The notes below the pieces were generated by a model. The model saw only the letters and a program-made list of their open reading frames with translations, did not search any database and had not been told where the DNA came from. Positions 1 through 64,000 of a stretch of 64,000 bases of DNA are shown here, one piece after another. The number at the start of each line of letters is the position of its first letter. The first letter of the stretch is position 1. The DNA comes from Euzebya pacifica (GTDB taxonomy: Bacteria > Actinomycetota > Nitriliruptoria > Euzebyales > Euzebyaceae). The stretch lies in the NCBI RefSeq assembly GCF_003344865.1, contig NZ_CP031165.1:2919910-2983909 (forward strand), given 5' to 3'. Position numbers and translations under genes: made by a program.

Positions 1-2
1 GC

Positions 3-605
3 GTCACCGTCGTCGCCTCGATGGCCTGCGCCACCATGGTGCCCGCGCCCCTGCCGGTGCCGGCCGGCATGCCCGCGCGCATCCTGCGTCAGGGGGGCCT
101 GCGCGGCGGCGCCAAGCAGATCGCCGCACGGGTCGTCCGCCTCATCGAGGGTGAGGCCCGCGCCACCAGAACCCGCGAACGCATCGAGTTGCTGGCGCTG
201 GCAGTGGTCCTGACCGCCCTCACCGCGGTCACCGTCGTGCTCCCCGCCCAGCTCGCCGACTCCTCCCTGCTGCTCGGCCAGTGGTCGCGCCCGGTCGCCC
301 GTCCCGTGGAGTCGCCAGCACTGCAGACCTTCCGCACGCTGACGATCACCGAGACGACGGCCTTCGGCACCAGCGTTGCGCGACCGGCTCGGGCGGCCAC
401 CTGTGAGGACTGCCTCACCGTGGAGTCCACGGCTGACTGGCGCCGCGGGGTCGCCCCGGCCGCACCGGTGCGAACCGCAGGATGGGCCCACGGCGGCTAC
501 GTGTGGGAGGACGGCAGCCCGGTGCTCGTCACCGCTCCCCGCGCCGAACCGCTCTGGGGTGTCGACGCCCGCACGACCCGCGTCGGCGTCTTCGTCGTAC
601 GCTGA
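3..605 (+). CDS. C-terminal part of a membrane protein (5' end outside window)
   Basis: The reading frame is open from the window edge, so the true start lies upstream; the first in-window ATG is at 21. About 200 residues are visible. They comprise a small hydrophobic stretch, a basic segment (RVVRLIEG, then an Arg-rich linker), one clear transmembrane helix (LLALAVVLTALTAVTVVLP) and a roughly 120-residue extracytoplasmic tail with a CEDC cysteine pair. The arrangement of basic loop, last helix and short tail resembles the C-terminus of actinobacterial M56/BlaR1-like membrane metallopeptidases, but the catalytic region is not in the window, so this is only a guess. The gene ends 150 bases before secG. 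Confidence 0.6.
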   Translation, partial: VTVVASMACATMVPAPLPVPAGMPARILRQGGLRGGAKQIAARVVRLIEGEARATRTRERIELLALAVVLTALTAVTVVLPAQLADSSLLLGQWSRPVARPVESPALQTFRTLTITETTAFGTSVARPARAATCEDCLTVESTADWRRGVAPAAPVRTAGWAHGGYVWEDGSPVLVTAPRAEPLWGVDARTTRVGVFVVR

Positions 606-755
606 CCGGGGTGGTCCGGGGAAGCGTGAGGGGCGGCGGACCGCTGCATCGCGATCGGCCCGGTGGTGGGCTACCATCGACGGTCGTTCACCGGATCGAC
701 CGTTCCGGGTCCGGCCGTCGTGCGCCGGACAGTCCCGAACCTGCGGAGCCCCCAA

Positions 756-986
756 GTGCTGAACATCATCCTCACCGTGCTGCATGTGATCGTGTCGATC
801 CTGCTGATCATGTTCATCCTGCTGAAGTCGGGCAAGGGCGGCGGGCTGTCGGACATGTTCGGTGGCGGCAGCATGTCCGGTGGCGGCGGCTCGACCATCG
901 CGGAGAAGAACCTGGACCGCATCACCGTCCTCACCGCCGTGGTGTTCGCCGTGACCACCATGGCGCTGGCGCTGCGCCTGGTCTGA
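756..986 (+). CDS. secG: Protein translocase subunit SecG
   Basis: A 76-residue protein starting at GTG 756. Two hydrophobic helices (residues about 2-24 and 53-74) flank a Gly/Ser-rich cytoplasmic loop (GKGGGLSDMFGGG, then SGGGG), which is the standard SecG layout. SecG is the small accessory subunit of the SecYEG channel in the cytoplasmic membrane and assists SecA-driven export. Longer upstream in-frame starts would add residues with no hydrophobic logic. The next gene follows after about 10 bases, so the two may be co-transcribed. Confidence 0.93.
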   Translation: MLNIILTVLHVIVSILLIMFILLKSGKGGGLSDMFGGGSMSGGGGSTIAEKNLDRITVLTAVVFAVTTMALALRLV

Positions 987-996
987 CGGGACCGGT

Positions 997-2661
997 CTGA
1001 CGACCCCCCGCATCCGCTCCGGGGTCCTCGCCGGGCTCCTGCTCCTCGCGCTCGCCGCGACGGGCTGTACCCCGCCGGCGCGACAGGCGCCGCCGGCACC
1101 CCTGCCAGCCGCGCCGACGGCATCCGCCGGTCCTGTGACCGTCGCCGGAGGCACGTTCAGGTGGGCGATCGGCGAGCCCACGAGCATCCTGCCGCCGATG
1201 GCGTCGACGACCGACGACTTCGCGGTCGTCGACGCGCTCTTCGACTCGTTGACGACGGCGGGCGTGGCCGGTCGACCCGCGCCGTCGGCGGCCACGGAGT
1301 GGTCGGCCAACGACGACGCCACCGTGTGGACGTTCCACCTGCGGCCCGGCGCGACGTTCCAGGACGGGACCCCCGTCACCGCCGAGGCCTTCGTCGAGGC
1401 CTGGAGCACGCTCGTCGCGGCAGGGCCGATGCAGCACCTGCTGCGCGACGTGGTCGGGCACGCCGCCGTCGCCAGCGGTGCAGCGACGACGTTGTCGGGC
1501 ATGCGAGCCACCTCCGAGGACACCCTGGAGGTCACCCTCTCCAGGCCGCGTGGTGACTTCCCGATCCTGACCAGCCATCCGTCGCTCGGGCCCGTGCAGC
1601 CGTCGGCCGTCGCGGCCGACCCAGCGGCGCACGCCCTGCAGCCGGTCGGCAACGGCCCCTTCCGTGCCAGCGAGCCGTGGGTGCCCGGGGAGTTCGTGCG
1701 CGCGGCACGCTGGGACGGCTGGACCAACGGCGATCGGCCGGAGGACGGCATCGGGGAGGTCGTGTTCCGCATCGCCGACCTCGACACGAACTTCCTGGCG
1801 TTCCGCCAGGGACGACGCGACCTGGCCCGGGTGCCGCCGGAGGCCCTGGAGCTTGCGGCCGAGGAGTATCCCGCCTCTCCCGGCAGCTACACCGGTCCCG
1901 GACTGGTGACCGGGGCGACGCCCGAGACCTACCTGCTGGCGATCGACCGGTCGGTGGAGCCCTACGAGGAGCTGGAGGTGCGGGAGGCCGCCAGCCTGTT
2001 CGTCGACCGCCAGCGAATCGCTGCGGAGAACGACGGCGGCAACCTCGACCCGGCCACGTCGTTGTTGCCACCGGCCATCTCCCGGGGGTCCGCCGGGATG
2101 TGCGAGCTCTGCACGTTCAACCCGTCGGGTGCCGCCGACCGCCTGGCCGACGCGGGCGTCCCAGGGCTGACGCTGGCGTTCAACGCCGAGGGTGGACACG
2201 AGCGCATTCGCGACGTCCTGCGCGAGGCGCTCAGCGACCGGGGGTACACCCTCGTGTCCAACTGGCGAGGCGCCGCGCCAACCCTCGTGGAGTACCTCGA
2301 CCGGCTGGCCAGCGGCGGGATCGGGATGTTCCGCCTGCCGCTGACGGCTGACGTGCCGTCCTCGCTGGACATCCTCTACCCGCTGCTGCATTCCTCCCAG
2401 ACCCCGGACCGGGGCGGCCTCAACTACATGCGGTACCAGGATCCACAGGTCGATGCCCTGCTGGACCAGGCAGCGCAGATCGTCGACGTCGACCAGCGCG
2501 AGGCGCTGCTTCGCCGGGTCGAGGAGATCGTGGTCAACCGGGATCAGGTCATCGTGCCGGTGGTCACGTCGCGGTTGGCCGTGGTCGTCGGCGAGGACGT
2601 GACCGGCGTCCGGGTCGATCCGTTCGGCGGCGTCGACCTGACCACGGTGCGAGCGGTCTGA
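997..2661 (+). CDS. Family 5 (oligopeptide/dipeptide-type) ABC transporter solute-binding lipoprotein
   Basis: An SBP_bac_5 protein of the DppA/OppA type. The diagnostic segment WTFHLRPGATFQDGTPVTA is present, followed by the long two-lobed fold. The first ATG/GTG/TTG codon in frame is GTG 1135, but that start would cut off a convincing lipoprotein signal. Reading from CTG 997 gives Arg residues, a Leu-rich core and a lipobox-like LAATGC with the lipidated Cys at 1066-1068. I therefore place the start at CTG 997; automatic annotation may use 1135. A C-x2-C motif (codons 2101-2112) followed by NP is shared with the convergent paralogue 2677-4191. No permease or ATPase gene is adjacent, so the transport partner and the ligand are unknown. 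Confidence 0.85.
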   Translation: MTTPRIRSGVLAGLLLLALAATGCTPPARQAPPAPLPAAPTASAGPVTVAGGTFRWAIGEPTSILPPMASTTDDFAVVDALFDSLTTAGVAGRPAPSAATEWSANDDATVWTFHLRPGATFQDGTPVTAEAFVEAWSTLVAAGPMQHLLRDVVGHAAVASGAATTLSGMRATSEDTLEVTLSRPRGDFPILTSHPSLGPVQPSAVAADPAAHALQPVGNGPFRASEPWVPGEFVRAARWDGWTNGDRPEDGIGEVVFRIADLDTNFLAFRQGRRDLARVPPEALELAAEEYPASPGSYTGPGLVTGATPETYLLAIDRSVEPYEELEVREAASLFVDRQRIAAENDGGNLDPATSLLPPAISRGSAGMCELCTFNPSGAADRLADAGVPGLTLAFNAEGGHERIRDVLREALSDRGYTLVSNWRGAAPTLVEYLDRLASGGIGMFRLPLTADVPSSLDILYPLLHSSQTPDRGGLNYMRYQDPQVDALLDQAAQIVDVDQREALLRRVEEIVVNRDQVIVPVVTSRLAVVVGEDVTGVRVDPFGGVDLTTVRAV

Positions 2662-2676
2662 CCATCCAGCCGGGCC

Positions 2677-4191
2677 TCAGGACCGTTCGACGCTGGCCCA
2701 GTCCAGCAGCCCACGGCCATCCATGCCGGCGGTGATGTTCTCGTCCATGGCCACCCCGACCGTGGAGAACCACAGCGGGACGAGCGGGAGGTCGTCCAGC
2801 ACCTGCTGTTCCACGGTGGCGTAGGCATCGAGGGCCTCCTCGAGGTCGCGCTGCAGGTCCGCAGTCGCCAGCCGGTCGCCGATGCCATCGGCTCGGTAGC
2901 GGAAGTCGTTGGCGGAACCTCGCGGACCGAAGAGCGGCTCCAGCAGCCGCGAGGGCGACGCGGCATCCGCCGCCCAGGTCAAGCGGAACGGCCCCGGGAC
3001 CTCGGCCTGGGCAAGCCTCGCGAGCAGGTCCTCGGCCGGCAGGGTCGCCAGCTGGATGTCGTCCACGCCGAGCACGGTGGACCAGGCACCCGCGATGGCA
3101 TCGATGACCTCGTCGTGTCCGGCATCGGCGGCGTACCACAGCGACAGGGGACCGTCGGGCGCGGACCACAGCTCGGCGGCCCGGTCCGGGTCGTGGACAC
3201 ATGCCGTGCAGACCGGCCCGTCCGACCGGGCCATGCCGGGGCCGAGCAGCCGATCCGCAGGGACGACCGCACCCTCCGGCAGCAGCTCGACCAGCGCCTG
3301 GCGGTCGATCGCCTGGGAGAGCGCCACGCGGACGTCGGGGTCGGCGAAGCGCGGGTCGGTCAGCGGGAAGCCGAGGTAGGCCAGCTGACGACCGGGCGCC
3401 CGCACGACGTGGGGCCGGTCCGCGTCGCCCGGCAGCGCCAGGACACCGTCGGGGACGACCACCAGCTGTTGATCGGCGGCCGGCTGGTCGGTCCGGACGG
3501 CGAGGAGCCGGTCGGATGCGGCCGTCCCGGCAGGATGGCCGGAGACGGCGTCGAGGACCAGCGCGTCGCCCTGCCGACCGGCCAGCCGGTAGACGCCGTT
3601 CCCCACGGGGGCCTCGGCGAAGCGGGCGGGGTCGTCGATGGCCATCGGCGGGAGGGGCAGGAACGCCTCGTTGGCCAGCAGGGCCGGGAGCTGGCCGTAC
3701 GGGGCCGCCAACGCGAAGGACAGGGTCGCCTTGTCGCGGACCCGGATGTCGGTGACGGTCGAGACGATGGGCAGCCCAGCCTCGATCGCGGCCTGCCAGC
3801 CCCTCGCCACGTCCTCGGCGACGACCGGGGTGCCGTCGTGCCACGTCCACCCCTCCTTGACCACCACGTCCCAGCGCCGCAGGTCCTCGCTGGACACCGA
3901 CTCCAGCAACGCCCCGGGCACGTCCGGCCCCCACGTCGGCAAGTGGCTCTCCGGGTCGATGACCACCAGGGGCGAGAAGAGGGCGGCGGTCACCTGGGGA
4001 TTGGCCTGGTGCGGGTGCAGGGTGGGGGAGGGGCCGACCCAGACGGCCAGCTCGAGCGGCGCCTTGGTGGACACGGCGGCTGGCTGCCGCGCGAGGGTCG
4101 TGCTGCACGCCGTTGTCGTCAGGAGCAGCACGAGGACCAGTGCGATCCATCGGGGCCGACGTGCGCGCGGCCCCCAGCTGGCCTGCCGCAT
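2677..4191 (-). CDS. Family 5 ABC transporter solute-binding lipoprotein (paralogue)
   Basis: About 504 residues, starting at ATG 4191, which overlaps the ppk stop codon as TGATG and indicates translational coupling. The N-terminus has Arg residues, a hydrophobic core and a LTTTAC lipobox, so the mature protein is membrane-anchored outside the cell. The family segment around WHDGTPVVAEDVARGW is present. A C-x2-C motif (about 3199-3210) followed by HDPDRAAEL matches the equivalent place in the convergent gene ending at 2661. The two are tail-to-tail with only 15 bases between them, as expected of an inverted duplication of an old gene. No transporter membrane or ATPase subunits are nearby, so it may work with a distant permease or act as a sensory or cell-surface binding protein. 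Confidence 0.87.
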   Translation of the reverse strand: MRQASWGPRARRPRWIALVLVLLLTTTACSTTLARQPAAVSTKAPLELAVWVGPSPTLHPHQANPQVTAALFSPLVVIDPESHLPTWGPDVPGALLESVSSEDLRRWDVVVKEGWTWHDGTPVVAEDVARGWQAAIEAGLPIVSTVTDIRVRDKATLSFALAAPYGQLPALLANEAFLPLPPMAIDDPARFAEAPVGNGVYRLAGRQGDALVLDAVSGHPAGTAASDRLLAVRTDQPAADQQLVVVPDGVLALPGDADRPHVVRAPGRQLAYLGFPLTDPRFADPDVRVALSQAIDRQALVELLPEGAVVPADRLLGPGMARSDGPVCTACVHDPDRAAELWSAPDGPLSLWYAADAGHDEVIDAIAGAWSTVLGVDDIQLATLPAEDLLARLAQAEVPGPFRLTWAADAASPSRLLEPLFGPRGSANDFRYRADGIGDRLATADLQRDLEEALDAYATVEQQVLDDLPLVPLWFSTVGVAMDENITAGMDGRGLLDWASVERS

Positions 4192-6323
4192 CAGGCCTGC
4201 TCGAGGTCGGCCGCTCGCGTCTCGGCCATGAACCGGGCCTGGCTGGCGACCGAATCGACGTCGGGCGGCGTTTCCCAGGTGCCGTCGGCCCGCAACCGCC
4301 AGCCCTGCCGGGTGTCCTGCCACGTCACGTCGAGGATCCGGCGCAGCTCCTTGGCAAGATCCTCGTCCTCGATCGGGACCATGGCCTCGACCCGTCGGTC
4401 GAGGTTCCGGGGCAGCCAGTCCGCGGAGCCGATCCACATGTCCTGCCCGAACTGGAGGATGCGCTCGTGCTCCAGGAGCCGTCCGAGGACCGACATGACC
4501 CTGATCCGGTCGGACACGCCGGGGATGCCGGGTCGGATACCGCAGATGCCACGCACGATCAGGTCCACGGTGGCACCGGCCCGGCTCGCGGCGTAGAGCT
4601 CACGGATGAGGCTGCGGTCGGAGAGGGAGTTGAGCTTGACGCGGATCAAGCCGTCGGTCCCCAGCTCGGCCTGTTCCCGGATGAGCTCGGTGATGCGGTC
4701 CCGCAGGGACACCGGGGCCACCATCAGCTGTCGGTAGCGGTCGTGGCGCGCGTAGCCGGTCAGGTAGTTGAACAGCTGCGTGACGTCCTCGGCGATGTCG
4801 ACGTCAGCCGTCAGCAGCCCGAGGTCGGTGTACAGCTTGGCGGTCCCGGGGTGGTAGTTGCCGGTCCCGATGTGGACGTAGCGGCGAATGCCCTCGGTCT
4901 CGCGGCGGACCACCAGCATGGTCTTGCAGTGGGTCTTCAGTCCGACGAGGCCGTAGACGACGTGGACACCGGCTCGTTCGAGGATCCTCGCCCACTCGAT
5001 GTTGGCCTCCTCGTCGAACCGGGCCTTCAGCTCGACGAGGGCGACCACCTGCTTGCCCGCTTCCGCCGCGTGGATCAACGCGCGGAACATCGGCGAGTCA
5101 CCCGACGTCCGGTACAGCGTCTGCTTGATCGCAAGGACCTGGGGGTCGTCGGCGGCGGCGGTGACGAACTGCTCCACCGACGTGGCGAAGGAGTGATAGG
5201 GGTGGCGCAGCAGGATGTCGTGCTCGGCGATGCGCTCGAACATCGTCGGGCTGTCCACGGGGTCGTCGGCTGAGGTCCGCAGGCGTGGGTGGGTGACCGG
5301 CACCCAGGGGGAGAAGCGGAGCGTCGGCTGGTCCAGGTCGGCAAGCTGCGACACGTCCGCCAGGCCCAGCAGGCCGCGCACCGGGTAGGTGTGCATGCTG
5401 CTGATGTCCAGCTCCTCCTGCAGCGTCCGGACCGTGTCGGCGGGCATGTCGTCGGCCACCTCGAGGCGCACGACGGACCCGAACCGCCGTCGGGACAGCT
5501 GCGCCTGGATGGCGAGCAGCAGGTCCTCGGCCTCGTCCTCGTCGACGTCCATGTCGGCGTTGCGGGTCACCCGGAACAGGTGTGCGGACTCGACGTCCAT
5601 GCCGGGGAACAGAGCATCGAGGCGCCAGCGGATCAGCTCCTCCAGCGGCACCCACGCGCGACGCGAGCCGGGCACCTGCCAGAAGCGCGGCAGGACACCG
5701 GGCACCTTGACGCGGGCGAGCTTTCGCTGTCCGGTCTTGTGGTCGCGCACCGAGACGGCCAGGGAGATCGCGAGGTTGGAGATGTAGGGGAACGGATGAC
5801 CGGGGTCGACCGCCAGCGGGGTCAGGACCGGGAAGATCTGCTCGTCGAACTGCTTGTGGAGCCGCCCCAGGGTGCGTTCGTCGAGGTCGGCAACGTGGAC
5901 GACGCCGACTCCTCGTCGGGCCAGCAGCGGCAGGATCCGTTCGTGCAGCGTGACGGTTGACTGCTCCGCCATGGGCCGGACGCGGCGCGAGATGGCCTCG
6001 AGCTGCTCGACCGCCGACATGCCGTCCGGCGTGCGCAGCCGTAGTCCGGCCGCCACCTGGTCCTTCAGCCCGGCGACCCGGATCATGAAGAACTCATCGA
6101 GGTTGGAGTGGAAGATGCTGATGAAGCGGAGCCGCTCCAGCAGCGGCACCGCGGTGTCGGCTGCCTGGGCAAGGACACGACGGTTGAACTCCAGCCACGA
6201 CAGCTCGCGGTTCAGGTACAGCGAGGGGTCGCTCAGGTCCTGCACTTCGGGCCGCCTGAAGCGGCCGTCGGGCCCACGCGGGGGCAGGGAACGGGCGGCG
6301 GCGAGATCGGGCTGGGTCGTCAC
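4191..6323 (-). CDS. ppk: Polyphosphate kinase 1
   Basis: A 710-residue PPK1, which reversibly transfers the gamma phosphate of ATP to inorganic polyphosphate. Full-length family features are visible. The N-terminal helical domain includes LYLNRELSWLEFNRRVL and SIFHSNLDEFFMIRVAG. The first HKD-like half carries the phosphorylated His in GLKTHCKTMLVV, followed by YVHIGTGNYHPGTAKLYTD. The second half has LLEHERILQFG with the second catalytic His. A Pro-rich N-terminal leader of about 30 residues precedes the core. It overlaps the downstream solute-binding lipoprotein gene by stop/start codons, so the two form an operon. It is divergent from the molybdopterin oxidoreductase, with about 145 bases between the starts. 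Confidence 0.97.
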   Translation of the reverse strand: MTTQPDLAAARSLPPRGPDGRFRRPEVQDLSDPSLYLNRELSWLEFNRRVLAQAADTAVPLLERLRFISIFHSNLDEFFMIRVAGLKDQVAAGLRLRTPDGMSAVEQLEAISRRVRPMAEQSTVTLHERILPLLARRGVGVVHVADLDERTLGRLHKQFDEQIFPVLTPLAVDPGHPFPYISNLAISLAVSVRDHKTGQRKLARVKVPGVLPRFWQVPGSRRAWVPLEELIRWRLDALFPGMDVESAHLFRVTRNADMDVDEDEAEDLLLAIQAQLSRRRFGSVVRLEVADDMPADTVRTLQEELDISSMHTYPVRGLLGLADVSQLADLDQPTLRFSPWVPVTHPRLRTSADDPVDSPTMFERIAEHDILLRHPYHSFATSVEQFVTAAADDPQVLAIKQTLYRTSGDSPMFRALIHAAEAGKQVVALVELKARFDEEANIEWARILERAGVHVVYGLVGLKTHCKTMLVVRRETEGIRRYVHIGTGNYHPGTAKLYTDLGLLTADVDIAEDVTQLFNYLTGYARHDRYRQLMVAPVSLRDRITELIREQAELGTDGLIRVKLNSLSDRSLIRELYAASRAGATVDLIVRGICGIRPGIPGVSDRIRVMSVLGRLLEHERILQFGQDMWIGSADWLPRNLDRRVEAMVPIEDEDLAKELRRILDVTWQDTRQGWRLRADGTWETPPDVDSVASQARFMAETRAADLEQA

Positions 6324-6469
6324 GTGAGGACCGAATCTAGTCGCTCGGGTGGCGGGTTCAGCGGACGGTGGGCTTCTGACGCAGGATGGGCGGGAAGGAG
6401 TTCTTACGAAGCCATCACGTGACCGGCGCCGGCTGGAACACGCGTCACCATCGGTCGTTGAACGAAACG

Positions 6470-8080
6470 ATGACTGCCACCCACCACGATGTCGACCCCG
6501 CGGGCATGCCTGCCGACGGCACCACGCCCTCGCCCATCCCGTCCGACGGGCTTGGTCGGCCTGCCGTCGCCGGGCTGGTGGCTGCGGCCGTCGCGCTGGG
6601 CACGACCGAGCTGGTTGCGGGCCTCCTGCCGTCCGCGCCGTCTCTGGTCGTGGCGATCGGCAACGGGGTGGTCGAGCTCGGGGCCGGTTCGCGGGTCAAG
6701 GAGATCGCGATCGCCCTGTTCGGGACCAACGAGAAGACGGCACTCGTCATCGGCACGGTCGTGCTGGCGTTGGCCTTCGGCGCCGTCCTCGGCGTGGTGG
6801 GCCGCCGCCGATCCGTTGCCGTTGCGTCCGCAGGCATCGGGGTCTTCGGGCTGCTGGGCGTCGCGGCGACGACCGTCAACCCGCTGGACAGCACGGCCTG
6901 GTCCCTGGTGCCTGCGGTGCTGGGGGTTGCGGCGGGGGTCCTGACGCTGCGCATGTTGCTGCGCCTCGACCGCGGCATCACCGGCGCGGCCGCCGGTCAC
7001 CCGGGGGTGGGCCGGGGTCGCCGGGAGTTCCTCCGGATCGCCATCGGCATGGCTGCGGTCGCCGGCGTGATCGGCGCGTTCGGTCGAACGCTGTCGTCGC
7101 GCACGAGGATCAACGACGCGCGCGAGGAGGTCGTGCTGCCGGAAGCCGTTCGGACGCCTGCCCCCGTCGACCTGGCCACCGAGTTCGAGGGCATCGACGG
7201 CCTGTCACCGTTCTTCACGCCGAACGATGCCTTCTACCGGATCGACACCGCCCTCACGCCGCCGATGGTGGACGTCGCCAGCTGGGAGGTCCGCATCCAC
7301 GGCATGGTCGAGCAGGAGGTCGTGCTGACCTACCGGGACCTGCTTGACCTGCCGCAGGTCGAGGCCGACGTCACGATCGCCTGTGTGTCCAACGAGGTCG
7401 GCGGCGACCTCATCGGCACCGCCCGCTGGCAGGGGGTCCGGCTGTCGGACGTCCTCGACATGGCAGGCGTCGACCCGGCAGCCGACCAGCTGGTGGGCCG
7501 GTCGGTGGACGGCTGGACGGCCGGGTTCCCGACCGACATCGCCTTCGACGGCCGGGACTGCCTGGTCGCCCTCGCCATGAACGGCGAGCCGCTGCCGATC
7601 GCGCACGGCTTCCCCGCTCGCCTGATCGTCCCGGGTCTGTACGGCTACGTGTCGGCCACCAAGTGGCTGTCGGAGATCGAGCTGACCACGTGGGACGCCT
7701 TCGACGGCTACTGGGTGCCCCGGGGATGGTCGAAGGAGGGGCCGGTCAAGACCCACTCCCGGATCGACGTCCCCAAGCAAGGGGCACCGCTCGAGTCGGG
7801 CCCGCAGGTGATCGCGGGTGTGGCCTGGGCGCAGCAGCGGGGTGTGGAGCGGGTCGAGGTGTCCATCGACGACGGCCCGTGGCAGGAGACGGTCCTCGCC
7901 GACGAGCTGAACGTCGACACCTGGCGACAGTGGCGCTTCGACTGGGACGCCGGTCCGGGGCAGCACGTCATCCGCGTGCGAGCCACCGACCGGACCGGTG
8001 TGACCCAGTCCGCCGACCGGGTTCCGGTCGCCCCCAACGGGGCCGAGGGATACCACACCCGAGCGGTCACCATCGCCTGA
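6470..8080 (+). CDS. Membrane-anchored sulfite-oxidase-type molybdopterin oxidoreductase
   Basis: A 536-residue protein starting at ATG 6470; a longer frame to 6386 lacks support. About five N-terminal hydrophobic helices and an Arg-rich turn (GRGRREFLRIAIG) are followed by an oxidoreductase molybdopterin-binding domain. The likely Mo-coordinating Cys lies in TIACVSNEVGGDLIGTARW. The C-terminal Ig-like Mo-co dimerisation domain includes WAQQRGVERVEVSIDDGPW and ends before AVTIA. The catalytic part is predicted to face outside, like other actinobacterial members of this family. The substrate is not evident; sulfite or reduction of oxidised methionine are family possibilities only. No cytochrome partner is adjacent. 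Confidence 0.9.
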   Translation: MTATHHDVDPAGMPADGTTPSPIPSDGLGRPAVAGLVAAAVALGTTELVAGLLPSAPSLVVAIGNGVVELGAGSRVKEIAIALFGTNEKTALVIGTVVLALAFGAVLGVVGRRRSVAVASAGIGVFGLLGVAATTVNPLDSTAWSLVPAVLGVAAGVLTLRMLLRLDRGITGAAAGHPGVGRGRREFLRIAIGMAAVAGVIGAFGRTLSSRTRINDAREEVVLPEAVRTPAPVDLATEFEGIDGLSPFFTPNDAFYRIDTALTPPMVDVASWEVRIHGMVEQEVVLTYRDLLDLPQVEADVTIACVSNEVGGDLIGTARWQGVRLSDVLDMAGVDPAADQLVGRSVDGWTAGFPTDIAFDGRDCLVALAMNGEPLPIAHGFPARLIVPGLYGYVSATKWLSEIELTTWDAFDGYWVPRGWSKEGPVKTHSRIDVPKQGAPLESGPQVIAGVAWAQQRGVERVEVSIDDGPWQETVLADELNVDTWRQWRFDWDAGPGQHVIRVRATDRTGVTQSADRVPVAPNGAEGYHTRAVTIA

Positions 8081-8091
8081 GGGTTCGCGGA

Positions 8092-8325
8092 TCAGGCCTG
8101 CTGGTCGGCCCAGTTGATGCCGGCCCAGTTGATGCCGGCCCAGCTGTCGCCGGCCCAGTTGATGCCGGCCCAGCTGTCGCCGGCCCAGTTGATGCCGGCC
8201 CAGTTGATGCCGGCCCAGTTGATGCCGGCCCAGTTGATGCCGGCCCAGTTGATGCCGGCCCAGTTGATGCCGGCCCAGTTGGGTCCGGCGGCGGACGAGG
8301 TGGTGGTGGCGGTGGTGGTGGTCAT
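8092..8325 (-). CDS. NWAGI-repeat small peptide
   Basis: A 77-residue protein with a Thr/Ser/Ala-rich start (MTTTTATTTSSAAGP) followed by twelve consecutive five-residue units: NWAGI six times, NWAGD, SWAGI, NWAGD, SWAGI, NWAGI, NWADQ, then QA. It has no Cys, no Lys and no Arg. A good Shine-Dalgarno (AAAGAGG, about nine bases upstream on the minus strand) supports translation. It lies about 100 bases downstream of another minus-strand small gene with its own strong ribosome site. Family unknown. As recalled knowledge, short W-A/S-G repeats occur as C-terminal tails of some actinobacterial subtilases; here the repeat stands alone. It might be a secreted or modified peptide precursor or a structural repeat, but no maturation enzyme or signal peptide is visible. 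Confidence 0.72.
   Translation of the reverse strand: MTTTTATTTSSAAGPNWAGINWAGINWAGINWAGINWAGINWAGINWAGDSWAGINWAGDSWAGINWAGINWADQQA
8101..8280 (-). repeat. 12 x 15-bp tandem repeat coding NWAGI units
   Basis: Twelve uninterrupted 15-bp units (plus-strand consensus ATGCCGGCCCAGTTG), with variants CTGTCGCCGGCC at the two Asp/Ser junctions. The period is a multiple of three, so copy-number change would keep the minus-strand peptide in frame. The adjacent near-identical units suggest recent expansion by slippage or recombination. Confidence 0.95.
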
Positions 8326-8427
8326 GTCGAAATACCTCTTTCGTGAGCTGTGGAGTGCGTGAGTTCGTGCGTGCCCGGCAGGGCTGGGGCGGTGTGCCCC
8401 AAGAGGGGTGTTCGCTCGATTGGGGGG

Positions 8428-8583
8428 TCAGCGCCCGGGCAGGGCGAAGCCGAGACCCGTCGTCAGGATCTGGCGCCAGCGCGGTCGCTTGGCCTTCGTT
8501 GCGTGGACCGGCAACATGGGTCCGCGGGGACCGAGTCGTTCGGGTCGTCCCCCGACGACCCGCTCGTCGATGATCACGGCCAT
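8428..8583 (-). CDS. Small basic protein of unknown function (51 aa)
   Basis: ATG 8583 is preceded on the minus strand by GAGAGGAGCACGAAA, a strong Shine-Dalgarno at good spacing, which is the main evidence that this short frame is a gene. The product begins MAVIIDERVVGG, is rich in Arg and Pro in the middle and ends LTTGLGFALPGR. It has no signal peptide or recognisable domain. It reads in the same direction as the NWAGI peptide gene that begins about 100 bases downstream, so the two probably share a transcript. It may be a leader or partner for that peptide; no function is assigned. Confidence 0.6.
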   Translation of the reverse strand: MAVIIDERVVGGRPERLGPRGPMLPVHATKAKRPRWRQILTTGLGFALPGR

Positions 8584-8877
8584 TTTCGTGCTCCTCTCAG
8601 GTGGATTTTCCAGCAATGTGTTAAGACCCGTTCGGCGCGTGCCGAGAGCAAGAGCGCACAATCGAAACCCAGGAGGACCCTCCTCCCTTGTCCCGTCATG
8701 CGGGGTCATCCCCGTCGTCATCTGTCAGGTGCAGTGCCCTTCCCGGCTGTGCCTCCGACGACGTACTCGGTTGTAACCCTGGACTCCCGTCGGCTGGCGC
8801 AGCCGATCACGACGAACGCGGCGGACCCGCGCGACGATGGTTCCAACGGACTATTCGCGTCGCTACGCGGGGTGGAC
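8584..8877. other. Divergent intergenic region between small-gene pair and GGDEF/EAL gene
   Basis: About 290 bases that separate the two small minus-strand genes from the plus-strand signalling gene. It is less GC-rich than the neighbouring genes, for example around 8581-8670 with ATTTTC, AATGTG and TTAAGA. It holds an AGGAGGA/TCCTCCT inverted element near 8670-8690. An open frame continues through it to 8350 on the plus strand but encodes no domain. It presumably contains both promoters; I cannot define -10/-35 boxes with confidence. Confidence 0.5.
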
Positions 8878-11394
8878 ATGGCTAGCCATATCAAGAGCAG
8901 CCCGGCTGGTCCCGCGTCACTCCTTGGCGTGCTCGCTGGACTACTCTGGGTGATTGCACCGCCTGCGTTCGGCCCGAGCCCCGGGTCGATGGTCACGGCC
9001 GGTGTGGTCCTCGCCATCGCCTTCGTTGCGGTGGAGATGTGGCCGCTCACCCTGGAGATCCGTGGCGACACGCTGAACCTGACGCTCAGTGGTGTCGTCG
9101 TGATCGTGGGACTATTTTTCACCGGACCGCTGGTAACGCTGGTTGCAAGGATGCTCGGCGCCGGGTTGTCGCTGGCCTTCAGATGGCACAACGCACCTCT
9201 CAAGCTCGCGGTCAACCTGACGGCCATGGCGGTGGAGGTCTGGGCGACCGCAGCGGTGCTGGCGTTGGTGCTGCCCGAGGGGAGGGTCACCGACGTCGTC
9301 CAGTGGTTGGGTGTCCTGCTCGCGGGCGTTGCCGGGGAGCTCGGCATGGGCTTCGTCGTGCTGGCGGCCATGCGCATGATGGTCGGGACGGTCCAGGTCG
9401 ACACGCTCCGAGCGCTGGGCACCGGCCTCGTCGCCTCCACCCTCATGGTGTGGGTCTTCACCGTCCTGACCCTCGCGCTGGTCGAGGTGGACCCGTGGCT
9501 GCTCGGCATCGTCGTTGCGGCGATGGGGTTGCTCGTGCACTCCAACCGCCAACGAAACGACCTCAACCTCCGCTACCAGTCCCTCCGCGGGCTGTACCGC
9601 TTCATGACCCGGGTCGACGAGGCCGAGGACACCACGGCCATGGCCAGCCGGATCCTCGACGAAGCCGCTGAGGTGGTCGGGAGCACACGTGCGGCCCTGT
9701 ATGTCGTCGACGACAGCCGCACGACCAGGTTGTCCAACGCCCGGGGCTCCCTCGGGGTCACGTGGGTGCCGCGCGAGCAGGTCGAGGCGCTCGCGGCGGA
9801 CGTGGGAACGACCGCACGCCTCGTCGACCGCAGCTGGGTGCAGGAGGACTACCTCGACCTGCTGGACCACGACGAGCAGACCATCGTGGCGTCGCTGGGC
9901 AATCCCGACGTGACCGGACTCTTGGTGCTCAGCGGTCGGCCGCGCCACCTGCCGGAGTTCGACGTGCAGGACGTCGAGCTCGCGGCTGCTGTCGCCCATC
10001 ACGCCGGTGCGTCCCTCGCGGAGGCGCGGCTGCTCGATCGACTGCGTGAGGAGCGGTACCGGGTCGAGCAGATGGGCCTGACCGACACGCTGACCGGGCT
10101 TCGCAACCGCGACGGCCTGATGCGGGACGTGCCGCGGATGGACGCGGGCGCCGTCATCGTCCTCGGACTGCGGGACCTGGTCGAGATCAACGGGGCGCTG
10201 GGTCACGAAGTCGGCGAACGGATGGTCCTCGCGGCCGCCCAGCGCCTGCGCCGCATGGCCGACCAGCACGCGATGATCGCGGCGGCGTTCGGCGGTGGCC
10301 GGTTCGCCCTTGTCGCGCCCGACGTGACGAGCGTCCTGGCCGGCAGCGACCTGTGCCGGCAGCTGCTGCAGGAGGTCTCGGGACCGATGGAGGACGGGCC
10401 GCTGGCGCTCGACATCAGCCCGGTGCTGGGGATCGCGCTCGCGCCATCCCACGGACGCGATCCGGCCGAGCTCGTCCGGGCCGCCGACAAGGCGCTCGGC
10501 CAGGCGCTCGACAGCGGCATGGGCGTCGCCTGGTTCGACGCCGACTACGACCGCGAGAGCACCGAACGCCTGCACCTGGCGGGAGAACTCCGCCGGGCGC
10601 TCGACCAGGGGCACCTGACCGTCGCGTACCAGCCCAAGGTCGAGCTCGCCAGCGGCAGGGTCGTGGGAGTCGAGGCGTTGGCACGCTGGCCACACGCCGA
10701 GCGCGGCATGATCCCCCCGACCGAGTTCATCGACGTGGCCGAGCGGACCGGCCTGATCCGGCCGCTCACCCTGGCGATCACCCAGCAGGCGCTGGCGCAG
10801 GCCGACGCATGGCGTCGGCAGGGGCTCGACCTCTCGATGTCCATCAACCTGTCGATCGCGGTGATGCAGGACGCATCGATGGCCCGACAGATCGTTGCCC
10901 TCGTCCGGTCCCACGAGACCCCACCCGAACGGATCATCGTCGAGATCACCGAGTCCCAGGTGATGGAGGACGTCGAGCGGGGCAGCGGGATGCTGGCGAT
11001 CTTCGGGGCGGCCGGGGTGTCGCTGTCCGTCGACGACTTCGGGACCGGGTACTCCTCGTTGTCGCAGGTCAAGAACCTGCCGGTGCAGGAGCTCAAGGTC
11101 GACCGGTCCTTCGTCATGGACATGGCGAGCAACCGCACGGACCAGGTGATCGTCACCTCCGTCCTCCGGCTCGCCGAGGAGCTCGGGCTGCGGGTGGTCG
11201 CGGAGGGCATCGAGGACGAGACCGTCCGCCGGATGCTGGAGGACCTCGGATGCGAGCAGGCCCAGGGCTACCTCTTCGCCAAGCCGCTCCCCGCGTCCCA
11301 GATCCCCGCTGCGGTCAAGGATATCGAAGCCCGGCCACGGCCGGATGCAGCGGCCCCGTTGCCCCTGCGACGTCGCTTCGACGGGCTCGGCTGA
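8878..11394 (+). CDS. Membrane GAF-GGDEF-EAL protein, probable c-di-GMP phosphodiesterase
   Basis: About 838 residues from ATG 8878, where a hydrophobic N-terminus begins; the frame is open further upstream without domain content. Order: seven or so hydrophobic helices (to about residue 220), a GAF-like sensor region, a GGDEF-like domain (LTDTLTGLRNRDGL) whose signature is changed to GGGRF, and a C-terminal EAL domain. The EAL domain keeps its key residues: VEALARW, INLS, EITESQ, VDDFGTGYSSL, LKVDRSF, AEGIE and QGYLF. The protein therefore most likely hydrolyses c-di-GMP, with the GGDEF part degenerate and possibly GTP-binding or regulatory. It lies divergent from the NWAGI peptide genes and upstream of an acyl-CoA dehydrogenase. 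Confidence 0.92.
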   Translation: MASHIKSSPAGPASLLGVLAGLLWVIAPPAFGPSPGSMVTAGVVLAIAFVAVEMWPLTLEIRGDTLNLTLSGVVVIVGLFFTGPLVTLVARMLGAGLSLAFRWHNAPLKLAVNLTAMAVEVWATAAVLALVLPEGRVTDVVQWLGVLLAGVAGELGMGFVVLAAMRMMVGTVQVDTLRALGTGLVASTLMVWVFTVLTLALVEVDPWLLGIVVAAMGLLVHSNRQRNDLNLRYQSLRGLYRFMTRVDEAEDTTAMASRILDEAAEVVGSTRAALYVVDDSRTTRLSNARGSLGVTWVPREQVEALAADVGTTARLVDRSWVQEDYLDLLDHDEQTIVASLGNPDVTGLLVLSGRPRHLPEFDVQDVELAAAVAHHAGASLAEARLLDRLREERYRVEQMGLTDTLTGLRNRDGLMRDVPRMDAGAVIVLGLRDLVEINGALGHEVGERMVLAAAQRLRRMADQHAMIAAAFGGGRFALVAPDVTSVLAGSDLCRQLLQEVSGPMEDGPLALDISPVLGIALAPSHGRDPAELVRAADKALGQALDSGMGVAWFDADYDRESTERLHLAGELRRALDQGHLTVAYQPKVELASGRVVGVEALARWPHAERGMIPPTEFIDVAERTGLIRPLTLAITQQALAQADAWRRQGLDLSMSINLSIAVMQDASMARQIVALVRSHETPPERIIVEITESQVMEDVERGSGMLAIFGAAGVSLSVDDFGTGYSSLSQVKNLPVQELKVDRSFVMDMASNRTDQVIVTSVLRLAEELGLRVVAEGIEDETVRRMLEDLGCEQAQGYLFAKPLPASQIPAAVKDIEARPRPDAAAPLPLRRRFDGLG

Positions 11395-11523
11395 CGGCGT
11401 CTGCCGGGGGCCCGGGACGCGCTGGGCTCGGTTGGGTGACCACGGTCACCTGCGCTAGGTTCCAGCCAACAACAGCCGAGGAGCAACCGTCCGGCAGGAC
11501 CGGGCGACGAGGAGGAGCAGGCG

Positions 11524-12706
<1,183 letters not shown>

Positions 12707-12732
<26 letters not shown>

Positions 12733-12832
12733 CAGGCCGGGGGGCGAACGCGCGGATCCGCCAGGATCTGCGGGTTCGGGCTAGTTCAAGCGAAGCTTGA
12801 ACTCGTGACGGGCCAGATCAAGCGACGCTTGA
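12707..12832. repeat. Three hairpin repeats at the acyl-CoA dehydrogenase 3' end
   Basis: A 27-bp sequence at 12707-12733 recurs exactly at 12783-12809. Each copy contains TTCAAGCGAAGCTTGAA, a 7-bp stem with loop GAA. A third, related palindrome TCAAGCGACGCTTGA lies at 12818-12832, just before the stop codon of the convergent FtsH-like gene. The first copy encodes the last residues of the dehydrogenase. The position between convergent genes fits a multi-hairpin bidirectional terminator or a small REP-like element; there is no T-run. Confidence 0.8.
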
Positions 12833-12836
12833 ACGC

Positions 12837-14837
12837 CTAGTCGGCGGCGAGCTCCACGCCGTCGACCTCGACCGTCAGGTCCTCCAGCACCGGGGGACCG
12901 GCGGCGAGGATGACCTCGCCGATCTCGGCACCGACCAGCTCGTCGCGGTCCAGCAGGGCGTCGCGGAGGGCCTCGACGAGGTGGCGGTTGCGCTCGAGCG
13001 TGGCGACGGTCCGCTGATGGGCCTCGTGCAGCAGCGTCTCGACCTGCGGTCGCGCAACCTGGTCGCGCAGGACCTGTCCCACGAGGTTGGTCCCCGACAA
13101 CGATGACTGCTGGACCGCCGCCAGGCTGACCAGCGAGTCGCCCATGCCGTGGATGCCGATGATCTCGCACGCCGTCCGCGTGGCCGCGGCCAGGTCCGAA
13201 CCCGGCCCGGTGGACACGGCGCCGAACCAGATCTCCTCGGCTGCCTTGCCGCCCATGGCGATGTCCACCATGTCGTGCAGCTCCTTGACGGTGCGCGTGT
13301 AGACCTCTGCGGTGTCGCCATGGGCCAGCAGACCGAGGGACGTCCGCCGCTTGACGATCGACAGGATCTCCAGGCGACGGTGGCCGCTCAGGTGGGCCAT
13401 CACGGCGTGTCCGGCCTCGTGGGTCGCAACGCGGCGACGTTCCGCGTCGGTGTAGGGGGCCGGGGTGGCCATCCCCACCTCGATGTCCAGCCGGGCCTGG
13501 GCCACGTCGCCGAAGGTCATCTGATCACGCCCGTTCTTGAGGGCGACGATAAGGGCCTCGTCGAGGAGGTTCTCGATCATCACCGGCGTGTACCCCAGCG
13601 TCTGGGAGGCGACCTGATCGCGCAGCTCGGGGTCGTCCAGGTCGGCCGCGTGGCTCTTGCGGGCCAGGTAGTAGTCCAGCAGGTCGCGTCGGGCCGGCTG
13701 GGCCGGCCGGTCGAACGCCAGCTGCTTGTCGAACCGGCCCGGGCGAACCAGGGCGGGATCCAGGTCCGCCGCGCGGTTGGTGGCCGCGATGACGAGGATG
13801 TTGTTGTACGGGGAGGTCTTGGCCTTGATCTGGCGATCGGCCGGGAGGTAGGCGTTGACCTTCTCCGCCCACCAGTTGCGGATCCGGATGCTGGCCGGGG
13901 GTGTGTCGAAGCTCTGCATCTGGATCAGCAGCTCGTTGACCACACCGGCGGTGCCTTCGCTGGACCCGAAGGCGTTGGTGACGAGCCCACCGCTGTGCGC
14001 CGTGGCCTCGCCGCCGCCGAAGGACACGCCGCCGTCGGCGCCGAACGCGTCGGCTGTGGCCTGCACGCAGCCGCTGCTCATGGCGTTGGTGCCCGCCGGG
14101 GCGAAACCCGATGCCCGCATGCCGGACCGCGACGTGGCGATCGCGTCGATCTCCTCGATGAAGCCGATCGCCCCACCCTCCTCGCGGGCGACCTTGCGCA
14201 GGGCGGCGAAGTAGCTACGAATGCGACGAGCCGTCGCGCCGTACCACATGGACTGGAACGATGTGGCGGACACGAAGAGGAACGGCACGCCGGCCTCGTG
14301 GGCCATGGCCTTCGCCAGGTGGGTCTTGCCCGTGCCGGGCGGCCCCTCGAACAGCACCCCCCGGCGGGGGCGCCCCCCGAGCTGGCCGCGGTACAGCTTG
14401 TGACCCATGAAGGTGTTGAGGGTGCGGGTGACCTCGTTGACGACCGGGTCGAGCCCGACAACGTCGGCGAAGCCCGTCTCGATCTGCTCGGGGGCATACC
14501 GGATGTGCGGCGAGCGACCGCTCATCAACGGCATCAGCATCGCGGCGCCGAGGGCGAGGATCAGCACCATCGGGAGCAGCCACAGCTGCCAGCCATCGGG
14601 CAGGGTCGGGGCCTGCAGGAAGTTGATCGCGTCACCCCGGACGATCCGTGTCCACAGGAACAGGAAGGGGATCGCCAGGAGGAGCGCGAGCGCCTTCAAC
14701 CGGTGCTGTCGGGCATGCTCACGGGCCTGTCCGACGTCGGCGTGGTGCGCCGACACGAGGGCGCCGCCGAGGCGGTCCGCAACGCTGTGTGACAACGCGT
14801 TGGGCTGTGCGCCTTCGGTGTGGTCCTTGGCCTCCAT
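12837..14837 (-). CDS. FtsH-like membrane AAA+ zinc metalloprotease
   Basis: A 666-residue protein with two N-terminal transmembrane helices (about residues 45-65 and 85-105), an AAA+ domain with Walker A GPPGTGKT, and a C-terminal M41 peptidase domain with zinc site HEAGH and the third ligand region AEEIWFGAVSTGPGSD. It should degrade membrane and unfolded cytosolic proteins in an ATP-dependent way. Two oddities: the Walker B strand reads IGFIEEIDAI with Glu where FtsH has Asp, and a Gly/Ala/Ser-rich insertion of about 110 residues sits between Walker B and the sensor-1 segment (ILVIAATNRAADLDPAL). It is probably a divergent paralogue, not the housekeeping FtsH. Confidence 0.9.
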   Translation of the reverse strand: MEAKDHTEGAQPNALSHSVADRLGGALVSAHHADVGQAREHARQHRLKALALLLAIPFLFLWTRIVRGDAINFLQAPTLPDGWQLWLLPMVLILALGAAMLMPLMSGRSPHIRYAPEQIETGFADVVGLDPVVNEVTRTLNTFMGHKLYRGQLGGRPRRGVLFEGPPGTGKTHLAKAMAHEAGVPFLFVSATSFQSMWYGATARRIRSYFAALRKVAREEGGAIGFIEEIDAIATSRSGMRASGFAPAGTNAMSSGCVQATADAFGADGGVSFGGGEATAHSGGLVTNAFGSSEGTAGVVNELLIQMQSFDTPPASIRIRNWWAEKVNAYLPADRQIKAKTSPYNNILVIAATNRAADLDPALVRPGRFDKQLAFDRPAQPARRDLLDYYLARKSHAADLDDPELRDQVASQTLGYTPVMIENLLDEALIVALKNGRDQMTFGDVAQARLDIEVGMATPAPYTDAERRRVATHEAGHAVMAHLSGHRRLEILSIVKRRTSLGLLAHGDTAEVYTRTVKELHDMVDIAMGGKAAEEIWFGAVSTGPGSDLAAATRTACEIIGIHGMGDSLVSLAAVQQSSLSGTNLVGQVLRDQVARPQVETLLHEAHQRTVATLERNRHLVEALRDALLDRDELVGAEIGEVILAAGPPVLEDLTVEVDGVELAAD

Positions 14838-14968
14838 ACGGTCTGTTCCCTTCGCCGGTCCCCGGTTCCCGCCCGCCAGCGGGCTGCCAGCCTCCCGCGG
14901 CTGGTGCTCCGAAGTATGACCAACTACGGGCAGTAATTCTAGGGGAACAGCGAATTCATCTCCGCGAT

Positions 14969-15628
14969 TCAGGCGACAGTGCTGAGCGTGACCACGGTGG
15001 CGAGCCCCACCTGTGCCAGGTGGTAGGTGACGTGCACGATCGTGCGCCCGTTGGGCAGGGGGGCCACGAAGCGGTTCCAGCCGAGGACGCCATCGGACGT
15101 CGCGAACAGCAGCCCACCGAGCATCACCAGCGGGGCACGCGAGGCCACGGCCAGCAACGCCGTGGCCCCCACCGCGACGACGTAGACGACGACCGCCGAG
15201 GCCAGTGGCTGGCCACCGTGCTGGCGGGCTCCGTCGGCGATCCGCCGACCCACGAAGGCCGCGGCGGGAACCAGTCCGAGCGCGGCGATGCCACCGGTCA
15301 ACCCGTCCGCGTGGGGGAGCAGCGCCGGTACGAAGGCAAGGTGGCCGAGGAGGAACGCGGCCAGGCCACCGACGAACACGTCGATCCGTGGCAGCAGGAG
15401 CACATCACCGACGAGGCTCAGGCCCAGCGCCACCACGACCCAGGTGCGGACGGTGGGGTCCGCGCCGGGAACGGTCAGGACCCATCCGATCAGCAGCACC
15501 ATGACGGCGGGCTTGGCCACCTCCTCCAGTCGTCGTCGGTCGGTCGCGACCGCCCACCAGTCGAGGGCGGCGGCCAGCAGGGTCAGGACGAGCAGGGCGG
15601 TGGACGACTGCAACATGGTCGGGATCAT
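14969..15628 (-). CDS. YhhN/TMEM86 family membrane protein (lysoplasmalogenase-like)
   Basis: About 219 residues and seven to eight hydrophobic helices. The start is ATG 15628, with ATG 15616 as an alternative. Family-like segments include a GDVLLL helix, GHLAFVPAL and the C-terminal LFATSDGVLGWNRF. Some YhhN/TMEM86 proteins hydrolyse the vinyl-ether bond of lysoplasmalogens; activity here is inferred only from the family. It is divergent from a saccharopine-dehydrogenase-like gene with about 58 bases between starts, so the two promoters overlap. Confidence 0.82.
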   Translation of the reverse strand: MIPTMLQSSTALLVLTLLAAALDWWAVATDRRRLEEVAKPAVMVLLIGWVLTVPGADPTVRTWVVVALGLSLVGDVLLLPRIDVFVGGLAAFLLGHLAFVPALLPHADGLTGGIAALGLVPAAAFVGRRIADGARQHGGQPLASAVVVYVVAVGATALLAVASRAPLVMLGGLLFATSDGVLGWNRFVAPLPNGRTIVHVTYHLAQVGLATVVTLSTVA

Positions 15629-15686
15629 GGCGCATCGCCCGACCGATCCCCAGCGAGCACGCGGGGGAGGGGGCACGCTGTGTGGC

Positions 15687-16757
15687 ATGCGTCGACGGAT
15701 CGTGGTGGTCGGGGCCACCGGACGGACGGGCCGCTTGGTGGCGCAGGAGCTTGCCGGCCGCCCACATGTCCTTCTGGTCGCGCGGCGGGCGGATGCCCTG
15801 GCGACCCTGGGCCGAACCACCGATCTCCCGGCCCGTTGCGCCGACCTCGACGGCCTGGGCGGGGTCCTCGTGCCGGGCGACATCGTGCTGAGCTGCGTCG
15901 GGCCGCATGACGTCGTCGGTGATCGGGTCGTCGACGCGGCGGTGCACGTCGGCGCCACCTACCTGGACGTGACCGGTGAACCGGCGTTCCTGGCGCGACT
16001 GCACACCGACCACGGGCCCCGGGCCGCCTCCTCGGGCGTCAGCCTGCTGCCTGCCGTCGGCTACGAGTACCTGCCGGGCCTGCTCCTCTCCGAGCTGGCG
16101 CTGGACGCTGCAGGACCGGCGGCCCGTCGGGTCGAGGTCGCCTACCTGGTCGACGGCGGCCTGGATGCCGGCAGCGCCACCGCTCGTCGGTCCCTCGTGC
16201 GGGCCCTGACCCGACCGACCACCACGTTCAGGCGCGGCGTCCACCATGCGGAGACCGTGGCCGCCAGGCGGGGCGAGTTCCGCGCCGGCGGCCAGCTGCA
16301 CACCACCGTGTCGCTGGGCGGCCTGGAGGTGTGGTCGCTGCCCACCCGTCACCCCGACCTCGACCGAGTCGACGTGCACACCGGCTGGTTCGGGGCCGCC
16401 GCGCCGCTGCTGCAGCTCGGGGCACTGCTCTCCGGCCCGGCCAGGATGCTGGGGGTCGACCGCCTGATGGACGGGGCGGTCGCGATCCTCGGGGACGGCG
16501 ACGACGAGGGCCTGTCGACCGGCACCAGCCGCTTCGTCGTCCGGGTGCGCGACGAGCGGGGCGGCGTGCTCGCCCGGGAGGAAGCGGTCGCCGGCAACGC
16601 CATCGTCCTGGCGGCTCGGCTCGCCGCCGCAACGGCTGACGCCCTTGCGGAACGGCCGCTGGGCGACGTCCCGACCGGTGCCACGGACCCCGTGGCCGCG
16701 CTGGGGCTACAGGCGGTCGGCCGGCTGGCGGAATGGGCCGGCCTCGTCAGGCTCTGA
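15687..16757 (+). CDS. Saccharopine dehydrogenase-like NAD(P)-binding reductase
   Basis: 356 residues from ATG 15687, preceded by a GGAGGGGG stretch. The N-terminus is a Rossmann fold, IVVVGATGRTGRLVAQEL. The following LSCVGPHDVVGDRVVDAAVHVGATYLD region and TGEPAFL are typical of the saccharopine-dehydrogenase-like and trans-acting enoyl reductase proteins common in actinobacteria. Those proteins often act on lipid or polyketide intermediates, but the substrate here is unknown. The C-terminal half is a mixed alpha/beta domain without clear motifs. It runs convergent to the SGNH hydrolase gene with 26 bases between the stops. Confidence 0.85.
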   Translation: MRRRIVVVGATGRTGRLVAQELAGRPHVLLVARRADALATLGRTTDLPARCADLDGLGGVLVPGDIVLSCVGPHDVVGDRVVDAAVHVGATYLDVTGEPAFLARLHTDHGPRAASSGVSLLPAVGYEYLPGLLLSELALDAAGPAARRVEVAYLVDGGLDAGSATARRSLVRALTRPTTTFRRGVHHAETVAARRGEFRAGGQLHTTVSLGGLEVWSLPTRHPDLDRVDVHTGWFGAAAPLLQLGALLSGPARMLGVDRLMDGAVAILGDGDDEGLSTGTSRFVVRVRDERGGVLAREEAVAGNAIVLAARLAAATADALAERPLGDVPTGATDPVAALGLQAVGRLAEWAGLVRL

Positions 16758-16783
16758 GGCCAACGGCGGACGGCGCCACGACC

Positions 16784-18277
16784 TCAGCGGGCGTCGACCA
16801 ACGCCCCCGCCAGGACGTCGTAGCCGGCGACGTTGGGATGGATGTCGGGTTCGGCGTCCAGCATGTGGGTCGTCGCCGCCGTCGTGCCCTGCAGCGGGCT
16901 GAACCCGTCGGCGACGCCGATGCCACGCGAGGCGGCGACCTCCGCGGCCACGGCGTTGAGGCGCGACACCATCGTCGAGGACTCACGCTCCTGCGCGCTC
17001 TCGCCGAGTCCCAGGCTGAACGGGTTGTAGGTCTGCAGGAACAGCACACGAGCCGATCCGGCGGAGGCGACCAACCGGTCCATCGCCTGCTCGAGGTTGC
17101 TCCGGTACGTCACGAGCGTCTCGTCGACCAGCTGCTGGCACGAGGCGTTGGCCAGGTCGGTCCCGCACTCGGCCGAGGTCAGGTGGCCGAGCAGGTCGTT
17201 GGCGCCGATGTCGACCACGACGTAGGCGGCGGGACGGGACGCGAGGACGGCCTCCGCCGCCTCCAGCTGCCCGCCGGTGAGCAACGAGCCGGACGTCTCG
17301 CCGGGAACGCCCAGGTTGACCAGCCCGTAGGGCACGCCGTCGGCATCGGCCACGAAGCGGTGGAAGCGGGACACGAACCCGTCACGGTTGTCGTCCACCC
17401 CGACGTTGGCCGCCAACGAGTCACCGATGGCCAGGACGATCGGTTCGCCGGGTTCGTCCAGCCCGGCCAGCCGCCCCTGTCCGATCCGCTCCGGCGGGGC
17501 CTGCACCGCGTCGATCGCCCCGGTGGCCTGGTCACGGATCGCCGCCAGCAGGTCCCCGTCGGTCAGGACCTCGTCGGTCCCCCTGGTGCCGGTGACGATC
17601 AGGGCGTCGTCGGTGACCGTGATGGACTGCACCACCGCCTGCTGGTCCTCCAGCGCCGCGTTGAGGTCGGTCACCGCGCCGAGCAACGACTGGATCGCCC
17701 CGGCCGCCAGGCTGGGTACCTGGACGGACCCGAACTCCAGCGGCCCCAGCTCGAGGTCGATCCCACCGTCCACCACGGCGATGGAGGCGTTCCCGGTCGC
17801 CTCGACCCCGCCGGCCTTGAACACCGCACGGAACGCCACGTCGCTGGTGGCGCCCCGCAGGTCCAGGTCGACGCGTCGAACGGGAACGTCGTCGGCGGCC
17901 GCCAGGCCGTCCTGCACGACCGCCTGCAGCTCTGGTTCGGTCAGCTCCAGCTGGAACGAGGACTGCCCGGCGAGCCCCTCCAGCTTGTCCTCGGCGCTGG
18001 CGAGCTGGGACTGGTCGGCCATGTCGACGGTGCCATCGGTCGTGGTCAGGGCCTCGACCAGGTCCACGGCCACGATGGTCCCGTACGTGCCGCCCGCGAG
18101 GAGCGCGAGCAACAGCACGGTCCCGATGGGGCGCCTGACGGACCGGTCGCCGAACTGGGCCACGAGGCCACCGATCAGGATCAGCACGGCAACCGCGGCC
18201 GCGCCCGTCGGCCCGATCAGCAGCCACGACAGGGCTCCGACGACGAGCGCAGACAGGACGGCGAGGAAAATGAGCAT
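16784..18277 (-). CDS. Membrane-anchored SGNH/GDSL hydrolase with an LmeA-like middle domain
   Basis: About 497 residues from ATG 18277. Three hydrophobic helices span roughly residues 1-75. The middle region (about 85-250), with repeated beta-strand pattern and phrases such as FRAVFKAGGVEATGNASI, looks like DUF2993/LmeA lipid-binding domains; this part is tentative. The C-terminal SGNH domain has block I AIGDSLAANVG, VDIGANDLL (Gly and Asn blocks) and the catalytic Asp/His in EPDIHPNVAGY. It is expected to be an extracytoplasmic esterase or lipase acting at the envelope. A 78-base gap separates it from the upstream hypothetical gene in the same direction. Confidence 0.87.
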   Translation of the reverse strand: MLIFLAVLSALVVGALSWLLIGPTGAAAVAVLILIGGLVAQFGDRSVRRPIGTVLLLALLAGGTYGTIVAVDLVEALTTTDGTVDMADQSQLASAEDKLEGLAGQSSFQLELTEPELQAVVQDGLAAADDVPVRRVDLDLRGATSDVAFRAVFKAGGVEATGNASIAVVDGGIDLELGPLEFGSVQVPSLAAGAIQSLLGAVTDLNAALEDQQAVVQSITVTDDALIVTGTRGTDEVLTDGDLLAAIRDQATGAIDAVQAPPERIGQGRLAGLDEPGEPIVLAIGDSLAANVGVDDNRDGFVSRFHRFVADADGVPYGLVNLGVPGETSGSLLTGGQLEAAEAVLASRPAAYVVVDIGANDLLGHLTSAECGTDLANASCQQLVDETLVTYRSNLEQAMDRLVASAGSARVLFLQTYNPFSLGLGESAQERESSTMVSRLNAVAAEVAASRGIGVADGFSPLQGTTAATTHMLDAEPDIHPNVAGYDVLAGALVDAR

Positions 18278-18355
18278 GGGGTCCCATTGTCCATCCCCGA
18301 GGGCGGTGCGGCCGCCGACCCGGACCCCCCTGACGGCCACCCGCCGTCACCCACC

Positions 18356-18814
18356 TCAGATGAGGGCCAGGTCCACCTCGTTGGCCAGGCCGTCGTCGAA
18401 GCGACGACGCAGGGTGTCGATGCGGCGTTCCCGCTCGCGCCCGTCGGTGCAGCCGCACCATCCGAGACCCCGCTCGAAGGCCATCGCCCGCACGATCGCC
18501 TGCAGGCCGTCGTCGTCGAGCCACCGAGCGAGGTCAGCCAGCATGGCCAGGTCCTCGATCGCGTGGTCGTCGCGGTCGTGGCAGATGTAGGCGTTGACCA
18601 GGAACGAGACGGTGCCCTCGGACTCGAGGAGGCACTGGCGTGCGGTGTCCATCGCCATGTTCAGCTCGCGGTTCTCGTGGAAGTCGCGCGCCAGGTTCGC
18701 CAGCTCCACGGCACGCGCCGTGCCGGGCTGGTGCTTCATCACCGCCTTGAGGTGTTCCTTGCGCTTGCGCCGGTCCCGACCAGGCTCAACGAAGGTGAAC
18801 TTGGGTTCATTCAC
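18356..18814 (-). CDS. Conserved-looking hypothetical protein (152 aa)
   Basis: Starts at GTG 18814 directly after AAGGAGGCCAATC, a near-perfect Shine-Dalgarno. The protein is soluble, charged and mostly helical. It has a basic start (GRDRRKRKEHLKAVMKHQ), helix repeats reminiscent of tetratricopeptide arrays (ARAVELANLARDFHENREL) and a WCGC motif near the C-terminus. No family is recognised. It is divergent from the CWB2/CapA gene and in the same direction as the SGNH hydrolase. Confidence 0.8.
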   Translation of the reverse strand: MNEPKFTFVEPGRDRRKRKEHLKAVMKHQPGTARAVELANLARDFHENRELNMAMDTARQCLLESEGTVSFLVNAYICHDRDDHAIEDLAMLADLARWLDDDGLQAIVRAMAFERGLGWCGCTDGRERERRIDTLRRRFDDGLANEVDLALI

Positions 18815-18872
18815 GATTGGCCTCCTTGGTAACTAGAGTTCGCGGTCGAGGGCCGAATTCCTGTCGAAGCGG

Positions 18873-21245
18873 GTGATCTATTTGGTGAGTAGTGACAAAA
18901 CGGGCGGGAGATCACCTCTGGGTTTGCTGATCGTTTCTATCGTGTTACTGACCGTGGCAACGTCGGCAGGGGCAGGCCCCGCGCTGGCGCCCACCGTCAT
19001 CGACACCCCACCGGCGCGTGTCGCCGGAGCGGACCGAACCGCCACCTCGGCGGCGTTCCTGGGGATGCTCGCCGAGACCGCGGCGGTGGAACGGGTCGTC
19101 GTGGTGCCCCGCGACTCGACCGGGGTGGCGCTCGCCGCGGCCGGTCTGGCCGGGGTGCTCGACGCCGGAGTCGTCCTGGCCGACGCCGTCCCCTCCGACA
19201 CCGTCACGACCGCGGTCGACACCGTGCACCCCATCGAGGTGCTGACCGTCGGCGATGCCGCTCGTGCCGACGCGTGGCAGCAGGACGGCCGGGTCGTGAC
19301 CGTGCTGGACGCGCCGGGTGGTCCACCGGCCCTTGCCGCCGAGATGGCCCGCGAGATCGCCCGCCGCCATGCCGAGGCCGGCACCCCCGTGCCGACCCGT
19401 GTGCTGCTGGCCAGCACGACCGGGCTGCCCGACGCCCTCGCCGCGTCGGCCTGGGCGCACGAGGAGGGCCTGCCGCTGCTGCTGACGGCCGCGAGTGCAC
19501 TCGACCCGCACGCCCGCTTCGTTGTCGAGCAGCTCGGCATCACCGACGTCACGATCCTCGGTGGCACCGCGGCGGTGTCGGCGACGGTGGAGGAGGAGCT
19601 GCGCTCGTCCGGCCTCGCGGTCGAGCGGGTTGCTGGCCCGACCCGCGAGCACACCGCCCTTGCCGTCGCGGCCCGCAGGGGCGTGGGGCCGAACCGGGTA
19701 CTCGTTGCCGCTGGCGACGACCCGGCCGACGCGGCGGCAGCAGGCCCGTGGGCCTCCGTGGTCGGGGCGGCGCTGCTGCCCCCCGGCCCGACCGTGGCGG
19801 GCGCCCTGGCCGAACGGTGCGGCCACGGCGTCGTCGTGCAGGTGGCCGGTGGTCCCGTGGCGGTGCCCGAGGGCCAGGTGGCGCCCCTGCTGGCAGCGGC
19901 CGAACGCTGTGACGGACCGAACCGTCCCCTGACGGTCAGGCTTGCGGTTGCCGCACCCGAGGACCCCGAGGTCGTCCCGACCGTCGTCGACGTGGTTGCC
20001 GACGCACGGGGCTGGAACAGCCGACGCCTGCGGATCGAGGCCGTCGGGCAGGACGAGACGATGGGCCTGATCGTGACGCCGGACGGCTGCGGGGGTGCGG
20101 CCGTGTGTCGTCGTGGACGCACGATCGTCGTGGACGCCACGACCTGGCGCGCAGCCGACCCCGACCGGCGAACCCGCTTGGTCAACCTCGCCGTTGCCGT
20201 GCGGCTCGGCGTGACCCTGCCCGACGGGTGCACCGGCGGTGTCCTGCAGCCGCTGGCCTGTCCGGACGGGGCCCCGTGGCCGACCGACGATCAACGCCGG
20301 ACGCTCGCCGACACGTTCGTCCCCAGCGCCACGATCGCCCTCACCGGAGACGTCCATGCCGAGCGACACATCGGCAGCCAGGCCGTGGCGGGCCAGAATC
20401 CGCTGGACCCCGTCCGGGACGTGCTGACCGCCGCCGACGTGGCGGTGGTCAACCTCGAGACGCCGCTGTCCACCCGCGGTGCGCCCGTCCCGAAGACCTA
20501 CACCTTCCGTGGTCCCCCGGAGATGGCCGCCCGCCTCGTGGAGGCCGGCGTCGATGTGGCCAGCCTCGCCAACAACCACGGGCTGGACTACGGCCCGGTG
20601 GCGATGCTCGACACGCTCGACCACGCCGACGCCGTCGGTCTGCACGTCGTCGGCGCAGGCGCGGACGCCACCGCGGCCTACGCCCCTGCGCTGGTGGAGA
20701 CGCCGGCGGGCACCGTCGCCGTCGTCGGGTTGACCCGTGTGCTGCACACACGGACATGGGAGGCCACCGCGACCCGTGCCGGGCTCGCCTCCGCCTACGA
20801 CGAGGCCGCCGCGGTCGCTGCGGTCCGGGCCGCGGACGCCGTCGCCGATCACGTCGTGGTGGCCATCCACTGGGGGGCCGAGCTCGCCGACTGTCCCAAC
20901 GCCGACCAGCGACACCTGGCGACGCTGCTCGTCGATGCGGGTGCCGACGTCATCGCCGGTCACCATCCCCACGTCCTGCAGGGCGTCCAGCCCCTCCGGG
21001 ACGGCCTGGTCGCCTACTCGCTGGGCAACTTCGTCTGGTACCACAACCGAGCACCCAGCCGATACACCGGTGTCCTTACCGTCGAGCTGCCGTTGCTCGA
21101 CCAGCCGTCCTGGTCGTTCCTGCCCGCCGAGATCGGCAGCGACGGCCGCCCCCACCCCGCGGCGGGAGGGACGGCCGCCGCGATCACCGAACGGCTGACC
21201 AGCCGATCACCCGGTGGGGCCGCCGGCTGTGGGTTCCCCTCCTGA
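18873..21245 (+). CDS. Secreted CWB2 - zincin-like - CapA metallophosphatase fusion
   Basis: 790 residues from GTG 18873; an in-frame GTG at 18885 would also keep the signal peptide. After the signal sequence come cell-wall-binding repeat 2 units (RVAGADRTATSAAFLG, VTILGGTAAVSATVEEEL, RVAGPTREHTALAVA). These are followed by a domain of about 150 residues with VADARGWNSRRLRIEAVG and paired cysteines, like DUF3152 zincin-like proteins though without an obvious HExxH. The C-terminal half is a PGA_cap/CapA domain: TGDVHAERHIG, NLETPLS, SLANNHGLDYG, IHWGAELADCPN and GHHPHVLQG. CapA domains are linked to poly-gamma-glutamate capsule formation, and here the protein is predicted to be held in the wall. 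The gene overlaps the 3' end of the convergent membrane protein gene by 39 bases. Confidence 0.88.
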   Translation: MIYLVSSDKTGGRSPLGLLIVSIVLLTVATSAGAGPALAPTVIDTPPARVAGADRTATSAAFLGMLAETAAVERVVVVPRDSTGVALAAAGLAGVLDAGVVLADAVPSDTVTTAVDTVHPIEVLTVGDAARADAWQQDGRVVTVLDAPGGPPALAAEMAREIARRHAEAGTPVPTRVLLASTTGLPDALAASAWAHEEGLPLLLTAASALDPHARFVVEQLGITDVTILGGTAAVSATVEEELRSSGLAVERVAGPTREHTALAVAARRGVGPNRVLVAAGDDPADAAAAGPWASVVGAALLPPGPTVAGALAERCGHGVVVQVAGGPVAVPEGQVAPLLAAAERCDGPNRPLTVRLAVAAPEDPEVVPTVVDVVADARGWNSRRLRIEAVGQDETMGLIVTPDGCGGAAVCRRGRTIVVDATTWRAADPDRRTRLVNLAVAVRLGVTLPDGCTGGVLQPLACPDGAPWPTDDQRRTLADTFVPSATIALTGDVHAERHIGSQAVAGQNPLDPVRDVLTAADVAVVNLETPLSTRGAPVPKTYTFRGPPEMAARLVEAGVDVASLANNHGLDYGPVAMLDTLDHADAVGLHVVGAGADATAAYAPALVETPAGTVAVVGLTRVLHTRTWEATATRAGLASAYDEAAAVAAVRAADAVADHVVVAIHWGAELADCPNADQRHLATLLVDAGADVIAGHHPHVLQGVQPLRDGLVAYSLGNFVWYHNRAPSRYTGVLTVELPLLDQPSWSFLPAEIGSDGRPHPAAGGTAAAITERLTSRSPGGAAGCGFPS

Positions 21246-21677
21246 GGGGGCATCCGGCGGTCCGCCGTCGGGGCCGGTGACCTCGGAGCGGTCCTCCTCC
21301 TCCAGCGAGGCGAGGATCTCGCGTTCGACTTCCGACAGGGGGTTGTCCAGGCCGAACCACTCCCGGTCCTCGTCCCGGATGGCCTCCGGCGTGGGGATGA
21401 TCGGCGCGGGGGGCAGCGCAGGGTCGAACACGGGGTCGGACGCCGGGGCCTCGGTGCGGTCGGTGTCGCTGCTCCGAAGCGAGTCGATGACGGCGAGGCC
21501 GGCCACCACGGCGGCGACCGCGGCCACCGCCCCGACATCGATCGCGCTCGGCTCCCCGGGCTGGACCAGCGCGGAGAGTGCGGCGGCGGTGAACGCCAGG
21601 CCGAAGAGCAGGCTGACGATGTCGGTGCGGTGCCGGTACAGGCCACGCGGTCGGCTGGGGGCGGGTCGATCGGTCAC
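21207..21677 (-). CDS. Small membrane protein of unknown function
   Basis: 156 residues with two hydrophobic helices (about 20-40 and 48-66) and a long acidic, Pro-rich C-terminal tail (EREILASLEEEDRSE). It starts at 21677, where its ATGA overlaps the stop of the upstream PspC/LiaF-like gene, so the two are translationally coupled. Its 3' end overlaps the convergent CWB2/CapA gene by 39 bases. No family is recognised. Its position implies a role in the same envelope-stress response. Confidence 0.78.
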   Translation of the reverse strand: MTDRPAPSRPRGLYRHRTDIVSLLFGLAFTAAALSALVQPGEPSAIDVGAVAAVAAVVAGLAVIDSLRSSDTDRTEAPASDPVFDPALPPAPIIPTPEAIRDEDREWFGLDNPLSEVEREILASLEEEDRSEVTGPDGGPPDAPSGGEPTAGGPTG

Positions 21678-23044
21678 TGGGGTTCCTCTCGGGTCACGGT
21701 GATCTCGCCGAACGTCGACTCGAGGTCCAGCCGGATGCGTCCGGCGCCCTCCAGTCCACGGTCGAGCACGTCGAACTGCAGGTCGTTGCCGCTGCTGGTC
21801 TCCTCCAGCACCGTGTAGTCGCCAGCGGACAGGGTGCCCGCAGCCTCCACGGTCACGTCGGGTCCGACCAGGACCTGCAGCTCACCGAGGACGACGCTTG
21901 CGTCGATGTCAACGGTCTCGCTGCCGAGCTCGAGGTCGGTCAGGTCGAGGACCATCTGGCCGGCCAGCAGCTGGTAGTCCGGCTGCACGTCACCGACGGC
22001 GGTCAGGGCGTACTGCCGCTCGCCGAGACCGCCCTCGAGGGCCCGAGGCAGGTCGATCGTCGGGGCAGCAGCCGCACCGACCATGACCACGCCGGTGAGC
22101 AGGCCGATCGGGACGAGCCGACGGGCACGCCCGAACCAGGTGCCGACCAGCAGGCCGAGGCCGGCCACCAGCAGGGACAGCGCCGCGGCGTTGAAGAGCG
22201 TCAGCTCGACCAGGCCCATGCGGTCCAGGAGGGCTGCGCCGCCCAGGGCCAGCAGCCACACCCCGAACGACAGGGGGAACAGCGTCGATCGCGGGTGGGA
22301 CCGTGTGCGGCCCCTCCGCGGGGTCGCCGGCATCGGGGGTCGTGGAGGACCCGACCACGACGCGGTGTACCCGGTCGGGTAGGCGGTCGTCGTCCGACCC
22401 TGGTGGGGGCCGTGTCCAGGCCCCCGACGCCACGGGGGGCCACAGTCCCCGGCGCGGCTGGGCGCCGAGCGTTCGAGCGGAACGGTCGCGTCCTCGGGCC
22501 GCGGGGGCGGGGGCATGGTCGACGACGGGGAGCCCGTGGACGAGTCGGTCGTCGGGACGGCCCACGGCGCCGGCGGCGGGGGTGTGGACGCCCCCCCGCT
22601 CCAGAACGGGTTGGTCGGCACCTCGCGCCGGTCGTTGAAGAGCAGCACACCGAGGCCGATCAGCGCCGCAGCGAGCAGCACGTCGCCGCGGAACAGGTCG
22701 ATCTGCCCGAAGATCATCGCGCCGAGCACGATGGCCGCCGCGGTCACGCCCCGGCTGCGTCCGCCGGCGGGCTTCGGTGCCGACATGGGCACCCGCTGGC
22801 TGGTCGCTTCGGGGAGGAAGATCCACAGCAGGACGTACAGGCCCAGCGACACCGGGCCGGCCATGAACCCGAGCACCACGAAGCCGATGCGGATCAGGAC
22901 CGGGTCGACACCGAAGTACCAACCGATACCCGCCGCGACACCGGCCCACTTCTTCTGGTCCACGAGTCGATACATGCGACGCGGTTCCGACGGGCGCGGG
23001 GTGGGAGGGAGGCCCGTCGACGGTGGGGGTGCGGTCTCGTTCAT
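21674..23044 (-). CDS. PspC domain protein with LiaF-like C-terminal domain
   Basis: 456 residues. A Pro-rich start leads to a PspC domain (RMYRLVDQKKWAGVAAGIGWYF across two lines of motif, then DPVLIRIGFVVLGF and LLWIFLPE). This is followed by further transmembrane helices, a Pro-rich cytoplasmic linker and four more helices. The C-terminal beta-rich domain (VVLGELQVLVGPDVTVEAAGT, then FGEITVTREE) resembles the LiaF/cell-wall-active-antibiotic-response fold. Such proteins usually sense envelope damage and restrain a cognate kinase. It is divergent from a PspC-domain histidine kinase and response regulator, the typical partner arrangement. Confidence 0.88.
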   Translation of the reverse strand: MNETAPPPSTGLPPTPRPSEPRRMYRLVDQKKWAGVAAGIGWYFGVDPVLIRIGFVVLGFMAGPVSLGLYVLLWIFLPEATSQRVPMSAPKPAGGRSRGVTAAAIVLGAMIFGQIDLFRGDVLLAAALIGLGVLLFNDRREVPTNPFWSGGASTPPPPAPWAVPTTDSSTGSPSSTMPPPPRPEDATVPLERSAPSRAGDCGPPWRRGPGHGPHQGRTTTAYPTGYTASWSGPPRPPMPATPRRGRTRSHPRSTLFPLSFGVWLLALGGAALLDRMGLVELTLFNAAALSLLVAGLGLLVGTWFGRARRLVPIGLLTGVVMVGAAAAPTIDLPRALEGGLGERQYALTAVGDVQPDYQLLAGQMVLDLTDLELGSETVDIDASVVLGELQVLVGPDVTVEAAGTLSAGDYTVLEETSSGNDLQFDVLDRGLEGAGRIRLDLESTFGEITVTREEPQ

Positions 23045-23147
23045 GCCACGGATGCTGCGGTCCCCTCGACCTGTTGTCGATCAGGGATGTCCCTACCCCG
23101 ACGTCTCGGGGTCCTCACCCATGGCACACCGACGTCCTCGTGGGACG

Positions 23148-24554
23148 ATGGTCCCCATCAGCACCCCCACCCCCACGACGACCCCGGATCCCGGTCCCGT
23201 GCCACCACCACCAGCCGCGTCTTCGCCCGACGGCCCCGCGCCGTCGTCGTCGACGTTGTCCGCGGTGACCGCACCGCTGACCGATCTGGGCATCACCCGG
23301 TCCACCGAGGACCGGGTCGTCTCCGGTGTGGCTGCAGGGGTCGCCAACCGCATCGGTGTGGATGTGGGCGTGGTGCGCCTTGTACTGGTCGTCCTGGCCA
23401 CGGCGGGCGGGGCCGGTGTCCTCCTGTACGCCCTCGGCCACGTCCTGCTGCCCGAGCCGTCGGTCGATCCCGAGTCCGCCGAGACCGCACCGGTTCGCAC
23501 CGGGACCGTCCGCCACGCCGTGGCGCTGGGGCTGATCACCGCCGGAGTCCTCGTGCTGCTGCGCGCGCTCGGCGTGTGGTTCGCCGACTCGCTGACGTGG
23601 TCGGTGGGCCTCGCCGCGATCGGCTCGGCCGTCGTGTGGACGCGGGCGTCGGAGGAGGAGAAGGTCCGCTGGCGTCACGCCATGGACCGCGCCGTGGGCG
23701 ACCGGGTGATGCCCGACCTCGCCAGCCTGAGCCGTATCCGCCTGTCCGTCGGCGCGATCCTCCTGCTGGCCGGCATGGCCACCTTCCTGGTCACCATCGA
23801 CCTGTCGGCCGCCCCGGAGGTCATCCTGGCCTCCCTCGTCACCATCATCGGCGTGGCGTTGGTGATCGGTCCATGGTTCCAGGCCCTGGGACGACAGCTG
23901 GCCGACGAACGCCGCGAGCGGATCCGCTCCGAGGAGCGCGCCGACATGGCTGCGCACCTCCACGACTCGGTGCTGCAGACCCTGGCCCTGATCCAGCGGT
24001 CGGGCAGCCCGGAGGAGATGAGCCGCCTCGCCCGCGGACAGGAACGCGAGCTCCGGGCGTGGCTGTTCGGCCGACGCCCCGATGATGCGGCCACCCGGCT
24101 GGGGCAGGCGATCCAGGACGCCGCCGGCCTCGTGGAGGACCGCTACGGCGTGAAGGTGGAGGTGGTGCTGGCCGGGGACGTCGCGCTCGACGAGCACCTG
24201 CACGCCATGGTCGAGGCAGCCCGCGAGGCGATGGCCAACGCCGCGAAGCACGCCGAGGTGGACCGAGTCGACGTGTTCGTCGAGGTCGAACCCGACCGCG
24301 TCGAGGTGTTCGTGCGGGACGAGGGCGTGGGATTCGACCCCACGGCGGTACCCGAGGACCGGCGCGGGCTGGTGGAGTCCATCCGCGGGCGCATGCAGCG
24401 CCACGGCGGCACCGCGACCATCGAGTCGGTTCTCGGCGAGGGCACCGAGGTCGAGCTGCACCTGCCCCTGGACCCCTCGCCCCCGGTTGCCTCCGACGCA
24501 GTCGCCGACGCCGCCGATGACGACCCCGATCCCGACCTCGACCGACCGCTGTGA
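23148..24554 (+). CDS. PspC-domain sensor histidine kinase (NarL-type partner)
   Basis: About 468 residues from ATG 23148 (an in-frame ATG at 23121 is possible). Order: Pro/Thr-rich leader, PspC domain (TEDRVVSGVAAGVANRIGV, then YALGHVLLPEP), four further helices, a HisKA_3 dimerisation region with the phospho-acceptor His in MAAHLHDSVLQTLALIQ, and a HATPase_c domain with AAREAMANAAKHAEV (N box), VRDEGVGFDP and GTATIES. It phosphorylates the LuxR-type regulator whose GTG start overlaps its stop. It should respond to membrane or cell-wall stress together with the divergent PspC/LiaF-like protein. Confidence 0.93.
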   Translation: MVPISTPTPTTTPDPGPVPPPPAASSPDGPAPSSSTLSAVTAPLTDLGITRSTEDRVVSGVAAGVANRIGVDVGVVRLVLVVLATAGGAGVLLYALGHVLLPEPSVDPESAETAPVRTGTVRHAVALGLITAGVLVLLRALGVWFADSLTWSVGLAAIGSAVVWTRASEEEKVRWRHAMDRAVGDRVMPDLASLSRIRLSVGAILLLAGMATFLVTIDLSAAPEVILASLVTIIGVALVIGPWFQALGRQLADERRERIRSEERADMAAHLHDSVLQTLALIQRSGSPEEMSRLARGQERELRAWLFGRRPDDAATRLGQAIQDAAGLVEDRYGVKVEVVLAGDVALDEHLHAMVEAAREAMANAAKHAEVDRVDVFVEVEPDRVEVFVRDEGVGFDPTAVPEDRRGLVESIRGRMQRHGGTATIESVLGEGTEVELHLPLDPSPPVASDAVADAADDDPDPDLDRPL

Positions 24555-25321
24555 CCACCCGCCAGGAGCACACCGACATGGCCACCCGCCTCGACCCCCC
24601 GAGCGCCCCAGACGACGACCCCGCTGACGACCCGGCTGGCGATCCCTCCCGAAGCCCCGCATCCGATGGTCCGCTGCGGGTCTTCCTCGTCGACGACCAT
24701 CGGCTGTTCCTGACCGGCGTCCGTACCGAGATCGGCGACCGGTTCGACGTCGTGGGGACCGCCGAGACCGTGGACGCCGCGGTCGCCGACATCCTGGCCC
24801 TCCAGCCGGACGTCGTGCTGCTGGACGTGCACATGCCCGACGGCGGCGGCCTTGCCGTGATCACGCGTGTTCGCGAGTCGACAGCCGACGTGCAGTTCCT
24901 CGCGCTCAGCGTGTCCGACGCCGCCGAGGACGTCATCGCCCTCGTCCGGGCGGGCGCCCGCGGGTACCTGACCAAGACCGTGTCCGCCGACGAGCTGGCG
25001 GAGGGGGTCCGGCGGGTCCACGGCGGCGACGCGGTGTTCTCGCCTCGGCTGGCAGGGTTCGTGCTCGACGCCTTCTCCGGCGCCCCGCCGGCCCGGCCGA
25101 CGGAGACGTCGCCGGGCGAGGACGACCTCGACCAGCTGACGCCACGCGAACGCGAGGTCCTGCGCTACATCGCCCGGGGCTACGCCTACAAGCAGGTGGC
25201 CAGCCGCCTGCACATCTCCATCAAGACCGTGGAGTCCCACGTCTCGGCGGTCCTGCGCAAGCTGCAGCTGTCCAGCCGCTACGAGCTGACGCGCTGGGCG
25301 ACCGACCGCAAGATCGTCTGA
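24551..25321 (+). CDS. NarL/LuxR-family response regulator
   Basis: 256 residues from GTG 24551 (GTGA overlap with the kinase stop); ATG 24578 is an alternative after a poorly conserved leader. The receiver domain has the acidic pair in VFLVDDHRLFL, the phosphorylated Asp in VLLDVHMPDGGG and the Lys in GYLTKTVSADEL. The C-terminal LuxR helix-turn-helix reads LTPREREVLRYIARGYAYKQ, followed by SIKTVESHVSAVLRKLQL. It should be phosphorylated by the coupled PspC kinase and probably controls the divergent envelope-stress operon, which lies about 100 bases from the kinase start. Confidence 0.95.
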   Translation: MTTRQEHTDMATRLDPPSAPDDDPADDPAGDPSRSPASDGPLRVFLVDDHRLFLTGVRTEIGDRFDVVGTAETVDAAVADILALQPDVVLLDVHMPDGGGLAVITRVRESTADVQFLALSVSDAAEDVIALVRAGARGYLTKTVSADELAEGVRRVHGGDAVFSPRLAGFVLDAFSGAPPARPTETSPGEDDLDQLTPREREVLRYIARGYAYKQVASRLHISIKTVESHVSAVLRKLQLSSRYELTRWATDRKIV

Positions 25322-25322
25322 C

Positions 25323-26060
25323 GTGCCGCTCCTGAGCATCATCACGCCGACGCAGTCCCACAACGCCGATCACATCGAGGCCGTCTGGGAGGGGCTGGTC
25401 GTCCAGGACATGCCCGACGGCTGGGAGTGGGAGTGGCTGGTCCAGGAGGACGGCCGCGACCCGGCCGTCCGGGATCGGCTGCCCGACGACCCGCGGGTCT
25501 GCTACGACGCCCTCGGAGTGCAGGTGGGCAGCGCCGCCACCCGCAACCACGCCCTCGCCCGGGCCGGGGGCGACGTGGTCGCCGGGGTCGACCACGACGA
25601 CTTCCACCTTCCGGGCGCCTTGTCGGCCCTGCTCGGCCCGCTGATCGAGCGCGCCGACATCGGGTGGTCCTGCGGCCCCTGTCGGCTGGAAATGGCCGAC
25701 GGCGGCACGTGGACCAAGCCCTCCGTGTTCGCCGCAGGTCGCGTGCCTGCCCGAGCCGTCACCGATCACTTCCTGGCCCACGACGACTTTCCGTTCCCCG
25801 CGGCCTTCACCGCGTTCCGGCGGGTGCCGCTCGTCGCCCACGGCGGCTGGCCGGCCGTCGCCCGATCCACCGACGCGGTGCTGCTGGCGGACTTCGGCGA
25901 CCGGTACGACGGATGGTGGGTCGAGGACGTCGTTGCTGTCTACCGGCGCTGGGACGCCCAGAAGACCGTGCAACCCGCCGACATCGCGATCCGCGATCTG
26001 CCGCACGTGCGAGGCATCATCCGCCAGCGGCGAGTAGCGCGGGACGCGCTCGGGGGGTAG
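25323..26060 (+). CDS. GT2-like glycosyltransferase
   Basis: 245 residues from GTG 25323, which follows the response regulator stop after one base. The N-terminus has the GT-A opening strand LLSIITPTQSH. A metal-binding DxD-like site occurs in VVAGVDHDDFHLPGAL, after the nucleotide-binding RNHALARAGGDV. A CGPC motif follows. Sugar donor and acceptor are unknown. Tight spacing suggests co-transcription with the two-component genes, possibly for envelope glycan synthesis. The C-terminal RDALGG and stop codon lie in the first unit of a 25-bp tandem repeat. Confidence 0.82.
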   Translation: MPLLSIITPTQSHNADHIEAVWEGLVVQDMPDGWEWEWLVQEDGRDPAVRDRLPDDPRVCYDALGVQVGSAATRNHALARAGGDVVAGVDHDDFHLPGALSALLGPLIERADIGWSCGPCRLEMADGGTWTKPSVFAAGRVPARAVTDHFLAHDDFPFPAAFTAFRRVPLVAHGGWPAVARSTDAVLLADFGDRYDGWWVEDVVAVYRRWDAQKTVQPADIAIRDLPHVRGIIRQRRVARDALGG

Positions 26061-26111
26061 GGCGCGGGACGCGCTCGGGGGGTAGGGCGCGGGACGCGCT
26101 CGGGGAGTGGG
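26037..26111. repeat. Three 25-bp tandem repeats between convergent genes
   Basis: Units at 26037-26061, 26062-26086 and 26087-26111; the first two are identical and the third differs by about two bases near its end. Each begins GCGCGGGACGCGC, a small inverted repeat (GCGCG/CGCGC around GGA). The array covers the stop codon of the glycosyltransferase and ends 18 bases before the stop of the convergent TetR gene, so it may serve as a bidirectional terminator. Confidence 0.9.
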
Positions 26112-26129
26112 GCGCGGCGCGCGTCCCGG

Positions 26130-26813
26130 TCAGGGGCTGGACGGCCCGGGGAGGTCGGCCAGCGGGTCGGCGTCGCGGTGGGGGCGCAGCCCCTGCCCGG
26201 TTGCCTCCTCGGTGTCGGTGGTCCCGGCCCCGCTGAGCAGCCCGAAGGCGACCAGCAGTCCCGAGGCGTCGTCGAGGGCGTCCAGCAGTCCCTCGGCGCG
26301 ACCGTAGCGGTCGCCCAAATGGGTGAGCAGCTCGAGCCCGAGGAACAGGCTGGTGATCCCCACGGCCAGGTCGGCGTTGGACAGCCCTGCGATGCCATCC
26401 TTGCCGACGAGGCGGTCGAGGGTCGTCTCGACCATGTCGATCCACGGGTCGAAGACCGACGCCAGCTCCTCCCTGATCTCGGGGTTGGTCGAGGTCAGGG
26501 CCAACATCTGCACCAGCGCCGTGACGTGGCCGGCCTCGAGGTTCTCGCGGTGCATCTGGCGGGAGAACCGGACCAGCCCCGACAGGTCCGTCAGCCCCTC
26601 CAGGTGCGCGCTGTACCGCGAGATCCTGGCGTCGGTGTCGTGGTGGGCCGCGGCGAGCAGCGCACCCTCGACGGACCCGAAGTGATAGAAGAGCAGCGAG
26701 GTGTTGAAGTCGCCGGCGGCCGCGATGGCCCGGGCCGACGTGCCGGCAGCGCCGTGCTCCCGCAGGGTCTGCAGTGTCGCCCTGATGATCCGTTGCTTGG
26801 TGTCCTCGCTCAC
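26130..26813 (-). CDS. TetR-family transcriptional regulator
   Basis: About 227 residues from GTG 26813 (VSEDTKQRI). The N-terminal helix-turn-helix is clear: IIRATLQTLREHGAAGTSAR, AIAAAGDFNTSLLFYHFGS. The C-terminal ligand domain is helical with no assignable ligand. It is the last gene of a probable three-gene minus-strand operon (membrane protein, DUF393 protein, TetR). Two near-identical palindromes upstream of that operon (27800-27817 and 27831-27846) are good candidates for its own operators, so autoregulation is inferred. Confidence 0.92.
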   Translation of the reverse strand: MSEDTKQRIIRATLQTLREHGAAGTSARAIAAAGDFNTSLLFYHFGSVEGALLAAAHHDTDARISRYSAHLEGLTDLSGLVRFSRQMHRENLEAGHVTALVQMLALTSTNPEIREELASVFDPWIDMVETTLDRLVGKDGIAGLSNADLAVGITSLFLGLELLTHLGDRYGRAEGLLDALDDASGLLVAFGLLSGAGTTDTEEATGQGLRPHRDADPLADLPGPSSP

Positions 26814-26874
26814 GCGACCAGCATTGCAGCCCACGACCCGTCTGCCGTGAAGGCGACCTGTCCGGTGTGCGGCG

Positions 26875-27279
26875 TCACCGGCGGCACCCGTCCTCCCCGC
26901 AGTCCTCGAGGCCGAGCAGCGCACCCAACCGACCGCGGTTGGTCGACAGGCTGCGGAACAGCGCCCGGGCGAGGGGCCCGGTGAGCGTTGCGGACAGCTG
27001 GCGGAAACGACGCAGTGACCACAAGGCCATCAGGAACGCGTCGGGGCCGACCCAGGCTCGGCCGTCGTCGGCCACCACGACGAGCTCGCTGCCGTAGCCG
27101 GGCAGCCGGCCCCATCGGCGAACGGCCTCGGGATCCGATGCCGCCCACAGCTCCACCGGCAGGGCGGTGTCCTGCGACGAGAGCCATCCGGCACATCGCA
27201 CACAGAACGGGCAGGTGTCGTCGTGGACGATGGCCACCGCCCCCGGCATGGCGGCGGTGGCGCCAGGACCGGCGTTCAC
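26875..27279 (-). CDS. DUF393/DCC family thiol-disulfide-like protein
   Basis: 134 residues. The DCC-family signature is near the N-terminus: VHDDTCPFCVRCAGWL, with a CPFC pair like a thioredoxin site, followed by YGSELVVVADDGRAWVGPDA. A second Cys pair (DCGEDGC) is at the C-terminus. The family is presumed to be redox-active but the substrate is unknown. Its start overlaps the stop of the upstream membrane protein gene (ATGA at 27276-27279), and the TetR gene follows after 61 bases. Confidence 0.88.
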   Translation of the reverse strand: MNAGPGATAAMPGAVAIVHDDTCPFCVRCAGWLSSQDTALPVELWAASDPEAVRRWGRLPGYGSELVVVADDGRAWVGPDAFLMALWSLRRFRQLSATLTGPLARALFRSLSTNRGRLGALLGLEDCGEDGCRR

Positions 27280-27764
27280 CGGGGTGGCGCGGTCGCCGGG
27301 CCGTAGGTCCCTGTCGGGCGGGCCGGCCCCATGGGCATGGGGGACATCGGTCCCCGGGGTCCCCCGGGCACCCGTGGGCCCGGGCCGGGCTGGGGGACGA
27401 ACCAGTTCGGCGGTGTGGGCGGTTCCTGCTCGACGCGACGGCCGCGCCGGATCCGTTCGAACACGTACAGGTTCAGGAAGTGGACGGTGCCCAGCGTGAG
27501 GAGCAGGACCCCCAGGCGGTTCGCCAGGAGCCGCACGCCCTCACCGGCGTTGGTGACGACCTGTTCGCGGATGAGGAGGAGGGCCCACCCGAGGTTCAAC
27601 ATGAAGAAGCCCGTGACGAGCAGGTGGTTCAGGGCCCGGGCGAGCTCCGGCCGGTCGGGGAACACGTCGGCCAGGAAGAGCTGGCCGTTGCGGAACAACG
27701 TGAGGGCAAGCCAGACGGTGAGGGGCACGGCCAAGCCGACGTACACGAGATGAAAGGTGACCAC
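27276..27764 (-). CDS. Four-helix membrane protein of unknown function
   Basis: 162 residues from GTG 27764 with a good ribosome site (GAGGAGTTGCGTC). Three to four hydrophobic helices (residues about 2-24, 45-66, 83-105) precede a Pro/Gly-rich cytoplasmic tail (PPTPPNWFVPQPGPGPR). It is the first gene of the DUF393/TetR operon. Two 16-18-bp palindromes lie 36-82 bases upstream of the start. No function is assigned. Pairing with a DCC protein suggests a membrane redox or lipid-related role, but that is speculative. Confidence 0.83.
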   Translation of the reverse strand: MVTFHLVYVGLAVPLTVWLALTLFRNGQLFLADVFPDRPELARALNHLLVTGFFMLNLGWALLLIREQVVTNAGEGVRLLANRLGVLLLTLGTVHFLNLYVFERIRRGRRVEQEPPTPPNWFVPQPGPGPRVPGGPRGPMSPMPMGPARPTGTYGPATAPPR

Positions 27765-27799
27765 GACGCAACTCCTCGATCAGCGGTGAACCGATCTTG

Positions 27800-27817
27800 A
27801 TTGATCGATCGATCAAT
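27800..27817. promoter_or_regulatory. Palindromic operator candidate 1
   Basis: ATTGATCGATCGATCAAT, a perfect 18-bp palindrome, lies 36 bases upstream of the membrane-DUF393-tetR operon start. Its centre is exactly 30 bp from that of a second copy of the 16-bp core, about three helical turns. The TetR protein encoded at the end of the operon is the obvious candidate binder. Confidence 0.75.
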
Positions 27818-27830
27818 ACGGTACACAGAG

Positions 27831-27846
27831 TTGATCGATCGATCAA
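27831..27846. promoter_or_regulatory. Palindromic operator candidate 2
   Basis: TTGATCGATCGATCAA, identical to the core of the site at 27801-27816. The 14 bases between the sites (TACGGTACACAGAG region) probably hold promoter elements of the minus-strand operon. This site also sits 13 bases after the end of the sulfurtransferase gene. Confidence 0.75.
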
Positions 27847-27859
27847 ACATCGGTCGGGG

Positions 27860-28675
27860 TCAGCCGTCGCCGGTTGCGACCGGTCGCTCGGTGTCTCGGC
27901 ACCACTGGCTCCACGACCCGACGTACAGGCGGGGCAGTCCCAGGCCGGCGTGCTCGATCGCGAGCAGGTCGTGGCAGGCCGTGACGCCGGACCCGCAGTA
28001 CACGATCGTGTCCTGCCCGGCGCCCAGCGGTGCGTAGGTGTCATGCAGCTTGGGCGGTGCACGGAACAGCCCGAGCCGGTCGAGGTTGTCGGCGAACGGC
28101 GCGTTCACGGCGCCGGGGATGTGGCCGGCAACCGGGTCGAGGGGTTCGGTCACGCCGGCGTAGCGCTCGGCGCTGCGGGCGTCGAGCACCAGTCCGCCCT
28201 GCTCGACGTGGGCCACGACGTCGTCGGCTTCGACGAGTCGATCGGTCGGCCACGGACGAACCGGTACCGACACGGGCGCGACGTGAGGTGGTGGGCCGGT
28301 CTCCAGCGGCTCGGCCCAGCCGTCGAGGCCACCGTCGAACACGGCGGCCTCCTGCCCGAGGACGCGCAGGAGGTACACCAGCCGGGCGGCGGAAGCGCCG
28401 CCTTCCCGGTCGTAGGCCACCACCGCGTCGTCGGGCCCGATGCCCATCGCGCCGAGCTCCGTGGCGAACACCTCCGGGGTCGGCAGCGGGTGGCGGCCGT
28501 CTCCCGGCTCCATCGGGCGGGCGGTCACCCGGTCCCGCATCAGCAGGCGGGCCCCGGGGAGGTGCCCTTCGGCGAAGGTCGCGGCAGCGGAGGCGACGTC
28601 ACCCGCTTCGACCTGCACGAGGATGGCGTCACGAGGCAGGGCGGCAGCGGTGGCCGCGGTCACGATCGGTCCCAT
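27860..28675 (-). CDS. Two-domain rhodanese sulfurtransferase
   Basis: 271 residues, the usual length for tandem-rhodanese 3-mercaptopyruvate/thiosulfate sulfurtransferases. The N-terminal inactive domain includes LVQVEAGDVASAAATFAEGH and VVAYDREGGASAARL. The C-terminal domain has LVLDARSAERYAGV and the catalytic loop VYCGSGVTACHDLLA, with the persulfide-forming Cys in CGSGVTA. It transfers sulfane sulfur to cyanide or thiol acceptors. Upstream in the same direction is a 53-residue membrane protein gene. The TetR operator palindromes begin 14 bases beyond its stop. Confidence 0.93.
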   Translation of the reverse strand: MGPIVTAATAAALPRDAILVQVEAGDVASAAATFAEGHLPGARLLMRDRVTARPMEPGDGRHPLPTPEVFATELGAMGIGPDDAVVAYDREGGASAARLVYLLRVLGQEAAVFDGGLDGWAEPLETGPPPHVAPVSVPVRPWPTDRLVEADDVVAHVEQGGLVLDARSAERYAGVTEPLDPVAGHIPGAVNAPFADNLDRLGLFRAPPKLHDTYAPLGAGQDTIVYCGSGVTACHDLLAIEHAGLGLPRLYVGSWSQWCRDTERPVATGDG

Positions 28676-28727
28676 GGCCCCGCAGTATCACCCCGGCGGT
28701 GCCGCCGGGCGAAGTGGCCGCGCCGCG

Positions 28728-28889
28728 TCAGCCGAGGCCGGCGATGATGACGAGGGCCAGGACGGCCAGGACGGTCAGCACCATCGACGAGGGATCGCTG
28801 GCCCGACGACGACCCTGCCGCATGGACGACGACTGCCCGACCCAGTACATGGGGCTGCGGCGGGTGCGGGGCGGGGTGCTGACGAGCAT
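28728..28889 (-). CDS. Very small membrane protein (53 aa)
   Basis: ATG 28889 follows ACCAGGAGGAGCGCC on the minus strand, a perfect Shine-Dalgarno. The product has a basic, Ser/Arg-rich start (MLVSTPPRTRRSPMYWVGQ) and a single C-terminal transmembrane helix (MVLTVLAVLALVIIAGLG) that reaches the stop codon, a tail-anchored layout. Family unknown. It lies 52 bases upstream of the sulfurtransferase start in the same direction. Confidence 0.7.
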   Translation of the reverse strand: MLVSTPPRTRRSPMYWVGQSSSMRQGRRRASDPSSMVLTVLAVLALVIIAGLG

Positions 28890-29022
28890 GGGCGCTCCTC
28901 CTGGTTCACGTGTCGTCGTGTGGATGGTTGATCGGCAGGGAGGTCCTGGGCGTGACCCTTCGGTGACATTCGTCCGATGGGCTGCGTGCTGGTTGCTGAC
29001 CTCTACCCCGATGAGGAGCGCC

Positions 29023-29706
29023 TCATGCACCTCCTGATACCGCGTCGATGTAGTCCTCGAGCGTGACCGGCGGCCGGTGCTCGAAGACGTCGGGCAGTGC
29101 GCGCGCCTCGACGATGCGATCGACACGGAACGTCCGATGGGCCTCCCGGAGCTCGCACCAGCCGGCGACCGTCCAGGTTCGCCCCCAGAAGAACAGCCCG
29201 AGCGGCCGGACGATGCGCTCGGTCGTGGAGCCGACGGCATCGGCGTAGGCCAGTTGCAGGCGACGACGGTCGTCGATGGCCCGACGGACCTCGGGCATCT
29301 GGGCAGTCAGCTCCAGGGTCTCGTCGAAGTTGTGGGCATACAGCGCCGTCCCGGCCACGCGATGGCGTTCGCCCTCCGGCAGGACCGTCTCGACCTTGGC
29401 AAGGGCGGACCGGGCGGCGGCGCGGAGCCCTTCGTCGGCGAAGGACTCGACCATCCGGACCCCGAGGACGATCGCCTGCACCTCCGACAGGGAGAACATC
29501 AGCGGAGGCAGGTCGAAGTTGCGGCCGAGCCGGTACCCGACGCCCGCCTCGCCCTCGACCGGCACACCCGACCCCACCAGGTCGGCGATGTCGCGATAGA
29601 TCGTGCGCTCCGACACGCCGAGGTGGTCAGCGAGCTGCTTGGCGGTCGTGACCCCACGGCGTCGTAACTCGAGGACGATCGAGAAGAGTCGATCAGCGCG
29701 TCGCAC
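29023..29706 (-). CDS. HTH and WYL-domain transcriptional regulator (YafY-like)
   Basis: About 227 residues from GTG 29706. The N-terminal DeoR-type helix-turn-helix reads RADRLFSIVLELRRRGVTTA, KQLADHLGVSERTIYRDIA. The central WYL domain (LPPLMFSLSEVQAIVLG, then AIDDRRRLQLAYAD, RIVRPLGLFFWGRTWTVAGW, and RTFRVDRIVEA) binds nucleic acids or small ligands in related proteins. Target genes are unknown. It is divergent from mycothione reductase across 225 bases, so control of that gene is possible but unproven. Confidence 0.92.
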   Translation of the reverse strand: MRRADRLFSIVLELRRRGVTTAKQLADHLGVSERTIYRDIADLVGSGVPVEGEAGVGYRLGRNFDLPPLMFSLSEVQAIVLGVRMVESFADEGLRAAARSALAKVETVLPEGERHRVAGTALYAHNFDETLELTAQMPEVRRAIDDRRRLQLAYADAVGSTTERIVRPLGLFFWGRTWTVAGWCELREAHRTFRVDRIVEARALPDVFEHRPPVTLEDYIDAVSGGA

Positions 29707-29931
29707 GGCGGAGGGCCTTTCGGTCGGGTTGTCGTGCAGCGGTCGGGTCGTGCAGGAATGTGGCGGCGGGTCGGCGTGTTCAGCGGCTGATCGCCATCCC
29801 GCGATCTGCCGTCCCCGACGGATGCAACGTCCATCATGTGACACTGCCGCTTCGGTGGCGAGCTGTCTGGGCATCACGGCGTTGCTGGTGCCAGCATCCT
29901 GTCAGCAACCATCGATCAGAGGAACCCCGAC

Positions 29932-31308
29932 GTGCCGTCCACCGCGCAGCCCCACTACGACCTCGCCATCCTGGGAACGGGTTCGGGCAACTCCATCCCC
30001 AACGAGGCGATGGAGGACTGGCGCATCGCGATCATCGAACCGGATGTGTTCGGGGGCACGTGCCTGAACCGTGGCTGCATCCCGTCCAAGATGTTCGTGC
30101 ACGCAGCCGACGTCGGCCGGACCATCCGAACGGCCGACCGATTCGGGGTGCACGGGACCTTCGAGGGAGCGGACTGGCCGGCCATCCGTGACCGGGTCTT
30201 CGGCCGCATCGACCCGATCGCCGCCGGGGGAGAGGCCTACCGCCGTGAGCTGCCGAACATCGACGTCTACGACCATCCGGCGCGCTTCGTCGGGGAGCGC
30301 ACCCTCCGCACCGGGGACACCACGCTGACCGCTGACCGGGTCGTCCTGGCAGCTGGGACCCGGCCGTTCGTCCCGACCATCGACGGGATCGACGACGTCG
30401 ACTTCCACACCTCCGACTCGATCATGCGGCTCGACGCGCTGCCCGACCGCTTGGTCGTCATCGGCGGCGGTGCGGTGGCTGCGGAGATGGCCCATGTGTT
30501 CGACGGCCTCGGCTCGTCGGTGACCATGCTGGTTCGCGGTCCGAGGCTGCTGGGGGAGGAGGAGCCCGAGATCGGCGATGCCCTCACCGAACGCTTCCGC
30601 GAGCGCGGGATCGACGTGCGGACCGCCACGGTGGCGAAGGCGGCGACCTCCTCGGGCGGCGTCGTGTCCCTGGAGCTCGACACCGGTGGGTCGCTGGACA
30701 CCGACGTGCTGCTGCTGGCGGCCGGGCGCCGCTCCAACGGGGACCGCATGGACCTGCCCGCGGGCGGGGTGACCGCGGACGCGCAGCACCGTCCGCTGGT
30801 CGACGAGTACATGCGGACCGACGCCGAGGGGGTGTGGGCGCTGGGTGACCTGGCCGCACCGCACCACGACCTGAAGCATGTCGCCAACGCTCACGCCAAG
30901 GCGATACAGCACAACCTGCTGCACCCCGACGCACCGATCGCCCCGACGCTGCCCAACCAGCCTCGCGCCACCTTCACCGACCCCGAGGTCGCCTCCGTCG
31001 GGATGCTGGAGGAGGAGGCCCGCCACACCGGCCGCCGGATCGTCGTGGGTCGACGTGACTACGCCGGCACCGCCTACGGCTGGGCCCTGGAGGACACCAC
31101 GTCCTTCGCCAAGGTCGTCGCCGACGGGGACACCCGCGAGATCCTCGGCGCCCACATCATCGGCCCCATGGCGTCGATCCTCCTCCAGCCGCTGGTGCAG
31201 GCCATGACGTTCGGCCAGACCGTCGAGCAGGTCGCCACCGGTGTCGTGTGGCCCCACCCGGCCCTCACCGAGGTGGTCGAGCAGGTGTTGCTGGAGGTTC
31301 CGGCGTAG
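29932..31308 (+). CDS. mtr: Mycothione reductase
   Basis: 458-residue pyridine nucleotide-disulfide oxidoreductase starting at GTG 29932. The FAD-binding strand is YDLAILGTGSGNSI. The redox disulfide lies in FGGTCLNRGCIPSKMFVHAA, which matches mycothione reductases in having KMFV after the CxxxxC. The NADPH site is RLVVIGGGAVAAEMAHVF. The C-terminal dimer interface ends with the active-site His/Glu in VVWPHPALTEVVEQVL. It reduces mycothiol disulfide with NADPH, maintaining the main actinobacterial low-molecular-weight thiol. Upstream is a divergent WYL regulator. Confidence 0.93.
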   Translation: MPSTAQPHYDLAILGTGSGNSIPNEAMEDWRIAIIEPDVFGGTCLNRGCIPSKMFVHAADVGRTIRTADRFGVHGTFEGADWPAIRDRVFGRIDPIAAGGEAYRRELPNIDVYDHPARFVGERTLRTGDTTLTADRVVLAAGTRPFVPTIDGIDDVDFHTSDSIMRLDALPDRLVVIGGGAVAAEMAHVFDGLGSSVTMLVRGPRLLGEEEPEIGDALTERFRERGIDVRTATVAKAATSSGGVVSLELDTGGSLDTDVLLLAAGRRSNGDRMDLPAGGVTADAQHRPLVDEYMRTDAEGVWALGDLAAPHHDLKHVANAHAKAIQHNLLHPDAPIAPTLPNQPRATFTDPEVASVGMLEEEARHTGRRIVVGRRDYAGTAYGWALEDTTSFAKVVADGDTREILGAHIIGPMASILLQPLVQAMTFGQTVEQVATGVVWPHPALTEVVEQVLLEVPA

Positions 31309-31327
31309 GGCCTGCCCGGCCGGCGGC

Positions 31328-32053
31328 CTACGCGCTGACGCGTTCGCGGGCCCCGTTCGTCGACCCGAGCGCCGTCACGAGGACGTGCATGCGTGCGGCC
31401 AGCTGCTGGATCATGTCGGTGTGGGTCTGCCGCTGTTCGTCGGCCGGCTCGGGCGTGGACCAGTGGAGGAGGGTCGTGTTCGGTCCGGTCGGCAGGTCGG
31501 CGGTCTCCCGGACGACGTCGGAGAGGGTGACCAGCAGGTCCGGCGGCGTCCGCAGGTCCTGCCACGCGGTCGGCGGGCGGTCGAGGGCACCCAGGTTGGT
31601 CTCGGTGGCCACGCGCCGAGCCATCGGCGACAGCGTCCGGTTCGCCGCCCGGCCGGCCGAGCTGGCGGGTATGTCGGAGATGGTGGCCCAGAGCCGTTCG
31701 GCGATCATCGACCGCACCCCGTGGTCGGCGCACACGAAGAGGACGTTGCGGGCGTGCAGGGGCGGGACGTGGACGATGGGCCGCGGCGTGTCCGAACGCA
31801 GCCGGAGGTAACGTCGCCGGCCGTCGCCGGTGCTGCGGATCCGCTCCAGGAGGCCGGCGGCCTGCAGGACGTTGAGGTGGTGGGCCAGCAGGTTGGAGCG
31901 GATGTCCATCGCCGTGACGATGTCCTGCGGGGTGAGGTCGCTGAGCAGCAGTGACTCGACGATGGCGAGGCGCACGGGTTCACCGAGCGCGGCGAACACG
32001 GTGCTCCTGTCGTGCAGGGCGTCGTCCATCGGCGCGAGTTCGGGCTGGTTCAT
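31328..32053 (-). CDS. ArsR-type regulator fused to a low-molecular-weight phosphatase/arsenate reductase domain
   Basis: 241 residues. The N-terminal 90 residues form a winged helix: FAALGEPVRLAIVESLLLSD, then DIVTAMDIRSNLLAHHLNVL. The following domain begins NVLFVCADHGVRSMIAERLW, where C-x5-R-S is the complete P-loop of LMW tyrosine phosphatases and thioredoxin-type arsenate reductases. A DP pair for the general acid is less clear: the DLLVTLSDVVRE region replaces it. It may sense or reduce arsenate, or act on phosphotyrosine. No arsenic pump gene is nearby, which makes arsenic resistance uncertain. Convergent with mycothione reductase, 19 bases apart. Confidence 0.88.
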   Translation of the reverse strand: MNQPELAPMDDALHDRSTVFAALGEPVRLAIVESLLLSDLTPQDIVTAMDIRSNLLAHHLNVLQAAGLLERIRSTGDGRRRYLRLRSDTPRPIVHVPPLHARNVLFVCADHGVRSMIAERLWATISDIPASSAGRAANRTLSPMARRVATETNLGALDRPPTAWQDLRTPPDLLVTLSDVVRETADLPTGPNTTLLHWSTPEPADEQRQTHTDMIQQLAARMHVLVTALGSTNGARERVSA

Positions 32054-32268
32054 GCGCAGTGCCTGCCCGTCTGGGTCCCCGTCGATCGTCGCCGCATCAC
32101 ATGATGATCCTGCCGGACGTGCATCACGCCGGGGTTACGGCCGGGGGCGATAGTGTTTCGCCCTCGTGAACACGAGGGCCTGCGGGGTCGTGTCGGGGCG
32201 GGGTCGGGTCGGCGTGGGACCAACTGGCCTGTGGAGTGGCCGCAGGGCGGTCGGCAACACTCGGTGCC

Positions 32269-32847
32269 ATGCTGGTACATCCGACTGCACAGGACCTGGA
32301 GTCACGGCTGGCGCACATCGCCGGGTCGCCGATCGACGAGGGGGTGCTGGAGATGGTCGTCCGGCGCCCGGACGTGGACGAACGAGAGGTGCTCGAGGAG
32401 GGCGAGCTGGACCTGGCGGTCGGGCTCGTCGGCGACACGTGGCACATCCGCGGGAGCCGTCGCACCGAGGACGGGTCGAGCCATCCCGACATGCAGCTGA
32501 ACGTCATGAACGCGCGGGTACTCGACGCGATCAGCGCCGGTGACCGCGAGCGCTGGCGGTGGGCGGGGGACCAGCTGATCGTCGACCTGGACCTGACCCC
32601 GGAGAACCTGCCCGCGGGGACGCGGCTGGCGCTCGGTTCCGCGGTGATCGAGGTCACCGACCAGCCCCACACCGGCTGCGCCAAGTTCGCCGACCGCTAC
32701 GGCGTCGACGCGCTGCGCTTCGTCAACACGGGAGAGGGGAAGCTGCGCCGGTTCCGTGGCCTGAACGCCAGGGTCGTGGTCCCGGGGACGATCCGTCCGG
32801 GAGACGTCGTGGTGAAGGTGACCGCCGACGAGCCGGTGGCTGCCTAG
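32269..32847 (+). CDS. MOSC domain protein
   Basis: About 192 residues from ATG 32269. The middle and C-terminus show the MOSC beta-barrel pattern: MQLNVMNARVLDAISAGDR, LPAGTRLALGSAVIEVTDQP, and the conserved Cys in HTGCAKFADRYG. MOSC proteins bind molybdenum cofactor or transfer sulfur or pyridoxal-linked groups; the small stand-alone type is poorly defined. A stable hairpin lies 45 bases after the stop. Confidence 0.87.
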   Translation: MLVHPTAQDLESRLAHIAGSPIDEGVLEMVVRRPDVDEREVLEEGELDLAVGLVGDTWHIRGSRRTEDGSSHPDMQLNVMNARVLDAISAGDRERWRWAGDQLIVDLDLTPENLPAGTRLALGSAVIEVTDQPHTGCAKFADRYGVDALRFVNTGEGKLRRFRGLNARVVVPGTIRPGDVVVKVTADEPVAA

Positions 32848-33181
32848 CTGCCGTGGTCCGGCTCGGGACTCGTGGTCGGCCCGGGACGGAGCGACGCCCC
32901 GAGCGGTGCTCGGGGCGTCGGATGGTCCGGGCCAAGAGGTGGCCGGTGATGTGGAGGTGGGTCCGCCGCCGGGCCTGTGTCGGGCCGCTCGTGGCGTCAC
33001 GGGCACGCTAACAGCCCTGTGCGACCACAAGAAGGGCGATATCGGTCGCCGAGGAGACAGGTTCGGCCGTTGTGCACACTCCTCGTGTCGACGCCGATGT
33101 GCCGAAAATGGATGTCACACCCCAGGCGTACGTTGAACACATCACATCCAGTGGTGATCAGCTCGATGGAAGGGGTAGGGG
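32848..33181. other. Intergenic region between MOSC and DUF222 genes
   Basis: About 334 bases. Besides the hairpin at 32892-32920, its right half is noticeably richer in A/T than the flanks (for example CACAAGAAGG, CGAAAATGGATG, GAACACATCACATCC near 33020-33145) and probably holds the promoter of the DUF222 gene. I see no RNA gene and no supported small ORF here. Confidence 0.5.
32892..32920 (+). terminator. Intrinsic-type hairpin after the MOSC gene
   Basis: CGACGCCCCGAG (32892-32903) pairs perfectly with CTCGGGGCGTCG (32909-32920) around loop CGGTG, a 12-bp GC-rich stem. There is no clear T-run afterwards, as is common in high-GC actinobacteria. Confidence 0.65.
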
Positions 33182-34432
33182 ATGGATCCGGGAAAGGGGC
33201 ACGAGCGCTCGGGTGGGCCACCGAGCCTGGCCGATGGTGCGGTGTTGATGGCCGATCTGGCGCGGGCCGTCGAGGTCCGCGAACGGGCGGTGAGGCAGCT
33301 CGTGTTCGCCCTCGCCGAGGTCAACCGGGCAGGAGTGGTGGAGTCGTTGGAGGGCCTGCCGCTGGACGTGCAGCTCGCGGTCGCCCACGGCTGGACCGCG
33401 GCCGAGCAGGCCATGCTGCTGGATGCAGGGGACGTGCTGGCCTCGATGCCGGCCACCACGGCGTTGTGGCAGCAGGGCCGACTGTCGTGGTCGGTCGTCC
33501 GTGACCTCGTCGGTCAGCTCCGGCGGTTCGGCCGTGACCTGCGTGCCGGCGTGGACGAGCGGATCGGTGCGTCCGACGAGCTGATCGGGGTCATGGCCCC
33601 CGAGCGGTTCGCGTGGGCGGTGGCCGAGGCCATCGACGAGCTGCGTGGCGCAACGGTCAAGGAGCGGGAGGAGGACGCGGACGCGGCCTCGACGTTCCTG
33701 TGGGTGCAGATGGGCCTGGACGGCCGTTCGAAGGTCTACGGCGAGCTCGATGCGCCCGACACAGCTGTGGTGCTCAACGGCCTTGACCGGCAGGTCGAGG
33801 CCGACGAGCGGACAGCTGAGCAGGAGGAGACGGCACGCCCGACCCGCCATGACCGGCGTCGGACGCGGGCCAAGCGGCGGGGCCGGGCGCTGGTCGGGCT
33901 GTGCGCCGACCGGCTTGCCGGACGGACCGCCGCTGGCCGGCGGGTCGACGCCAAGCCGCTTGTGGTCGTGCACGTCCCGCTCGACCGCATCTCGACGACC
34001 GCCGCCGGACGGTTGGAGGTCGCCGTCGACGGGGCGCTGCCCAGGTTGTCGGCGAGGACCGTCGAAGCCCTGGCGCGGGACGCTGACGTCCGGGCGGTCG
34101 TCATGGACGGGGCCCGACCGTTGACGGTGACCCGCAGGCTTCGGGCCGACGCGGTGCCCGAGGACACGCGCCTGGCCGTCCAGGCCCGGGACATGGGCGC
34201 CCGCGACCCCGGCGGCAGGACGAGCGCGCCGTCGTCGGAGGTCCACCACCTGACCCCCGGCCTGCACCATCCCGATCGTCTGGCGTGTGTGTCCAAGCGC
34301 GGCCACCTCCGCCTGATCCACCGCCACGGCTGGTCCGGCCACGTCGACACGACGAGCGGCTGGATCACCTGGTCCCGCGGAGACCGTCAGATCGTCACCG
34401 TCCCCTGGGGCACCCAGCTGAACCGAGCCTGA
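33182..34432 (+). CDS. DUF222 (13E12-repeat type) protein with degenerate HNH-like C-terminus
   Basis: 416 residues from ATG 33182 after GGAAGGGGTAGGGG. The N-terminal half is helical and typical of DUF222: LVFALAEVNRAGVVESLEG, GDVLASMPATTALWQQGRLS, VVRDLVGQLRRFGRDL. The C-terminal SSEVHHLTPGLHHPDRLACV and RGHLRLIHRHGW occupy the position of the HNH endonuclease motif found in many DUF222 proteins, with His residues but only part of the cysteine set. These are multi-copy actinobacterial proteins, often in accessory regions; function unknown. It opens the accessory-looking 33-36.6 kb stretch. Confidence 0.85.
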   Translation: MDPGKGHERSGGPPSLADGAVLMADLARAVEVRERAVRQLVFALAEVNRAGVVESLEGLPLDVQLAVAHGWTAAEQAMLLDAGDVLASMPATTALWQQGRLSWSVVRDLVGQLRRFGRDLRAGVDERIGASDELIGVMAPERFAWAVAEAIDELRGATVKEREEDADAASTFLWVQMGLDGRSKVYGELDAPDTAVVLNGLDRQVEADERTAEQEETARPTRHDRRRTRAKRRGRALVGLCADRLAGRTAAGRRVDAKPLVVVHVPLDRISTTAAGRLEVAVDGALPRLSARTVEALARDADVRAVVMDGARPLTVTRRLRADAVPEDTRLAVQARDMGARDPGGRTSAPSSEVHHLTPGLHHPDRLACVSKRGHLRLIHRHGWSGHVDTTSGWITWSRGDRQIVTVPWGTQLNRA

Positions 34433-34612
34433 TCTTCGGAGCCACAGAACCGCGCTCGGGCGCGGGCCTGTCGGCGTGTTCGGATTCAGCCTGCCGCGGG
34501 CGTCCCCGGCGGAGGCAGACGCTCGGGGACCTGGTCCATCGTTGCATCGGGTGGACCGATCAGCTTCGGGCGCGGTCACCGTCATACGTTGCACCCGACC
34601 GAGAGGCATCCC

Positions 34613-35365
34613 TTGAGCTCCCATCGCCAGACCTCCGACGTCCCCGATGAGGGGAACCGCGAACTTCTCATCGCCACGTTGCCCCCCGAGAACGCCAACG
34701 CGTTCGCTGAGCTGGTCGAGCCCTATCGGCGGGAACTTCGCGTGCACTGCTACCGCATGCTCGCGTCCTACGAGGATGCGCAGGACATGGTCCAGGAGAC
34801 GTTCACGAGGGCGTGGCGCCGCCGGGAGACCTTCAGGGCTCGAGCCTCCTTGCGTGCCTGGCTGTACCGGATCGCGACCAACGCCTGTCTGGATTTCCTG
34901 GACCGTCGTCCCCAACGCGCCCATCTGCCCCTGCGCGACGACGTCGGGCTCGACGAGATCACGTGGCTGCAGCCAGCCCCGGACCACATGCTGGTGGCCG
35001 TGCCTGCGGGGTCCGAGCCCGGTGAGGTGGCCGTGACCCGTGAGACCATCGAGCTGGCTTTCCTGGTAGCCGTGCAGCACCTGCCGCCCCGACAACGCGC
35101 GGTCCTGATCCTTCGCGATGTGCTCGGCTGGTCTGCGAGGGATGCCGCCTCGCTGCTCGAGGTCACTGTCGCGTCGGCGAACAGCGCCCTGCAACGCGCA
35201 CGGTCCACCCTGCGGACGCACCTGCCCGCCCCCGGATGGACTGGGCGCCCCAAAGGGGGCCCAGTAGACAGGAGCATGATCTGGTCCAGCGCTACATGCA
35301 GGCAACCGATGACCTCGACGTCGGGGCGCTCAAGGCGCTGTTCCACGAGGACCTGCGCTTCGTGA
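34613..35365 (+). CDS. ECF RNA polymerase sigma factor, sigma2-sigma4 part (frameshifted from its SnoaL domain)
   Basis: Start TTG 34613 after GAGAGG; an in-frame TTG at 34589 is also possible. Sigma region 2 is clear (FAELVEPYRRELRVHCYRML, YEDAQDMVQETFTRAWRR, LRAWLYRIATNACLDFL). So is region 4 (LPPRQRAVLILRDVLGWSAR, DAASLLEVTVASANSALQRA). ECF factors of this type (SigG/SigJ-like) normally continue into a SnoaL-like domain in the same chain. Here the frame departs after LRTHLPAPG, and the expected continuation (DWAPQRGPSRQEHDLVQRYM) is in another frame starting at 35236. A one-base shift in the C-run near 35228-35233 explains this. The residues after about 35235 in this frame are likely meaningless. 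Confidence 0.85.
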   Translation: MSSHRQTSDVPDEGNRELLIATLPPENANAFAELVEPYRRELRVHCYRMLASYEDAQDMVQETFTRAWRRRETFRARASLRAWLYRIATNACLDFLDRRPQRAHLPLRDDVGLDEITWLQPAPDHMLVAVPAGSEPGEVAVTRETIELAFLVAVQHLPPRQRAVLILRDVLGWSARDAASLLEVTVASANSALQRARSTLRTHLPAPGWTGRPKGGPVDRSMIWSSATCRQPMTSTSGRSRRCSTRTCAS

Positions 35366-35682
35366 TGCCACCGAATCCGGGCGTGGTTGTCGGTCGCGAT
35401 GCGTGCGTGCAGCGTTGGGTGGCCGGCGGGTTCGGCTCACCGGAGGTCGGCGAGTTCCGCACCCGTGTGACGGGCGCGAACCTCCAGCCAGCAGTGGTCA
35501 ACTACCTGCGCGAACCCGGGAAGGACACCTTCACGCTGTTCGCCGTCGACGTGCTGACCATACGCAACGGCCTCGTGACGCAGGTCACGGCGTTCGGTGT
35601 CGACGCGCTGGAACCGTTCGACCTCCCCCGCACGCTCGACAGTGCTGCTCCGCGGTCAGGGATCGAGGGAGAGGACCGATGA
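35236..35682 (+). CDS. SnoaL-like C-terminal domain of the ECF sigma factor (separate frame)
   Basis: 148 residues from ATG 35236: DWAPQRGPSRQEHDLVQRYM, then DLDVGALKALFHEDLRFVMP and TFTLFAVDVLTIRNGLVTQ, a typical NTF2/SnoaL fold as found at the C-terminus of SigJ-type ECF factors. No Shine-Dalgarno precedes the ATG and the sequence aligns naturally as the continuation of the sigma gene. I therefore read it as a frameshifted part of one gene: a mutation, a sequencing error in a homopolymer, or a programmed shift. Its stop overlaps the start of the lactonase-like gene (ATGA, 35679-35682). Confidence 0.78.
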   Translation: MDWAPQRGPSRQEHDLVQRYMQATDDLDVGALKALFHEDLRFVMPPNPGVVVGRDACVQRWVAGGFGSPEVGEFRTRVTGANLQPAVVNYLREPGKDTFTLFAVDVLTIRNGLVTQVTAFGVDALEPFDLPRTLDSAAPRSGIEGEDR

Positions 35683-36317
35683 CCGTCTCCGAGGGGATCA
35701 CCATCACCCCAGTCCTCGTTGCCGACCTGCACGTCGAGGGCGAGCGGATGCCGGTCTACGTGCACGTCATCGACCATCCCGACGCGCGGGTCCTCGTCGA
35801 CACCGGGATGACACAGCTGCATCCGGTGCTCGCCGACATGGATCCGCGGCTGTGGCCACTGAGCGAGCACGACCTCGACCTCGGGGCTATCGACATCGTC
35901 GTGAACACGCACCTGCACGGCGACCACTGCGGGGGCAACCACCTGTTCCCCAACACACCCATCTACGTCCAGCGACAGGAGCTCGACGACGCGCGCAGGA
36001 ACGAGGGCTACACCATCCTCGAGTGGCTCGACCCGCCCGGTGTCCGGTACGTGCCTGTCGACGGCGAACTCGAGCTCCTCCCCGGACTGCGACTGGTTCC
36101 GGCGCCGGGACACACCCGCGGTAGCCAGATCGTCGTGGTTGCGACCGAGGGGCCTCCAGTGGTCGTCTGCGGCGACGTGGCGGTCTGGCATGGCGAGCTC
36201 GACGACCCGCACACCGAGGGGCAGCTCCTGATCCACGCGCTCAACCCTAACCTGGTCTGGCTCGCGCACGAACACGAGCCGTGGCGGCCACCGCGCTCCT
36301 CGACCAGCAGGTCGTAG
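35679..36317 (+). CDS. Metallo-beta-lactamase-fold hydrolase, lactonase-like
   Basis: 212 residues from ATG 35679 with GAGGGAGAGGACCG upstream. The zinc-binding motif is intact: NTHLHGDHCGGNHLF, with further ligands in PAPGHTRGSQIVV and VVCGDVAVW. The opening (VLVDTGMTQLHPVLADM) and overall layout resemble N-acyl-homoserine lactonases and related small hydrolases. The end (PPRSSTSRS) is short and runs into a tRNA-derived repeat, so the C-terminus may have been replaced. It is coupled to the sigma/SnoaL gene, implying control by that sigma factor. Confidence 0.87.
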   Translation: MTVSEGITITPVLVADLHVEGERMPVYVHVIDHPDARVLVDTGMTQLHPVLADMDPRLWPLSEHDLDLGAIDIVVNTHLHGDHCGGNHLFPNTPIYVQRQELDDARRNEGYTILEWLDPPGVRYVPVDGELELLPGLRLVPAPGHTRGSQIVVVATEGPPVVVCGDVAVWHGELDDPHTEGQLLIHALNPNLVWLAHEHEPWRPPRSSTSRS

Positions 36318-36334
36318 CCGCCGATTCCGCCACG
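36311..36334. repeat. 24-bp repeat shared with the pseudo-tRNA
   Basis: This segment matches 36454-36477 with one mismatch. The second copy forms the 5' half of the degenerate tRNA-Leu-like element. The repeat overlaps the end of the lactonase-like gene and is part of a decayed tandem duplication of a tRNA/terminator unit. Confidence 0.75.
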
Positions 36335-36364
36335 ACAGCTCAGCGCGGAGATCTGGAAACGACG

Positions 36365-36388
36365 AACGCCCCGGGTGTCCGGGGCGTT
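36365..36388 (-). terminator. Hairpin downstream of the pseudo-tRNA
   Basis: AACGCCCCGG pairs with CCGGGGCGTT around loop GTGT, a perfect 10-bp stem. The same stem recurs at 36503-36528 after the intact tRNA-Leu, with flanking bases also conserved, so both are copies of one tRNA terminator. Confidence 0.7.
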
Positions 36389-36395
36389 TCGTGAG

Positions 36396-36482
36396 TGTCG
36401 GCGAGAGGACTTGAACCTCCATGAGCAAAGCTCGTACGGCCATCGACCGCAATGTCGTAGCTGCCGATTCCGCCACGCCCCT
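36396..36482 (-). pseudogene. Degenerate tRNA-Leu-like copy
   Basis: On the minus strand the 3' half (variable arm, T arm GGAGGTTCAAGTCCTC and 3' acceptor strand CGCCGAC) is nearly identical to the intact tRNA-Leu at 36547-36629. The 5' half differs, its acceptor strand (GGGGCGT region) does not pair with CGCCGAC, and the anticodon loop reads TCGATGG with C at position 33. It cannot fold as a normal tRNA. The chimeric structure suggests duplication or site-specific recombination at the tRNA 3' end. Confidence 0.65.
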
Positions 36483-36502
36483 TGTCGAGGCCGGGAACGA
36501 CG

Positions 36503-36528
36503 AACGCCCCGGGGTGGTCCGGGGCGTT
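36503..36528 (-). terminator. tRNA-Leu terminator
   Basis: AACGCCCCGG (36503-36512) pairs with CCGGGGCGTT (36519-36528), loop GGTGGT, 18 bases downstream of the tRNA-Leu on the minus strand. The T-run is weak. Confidence 0.7.
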
Positions 36529-36546
36529 TCGTTGGCTGTCTGTGAG

Positions 36547-36629
36547 TGTCGGCGAGAGGACTTGAACCTCCACGAGCAAAGCTCATACGGCCCTCAACCG
36601 TACGCGTCTACCAATTCCGCCACGCCGAC
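36547..36629 (-). tRNA. tRNA-Leu (anticodon GAG)
   Basis: 83 bases on the minus strand. Acceptor stem GTCGGCG pairs with CGCCGAC; discriminator A; CCA is not encoded. The anticodon stem TACGG/CCGTA encloses loop TTGAGGG, giving anticodon GAG (reads CUC). A long type II variable arm (TGAGCTTTGCTCG) is present as expected for Leu, and the T arm has GGTTCAAGTCC. A decayed copy lies just downstream. Confidence 0.93.
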
Positions 36630-36683
36630 GTGGGAGCGGGCAGTGTAGCGGCCAACGAGCCGCTCGGCCATTCACGGCAACGG

Positions 36684-38054
36684 TTACTGCGGTGTCCCGC
36701 CGGTCGGGGACTGCAGGACCGCGCCCAGCTCGAAGTGCATGCCGTCGGGCCGGGACCAGCGGCCGCCCCAGACGAAGCCCCAGCGGTCGAAGATCTCCAC
36801 GATCCGCGGGTCCATCGTGGGCTGCGCGCCGAGCATGTTGGTCTGCACGTTGAAGTCCACGGCCAGGCCCCAGCCGTGCATCGAGATGGGCCGGTCCGGG
36901 CGCCAGTCGATGTGCCGGGCGACCCAGCAGCCGCCGTAGTCGCTGGTGTCGATCAGCGGGGCGAGACCGGCCGCCTCGACCTCGGCCAGCGCACCCTCGA
37001 GCTGGATCAGCATTTGCTTGTGGCAGGTCACGTTGCCGGTGAAGATCGGCAGCCGGCGGGTCTCGATGTTCCGCGCCACCCACGCCGGGTCGATCGTGAT
37101 CAGCCCGTCGCCGTGGTCGATGTAGTTGAACGGCTCGAAGAACTCCGCGGCGGCGCTGCCCGTCAGGAAGGCCTGCTGCTCGACCGGCTCCTCGATCTCC
37201 TCCACGACCCCACCGGCGGCGGCGACGGCATCGCGCACCGCCGACCCGTCGGCCCCGGGCGCCATCGCCACGTACAGCACCGGCTCGCCGGTGAAGCCGA
37301 GCTGGCGGGCCCGGTCGGTGGAGACGAGCGCGTCGGCGACCGGCGGGATCCCGTTGGAGGCGTAGGCGCCGATCCGCAGCGCACCGGCGGACGAACCCGT
37401 CTGCACGGTGCTTCCCAGCGGCACCGACAGCCGGTTGCCCGCGTCGTGGTTGAACGCCGCGTCACCCGCGATGATCCGCTCCCACACCGCGGTCTCGTTG
37501 GCGGTGATGCCCGGCGTCATGGGCCGGAAGGTCTCGGGCTCGACCGCAGCCACCGTCACCGTCTGCTCGGCGCCGGGCACGGCCAGGGTCAGCTGGCCGA
37601 CCTCCACGACCGACGCCGCCTCGACGCCCTCGATCGCGGCGATCGACGAAGCGGTCGCGGCGTCCAGGCCGGTGACCGTCATGGTGGGGGTGACCGGCTC
37701 CACGGCGGCGAGGGCTGGCGCGGGCGCTCCGGTCGGCACGGGCTGCGACTCCGGTTCGACCTCGGGGATCGACGGGGGCGCCGCCACGACCACGGTGCCC
37801 TGCCCCTCACCGCTGGCCTCTGGCGCGCGCATCTCGTCGAAGAGCTGGGCGAACGTCTCGCCACCCTGTCCGACGGCGCCGCTCTCCACCGTCATCGGGA
37901 CCATCGGCGTCATCGCCACACCGTCGCTGGCGGCGGCGTCCGGGCCCGGCTGCGGGGCCGTGCCCAGGACGGTCAGGATCACGAGAACGGCAACGCCGGC
38001 CGCGATGGCTCGGCGTGTGGCTGTGGGGAGGGGGGAGGAGAAGTGATCAGTCAC
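36684..38054 (-). CDS. Secreted M15 family D,D-carboxypeptidase-like protein
   Basis: 456 residues. An N-terminal membrane/signal segment (AIAAGVAVLVILTVLG) is followed by a long Thr/Pro/Val-rich region with no recognised domain, then a C-terminal M15 peptidase domain. Its zinc and catalytic residues lie in MHGWGLAVDFNVQTNML and DGMHFELGAVL, with an intervening FDRWGFVWGGRW. Such domains cleave D-Ala-containing peptidoglycan peptides outside the cell. The middle region has RLDALPGS-like stretches suggesting a sensor or adhesion part, but no family is assigned. The tRNA-Leu lies 54 bases beyond its stop, transcribed in the same direction from upstream of it. Confidence 0.87.
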   Translation of the reverse strand: MTDHFSSPLPTATRRAIAAGVAVLVILTVLGTAPQPGPDAAASDGVAMTPMVPMTVESGAVGQGGETFAQLFDEMRAPEASGEGQGTVVVAAPPSIPEVEPESQPVPTGAPAPALAAVEPVTPTMTVTGLDAATASSIAAIEGVEAASVVEVGQLTLAVPGAEQTVTVAAVEPETFRPMTPGITANETAVWERIIAGDAAFNHDAGNRLSVPLGSTVQTGSSAGALRIGAYASNGIPPVADALVSTDRARQLGFTGEPVLYVAMAPGADGSAVRDAVAAAGGVVEEIEEPVEQQAFLTGSAAAEFFEPFNYIDHGDGLITIDPAWVARNIETRRLPIFTGNVTCHKQMLIQLEGALAEVEAAGLAPLIDTSDYGGCWVARHIDWRPDRPISMHGWGLAVDFNVQTNMLGAQPTMDPRIVEIFDRWGFVWGGRWSRPDGMHFELGAVLQSPTGGTPQ

Positions 38055-38137
38055 GTCGGTCGCACAGGCGCAACGGGCATCCGACCCGTCACCACCGACT
38101 CCTCATCGTATCGCGGCGCCCCCAGCCGCGAGCCCCT

Positions 38138-38746
38138 TCAACCGACCGTAGATCGCACTCGTTGCGACACGCGGACCAACGATTCGAGGTCTTCGACGAC
38201 GCGCCCCGAACCGTCCCACTCCACGTGGACGTCGATCCAGGACTTGCAGCCGCCATAGGCATCCAGCCGCGGCAGGACGATCGGCTCCGGCAGCTCGATG
38301 GCCTGCACGACGAGGATCTGCAGGGGGTGCTTGGGACGGAACTCCACCCGGTCGGTGCGGATCGACTCGGCCGTCCAGATGTGGAGGTCGTCGAGCTCGG
38401 GGAGCCACTCCGGCCGGACCACCTCGACGACGTCGACGACGTGCACCCCGGCGCGGACGACGAGACGGTCGTCGGTTGCGTCCCGGTCACCCGGTCCGAG
38501 CAGGTCGTGGTGCTCGGGACGGGTCCGCTCGGCGTGGGTGTGGGCGACAGTCGGGAACAGCAGGAACCCGCCATCGTCCTCGGGGGCCGCGAAGGCCTTC
38601 TCGTGGATGCCGCCCTTGCGCAGCAGGATCTGCTGACGGCCCTGGAGCAGGGCATGGATCGCCGCACCCCACTCCTTCAGCGACACGGTGGTCGTGGCGG
38701 TGGGCCCGGTCGGCGCGGTATCGGCGGTAGAGATGTCGGTGTCCAC
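38138..38746 (-). CDS. DUF1802 family protein
   Basis: 202 residues. After a Thr-rich leader the family opening is seen: VSLKEWGAAIHALLQGRQQI, LLRKGGIHEKAFAAPEDDGG and FLLFPTVAHTHAERTRP. A segment LPELDDLHIWTAESIRTDR and KHPLQILVVQAIELPEP follow. DUF1802 proteins have no established function. It is divergent from the sulfur carrier/TtuA-like pair, with 56 bases between the starts. Confidence 0.83.
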   Translation of the reverse strand: MDTDISTADTAPTGPTATTTVSLKEWGAAIHALLQGRQQILLRKGGIHEKAFAAPEDDGGFLLFPTVAHTHAERTRPEHHDLLGPGDRDATDDRLVVRAGVHVVDVVEVVRPEWLPELDDLHIWTAESIRTDRVEFRPKHPLQILVVQAIELPEPIVLPRLDAYGGCKSWIDVHVEWDGSGRVVEDLESLVRVSQRVRSTVG

Positions 38747-38802
38747 GAGTCCACGCTACGCCGTGACGATTCCGGCGCACCGCCGTTAGCATCGCGGGTC
38801 CG

Positions 38803-39006
38803 ATGAAGGTACGACTGCGCAACCCCGACCGGATCGTCGAGGTCGATGGCCCCGCCCAGGTCAGCGACATGCTGGCCCAGCTGGACATCAACCCCGAGAC
38901 GGTCCTGGTGATCCACGACAACACCCTGGTGACGGCCAAGGCGATGCTGCCTGCCGACGCCGAGGTCGAGATCCGTCCGGTCATCTCCGGTGGCTCGCAT
39001 GGGTAG
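38803..39006 (+). CDS. MoaD/ThiS-like ubiquitin-fold sulfur carrier
   Basis: 67 residues with the beta-grasp pattern (MKVRLRNPDRIVEVDG, LDINPETVLVIHDNTLVTA, DAEVEIRPVISGGSHG). The family normally ends in Gly-Gly, whose carboxylate is thiocarboxylated. Here Gly-Gly is followed by Ser-His-Gly, so either the tail is trimmed or the last glycine is used. Its last 8 bases overlap the start of the TtuA-like thiolase gene, and the extra SHG codons lie in that overlap. By analogy with Thermus TtuB it should supply sulfur for tRNA 2-thiouridine formation. No activating E1-like enzyme is in the window. Confidence 0.88.
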   Translation: MKVRLRNPDRIVEVDGPAQVSDMLAQLDINPETVLVIHDNTLVTAKAMLPADAEVEIRPVISGGSHG

Positions 39007-40078
39007 GCCCGGCGGCGGCCGGTGCCTCGGCTGCAAGGAGCAGGACGCGGTCATCGACCTCGCGCGTCACCGCACCCGGTACTGCGGTGAGTGCTTCGTG
39101 GACCACATCCGCACCCAGGTCCGTGTGGCCATCGACGCCTACGGGATGCTGCGGTACGACGACGAGATCCTCGTGGCCGTCAGCGGTGGCAAGGATTCCC
39201 TCGCCCTGTGGGACATCCTGCTCGACATGGGCTACAACGCCTCGGGCCTGTACCTGGGCCTCGGGATCGGTGCCTACTCCTCCCGCTCCGAACGCATCGT
39301 GCGGGACTACGCCGAGCGCCGGGGTGTCCGGCTGCACGTCGAGGACCTCGCCGAGGAGTACGGCTTCGACATCCCCGACTCCGTCAAGCACCCCCGCCGC
39401 AGCGACAAGAAGAAGAAGAACGGTGTGGGTCGGGCTGCCTGTGGCACCTGCGGGTTGTCCAAGCGCTACGTGTTCAACAAGACCGCGCTGCGGCACGGCT
39501 ACGACGTCATGGCGACCGGGCACAACCTCGATGACGAGGCCGCGCAGCTGTTCGGCAACGTCCTGCGCTGGCAGACCGAGTTCATGGCCCGCCAGTCGCC
39601 GATGCTGCCGGCAAGCGAGGGTGGGCTGGCCCGCAAGGTCAAGCCGCTGTACCGCCTGACCGAACGCGAGATGGCGGCCTACTGCGTCATCAGGGGCCTC
39701 GACTACGTCGTCGAGGAATGCCCGCTCGTCGAGGGCAACACCGTCATGCGCTACAAGGACGCCCTCAACGAGCTCGAACGCGCGGCACCGGGGACCAAGG
39801 CCCACTTCCTCTTCGGGTTCCTCGACCGGGTCCGCGACGAGCACTTCGACCAGGACGAGCACTTCGGCACGTCGTTGGTCCCGTGCGACGACTGTGGCCT
39901 GCCCACGCCGGCGCACCAGCCCGGCCAGACCCCGGTGTGTGCGTTCTGCCGGACCCGTGGCCGCCTGCTCCAGCTGGTGGACCGTCCGGCCCGGTCCGAC
40001 GCCTCCGATGACGAGCACCCAGAACGAACCCCAGAACAGACCGCCGAACAGACAACTGAACAGGACGTGACCGCGTGA
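38999..40078 (+). CDS. TtuA/TtcA-like tRNA thiolase
   Basis: 359 residues from ATG 38999. Order: N-terminal zinc finger (CLGCKEQD, then RYCGECF), PP-loop ATPase motif AVSGGKDSLALWD, the iron-sulfur/catalytic CGTCGLSKRYVFNKTA with a third conserved Cys in EECPLVEGN, and a C-terminal zinc finger (CDDCGLP, then CAFCRTRG). This is the domain order of Thermus TtuA, which makes 2-thio-ribothymidine at position 54 using the TtuB carrier. It overlaps both the sulfur carrier gene (8 bases) and trmI (GTGA), suggesting a tRNA T-loop modification operon. A short Thr/Glu-rich tail follows the second finger. Confidence 0.92.
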   Translation: MGRPGGGRCLGCKEQDAVIDLARHRTRYCGECFVDHIRTQVRVAIDAYGMLRYDDEILVAVSGGKDSLALWDILLDMGYNASGLYLGLGIGAYSSRSERIVRDYAERRGVRLHVEDLAEEYGFDIPDSVKHPRRSDKKKKNGVGRAACGTCGLSKRYVFNKTALRHGYDVMATGHNLDDEAAQLFGNVLRWQTEFMARQSPMLPASEGGLARKVKPLYRLTEREMAAYCVIRGLDYVVEECPLVEGNTVMRYKDALNELERAAPGTKAHFLFGFLDRVRDEHFDQDEHFGTSLVPCDDCGLPTPAHQPGQTPVCAFCRTRGRLLQLVDRPARSDASDDEHPERTPEQTAEQTTEQDVTA

Positions 40079-40971
40079 TCCGCCATGCCGGACATCCCGA
40101 CCCCCTCTCGGTCGGGGACACCGTCATCCTCATGGACCGCAAGGGCCGCCGATTCATGTTCGAGCTGGAGGAGGGCAAGGACTACCACTTCCACCGCGGC
40201 ATCATCCGGCACGACCAGCTGATCGGCCAGCCCGAGGGCAGCACCGTCGTCTCCACGATGAGCGCCAAGCTGACGGCGGTCAGGCCGACGACGGTCGACT
40301 GGACGCTGAAGGCACCCCGCGGGGCCCAGGTCGTCTACCCCAAGGACCAGGCGATGATCGTCACACTCGGCGACGTCGTCCCCGGGTCGACGGTCATCGA
40401 GGCCGGGGCCGGATCGGGCGCGCTGACCTGCGCGCTCCTGCGGGCCGTCGGGCCCACCGGTCGCGTCATCTCCTACGAGCTGCGCGAGGATCACGCCGAG
40501 GTGGCGCTGGCCAACGTCACCCGCCGCATGGGCGGTCACCCCGAGAACTGGTCGTTGACGGTCGCCAACCTGTCCGAGGCGCTGACCGAACACCGTTGCG
40601 ACCGGCTGGTGCTGGACATGCTCGAGCCGTGGGCGCACGTCGACGCGGCCGCCGACTCGGTCCACCCCGGCGGGATGCTCATCGCGTACACCCCGACCGT
40701 CACCCAGGTCATGCGCCTCCGCGAGGTGCTGGACGCCGACCCGCGCTGGGGCCTGACCCAGACCAGCGAGACGATGCACCGCACCTGGCACGTCGACGGC
40801 CTGGCCGTCCGCCCCGACCACCGCATGGTCGCGCACACGGCGTTCCTGACCACGGCCCGGCGAATGGTGCCGCTGGAAGCGGACGAGATCGAGACCGAGG
40901 CGACTCCAACAGTGGAGGCCGAACCGGCCGATGATGCACCCGTGGGCCCCCGTCCGGGACAGCTCCCGTAG
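40075..40971 (+). CDS. trmI: tRNA (adenine-58-N1)-methyltransferase TrmI
   Basis: 298 residues from GTG 40075. The N-terminal beta domain (SVGDTVILMDRKGRRFMFEL, HRGIIRHDQLIG) and the SAM-binding motif EAGAGSGALTCALLRAVG, with DRLVLDMLEPW and the catalytic-region YTPTVTQVMRLREVL, match bacterial TrmI such as Rv2118c. It methylates A58 in the tRNA T loop. In mycobacteria the homologue also lies just upstream of the proteasome genes, so the order is partly conserved. Position 58 and the TtuA target position 54 are neighbours in the folded T loop, which fits the gene overlap. Confidence 0.94.
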   Translation: MIRHAGHPDPLSVGDTVILMDRKGRRFMFELEEGKDYHFHRGIIRHDQLIGQPEGSTVVSTMSAKLTAVRPTTVDWTLKAPRGAQVVYPKDQAMIVTLGDVVPGSTVIEAGAGSGALTCALLRAVGPTGRVISYELREDHAEVALANVTRRMGGHPENWSLTVANLSEALTEHRCDRLVLDMLEPWAHVDAAADSVHPGGMLIAYTPTVTQVMRLREVLDADPRWGLTQTSETMHRTWHVDGLAVRPDHRMVAHTAFLTTARRMVPLEADEIETEATPTVEAEPADDAPVGPRPGQLP

Positions 40972-41093
40972 CACTCGCCAGCCGGCTCGTGCCGCAACGT
41001 CGGTGACCGACCGACAACGTTTCGCGGTTCCCGGACGTCCCATGAGTACGGTGGCTCCCAGCCATCATCCAGCCAGCCGAAAGCTCGCCCCTC

Positions 41094-43583
41094 TTGCCTC
41101 GCGCCAGCCGAACGCCGTCAGTCATCGTCGTGGTCCTCGGGATGCTCCTCGCCACGCTGGGTGCCCTGCCCGCCCACGCCGACGACGACAACCGCCCGGT
41201 CCGATCCGGCGACGTGGCGTTGCCTGCGCAACCCCTCGTCCGCGATGCCACCGTCCTGCCGGACCGCCTGCTGGTGACCCTCGACGACACGCCCGGCCGG
41301 GCCTCGTGGGCAGCGCCACTGACCACCCGGGCCCTCGGCGCCCGCGAGACCGTGGCGCTGGCCCAGCGGGTCCAGCTCGTCACGACGGCACCCGGCACCA
41401 GCGATGTCGTCGCCGATGCGCTGCTGGCCCGTGGTGACGTCGTCGCCGTCGAACCCGACGTGCAGCGCGAGTTCCACGCCGTGCCCAACGACACCTCCTA
41501 CGACCTGCAGTGGGCCCACGCGGCCACCAACATCGAGCAGGCGTGGGACCACTCGACCGGCGGCGGCCGGGAGGGCGAGACCCGTCCGCTCGTCGCGGTC
41601 GTCGACTCCGGCGTGGACGCGACCCATCCCGAGCTGGCCGGCACCGTGGTCGCCAGCCTGCGGTCGGCCAGCGGTGTCATCGTGCAGGGCCAGCCCAAGA
41701 ACGACGAGTGCGGCATCGCGCACGGCACGGCGGTCGCCGGGGTCGTGGGTGCGGCCGGCAACAACGGGCGGGGAATCACCGGGGCACTGTGGAACCCGCG
41801 CATCATCGACATCTCGCTGACCTCGCCGCTCAACGACTGTCCGCGCGGTCCCGCCGACTCCGACGCGATCACCGCGATGGCCTACCTGTCGCAGCTCGAC
41901 GAGCCGCCGCTGGCCATGAACCTCAGCTTCGGCACGTCCGCCAACGAGTGCACGGCCGCCTACCAGGCCGCGATCGACCAGGCCCGCGCCGCCGGCATCG
42001 TCGTGGTGTCCTCCGCAGGGAACGCCCAGAGCAACGCCAACAGCATCCCGGCGTCGTGCAACGGCGCGATCTCCGTGGGTGCCACGGGGCCGGACGGGAC
42101 ACGCGCTACCTACAGCCAGTTCAACCCCTACGTGGACCTCAGCGCGCCCGGCGGCCAGGCACGCAACTGCCCCAACTCCCTTTCCGAGCTCGCCAGCGAA
42201 GCCGTCCTGACGACCAGCCTCGTCGACCCCAAGCAGTACGACCTGGGCACCGGGTGCACCCCGTCGCTGGCCGATCCCCACGGGGACCGGCTGGAGGCGA
42301 CGCAGGGCACCTCGTTCTCCACCCCCTACGTTGCTGCCGCCGCGGCGCTGCTGCGGCAGCACGCAACCGACACGGGCCGGACCCTGTCGGTCGACGAGGT
42401 CGAGGCCCTGCTGGAGGGGACCGCCACCGACGCCGGACCGACGGGTCGCGACGACGACTACGGCTGGGGCGCCCTCGACGTCGGGGCCGCCATGACCCAC
42501 CTGGTCAGCGGCCAGCCCATCCCGGCCCTCCAGCCCGATCCCGACTTCGCCGTGGGCCCCACCGCCCCCGTGGCCGTACGCGTGTCGGACCCGGGCGACC
42601 TCGACACGACCGACCCGATCAGCCAGGCCGTCGCCATCAGCCGTGGCAACCCCGCCGGCACACGGCCCTTCGCCGTGCTGGCCCGGGTCGACGACTTCGC
42701 CGACGCCCTGTCCGGCGCGGCGCTGGGACTCGGGATCGCCTCGCTCCTCTACACCTCCCACGACGGCGCGCTCGACCCCCGCACCCGGGAGGAGCTGCTG
42801 CGCGTTCTCGACTTCGAGACCAGCCAGCCGGTCGTCTACGTGATGGGCGGCACGGCGGCGATCCCCGCCGCAGTCGATGACGAGCTGCGCAGCCTCGGCA
42901 TCACGGTGCAGCGCATCGCCGGGGGTGGCCGGGAGGAAACGGCCGTGCAGGCGGCCGCCGTCGTCGAGCAGCTCAAGTCCCTCGCTGGCGACATCCCGAC
43001 CCGCAACTGGGTGTTCGTCACCTCGGGACGGGACTTCGCCGACGCCGTCACCGCCGGACAGATGGCTGCCTACTACGGCATCCCCATCCTGGTCACCAAC
43101 GCAGATGCACTGCATCCCACCACGGCGCAGGAGCTGTCGCGCCTGGCGCCGGATCGGGTCGTGGTCGTCGGCGGCGAGACGGCAGTCTCGTCGGCTGCGA
43201 TGGCCGAGATCGAGGAGCTCGGGTTCCCGACGTCCCGGGCCGGAGGGGCCACCCGTATCGACACGGCCCTCGCCGTCTTCGACCTCTACGCCGCCGAGCT
43301 CGCCGTCGACCGCGACGGCGCCATCGAACGGGCCGCGACCGTCGCGGTGAACCTGCGTGACGGCTTCACCGACGCACTGTCGGCATCGCTCATCGCTGGG
43401 CAGGGGAACTGGTACCTGCCGCTGGAGGGCATGGCCGGGAACCCCATCACGCCGGCGACTCGCGGGACGTTCTGTGACTTCGGCGGCCAGCTGTACGTCA
43501 TCGGCGGCCGCGACCGGATCGACGACGACACCACCGAGGAGCTGCTCCGGATCCTGGCAGGGGAGGGGTGCAGCCCCGGTTGA
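41094..43583 (+). CDS. Secreted subtilisin-like (S8) protease with CWB2 repeats
   Basis: 829 residues from TTG 41094, giving a signal peptide that ends LGALPAHA. The S8 catalytic triad is complete: Asp about 171 in VAVVDSGVDATHPEL, His about 210 in CGIAHGTAVAGV, Ser about 407 in GTSFSTPYVAAAAALL. An N-terminal prodomain of about 100 residues precedes it. From about residue 500 to the end are three cell-wall-binding repeat 2 units (RVDDFADALSGAALGLGIAS, VVVVGGETAVSSAAMAEIEE, LYVIGGRDRIDDDTTEELL). It is probably anchored to the wall polymer and acts on extracellular proteins. It sits between trmI and the proteasome ATPase gene, an unusual position. Confidence 0.94.
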   Translation: MPRASRTPSVIVVVLGMLLATLGALPAHADDDNRPVRSGDVALPAQPLVRDATVLPDRLLVTLDDTPGRASWAAPLTTRALGARETVALAQRVQLVTTAPGTSDVVADALLARGDVVAVEPDVQREFHAVPNDTSYDLQWAHAATNIEQAWDHSTGGGREGETRPLVAVVDSGVDATHPELAGTVVASLRSASGVIVQGQPKNDECGIAHGTAVAGVVGAAGNNGRGITGALWNPRIIDISLTSPLNDCPRGPADSDAITAMAYLSQLDEPPLAMNLSFGTSANECTAAYQAAIDQARAAGIVVVSSAGNAQSNANSIPASCNGAISVGATGPDGTRATYSQFNPYVDLSAPGGQARNCPNSLSELASEAVLTTSLVDPKQYDLGTGCTPSLADPHGDRLEATQGTSFSTPYVAAAAALLRQHATDTGRTLSVDEVEALLEGTATDAGPTGRDDDYGWGALDVGAAMTHLVSGQPIPALQPDPDFAVGPTAPVAVRVSDPGDLDTTDPISQAVAISRGNPAGTRPFAVLARVDDFADALSGAALGLGIASLLYTSHDGALDPRTREELLRVLDFETSQPVVYVMGGTAAIPAAVDDELRSLGITVQRIAGGGREETAVQAAAVVEQLKSLAGDIPTRNWVFVTSGRDFADAVTAGQMAAYYGIPILVTNADALHPTTAQELSRLAPDRVVVVGGETAVSSAAMAEIEELGFPTSRAGGATRIDTALAVFDLYAAELAVDRDGAIERAATVAVNLRDGFTDALSASLIAGQGNWYLPLEGMAGNPITPATRGTFCDFGGQLYVIGGRDRIDDDTTEELLRILAGEGCSPG

Positions 43584-43632
43584 CCCGTCGCGGCAGTCGT
43601 CACGCGCACGAGGCAGACCACGCCCGGCCTGC

Positions 43633-43638
43633 CATAAT
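43633..43638 (+). promoter_or_regulatory. Possible -10 box of the arc gene
   Basis: CATAAT lies 30 bases before the ATG in an otherwise GC-rich gap. No convincing -35 box is visible; the TTGACA at about 43650 lies downstream and overlaps the leader, so it is not the -35. Weak evidence only. Confidence 0.25.
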
Positions 43639-43667
43639 CCTTCTCACGATTGACAAGGAGGACCAGC

Positions 43668-45413
43668 ATGTCCGAGGACCAGCCAGGTACCACTCCGACC
43701 GGTGAGTCGGAGGAGACCCTCCGTTCCAGAGTGCAGTTCCTCGAGGAAGAGGCCACGATGCTCCGGCGTCGTCTGGACGACTCCCCGAGCAGGGTCCGCG
43801 CCCTCGAGGAGCGGCTGCTGGAGTCCAAGTCGCAGCTGTCGGGTGCGATGGCCCAGAACGGCAAGCTCGCCGACACCCTCCGCGACGCCCGCGAGCAGAT
43901 CATCGGGCTCAAGGAGCAGGTCGAGAAGCTGGCTGCGCCGCCCAGCGGGTACGGCGTCTTCCTGGGACGCGGACCGACCGACGAGACCGTCGAGATCTTC
44001 ACCCAGGGCCGCAAGCTGCGGGTCAACGTCAGCCCCGACGTCGAGATCGGCGAGCTGCGCCAGGGGCAGGAAGTCGTCCTCAACGAGGCCCTCAACGTCG
44101 TGGAGTCCGCCGGCTACGAGATCATCGGCGAGGTCATGGCCGTCAAGGAGGTCATGGGCGACGGCCGGCTGCTGGTCATCGGCCACACCGACGACGAGCA
44201 GGTCGTGCGGATGTCCGACGCGCTGATGGACTCGCCGTTGCGCAGCGGCGACCACGTGATGGTGGAGTCCCGGTCCGGCTACGCCCTCGAGCGGCTCAAC
44301 CGTCCCGAGGTGGAGGAGCTCGTCCTCGAGGAGGTGCCCGACATCGCCTACACCGACATCGGTGGGCTCGGGCCGCAGATCGAAGCCATCCAGGACGCCG
44401 TCGAGCTGCCGTTCCTCCACTCCGACCTGTTCGTCGAGCACGAGCTGCGCCCGCCCAAGGGCATCCTGCTGTACGGCCCTCCCGGCTGCGGGAAGACCAT
44501 GATCGCCAAGGCGGTCGCGAACTCGCTGGCCAAGCGGGTCGCGGAGAAGGAGGGCCGCGACGACGCGCGGTCGTACTTCCTCAACATCAAGGGCCCCGAG
44601 CTGCTCAACAAGTACGTCGGCGAGACCGAACGACAGATCCGCCTCATCTTCCAGCGCGCACGCGAGAAGGTCGCCGAGGGGCACCCGGTCATCGTGTTCT
44701 TCGACGAGATGGACTCCATCTTCCGGACCCGCGGATCGGGCGTGTCCTCCGACGTCGAGACGACCATCGTCCCGCAGCTGCTCAGCGAGATCGACGGTGT
44801 CGAGACCCTCAAGGACGTCATCGTCATCGGCGCGTCCAACCGCGAGGACATGATCGACCCGGCGATCCTGCGTCCCGGACGACTCGACGTGAAGATCAAG
44901 ATCGAACGGCCCAACGAGATCGCCGCCAAGGAGATCTTCGCGATCTACCTGCACGCCGGACTGCCGCTGCATCCCGACCTGGTCAAGGAGTACGGATCGG
45001 AGGAGGACGCCTGCAGGGCGCTGGTCAGTCAGACCGTCGAGCGGATGTACGCCGACGACGACACCAACCGCTTCCTGGAGGTCACCTACGCCAACGGGGA
45101 CAAGGAGGTCCTGTACTTCAAGGACTTCAACTCCGGTGCCATGATCGAGAACGTGGTTGCCCGAGCCAAGAAGCTGGCGATCAAGCGGTTCCTCGACGAG
45201 GGCCAGAAGGGCATCAAGGCCGAGGACCTGCAGATCGCGATCAGGGACGAGTTCAAGGAGAACGAGGACCTGCCCAACACCACCAACCCCGACGACTGGG
45301 CTCGCATCTCCGGCAAGAAGGGCGAGCGGATCGTGTACGTCCGCACGCTCATCGGGGACGGCAACGAGCCCGGCAAGTCGATCGAGAGCGTCCAGACTGG
45401 CCAGTACCTCTAG
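43668..45413 (+). CDS. mpa: Proteasome-associated AAA ATPase ARC/Mpa
   Basis: 581 residues from ATG 43668 after AAGGAGGACCAGC, a perfect Shine-Dalgarno. The N-terminal coiled coil (about 15-80, [37 protein letters not shown]) binds Pup. OB-fold domains follow ([33 protein letters not shown]). The AAA domain has Walker [17 protein letters not shown], Walker [12 protein letters not shown] and sensor/arginine-finger region [16 protein letters not shown]. The C-terminus is GQYL, the penultimate-Tyr motif that docks into the 20S core. It unfolds pupylated substrates into PrcBA. Confidence 0.98.
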
Positions 45414-46302
45414 CAGCGGCGGACGGGGGTACCTCCTCGTCCGCAACACCGCTGCCGGCACCGACGACCAGGCGTTCGTCGACGCGGTCTGCCACGCCCT
45501 CGGAACCGCCGAGGTCGTCGCCACCGACGGTCCGGGCGACGTCGACGACGCGCTGCGCGCCGCCGACGGCCGCATGGTCGTGGCCTGTGGCGGCGACGGG
45601 TCCCTGCACCTGCTGGTCGAACGGGCCCGGGCCCTCGGCCTTGCCGACCGGGTCGAGCTCGGCCTGGTCCCGCTGGGCACCGGCAACGACTTCGCCGGCC
45701 ACCTCGGGATCCCGACCGACCCCGACGGCGCCGCCGCCGTCCTCCGCGACGGCCCCACCCGGGCCATGGACGTCCTCATCGGTGACGACGACCAGGTCGT
45801 CGTCAACGCGGTGCACGTCGGCATCGGGGTCGAGGCGGCCCGACGGGCCGATGACCTGAAGGCCTCACTCGGCGCGCTGGCCTACCCGCTGGGGGCCATG
45901 GTCGCCGGGGTGGCAGCCGAGGGCCTGCAGGTGGAGGTGCGGGTCGACGGCGAACGGATCGACCTGGGCGACCCGGCGCTGATGGTGATCGTCGGCAACG
46001 GCCCGACCATCGGTGGCGGCACGCCAGCGGTGCCGTCCGCACGGCCCGACGACGGCGTGCTGGACGTGGTCGTCAGCCACGCCGTGGGCCCCGCCGCCCG
46101 GACGGCGTTCGGCATGGCGTTGGCCCGAGGGACGCACGTCGATCGTGACGACGTCGTGACCGCTCGCGGCGGCCGGGTGGAGATCCTCGGTCCGCGGCTG
46201 GCCCACAACGCCGACGGCGACCTCGCCGAGGCGACGGACACGCCACGCAGCTACCGCATCGAACCGGCCAGCTACCGGCTGCGGGTGCCGCCGGCGCCCT
46301 GA
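45397..46302 (+). CDS. Diacylglycerol kinase-like lipid kinase
   Basis: About 301 residues. The DAGK catalytic motifs are present: [17 protein letters not shown] (GGDGT-type nucleotide site) and [15 protein letters not shown]. The C-terminal beta domain includes [20 protein letters not shown] and [12 protein letters not shown]. The conserved N-terminal strand [11 protein letters not shown] begins before any ATG/GTG/TTG in frame; the only such codon is at 45157, deep inside the arc gene. CTG 45397, 17 bases inside the end of arc, is the likely start. The substrate could be diacylglycerol or a phospholipid base; not resolvable. The overlap couples it to the proteasome ATPase gene. Confidence 0.85.
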
Positions 46303-46392
46303 CACCGAACACGGTTCAGAACAGAACGAGGATTTCCGCAGCGGCGTCGCGAAGCAGGGCCACACGACCCGATCGCTCCATGGAGGTTCACG

Positions 46393-47127
46393 ATGCGTCC
46401 GTCCGCTGCTGCCCCGGCCCTTGCCCTGCTGCTCGCCACCCTCGTTCCGGGGGCGGTTGGCGCCGATCAAGAACCCTGCATCCTCGTGGAGGGTGCAGAG
46501 ACCACCGACACCGCTGACGACGTGGAGGCCTGCCGTACGCCGGTGTGGTTCCACGAAGCCGACACCAAGGTCGGCAACCTGGCTGGGCAGGGATACGGCA
46601 TCCCCAGCTGGGACGGCAACGCCCCGGCTGCCTCGGTCACGACCGGTGCCGGTGGCGGCTACTTCGGCACCAGCGCCTGGCAGCTCACCGACGAGTGGGA
46701 CCCGACCTACACCCCGGCGTTCGAGGGCAGCCTCGACGGTGCCGTCGACAACCTGCTGATCGACCTGTACCTGTTCCCGCCGCAGGCCATGGTGGAGAAC
46801 GCGGCCGGCCAGGGCGGGACCAGCTTCCGCGTGGACGCCAACCTGTACGTCGACGGCGACCTCGTCGCCCAGCACGGCGACCTGACCATGGACCTCGAGG
46901 ACGCCGGCGATGCCGTCAAGAAGGTCCAGTTCGCCTTCGTCGACCTGTACGACCCGGCGATCGGTGACGGCCCCCACGACCTGCGGCTGGAGGTCGTCGG
47001 CACGGGCCTGGCCTCCAACGGTGCCGTCTGGGTCTACGACACCACCGAGGTGCCGTCGGGGATCGTCTTCAACGCCACCGACGCCGAGCTCGACGGCGTG
47101 GCCGGCAACCCCGACTGGCCTTTCTGA
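46393..47127 (+). CDS. Secreted protein of unknown function
   Basis: 244 residues from ATG 46393 after TGGAGGTTCACG. A typical signal peptide ends VPGAVGA. The mature protein is acidic and beta-rich, with two early cysteines in the segment EPCILVEG and VEACRTPV and motifs such as GYGIPSWDGNAPAASVTTGA, WQLTDEWDPTYTP and VDANLYVDGDLVAQ. It looks like an extracellular beta-sandwich domain. No family is recognised. It lies between the DAGK-like gene and the convergent collagen-like gene. Confidence 0.83.
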   Translation: MRPSAAAPALALLLATLVPGAVGADQEPCILVEGAETTDTADDVEACRTPVWFHEADTKVGNLAGQGYGIPSWDGNAPAASVTTGAGGGYFGTSAWQLTDEWDPTYTPAFEGSLDGAVDNLLIDLYLFPPQAMVENAAGQGGTSFRVDANLYVDGDLVAQHGDLTMDLEDAGDAVKKVQFAFVDLYDPAIGDGPHDLRLEVVGTGLASNGAVWVYDTTEVPSGIVFNATDAELDGVAGNPDWPF

Positions 47128-47254
47128 CAGGAAGCGCCGGGCCGGTGGAGGCGGCGACGGGGGAGCAGGTCCCGTCCTCGCCGTCTCCACCCCGCCCCAC
47201 GCTGGTCCGCGTCCCCCGACCGCCGCGTGACGGGGCTGCTCGGTCAGGGATGGG

Positions 47255-48406
47255 TCAGCAGGCGAAGACGGTGTCGCTCCCAGAGGTGATCTCGCCAGGT
47301 CCCCCCAAGCCGTAAGTGGTGGTGCCATCCCCGACACGGGCCACTGGCAGCCGGCCATCGCATGCTCCGAAGTGCACTTGGCCGCCAAGGAGGTGTAGGA
47401 GGCTGGAGCTCATCACCACAGTGCTCTGGGACTCGAGGCCAAGGCGATTCTGCGCCGCGAGGTCGAGGGAGAGCGCACCGAGGGTCATGGACGAGGGATC
47501 GAGGACCAGCGAGCTCCCGCCGATCCCCAGCGCGATCCTGTTGGCGTCCAGCTGCACCGACGTCCCGTAGCCGCGCATCGTCGCCCCGTCGTTCGTCACG
47601 GTGACCGTGTAGACCCCGTTGGGACTCTGGATCTGCGAGATGCCCTCGCACAGGAGCAGTCCGTTGGCGTCGATACCGGTGACGAACGTGCCGGCGGCGC
47701 AGCTCTGCGCGGCGACCGACTCGCCGGCGGGCCCCTGCGGCCCCTCTGGACCGGCCGGTCCAGCCGGTCCAGGTGCCCCCGTGGGTCCCTGCGGGCCCTC
47801 CAGGCCATCGGCGCCGGGGCTGCCCTGCGGACCCGCTTCGCCGGCTGGCCCCGTGGCACCCCGTGCACCAGCCGGCCCGGCAGGACCTGCTGGGCCAGCG
47901 GGCCCGGTGGCACCGTCGCTGCCGTCCTGCCCGGCGGCCCCCTCCGGTCCGATCGGGCCCATCGGGCCTGCCGGACCCGCTGGCCCCACGTCGCCGCGGG
48001 CGCCGTCCAGTCCGTCGTCGCCCGGTGCACCGTCCGCACCCGTGAGGCCTCGCGGCCCCGCAGGCCCGGCGGGACCCTCCGGCCCGACTGCCCCGTCGGC
48101 ACCGTCGACGCCGTCGACGCCGTCGACGCCGGGAATGCCCTGGATTCCCTGCGGGCCCTGGTCCCCGACGGGCCCGGTCTCGCCCTGCGGTCCGGTGGCG
48201 CTCCACGAGATCTGCGTCTCGTTGGACCTGCACGCCCGGTCGGGTTCGGCGCCGGTGGCCACCTGCGACAGGGTCCCGTTCTTGAGGCACCCGGTGAACT
48301 GGGTGTCGGTCGGCGCCTGGGCGATGACCGCAGTCGCGGTGAGGGCGATGGCGGCCATCGTCGCGACGACTGCCACCGCCAGTGAACGTGTCGATGCAGC
48401 TGCCAT
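47255..48406 (-). CDS. Secreted collagen-like triple-helix protein
   Basis: 383 residues from ATG 48406 after AGGGGAG. The signal peptide ends TATAVIAQA. Residues about 35-70 hold a Cys pair (FTGCLKNG, then ACRSNET) as in bacterial collagen-like spore or surface proteins. Residues 72-230 form 53 uninterrupted Gly-X-Y triplets, opening [12 protein letters not shown] and rich in GPA, GAD and GPQ. The C-terminal 150 residues are a Cys-containing beta-rich domain ([20 protein letters not shown]) that ends GSDTVFAC. It should trimerise outside the cell; a role in adhesion or surface structure is likely but unproven. It runs opposite to the proteasome genes on either side. Confidence 0.9.
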
Positions 48407-48585
48407 GACAAACTCCCCTGTTCGGTGGCGCAAGTGCCACAGAGGTGACCCTAACCCGGCAGTCGGACTAGTCAACCTTCAGAGAACGCCCCTCTCCCTC
48501 GTGTCCCGTCGACCTGTCATGGGCGCGGGGCATGACGTCGGTCCGACCCCGGGAAGGGATTGCACCCCGGTAGGCTGGCCGCCAC

Positions 48586-50085
48586 ATGGCGATCACCAAG
48601 TACCTCGGCACCGAAACCGAGTTCGGCATCACCGTGGTGGGCCGACCCGAGTTCAACCCTGTCCTGGCCTCCTCGTTGGTGGTCAACGCCTACTCCGCGG
48701 ACGGCCGCAACCGCGCCCGATGGGACTACGAGGACGAGGACCCGCTCCGTGATGCGCGTGGGTTCGCCCAGCCGGGCGCCCACGAACCGGCCCCCGAGGA
48801 CGACATCGGGCTGGCCAACTCGATCCTGACCAACGGCGCACGGTTCTACGTCGACCACGCCCACCCGGAGTACTCCTCACCCGAGGTCTCCAACCCGCGT
48901 GACGCCGTGGTGTGGGACAAGGCCGGTGAGCGGATCCTCGAGATCGCGGCGACCCGTGCGGCGCCGCTGCTGCCCGGTCACGACGACCGTCAGCCCGGCC
49001 GCATCCTGATCACCAAGAACAACACCGACGGCAAGGGTGCCGCCTACGGGATGCACGAGAACTACATCGTGGACCGGGCGACCCCGTTCGGCGAGATCGT
49101 GCGACAGCTGACCCCGTTCTTCATCTCCCGGCAGCCACTCGTCGGCGCAGGGCGGGTCGGCAGCGAGTTCGCCTCTGCCGAGGTGGACTACCAGGTCACC
49201 CAGCGGGCCGACTTCTTCGAGGTGGAGGTGGGCCTGGAGACCACGCTGAAGCGGCCGATCATCAACACCCGCGACGAACCCCACGCCGACCCCGACCGCT
49301 TCCGGCGCCTGCACGTCATCATCGGCGACGCCAACATGAGCGAGGTCTGCACCTACCTCAAGCTGGGGTCGACCGCGCTGGTCCTGTCGATGGTCGAGGA
49401 CGGTTTCCTGCCCGACGCGCTGTCGGTGGCCAACCCGGTCAAGACGCTCCACGAGGTCAGCCACGACCTGTCGTGCGCGAAGACCATCGCGCTGAAGGAC
49501 GGTCGTCGGGTACGGCCCACCGAGCTGCAGTGGCACTACCTGGAATGGGCCCGCAAGTGGGCCGACCAGCACGACGCGCCGGAGTGGGCCGCGGACCTGA
49601 TGGCCACCTGGGAACGCGTCCTGACCCAGCTGGAGACCGACCCGATGGGCCTCGACGGGGTCGTCGACTGGGTGACCAAGTACCGGATCATGCAGCGCTA
49701 CGTCGACCGTGACGGCTTGGACTGGGACGACGAGAAGCTGAAGCTGATCGACATCCAGTACCACGACGTGCGGCAGGACAAGGGGCTGTACAACAAGCTC
49801 GTCGCCGGCGGCCGGATCGAGACCATGGTGGAGGAGTCAGAGGTGCAGCGGGCGATCACCGCCCCGCCATCCGACACCCGCGCCTACTTCCGAGGCCGCT
49901 GCCTGGAGAAGTTCCGTGACAGCGTCACGGCGGCAGGCTGGGACTCCATGATCTTCGACGTGGGCGGTGAGACCCTCCAGCGCGTCCCGATGATGGACCC
50001 CGCCCGCGGGACCGAAGCCGTCGTGGGTGACCTGATCGACCGATGCGACACGGCCCGGCAGCTGCTGGACGCCATTCGCGCGTGA
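48586..50085 (+). CDS. dop: Pup deamidase/depupylase Dop
   Basis: 499 residues, the length of Dop. The glutamine-synthetase-like fold starts [13 protein letters not shown]. The catalytic Asp region is [18 protein letters not shown], followed by [38 protein letters not shown] and [12 protein letters not shown]. Compared with PafA it has the longer loop after LVVNAYS (residues about 40-75). Dop converts the C-terminal Gln of Pup to Glu and removes Pup from substrates. Its stop overlaps the GTG of an amylosucrase-like gene. Confidence 0.97.
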
Positions 50086-52028
50086 GCGACGGGGACGATC
50101 CGAAGATGGCGCGACCGCACCTCGTCCTCGCCCGGCGGCTGGAGCGGGATCCACGCCTGCCAGACGGTGAACGTGCCGTCGTCGCCGCCAGGGCCGAACG
50201 CTGGCTGGAGCAGGTCCTGCCGGCCCTCGCGCTGGTCTACCCCAACGATCCGGACCTGCCCGACCGCCTGCTCGACGTCCTCGTGGAGGGTGTCGTCGCA
50301 CGGTCCGACAGCCTCCGGACGCGCGACCGGGTACGTGAGGCAGCCCCCGACTGGTTCCTGTCCGAACGCATGGTCGGCTACGTCACCTACGTCGACCGGT
50401 TCGACGGGACGATCGCGCGCATCGGCGACCGCCTGGACCACCTGACCGACCTGGGGGTCACGTACCTGCACCTGATGCCGCTGCTGCATGCGCGCCCCCG
50501 GCCCAACGACGGTGGCTACGCCGTGCAGGACTTCCGCGCGGTCGACCCGTCGCTGGGCACCATGGAGGACCTGCGAGCCCTGGCCGCACGCCTGCACGCC
50601 AACGGGATCAGCCTCTGCGTGGACCTCGTGCTCAACCACACGGCCGCGGAGCACGAGTGGGCCCAGCGGGCCCGGGCGGGGGAGCAGCGGTACCTCGACT
50701 ACTACCGCACCTATCCCGACCGGACCGAGCCCGACCGCTGGGAGCAAACCCTGCCGGAGGTGTTCCCCGACACCGCACCCGGCAACTTCACGTGGGACGA
50801 GACCATGGGACGGTGGGTCTGGACGACCTTCAACCGATGGCAGTGGGACCTCGACTGGTCCAACCCCGACGTCTTCGTGGAGATGTTGCGGATCATCCTC
50901 GACCTCGCGGCCGTCGGCATCGACGTGCTGCGATTGGACGCGGTCCCGTTCCTGTGGAAGCGCATGGGGACCGACAGCCAGAACCTGGCCGAGGTGCACC
51001 TGATCCTGCGCGCCATCCGTGGGCTGGTCGGCATCGCCGCGCCGGCCACCATCCTCAAGGGCGAGGCCATCGTGGCCCCCCGTGACCTCGTGCCCTACCA
51101 AGGCGTCGGCCCGCGAGAGGCCGCCGAGTGCGACCTGCTGTACCACAACCAGCTGATGGTCCAGGGCTGGTCGTCCCTCGCCGCGAAGGACGGCCGGCTC
51201 GCGACCATCGGGTTGTCGACGATGGCCGAGACCCCGCCGCACGCATCATGGGTCACCTACGTCAGGTGCCACGACGACATCGGCTGGGCCATCGACGACA
51301 CCGACGCCGCTCAGCGCGGCTGGAACGGGTCGGCCCACCGCCGGTTCCTGTCCAGCTGGTACGCCGGCGAGCTGGAGGGCAGTCCGGCCGAGGGCGCCCA
51401 TTTCCAGGAGGACTTCGTCTCGGGCGACCGACGGACGTCGGGGACCACCGCCGCGCTGGTCGGCCTGACCCGCGCCCGAAGGGATGGCGACCAGGCGGCC
51501 ATCGGCGAGGCCATCGACCGGTTCCTGCTGCTGTACGCGCTGGCCGCTAGCTACGGCGGCATCCCGCTGATCTGGATGGGCGACGAGATCGCGCTCGACA
51601 ACGACACGAGCTTCCTCGCCGACCCCGACCGCGCCGCGGACAACCGTTGGTTGCACCGCCCGCCCATGGACTGGGTGCGCGCGGAGCGGCGTCACGACCG
51701 GGCCACCGTCGAGGGCCGCGTGCACGCCGGGCTGGTGCGCCTGATGCGGACACGGGCCGCGCTGCCGACCCTGCGAGCGGGTGGTCGCGTCGCCCCGCTG
51801 TGGCACGACAACGACCACGTGCTGGCCTTCCGTCGCCATCACAGCCGCCACGGCAGGCTGATCGCGCTCGCCAACTTCCACCCCGACCCGCAGCGCGTGG
51901 ACCTGCGTGCCACCGAGGTCGCCGACCTGCACGAACCGTTCGACGCGCTGGATGCCCACTGGACCCGGTCGGGGCCGGGCGCAGACGTCGTGCCGGGGTT
52001 GTCGATGCGGTGGATCAGCGAACCGTGA
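50082..52028 (+). CDS. GH13 amylosucrase-like glycoside hydrolase
   Basis: 648 residues from GTG 50082, coupled to dop by GTGA. A helical N-terminal domain (about 1-100) precedes the TIM barrel: YLHLMPLLHARPRPNDGGYA, VDLVLNHTAAEHEWA. The nucleophile is in IDVLRLDAVPFLWKRMG, the acid/base Glu in ATILKGEAIVA and the transition-state Asp in YVRCHDDIGWAIDD. These are the features of GH13 subfamily 4 amylosucrases and sucrose-active enzymes. A C-terminal beta domain ends LSMRWISEP. No signal peptide, so it is cytoplasmic; the likely substrate is sucrose or a glucosyl disaccharide. Its place between dop and pup is unusual. Confidence 0.92.
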   Translation: MSDGDDPKMARPHLVLARRLERDPRLPDGERAVVAARAERWLEQVLPALALVYPNDPDLPDRLLDVLVEGVVARSDSLRTRDRVREAAPDWFLSERMVGYVTYVDRFDGTIARIGDRLDHLTDLGVTYLHLMPLLHARPRPNDGGYAVQDFRAVDPSLGTMEDLRALAARLHANGISLCVDLVLNHTAAEHEWAQRARAGEQRYLDYYRTYPDRTEPDRWEQTLPEVFPDTAPGNFTWDETMGRWVWTTFNRWQWDLDWSNPDVFVEMLRIILDLAAVGIDVLRLDAVPFLWKRMGTDSQNLAEVHLILRAIRGLVGIAAPATILKGEAIVAPRDLVPYQGVGPREAAECDLLYHNQLMVQGWSSLAAKDGRLATIGLSTMAETPPHASWVTYVRCHDDIGWAIDDTDAAQRGWNGSAHRRFLSSWYAGELEGSPAEGAHFQEDFVSGDRRTSGTTAALVGLTRARRDGDQAAIGEAIDRFLLLYALAASYGGIPLIWMGDEIALDNDTSFLADPDRAADNRWLHRPPMDWVRAERRHDRATVEGRVHAGLVRLMRTRAALPTLRAGGRVAPLWHDNDHVLAFRRHHSRHGRLIALANFHPDPQRVDLRATEVADLHEPFDALDAHWTRSGPGADVVPGLSMRWISEP

Positions 52029-52080
52029 GTCCCGACCTCGGTAGACTCGGGGCAACGACGAATCCCTCGAGGAGGCACCC

Positions 52081-52269
52081 ATGAGCGACGGTGGACAGGT
52101 CCGCAAGCAGAAGGGCAAGCAGACCGAGGAGCAGGACGCCAAGGTCGAGACCGAGGCGACCGAGGTCGACACCTCCGACGTCGATGACCTGCTCGACGAG
52201 ATCGACGGTGTCCTCGAGGAGAACGCCGAGGAGTTCGTCAAGAACTACGTCCAGAAGGGCGGCCAGTAG
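52081..52269 (+). CDS. pup: Prokaryotic ubiquitin-like protein Pup
   Basis: 62 residues from ATG 52081 after CGAGGAGGCACCC. The Lys/Gln/Glu-rich N-terminal half is disordered; the C-terminal half has the helix that binds ARC/Mpa (DVDDLLDEIDGVLEENAEEF), and the end is VQKGGQ. The terminal Gln means Dop must deamidate it before PafA ligation. Confidence 0.98.
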   Translation: MSDGGQVRKQKGKQTEEQDAKVETEATEVDTSDVDDLLDEIDGVLEENAEEFVKNYVQKGGQ

Positions 52270-52338
52270 GCCATCCAGTCACCGTCGGCGCCGTGGTGCG
52301 CGGTCAGCCGCCGGAGCGTGGTGTAGCGTCGGCCGCCT

Positions 52339-53193
52339 ATGACGGACCGCCATCCCCTGCGCCCCTTCATCGTGGACCCGTTCGACTACACCGCCCCGAG
52401 CTTCAGCGCGCTGCTGCGCCAGGCCGTCCCGGAGGCGATGCCCCAGATGGGTGACGTGCACAACCTGCCCGCCCATGTCGAGGGCACGACGATCGTGGCC
52501 ACCACCTATGCCGGTGGCGTGATCATCGCCGGCGACCGGCGTGCCACCGCCGGGAACCTCATCTCCAAGCGCGACATGCGCAAGATCTTCCAGACCGACC
52601 GCCTGTCGGCCGTCGGCATCTCCGGTTCTGCCGGCCCAGCCATCGAGCTGGCCAAGATCTTCGCCACGGAGCTGGAGCACTACGAGAAGGTCGAGGGCAG
52701 CGAGCTGTCCCTGGAGGGCAAGGCCAACAAGCTGGCCAGCATGGTGCGCGGCAACCTGCCGCTGGCGATGCAGGGCCTTGTCGTCGTGCCGTTGTTCGCC
52801 GGTTTCGATCCTCGCCACGACGAGGGCCGCATCTTCGACTTCGACGTCGCCGGTGGCCGCTACGAGGAGAAGCGCTTCTCGGCCACGGGATCGGGCAGCC
52901 TGCATGCCCGCGCGTCGCTCAAGGCCCGCTGGGAGGCCGGCCTGACCGCCGACGCCGCGGTCGACCTCGCCGTCGCCTCGTTGTGGGACGCTGCTGACGA
53001 GGACTCCGCAACGGGTGGTCCCGACACGATCCGTGGCGTCTACCCGATCGTCGCCCAGATCGATGCCGACGGGTACGTCGAGCGCGACGAGGACGACATC
53101 GCCGAACGGGCCCGCGTGGTCGCCGAGGCCCGCAGCAGCCGGTTGTCCGGCGGCGGCGCCGAGACCAGCCCTCGCCCCAACGCCAACCCCTGA
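52339..53193 (+). CDS. prcB: 20S proteasome beta subunit PrcB
   Basis: 284 residues from ATG 52339. A 49-residue propeptide ending VEG is cleaved before the catalytic Thr50 in TTIVATTYAGGVIIAGDRRA. Other active-site context includes the Lys of TAGNLISKRDMRKIF. The GSGSLHARASLK and AVDLAVASLWDAADEDSATG segments are typical of beta subunits. It forms the inner rings of the core particle. It is followed after 19 bases by prcA. Confidence 0.98.
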   Translation: MTDRHPLRPFIVDPFDYTAPSFSALLRQAVPEAMPQMGDVHNLPAHVEGTTIVATTYAGGVIIAGDRRATAGNLISKRDMRKIFQTDRLSAVGISGSAGPAIELAKIFATELEHYEKVEGSELSLEGKANKLASMVRGNLPLAMQGLVVVPLFAGFDPRHDEGRIFDFDVAGGRYEEKRFSATGSGSLHARASLKARWEAGLTADAAVDLAVASLWDAADEDSATGGPDTIRGVYPIVAQIDADGYVERDEDDIAERARVVAEARSSRLSGGGAETSPRPNANP

Positions 53194-53212
53194 TCCGCGG
53201 GAGCCACACCCC

Positions 53213-53887
53213 ATGCCGATGATGCCCTACGTGTCGCCCGAGCAGGCGATGAAGGACAAGGCCGACTTCGCCCGCAAGGGCATCAGCCGTGGTCGGTCCG
53301 TCGTTGCACTCACCACCGAGAACGGCTTGTTGTTCGTCGCCGAGAACCCCTCCGCCACCCTGCACAAGGTCTCGGAGATCTACGACTGCATCGCCTTCGC
53401 CGCGGTCGGCAAGTACAACGAGTTCGAGCAGCTCCGCGTGGCCGGGATCCGCCTGGCCGACGTCAAGGGCTACCAGTACAGCCGCGACGACGTCACCGGA
53501 CGCGCGCTGGCCAACGCCTACGCCAACGCCATGGGCGCGACGTTCACCGATTCGCCCAAGCCGCTGGAGGTCGAGCTGCTCGTCGCAGAGGTCGCCGAGG
53601 ACGACGTCGAGCTGTACCACATCCTTTACGACGGCTCGATCACCGACGAGGAGAACTACGTCGCCATCGGCGGCAGCGCCGAGGCCATCAACGAGGCCCT
53701 CAAGAACCGCTTCGAGCCCGGCATGGACCGGGCCACGGCCCTGCGGACCACCGTCGCGGCGCTGCAGGAGGTCGAGGAGCGCGAGATGGTCGCGGACCGC
53801 CTGGAGGTCGCTGGCCTGGACCGTGCGCTGGGTCGTCGCAAGTTCTTCCGGCTCTCCGAGGACGACATCGCGGGGATGTTGTCCTGA
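53213..53887 (+). CDS. prcA: 20S proteasome alpha subunit PrcA
   Basis: 224 residues from ATG 53213. The N-terminal gate helix region MPMMPYVSPEQAMKDKADFA is typical of actinobacterial alpha subunits, followed by RKGISRGRSVVALTTENGLL, KVSEIYDCIAFAAVGKYNEF and DALVAEVAE-type strands. It forms the outer rings and the docking surface for the GQYL tail of ARC/Mpa. No catalytic Thr is expected or seen. Confidence 0.97.
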   Translation: MPMMPYVSPEQAMKDKADFARKGISRGRSVVALTTENGLLFVAENPSATLHKVSEIYDCIAFAAVGKYNEFEQLRVAGIRLADVKGYQYSRDDVTGRALANAYANAMGATFTDSPKPLEVELLVAEVAEDDVELYHILYDGSITDEENYVAIGGSAEAINEALKNRFEPGMDRATALRTTVAALQEVEEREMVADRLEVAGLDRALGRRKFFRLSEDDIAGMLS

Positions 53888-53955
53888 CGAGGGTCTGACG
53901 ACTCGTCCCGGCAGGCGCCATTCCGTTCGCCTCCCCGCTACGCTGCGACCAACTC

Positions 53956-55842
53956 ATGGCACCGGAACCCATCGACCTCGGAATCGAAGACCTCGCAGAC
54001 GCTGTCGAGGTCGGCGCTGGCGGCTTCGGCACGGTCTACAAGGCGCGTCAGGAATCCCTGCGCCGCGACGTCGCCGTCAAGATGGTCACCAGCACCGTCA
54101 AGGACCGGAAGGTGCGGATCCGCTTCGAGCGCGAGATCCAGGCCATGGGCATGCTCTCGGGCCACCCCAACATCGTCACCGTCTACGACTCGGGGTTCAC
54201 CAGCAACGGGCAGCCCTACATCCTGATGGACTTCATGGACCAGGGGTCGCTGGCCGATCGCCTGGAGTCCGACACGACGCTGCCGTGGGCCGATGTGCTG
54301 GAGATCATGGTCAAGGTCTGCGGGGCGCTGGAGACCGCGCACCAGGCCGGCATCCTGCACCGCGACATCAAGCCCGAGAACGTCCTCGTCAGCGCGTACG
54401 GGGAACCCAAGCTCGGCGACTTCGGCATCGCCCGGCTCAAGGGCGGCCCAGAAACGGGCACCTCCAGCCTGACCGCATCCATCGAACACGTCTCGCCGGA
54501 GCTGCTGGAGGCGAAGGCACCGGGCGTGCCCAGCGACATCTACGCCCTCGGGTCGACGATGTACAAGCTGCTGGTCGGCCGCGCGGCGTTCCTCAAGCCC
54601 GAGGACGAGTCGATCGTTCCGGCCCTGACCCGCATCCGCGACGAACCCGTCCCCAACCTGCGCGAACGCGGGGTCCCCGACCCGGTCGCCGGGATCGTCG
54701 AGCGGTCCATGGCGAAGGATCCGGCAGCGCGGTTCAGCTCTGCTGCAGAGATGGGACGTGCGCTGCGGACCGCCCAGCGACAGCTCGGCCTCTCCGTCAC
54801 GCCCCTGCCGATCCGCGAGGAGGAGGCAGCCGCCGCGCGTGACGCCACCCGGACGATCAACACCGACGACCTCGCGTCCTCCATCGACGACATCCGGGCC
54901 CAGGCGGGTCTGCCATCCGGTCCGGTCACCCACAGCGGCCCCCAGGGTGTCGCCGGCCCACCGTCCCAGCCCGGCCTCGTGCCCGGCCCGCGAACGGGGC
55001 CCGTCGGCCCCCAGGGTCCACAGTCGGGCCCCCCGCGCCAGCCCACGGGCCCGGTCGGCTACCAGCAACCGCAGCATCAGTCCGGTCCGCAGCCGTTCCG
55101 TGGTCCCGGACCCGCGCCGGCCTATCAGCAGCCTGCACCCCCGTCGTCGGGCGGGAACGGACGCACGCTGGCGATCGTCGGCGGCATCGTCGGCCTGGCC
55201 GTGGTCGTCGGGATCGGCGTCGCGGTCGCGGTGTCCGGCGGCGGAGACCCCGACCCGGAACCGACCGTCCCCGTCACGCCGACCGCTCCCGTCACCGACC
55301 CCGTGACCGAACCCGAGCCCGGGCCCACCACCGAGGACGAACCGCCCGAGTACGTCTACGAGAACCTGGTCGACGACACCGGGACGATCACCATCCAGGC
55401 GCCGCGGCCGTGGACCGACGTCGACGGTGGCCCGTGGATGGAGGACGGCAACCCGATCGGCCGGCAGATCACCGCCGCACCGGACCTCGCCGCCTTCCGC
55501 GGCAGCTGGAACGTTCCCGGGGTGATCTTCGGCGTCAGCGAGCAGCTGGCCACATCGTTCACCCCAGAGACCCTGCTGGACGCCTTCAGCTTCGCGGAGC
55601 AGTGCGACTACCAGGGACGGACCGACTACAGCGACCAGGCCTACACCGGCTTCCGGGACGACTACGTCGACTGCAGTGGCACCGACACCGACTACACCGT
55701 GGTCGCCGCGTGGCCGCCCGCCGCCGACGTGCTGCTGCTCGTGCAGTTCCAGCAGGTCGACGACCGCGACGAGGTCGCGCTGGAGACGGCCCTCAACAGC
55801 TTCTTCATCCCACCCACCGCCACCGAGGACCCTGGTCAGTAG
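53956..55842 (+). CDS. Membrane Ser/Thr protein kinase (PknB family)
   Basis: 628 residues. The kinase domain is complete: Gly loop VGAGGFGTVYKARQ, VK lysine in DVAVKMV, catalytic loop HRDIKPENVL, DFGIARLKGG and SDIYALGSTMYKLL. A Pro/Gln/Gly-rich linker (about 320-400) leads to one transmembrane helix (AIVGGIVGLAVVVGIGVAVA) and an extracellular C-terminal domain of about 200 residues with two Cys in EQCDYQGR and DYVDCSGT. The outer domain may sense envelope signals. It is inserted between prcA and pafA, on the same strand with short gaps, so co-expression with the proteasome is plausible. Confidence 0.94.
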   Translation: MAPEPIDLGIEDLADAVEVGAGGFGTVYKARQESLRRDVAVKMVTSTVKDRKVRIRFEREIQAMGMLSGHPNIVTVYDSGFTSNGQPYILMDFMDQGSLADRLESDTTLPWADVLEIMVKVCGALETAHQAGILHRDIKPENVLVSAYGEPKLGDFGIARLKGGPETGTSSLTASIEHVSPELLEAKAPGVPSDIYALGSTMYKLLVGRAAFLKPEDESIVPALTRIRDEPVPNLRERGVPDPVAGIVERSMAKDPAARFSSAAEMGRALRTAQRQLGLSVTPLPIREEEAAAARDATRTINTDDLASSIDDIRAQAGLPSGPVTHSGPQGVAGPPSQPGLVPGPRTGPVGPQGPQSGPPRQPTGPVGYQQPQHQSGPQPFRGPGPAPAYQQPAPPSSGGNGRTLAIVGGIVGLAVVVGIGVAVAVSGGGDPDPEPTVPVTPTAPVTDPVTEPEPGPTTEDEPPEYVYENLVDDTGTITIQAPRPWTDVDGGPWMEDGNPIGRQITAAPDLAAFRGSWNVPGVIFGVSEQLATSFTPETLLDAFSFAEQCDYQGRTDYSDQAYTGFRDDYVDCSGTDTDYTVVAAWPPAADVLLLVQFQQVDDRDEVALETALNSFFIPPTATEDPGQ

Positions 55843-55932
55843 CCACGGCGGGTGCCCGCCGGGACGGGACTGCGGCACTACAGTGGTGAGGATTCGGTCA
55901 GGACGACCGGTACCGCGAGCCAGGAGGATCCC

Positions 55933-57288
55933 ATGCATCGGCGCATCTTCGGACTGGAGGTCGAGTACGGGGTCACCTGCACCTTCCGCGGTCAGCGGCG
56001 GTTGTCGCCCGACGAGGTCGCCCGCTACCTGTTCCGCCGCGTGGTCTCGTGGGGACGGTCCTCCAACGTGTTCCTGGAGAACGGCGCCCGGCTGTACCTG
56101 GACGTCGGCAGCCATCCCGAGTACGCCACCGCCGAGTGCGACTCGGTCAAGGCGGTCGTTGCCCACGACAAGTCGGGCGAACGGATCCTCGAGGGCCTGG
56201 TCGAGCAGGCCGAGGAGCGACTCCACGAGGAGGGCATCGCCGGGACTATCTACCTGTTCAAGAACAACACCGACTCGGCCGGCAACTCCTACGGCAGCCA
56301 CGAGAACTACCTCGTCGCCCGGTTCGGTGAGTTCCAGAAGCTGGCCGACACCCTGATCCCGTTCCTGGTCAGCCGGCAGATCTTCGCCGGCGCCGGGAAG
56401 GTGCTGCAGACCCCCCGCGGGGCGGTCTACTCCATCTCCCAGCGGGCCGAGCACATCTGGGAGGGCCTGTCGTCGGCGACCACGCGGTCGCGGCCGATCA
56501 TCAACTCCCGGGACGAGCCGCACGCGGACGCCGAACGGTTCCGACGCCTCCACGTGATCGTCGGCGACTCCAACATGGGCGAGTACACCACCTGGCTGAA
56601 GGTGGCGACCTGCGACCTGGTGCTGCGGATGATCGAGTCGGGTGCGGTCATGCGCGACCTGTCGCTGGACAACCCCATCCGGGCGATCCGCGAGATCAGC
56701 CACGACATGAGCTGCACCCGTCGGGTCAAGCTGGTGGGCGGGCGAGAGCTGTCGGCGCTGGAGATCCAGCGGGAGTACTACGCCCGCGTCAGCCAGTTCG
56801 TGCAGTCCACCGGGTCCGACCCCGACACCGACGAGGTCCTGGCCGAGTGGGGGCGGGTGCTCGACACCCTCGAGGACGACCCCCTCAAGCTGTCCCGCGA
56901 GATCGACTGGGTGACCAAGTACCAGCTGATCGACGACTATCGCGCCAAGCACGACCTGCCCCTGTCCCACCCACGGGTGGCCATGCTGGACCTGCAGTAC
57001 CACGACGTGAACACCAAGCGCGGCCTGTACTACGTGCTGCAGCGCAACAACAAGGTCGACCGGGTCACCGACGACCACACCATCCAGACAGCCATGTCGA
57101 CGCCGCCGCAGACCACCCGGGCGAAGCTGCGCGGTGACTTCATCCGTGAGGCCAAGCGCAAGCGTCGCGACTTCACCGTCGACTGGGTGCACCTGAAGCT
57201 CAACGACCAGGCCCAGCGCACCGTGCTGTGCAAGGACCCCTTCACCCACGACGACGAACGGGTGGCCAAGCTCATCGCCTCGATGTGA
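55933..57288 (+). CDS. pafA: Pup-protein ligase PafA
   Basis: 451 residues from ATG 55933 after CAGGAGGATCCC. It is a glutamine-synthetase-like ligase: [16 protein letters not shown], the catalytic Asp in [54 protein letters not shown] and the C-terminal domain ending [12 protein letters not shown]. It uses ATP to join the gamma-carboxylate of Pup's C-terminal Glu to substrate lysines. It is paralogous to dop at 48586-50085 but lacks the long Dop loop. Confidence 0.98.
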
Positions 57289-57333
57289 CGCCTGCGCTGA
57301 GTCCGACCGCATCTGGGTCCTAGGATCGAACGC

Positions 57334-58197
57334 ATGAGCCACCCTGCCTCCGCGATCCGGTCCGCCCGCGCCCTCCACGGCGTCATCGAGCCCCTGCACG
57401 CCATCATGTACTTCGCCAAGGAGGTGCAGGACCGCTTCGAGGCGCTCGGCATGGAGCCCCGGGGCGAGGGATACGTGGCCGGCCGGGCCGCACCGATGGG
57501 CGCGGTCGGCGCGGGCGCAGCCACCGCCGCGTTCTACGGGTTCAACCCGGCGGTGCTGCAGTACGCCCTCCCTGCTGCATGGGGCAAGGCCTCGCCCGCC
57601 ACCATCCTGACCGCACGGGCCGAGGGCGTGCAGGAGGTGTTCGAACGCGTCCAGGCACCCACCGACGGCGTGGCCGAGGCGATCGAGCTGTCGAGCCGGG
57701 CCACGGAAGGCCTGGACTGCGCGGGCCGTCCGCTGGCCGCCGCCAACGCGCAGGTGCCCCTCACCGGCATGCCCTTCGCCGACCTGTGGCAGGTCACGGC
57801 GGTCCTGCGCGAGCACCGGGGGGACGGGCACCTCGCGGTGCTGCTGACCCACGAGCTGGGACCCGTGGACGCCATGGTCCTCTACGCCACCTGGCAGGAC
57901 CGTGTCTCCCGCCGCTTCCTCCAGCGCAGCCGCATGTGGGACGACGACGCCTGGTCGGCGGCGGAGGAGCGGCTGCGCACACGCGGCTGGATGGACGCCG
58001 AGGGCCAGCTGACCGAGGAAGGGATCGCCAACCGCGACGCCATCGAGGCCGCCACCGACCGCCTGGCCGCTCCGCCGTACGCCGTGCTCGGTGAGGACGA
58101 CGCCCGCCGCCTGTTCGACCTGATCCGTCCGGTCGCCGCCGCGCTCAGCGACGGTGGCGCCTATCCGCGACCCTGGACGCTGCCCGAGCGCTTCTGA
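57334..58197 (+). CDS. SCO6745 family protein
   Basis: 287 residues. Characteristic opening ALHGVIEPLHAIMYFAKEVQ, DRFEALGMEPRGEGYVAGRA and FYGFNPAVLQYALPAAW. The C-terminal part resembles a winged helix (AAEERLRTRGWMDAEGQLTE, EGIANRDAIEAATDRL). The family is common in actinobacteria and of unknown function, possibly a MarR-like regulator. It follows pafA after 45 bases on the same strand. Confidence 0.85.
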   Translation: MSHPASAIRSARALHGVIEPLHAIMYFAKEVQDRFEALGMEPRGEGYVAGRAAPMGAVGAGAATAAFYGFNPAVLQYALPAAWGKASPATILTARAEGVQEVFERVQAPTDGVAEAIELSSRATEGLDCAGRPLAAANAQVPLTGMPFADLWQVTAVLREHRGDGHLAVLLTHELGPVDAMVLYATWQDRVSRRFLQRSRMWDDDAWSAAEERLRTRGWMDAEGQLTEEGIANRDAIEAATDRLAAPPYAVLGEDDARRLFDLIRPVAAALSDGGAYPRPWTLPERF

Positions 58198-58207
58198 GGC
58201 GGGCCGG

Positions 58208-58780
58208 TCACTGGTCGAGGTGGGCACGTTCCCCGTGCCGGTCGAAGATCATCAGCATCTCGACCGGGCCGCCGGCCCCGCCGAACGCGTGGGGGGTCAT
58301 CGTGTCGAAGGACGCCGCCTGCCCCTCGCGGACCAGGATCTCGCGCTGGCCGAGCAGCAGCCGCGCGGTGCCCTCCAGCACGGTGAACCAGTCGTATCCC
58401 GGGTGCACCCGGGGTTCCTGTGGCGACGTGACCTCCGGATAGCGGATCTTCACCACCTGCCGGCCGCTGGGATCGTCGGGCCGGGACAGCGGCCACCGGA
58501 TGATCCCGCGATGTTCGTCTCGTTCCGGCCGGATCACGACGTCCTCGAGGTCCGGTCCGGCCAGCAGGTCGTCGACGGAGGAGTCCAGGGCGGTGGCCAG
58601 GGCCACGAGGTGATCGAGCGCCAGCCGCCGATGACCGGTCTCGATCCGGCTGATCGTCGACGCGCCCATGTGCGCCCTGCGCCCCAGCTCGTCCAGGGAC
58701 CAGCCGCGCGCCAGGCGCAGGCTGCGAAGCCGTTGGCGGACCGCGTCCTCAACCCCAGGAGCTGTCTTGTCTTGCGTCAT
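58208..58780 (-). CDS. XRE-family regulator with C-terminal cupin domain
   Basis: 190 residues from ATG 58780. The N-terminal helix-turn-helix reads RSLRLARGWSLDELGRRAHM, GASTISRIETGHRRLALDHL. The C-terminal cupin (HPGYDWFTVLEGTARLLLG, then FDTMTPHAFGGAGGPVEM) has His residues placed for metal or ligand binding. Such proteins typically control small-molecule metabolism and often the divergent gene. The divergent methyltransferase starts 47 bases away, so it is the likely target. Confidence 0.92.
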   Translation of the reverse strand: MTQDKTAPGVEDAVRQRLRSLRLARGWSLDELGRRAHMGASTISRIETGHRRLALDHLVALATALDSSVDDLLAGPDLEDVVIRPERDEHRGIIRWPLSRPDDPSGRQVVKIRYPEVTSPQEPRVHPGYDWFTVLEGTARLLLGQREILVREGQAASFDTMTPHAFGGAGGPVEMLMIFDRHGERAHLDQ

Positions 58781-58827
58781 CGGCAAGAGCCTATGCCTGT
58801 GACGCCGTCCGTGCATACGGTTCAGCC

Positions 58828-59757
58828 ATGACCAACACCACACACGAGCACCAGCACCACGGCCACGGCGGGCACGACCACGGCAGTCACGACCACGATT
58901 CGGTCGACTGGGACGCCATGGGGGAGAGCCTGGAGGAGGAGGGGACCGTCGTCGCGCCGATGCTGGAGGAGATCCTGGGCTGGGTCGACACCATCGTCGG
59001 GGACGACGGACGGGCGCCGCGGCGCATCCTCGACGTGGGCTCGGGCCCCGGGGTCGGCACGGTCTCGATGCTGCAGCGCTGGCCCGACGCGGAAGCCGTG
59101 GCGGTCGACGCCGGACAGGGACTGCTGGCACGGGCGGACCGTCGGGCGGCGGACCGTGGCGTCGCGGACCGCCTGACCACCATCGAACGGCACCTTCCGG
59201 CCGACCTGACGGACCTCGGTCGGTTCGACCTGATCTGGGTGTCGATGGTGCTGCATCACCTCGGCGACGGCACGGAGGCCGTCAGGACGCTGGCGGACCT
59301 GCTGGAGCCCGGAGGTGTGCTGGTGGCCGTGGACTTCGGCGACCCGATGACCTTCCTGCCCGAGGACCTGGATCTCGGCCGACCCGGCCTGGACCAGCGG
59401 TTGGAGGAGGCGGTCGGTCGCTGGCTGCGGCACGGACACGGACACGACGAGGTGCCCGACGACGCCACCGTCAACGGTGACGTCGACGCCCTCGCCAGGG
59501 CTGCGGGGCTGGAGGTCGTGGCGGTGCGCGACTTCCGCCTGCGACTCGAGAGCCCCCTGGACGTGCCGTCCCGTCGGCTGCTTGCTGGTCACCTCCGGCG
59601 CCTGCAGACCGTCCTGGCCGACGGCCTGGACCCCGATGACGTCGCCGCGCTGGAGACGCTGCTGGACGACACCCACGCCGACGGCGTCCACCACAGCGAC
59701 CGCGTGCACCTCGACACGTCTCGCCGGGTGCACGTCATCGCCGCGCCGACCGCCTGA
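58828..59757 (+). CDS. SAM-dependent methyltransferase with His-rich N-terminus
   Basis: 309 residues. The first 24 residues contain nine His (residues 6-23, HEHQHHGHGGHDHG), a likely metal-binding segment. The class I fold follows: ILDVGSGPGVGTVSMLQRW (SAM motif I), AEAVAVDAGQGLLARA, RFDLIWVSMVLHHLGDG and LEPGGVLVAVDFG. Substrate unknown; similar small-molecule methyltransferases act on quinones, toxic metalloids or metabolites. It is divergent from a cupin regulator that probably controls it. It is convergent with the penicillin-binding protein gene, 9 bases apart. Confidence 0.9.
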   Translation: MTNTTHEHQHHGHGGHDHGSHDHDSVDWDAMGESLEEEGTVVAPMLEEILGWVDTIVGDDGRAPRRILDVGSGPGVGTVSMLQRWPDAEAVAVDAGQGLLARADRRAADRGVADRLTTIERHLPADLTDLGRFDLIWVSMVLHHLGDGTEAVRTLADLLEPGGVLVAVDFGDPMTFLPEDLDLGRPGLDQRLEEAVGRWLRHGHGHDEVPDDATVNGDVDALARAAGLEVVAVRDFRLRLESPLDVPSRRLLAGHLRRLQTVLADGLDPDDVAALETLLDDTHADGVHHSDRVHLDTSRRVHVIAAPTA

Positions 59758-59766
59758 CCGCCGGGC

Positions 59767-62265
59767 CTAGCCGCCGCCGGGCCGCCCGACCGCGGGGTCC
59801 GGTGGCGGAGGCGGTTCCTCTTCCTCCGGCGGCGGAGCAGGCTCGGGTTCGGGGGCCGGCTCCGGGGGTGGTGGCGCAGGCGCGGGTGGCGGCGCGGGGG
59901 GCGGCGGAGGTGGCGGGGCCGGATCCGTCGTCGGACGCCCCTGGGGATTGTCCGGGGGTCCCGGGAGGGGCTCCTGCGGGTTCGGGTTGTCCGTCGGGCC
60001 GGTCGGCGGCTCGGGTTCCGGCTCGGGGACGGCTGTCGGCTGGTCGGTCGGGGTGGCCGGGGGTGGTGGAGGGGGAACCGACCCGGTGGAGATGCCGATG
60101 GTGATCTGCTCGCCCGCAGGGACCACGCTGCCACCGCGTGGCTGCTGCCAGACGACCTGCCCGGCCGGACGTTCGCTGTCGACCTCGGTGGTCCGCGCGG
60201 ACAGGCCGACGTCGGCGAGCTCGCGGTAGGCGTCGAACTCCTGGAGGGTCCGCACGTCGGGGACCTCGACGTCGCCCTCCTGGACCTCGCGTTCGTACCC
60301 ACCGGGCGGTTCGGTCGGGAACTCGATGGGTTCGACACCCTCGAGGGCCTGAACCATGAAGTCGTGCCAGATCTGGGAGGGCTGACGTCCCGAGGACACG
60401 CCGGACATCGCGATCCGGCCCTCCGGATGACCGACCCAGACCGAGGTGGACAGCACCGGCGTGTACCCGGTGAACCACGCGTCGGCGTTGGACTGGGAGG
60501 TACCGGTCTTGCCACCGGCGCGCCAACCGAGGTTGGCGATGTTGGCCCGGCCGGCGGTCCCGCAGCAGACGACCTGCTGCATGGTGTCGACCATGATCTC
60601 GTTGACGACCGGGTCGAAGATCTGGGTCGGGACCGTCGGGCGGGCGTAGAGCACGTTGCCCTGCTGGTCCTCGACGCGGTCGATGAGGCTCGGCTCGATC
60701 CAGGCCCCCGCGTTGGCGAACGCGGCGAACGCGCCGGCCATCTCCAGCGTCGTCACACCGTTCGTCAGACCGCCGAGCGCGATGGACGGGTTGATGATGA
60801 CCTGGCCGGTGACGGGGTCACGCAGCGCCGCGTTGGTGTCGATGCCCAGCTGGTTGGCCAGGTTGACGACGTTCTCGGGACCGACGATCAGCATGAGCTG
60901 GGCGAAGGCGGTGTTGACGGAGCTGACCAGCGCCCGCCGCATGGTGATCGGCCCGTAGCTGGCGTTGCCGAAGTTCTTGACGCCGCGGTCCTCCCATTCG
61001 TCACCGGTCTCGAACCGGGTCGGACTGGCACCGGGCAGGGTCATGGAGGGGGAGAAGCCGATCTCCAACGCGGTGGCCATGACCAGCGGCTTCCAGCCGG
61101 AGCCGGGCTGCCGACGGCCCTGTGTGGCGAAGTTGTACTGCTCGCGGTCGAAGTCGCTGCCGCCGAAGATCGCCCGGATCTGGCCCGTGCGGGGGTCGAC
61201 GCTGGACAGGGCCGCGGTGGGGGTCGGGTCGGGGAAGTACGACAGCACGACCTCCTCGGCGATCCGCTGCAGCCGCGGGTCGAAGGAGGTGTAGACGTTC
61301 AACCCGCCGTTGAGCAGCACCTCGTTGCGCTCCAGGCGCGAGTCCCCGAACTCCTCCAGGGTGTAGAACTCCTGCTTCACCGCCTCGGCGATGAAGGGAT
61401 CCGACGGCTGCTCGATGATGCGCGGGGCGATCTGCAGAGGGACGTTCAGCTCGGACTCGAGCTGTTCGGGCGGCAGCCAGCCCTCCTGCACCATGGCCCG
61501 CAACGTCGCGTCACGACGGCGGAGCGCGATGTCGGGGAAGCGCCGCGGGTCGGTCGCCCCGGGGGAGCGGATCTGCCCGGCCAGGGTCGCAGCCTCACCG
61601 GCGGTCAGCTCACCGACGGTCTTGGCGAAGTACTCCTCGGCCGCGGCCGCGATGCCGTAGGCGCCGCCGCCGAAGTAGACCTGGTTGAGGTAGCGCTCCA
61701 GGATCTCCTCCTTGGTCAGCTCGCGTTCGAGCGCCATGGCGAAGGCGACCTCGGTGAGCTTGCGCTGCAGGGAGATGTCGTCGCCGACCTCGGACTTGGC
61801 GAGCTGCTGGGTGATCGTCGAGCCACCCTGGGAGACGTCACGGGTGCGCAGGTTCTCCAGCAGCGCTCGGCCGAAGCCCTCGACGTCGAACCCGTCGTGC
61901 TCGTAGAAGCGTCGGTCCTCCGCCGCCAGCACGGCGTTCTGCACGTGCGGGGGGATCTCGTCGAGGGTGACGATCGTCCTGTCCACCTCGTCGTGCAGCA
62001 CCGCGATGACGCTGCCGTCGGCGGCGTACACCGTCGAGGTCTGGTCCAGGCCCGCGAGCTCGACTTCCTGGGGGACCTGCACGCCGAAGCCGACGCTGTT
62101 GGCCAGGCCCTCACCGGCGGGGGCGAGCAGCATCGACGCCACCCATCCGAGGATCAGGAAACCCACGAGCAGGCCGGCGAACAGGCCGCCGGTGCGCAGG
62201 AGGATGAGGACGCCGCCCTTGGTGAGCTGCAGGGCGCGGTCGGATGAGGGAGAAGTTTCGGACAT
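59767..62265 (-). CDS. Bifunctional class A penicillin-binding protein with PASTA domain
   Basis: 832 residues from ATG 62265. One N-terminal transmembrane helix (LLVGFLILGWVASMLL) is followed by the GT51 transglycosylase domain with the catalytic Glu in AAEDRRFYEHDGFD and GGSTITQQLAKSEVG. The transpeptidase domain has SxxK as SGWK in QPGSGWKPLV, SxN in SSVNTAFAQL and KTG in AGGKTGTSQSN. A PASTA domain (about 680-745) precedes a Pro/Glu-rich tail of about 90 residues. It polymerises and crosslinks peptidoglycan outside the membrane. It is divergent from pafB, with about 180 bases between starts. Confidence 0.96.
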   Translation of the reverse strand: MSETSPSSDRALQLTKGGVLILLRTGGLFAGLLVGFLILGWVASMLLAPAGEGLANSVGFGVQVPQEVELAGLDQTSTVYAADGSVIAVLHDEVDRTIVTLDEIPPHVQNAVLAAEDRRFYEHDGFDVEGFGRALLENLRTRDVSQGGSTITQQLAKSEVGDDISLQRKLTEVAFAMALERELTKEEILERYLNQVYFGGGAYGIAAAAEEYFAKTVGELTAGEAATLAGQIRSPGATDPRRFPDIALRRRDATLRAMVQEGWLPPEQLESELNVPLQIAPRIIEQPSDPFIAEAVKQEFYTLEEFGDSRLERNEVLLNGGLNVYTSFDPRLQRIAEEVVLSYFPDPTPTAALSSVDPRTGQIRAIFGGSDFDREQYNFATQGRRQPGSGWKPLVMATALEIGFSPSMTLPGASPTRFETGDEWEDRGVKNFGNASYGPITMRRALVSSVNTAFAQLMLIVGPENVVNLANQLGIDTNAALRDPVTGQVIINPSIALGGLTNGVTTLEMAGAFAAFANAGAWIEPSLIDRVEDQQGNVLYARPTVPTQIFDPVVNEIMVDTMQQVVCCGTAGRANIANLGWRAGGKTGTSQSNADAWFTGYTPVLSTSVWVGHPEGRIAMSGVSSGRQPSQIWHDFMVQALEGVEPIEFPTEPPGGYEREVQEGDVEVPDVRTLQEFDAYRELADVGLSARTTEVDSERPAGQVVWQQPRGGSVVPAGEQITIGISTGSVPPPPPPATPTDQPTAVPEPEPEPPTGPTDNPNPQEPLPGPPDNPQGRPTTDPAPPPPPPPAPPPAPAPPPPEPAPEPEPAPPPEEEEPPPPPDPAVGRPGGG

Positions 62266-62444
62266 GCCGATGGCCTGTGGACGACGATGGACTCGGGCAC
62301 AGTCTCGCACGGTCCTGTGGTGATCTCCGCAGCCGTCACCGTCCGTTCGCATGGTTTGGCCGACGGTCCGGCTGGGCACTCGCTGCACAGCCGGGGGAAG
62401 GGCACACCGCGTTCCCGCCCGACGGCCGCTAGCCTGACCGCCCG

Positions 62445-63395
62445 GTGGTGGATCGACTCGAACGGCTGATCAACCTCGTCATCGCGCTGCGCGAGACGAG
62501 GCGTCCGTTGACGGTCGACGCCATCAACGAACGGGTCGCCGGCTACGAGGGAAACCGGACCGACGCGTGGCGACGGATGTTCGAGCGCGACAAGGCCGAC
62601 CTCCGCGACCTGGGCGTGCCGCTGCGGACCGAACGGGTCGACCGGTTCGACGAGACGCTCGGGTACCGGATCGACCCGGCCGACTACGACCTCCCCGACA
62701 TCACCTTCGACCCCGCCGAGCTGACCGCGCTGGCGCTGGCCGTGCAGCTGACCGGACTGGGGGACGAGGCCGCACCCGGCCTGGACAAGCTTGCGGTCGG
62801 CGCCGACCTGCCGGGCACGCCGCGGGGGATCGGTCGCCTGCCGCTGGAGCTCGGGCTGGACGCACCGAACCGCGGCACCCTGACCGACGCCCTCCTCGAC
62901 CGGCGCCGCGTCCGGTTCGCCTACCGCCGCCCGGCTGACATGGGCGAGGACTCCACCACGCGCAGGGTCGAGCCCCATGCGCTGCTGCACCACCGCGGTC
63001 GCTGGTACCTGCGGGGCCACGACCTGGACCGGCAGGCCCTGCGGACCTTCCGGCTGGACCGCATCGAGGGAACCGTGCGGCTGACCGGTGAGGCGGGCGC
63101 GTTCGTCATCCCCGACGAGGTCCCCGACCCGAGGGAGGTCGTGCCCGGTGCCGACCTCGACCCGGTGGACGCCGTCGTGCTGGCCGATGCCGAGATCGCC
63201 TGGACGGTCGCCCGGCGTGCCCGTGGCGCCGGCGAGCCTGCCCCGCGGACCGGCTGGCGCCGGTTCACCATCCGCGTGACCGACCCCGACAGCTTCGTGT
63301 CGTGGGTCCTCGACCAGGGCCCCGCCATCGAGGTCGTCTCGCCGCCCGACCTCCGTGCGCGTGTCGTCGATCACCTGCAGGGGCTGCGCGGATGA
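62445..63395 (+). CDS. pafB: WYL-domain regulator PafB
   Basis: 316 residues from GTG 62445. N-terminal winged helix RLERLINLVIALRETRRPLT, then VAGYEGNRTDAWRRMFERDK. The WYL region includes LTDALLDRRRVRFAYRRPAD and VEPHALLHHRGRWYLRGHDL, RTFRLDRIEGTV. It is identified as PafB by family features and by position directly before pafC and after pafA in this locus. With PafC it forms the DNA-damage-responsive transcriptional activator known in mycobacteria. Stop/start overlap ATGA with pafC. Confidence 0.93.
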   Translation: MVDRLERLINLVIALRETRRPLTVDAINERVAGYEGNRTDAWRRMFERDKADLRDLGVPLRTERVDRFDETLGYRIDPADYDLPDITFDPAELTALALAVQLTGLGDEAAPGLDKLAVGADLPGTPRGIGRLPLELGLDAPNRGTLTDALLDRRRVRFAYRRPADMGEDSTTRRVEPHALLHHRGRWYLRGHDLDRQALRTFRLDRIEGTVRLTGEAGAFVIPDEVPDPREVVPGADLDPVDAVVLADAEIAWTVARRARGAGEPAPRTGWRRFTIRVTDPDSFVSWVLDQGPAIEVVSPPDLRARVVDHLQGLRG

Positions 63396-64000
63396 ATCCC
63401 ACGCTTGCCCGCCTCCAGCGCTTGCTGGTCATGGTGCCCTGGCTGCTGGACCACCCCGGGGTCCACGTCGAGGAGGTCGCCGAGCGGTTCGACGTGGCGC
63501 CCGGTGACGTGCTCGACGACCTCGACGTGCTCGGCTACTGCGGGCTGCCGGGCTACGGGGGCGGTGACCTCATCGAGGTGTCGATCAGCGGGGACCGCGT
63601 GGCCGTGCGGATGGCCGAGTTCTTCGCCCGGCCGCTGGCCCTGTCGGTCCGGGAGGGCCTTGCCCTCCTCATGGCCGCGCGCGCTACACGCGACAGCGGG
63701 ATCCTGGCCGAGGGACACGGTCCGCTGGAGTCGGCGATCGACAAGCTGACCGACCACCTCGGCGGACCGGCCGGCCTGCCCGTTGTGCTCGACATCGACG
63801 CAGGCGGGTCGGACCTGCTGCGTCGGCTCATGCCTGCGGTCGCCGACCAGCGGGTGGTCAGGATCACCTACCGGTCGGCGTCCAAGGAGGAGACGACGGT
63901 CCGCGAGGTCGAACCGTGGGCGCTGCGCAGCACCGGCGGCGCCTGGTACCTGCAGGGGTACTGCCGGATGGCCGAGGACGCCCGGGCGTTCCGGCTCGAC
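63392..64000 (+). CDS. pafC: WYL-domain regulator PafC (3' end outside window)
   Basis: 203 residues are visible from ATG 63392, coupled to pafB by ATGA. The start MNPTLARLQRLLVMVPWLLD and VEEVAERFDVAPGDVLDDLD form the helix-turn-helix. A WYL domain begins at RVVRITYRSASKEE, VEPWALRSTGGAWYLQGYCR, and runs to the window edge. It is expected to work with PafB as a heterodimer-like activator. In mycobacteria tatA and tatC follow; those would lie beyond the window. Confidence 0.93.
   Translation, partial: MNPTLARLQRLLVMVPWLLDHPGVHVEEVAERFDVAPGDVLDDLDVLGYCGLPGYGGGDLIEVSISGDRVAVRMAEFFARPLALSVREGLALLMAARATRDSGILAEGHGPLESAIDKLTDHLGGPAGLPVVLDIDAGGSDLLRRLMPAVADQRVVRITYRSASKEETTVREVEPWALRSTGGAWYLQGYCRMAEDARAFRLD

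Follow-up and report, generated by a model that had tools for sequence, protein, structure and literature searches.

The window analyzed here (a 64-kb stretch, G000:C1:2919910-2983909, within one contig of a 6.37-Mb genome) carries two small minus-strand genes, encoding a 51-residue basic protein (b) and a 77-residue tryptophan-repeat peptide (a). We propose that they constitute a two-small-protein operon serving as the dedicated partner of the divergently encoded enzyme, a MASE9-like sensor-GAF-dead GGDEF-EAL protein and probable phosphodiesterase, and give this proposal an even chance of being correct. Physical contact within the system, the direction of signaling, the role of (b) and the effect on c-di-GMP are the parts of it that we infer.

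Gene (b) lies at 8428..8583 (-) behind the Shine-Dalgarno sequence AGAGGAG (8591..8597 (-), ~7 nt ahead of the ATG), and gene (a) at 8092..8325 (-) behind AGAGG (8335..8339 (-), ~9 nt ahead of the ATG), confirming both the frames and the strong ribosome-binding sites that a preliminary description of this DNA had assigned to two very short minus-strand genes. The gene 3′ of (a) is convergent, and (a) is the last gene of the operon. Peptide (a) consists of a Thr-rich N-terminus, MTTTTATTTSSAAGP, followed by 12 five-residue units of the form (N/S)WAG(I/D), namely NWAGI, NWAGD and SWAGI, with NWADQ as the last. It contains 12 Trp and no Lys, Arg, His or Cys, in agreement with the earlier statement that basic residues and Cys are missing, and it lacks a signal peptide: a hydrophobic stretch was absent from all six (a) peptides of the genus, while the positive controls have one. 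The units are coded by a 15-bp × 12 tandem array (8101..8280 (-)), which TRF delimited at 8106-8281 (11.7 copies, 92% match) as the top-scoring tandem repeat within the 64-kb window. Searches of NCBIfam and PHROGs with window (a) and (b) found no family for either. Pfam matches of (a) to 'Lamprin' (0.0013) and of the G003 peptide to 'Prion_octapep' were under the cut-off and were taken as composition effects.

We checked relatives that keep the flanking genes for absence of the repeat and found the (a)+(b) pair in each of the four genomes examined from the genus, at six loci (the window and five others of like arrangement) which form one clade and thus represent a single evolutionary origin rather than six. 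All six pairs are divergent to a GGDEF-EAL sensor enzyme. The order is (b), (a) in the window and at the first locus of G002, with (a) the last gene at both, and (a), (b) at the second loci of G000 (the window's genome) and G002 and in G001 and G003 (4/6 loci). The N-termini of (a) are unrelated between loci (MTTTT.., MTRKTDG.., MNKLGT.., MEKLGTT..). MTRKTDG opens both second-locus peptides (G000 and G002), with five ASWAG-type units following in one and six ATWAG-type units in the other, and two further (a) peptides, MNKLGTSWGITDGTSWG.. and MEKLGTTPQASPDGWSWTVSSL.., have periods of 8 and 10, respectively. The first locus of G002 encodes VNWAG repeats in an array that the assembly breaks, with at least ~16 units (9 complete units on one contig and 7 on the other). 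The expectation that the 15-bp period permits copy-number variation was thus borne out, with 12 units in the window versus ~16 or more in its closest relative and 5 versus 6 at the second locus. As a side observation, the ends of G002:C7 (L002) and G002:C4 (L044) both carry the VNWAG repeat, and the two contigs are very probably neighbors.

A flanking molybdopterin oxidoreductase-type gene occurs in the window, G001 and G003. Beyond the pair itself, the sensor enzyme was the one gene that we saw at every one of the six loci. This bears on the earlier suggestion that (a) is a RiPP precursor whose repeated cores are post-translationally modified. A short leader followed by repeated units does resemble multi-core precursors, and Trp is a common modification site in RiPPs; nevertheless, no maturation enzyme common to the six loci was seen among the annotated subset of their flanking genes, the 'leader' sequences differ between loci with no conserved leader, and the same repeat also forms long subtilase tails adjoining the same sensors. 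We consider modification of this kind very unlikely. The divergent intergenic region between the operon and the enzyme gene (8584..8877 (.)) had no Rfam match; a search of five stretches that span the module loci yielded no c-di-GMP riboswitch or other Rfam element, and no promoter motif common to the six upstream regions emerged beyond the closest pairs. The multiplicity of Trp codons, together with the position of (a) ahead of (b) at 4/6 loci, could suggest a Trp-rich leader peptide that acts in attenuation rather than as a functional product. This reading, which we regard as scarcely credible, is largely refuted by the order (b) then (a): in the window and at the first locus of G002, (a) is the last gene, and the next gene in the window is convergent, leaving nothing to attenuate; the missing Rfam match also argues against it.

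The open frame of (a) is in itself weak evidence, because other frames through the 15-bp repeat are also open. We therefore compared the repeat units inside one array codon by codon against 20,000 simulations. In the arrays of the two second loci (G000, 9/9; G002, 8/8), every differing codon was synonymous, and none of the 20,000 simulations was as extreme (P<5e-5). The G003 array (7/10 differing codons synonymous, P=0.003) and the array at the first locus of G002 (3/3, P=0.013) gave further deviations, and the window's own array was too homogeneous for the codon test (P=0.08). The synonymous-only divergence of units at paralogous loci argues that the repeat is translated and selected; on this codon evidence, the repeat peptide appears to be under purifying selection of the translation type.

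Conservation of (b) likewise supports translation of the small genes: between the window and G002, (b) is 92% identical, with 10 synonymous and 4 non-synonymous codon changes. The (b) proteins share the N-terminal motif M-x-x-[IM]-x-DE[RS]-[VI]-[AV]-GGRP-x-R, in which M, DE, GGRP and R are invariant, followed by a variable basic tail; they are strongly basic (+5 to +7; +7 in the window) and have amphipathic C-terminal stretches. The 51-residue product had been called unrecognised, which holds insofar as it has no NCBIfam or PHROGs family; it is nonetheless a member of a conserved family found in the window's genus only, and the partner of (a). A scan for the motif in 84,980 genomes, a collection that may omit the window's near relatives, gave one chance match, antisense to a large aminoacyl-tRNA-synthetase-like gene. 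Outside the genus, most of the weak matches fell within frames that were large and unrelated, and inspection of one showed it to be irrelevant; no plasmid match for (b) was found.

The basic charge and amphipathic stretches of (b), and a conserved N-terminus that ends in GG before a variable region, would also suit a pair of secreted bioactive peptides, either a two-component bacteriocin or a signaling pair, with (b) membrane-active and cleaved after GG. Double-glycine leaders are, however, typically longer than the 12-residue N-terminus of (b) and have a usual hydrophobic spacing that it lacks. Moreover, we saw neither an exporter nor an immunity gene recurring across the loci, and the fixed link to one sensor clade is atypical of bacteriocins, such that secretion as a bioactive pair seems distinctly unlikely.

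The enzyme linked to the pair is an 838-residue protein with a membrane sensor, a GAF domain, a degenerate GGDEF domain and an EAL domain (8878..11394 (+)). The small genes had been placed opposite a c-di-GMP signaling gene; they are divergent to it and do not overlap it, as the enzyme starts at the ATG at 8878. Its EAL domain matched PF00563 with E=1.5e-71, the GAF match being weak, and retains the EAL motif (EALARW, 10672..10689 (+)) and DDFGTGY (11032-11052 (+)). In contrast, the GGDEF motif is ruined (FGGGRF, 10288..10305 (+)), and the diguanylate cyclase active-site motif [GSA]G[DE]EF is absent from the window enzyme. The six module-linked enzymes form one clade (100/100 support) in which the motif is broken in every member (GGGRF twice, GPDRF, SPDRF, SMGQF and SSAQF) and the EAL motif is retained, whereas [GSA]GDE[FY] is kept in 30/30 compared relatives. 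Given that the expected activity of an EAL domain is c-di-GMP hydrolysis, the window enzyme is, from its motifs, most likely a c-di-GMP phosphodiesterase, expected to carry out hydrolysis only. The loss of the GGDEF motif is reminiscent of LapD-type degenerate GGDEF-EAL proteins; unlike these, the window enzyme has an intact EAL motif (EALARW, DDFGTGY), and an active phosphodiesterase would be expected rather than a c-di-GMP receptor only.

The N-terminal membrane sensor domain of the enzyme (8878..9615 (+)) is common to S8-linked EAL proteins and histidine kinases. In profile comparisons (hhalign), the module sensors matched the sensors of S8-linked EAL enzymes at 1.3e-29 and those of S8-linked histidine kinases at 2.5e-10, and the two S8-linked groups matched each other at 3.5e-24. 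Against Pfam MASE9 (PF20972), one kinase sensor scored above the cut-off (26.6 bits versus 24.3) and one just below (24.1), and none of the six module sensors (the window and five relatives) had a direct match above the cut-off. We name the module sensor 'MASE9-like' because its link to MASE9 is one of profile comparison, with no direct Pfam match. No paper naming MASE9 was found among the 5.39 million searched.

Relatives of the enzyme, both in the same genomes and in Actinomycetota, adjoin secreted S8 subtilases with C-terminal Trp repeats, whose units include SWSGR, NQWSG, SWHGW, GWDGW, GAGWS and GASWT. From 57 tails in the fetched loci we derived the consensus [A/R/S/N]-[S/R/T/G]-W-[S/D/T/A]-G, which NWAG fits. 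The earlier idea that (a) mimics the W-A/S-G tails of subtilases accordingly gained ground, the tails having the same consensus and the same adjoining sensor domain; taken as a whole, the preliminary description was supported in this likeness, unsupported in its RiPP option, and missed both (b) as a conserved partner and the lost GGDEF motif. Common to the S8 tails and (a) are Trp units of period 5, in which small residues surround the Trp and Gly stands at +2, and the adjoining sensor domain. They differ in that each tail forms part of an exported protease whose gene usually precedes that of the sensor on the same strand, whereas (a) stands alone, without a signal peptide, divergent to the sensor and paired with (b); no S8 domain is present in the window module, although the repeat has the S8-tail consensus. 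The shared consensus and neighbor, and the case of L038 in the window's genome, where an S8 gene and its own sensor are likewise divergent, would fit a relic, in which an S8 protease gene beside the sensor decayed and (a) is what remains of its tail. We hold this to be very improbable: (a) has its own start and Shine-Dalgarno sequence, a conserved partner in (b) and a signature of purifying selection, and the synonymous-only divergence between units already appears to disfavor decay.

The association between tail and sensor was recovered from both sides. Of 30 loci outside the genus that a search with the window's sensor retrieved, 17-18 have a Trp-tailed neighbor, and several of the others lie at contig ends. 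A profile built from the six module sensors only retrieved 20 further loci of the class, 14 of which have an adjoining gene with a Trp-repeat tail and whose outputs are EAL, GGDEF or kinase. Conversely, a search from the repeat side led from Trp-tailed subtilases to adjoining histidine kinases with N-terminal domains partly matching Pfam MASE9. Within the genus, Trp repeats occur at 16/17 loci with a MASE9-like sensor (G000, 8/8; G002, 4/5; G001, 2/2; G003, 2/2) versus 0/20 other GGDEF/EAL loci, with P~1e-9, a value that overstates independence in that orthologous loci are counted once per genome. In these 20 loci from the four genomes, which lack a MASE9-like sensor and were scanned by an identical procedure, neither a period-5 Trp tail nor a neighboring S8 gene was found; an unrelated GWGQP-type repeat occurred in two and a spurious short frame in one. 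The association has exceptions: for some Trp-tailed S8 genes no adjoining sensor was recognised within the sequence that was read, and there are sensors with no repeat neighbor.

Trp-tailed S8 subtilases adjoin MASE9-like histidine kinases at L122, L124, L130, L137, L170, L171, L181 and L182. The literature searched yielded no account of Trp-tailed subtilases adjoining MASE sensors, and the subtilase and MASE9-like kinase pairing, which spans several actinobacterial families, is apparently undescribed. The window's genome also carries three consecutive pairs of a Trp-tailed subtilase and a MASE9-like GGDEF-EAL protein in tandem (L036:971-13149; G000:C1 ~1014-1026 kb), each pair with its own repeat unit (GWGWD, SWNGW and SWHGW). 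Another genome, G123, encodes a stand-alone pentapeptide-repeat protein (L103:5870-6268 (+)) consisting of a signal peptide and (GASLT)x18, in which Leu replaces Trp; its gene immediately precedes a sensor-GGDEF-EAL gene, occupying the usual slot of the Trp-tailed subtilase and giving a further protease-free case.

The likeness of the repeats to pentapeptide-repeat proteins raises a rival of some weight. An AlphaFold single-sequence model of (a), bearing both on a right-handed quadrilateral beta-helix and on the earlier suggestion of a self-assembling peptide, gave no confident fold (mean pLDDT 60.6, pTM 0.16), and window (a) had no Pfam match to the pentapeptide repeat PF00805. In the PDB, (a) weakly matched Qnr (3pss, E=4e-4) and a GASWT tail matched designed and natural Rfr proteins with E down to 3.6e-10, scores that are inflated for repeat sequences by periodic composition. 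The Trp of the GASWT tail falls at the central Leu/Phe position of pentapeptide-repeat beta-solenoids, and the stand-alone G123 peptide is a clear PF00805 member. PF00805/Rfr proteins such as Qnr share with the repeats a five-residue period, and the Trp of the repeats falls at their central residue position; they differ in that window (a) is below every Pfam family cut-off, the central residue is Trp rather than Leu/Phe, and periods of 8 and 10 occur in two species. Since the period is mostly 5 but 8 and 10 in these two species, no single fold fits all repeats, and the period of 8 in one species is at odds with a strict pentapeptide helix.

This resemblance of the tails to beta-solenoids in sequence, the membership of the signal-peptide-bearing G123 peptide in PF00805, and the suitability of low-complexity repeats for a scaffold would fit the reverse direction of control, in which the repeat, as peptide or subtilase tail, is the output, an envelope or surface component whose production or deployment the MASE9-like enzyme or kinase controls. 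Against it, (a) has no signal peptide, and the outputs vary between c-di-GMP enzyme and histidine kinase with a constant sensor domain, pointing to the sensor as the shared partner. We judge the reverse direction unlikely, yet it remains a serious rival.

With a constant sensor, a constant repeat and swapped outputs, the most economical reading is that the partner of the repeat is the sensor, although a neighborhood with the sensor does not prove binding. In the proposed partnership, the Trp repeat would bind the MASE9-like sensor and thereby set phosphodiesterase activity, and the amphipathic, basic (b) would assist, perhaps by holding peptide (a) at the membrane. In many lineages the repeat is carried at the C-terminal end of an exported protease; one sensor clade of the window's genus has a free repeat peptide together with (b) instead, and its enzymes appear to act only as phosphodiesterases. 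The missing signal peptide of (a) is the main difficulty for this sensor-partner reading: the S8 proteins, like the G123 peptide, appear to be exported, and (a) and the S8 tails may be on different sides of the membrane, such that (a) would act from the cytoplasmic side or be exported by an unrecognised route. A precedent for a small protein that is encoded beside a membrane sensor and sets its output is DbfQ, a small periplasmic protein encoded beside DbfS that binds the DbfS sensor domain (PMC12714742); DbfQ differs in being exported with a signal peptide and in targeting a kinase, and we claim no sequence relation.

More tentatively, and with somewhat less than an even chance, Trp-pentad repeats may represent a phylum-wide class of encoded ligands for MASE9-type sensors, normally occurring as tails of secreted subtilases and, in the window's genus, as a stand-alone peptide with a helper protein, and controlling c-di-GMP breakdown or kinase output. 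The constant repeat neighbor provides a concrete candidate partner for the MASE9-type domain; the stand-alone (a) is small enough for synthesis and direct testing against a reconstituted sensor enzyme. The same reading offers a hypothesis of function for a widespread and apparently undescribed class of Trp-tailed subtilases, and (b) adds a small protein family apparently confined to one genus.

Two other kinds of repeat were observed. GWGQP-type repeats of 10-11 residues, unrelated to the period-5 Trp repeats, are encoded near GGDEF loci in two species (L142:4922-5758 and L150:3480-4298). The window itself also contains a 25-bp tandem repeat at 26037-26117 (3.2 copies, 96% match; GCGCGGGACGCGCTCGGGGGGTAGG).
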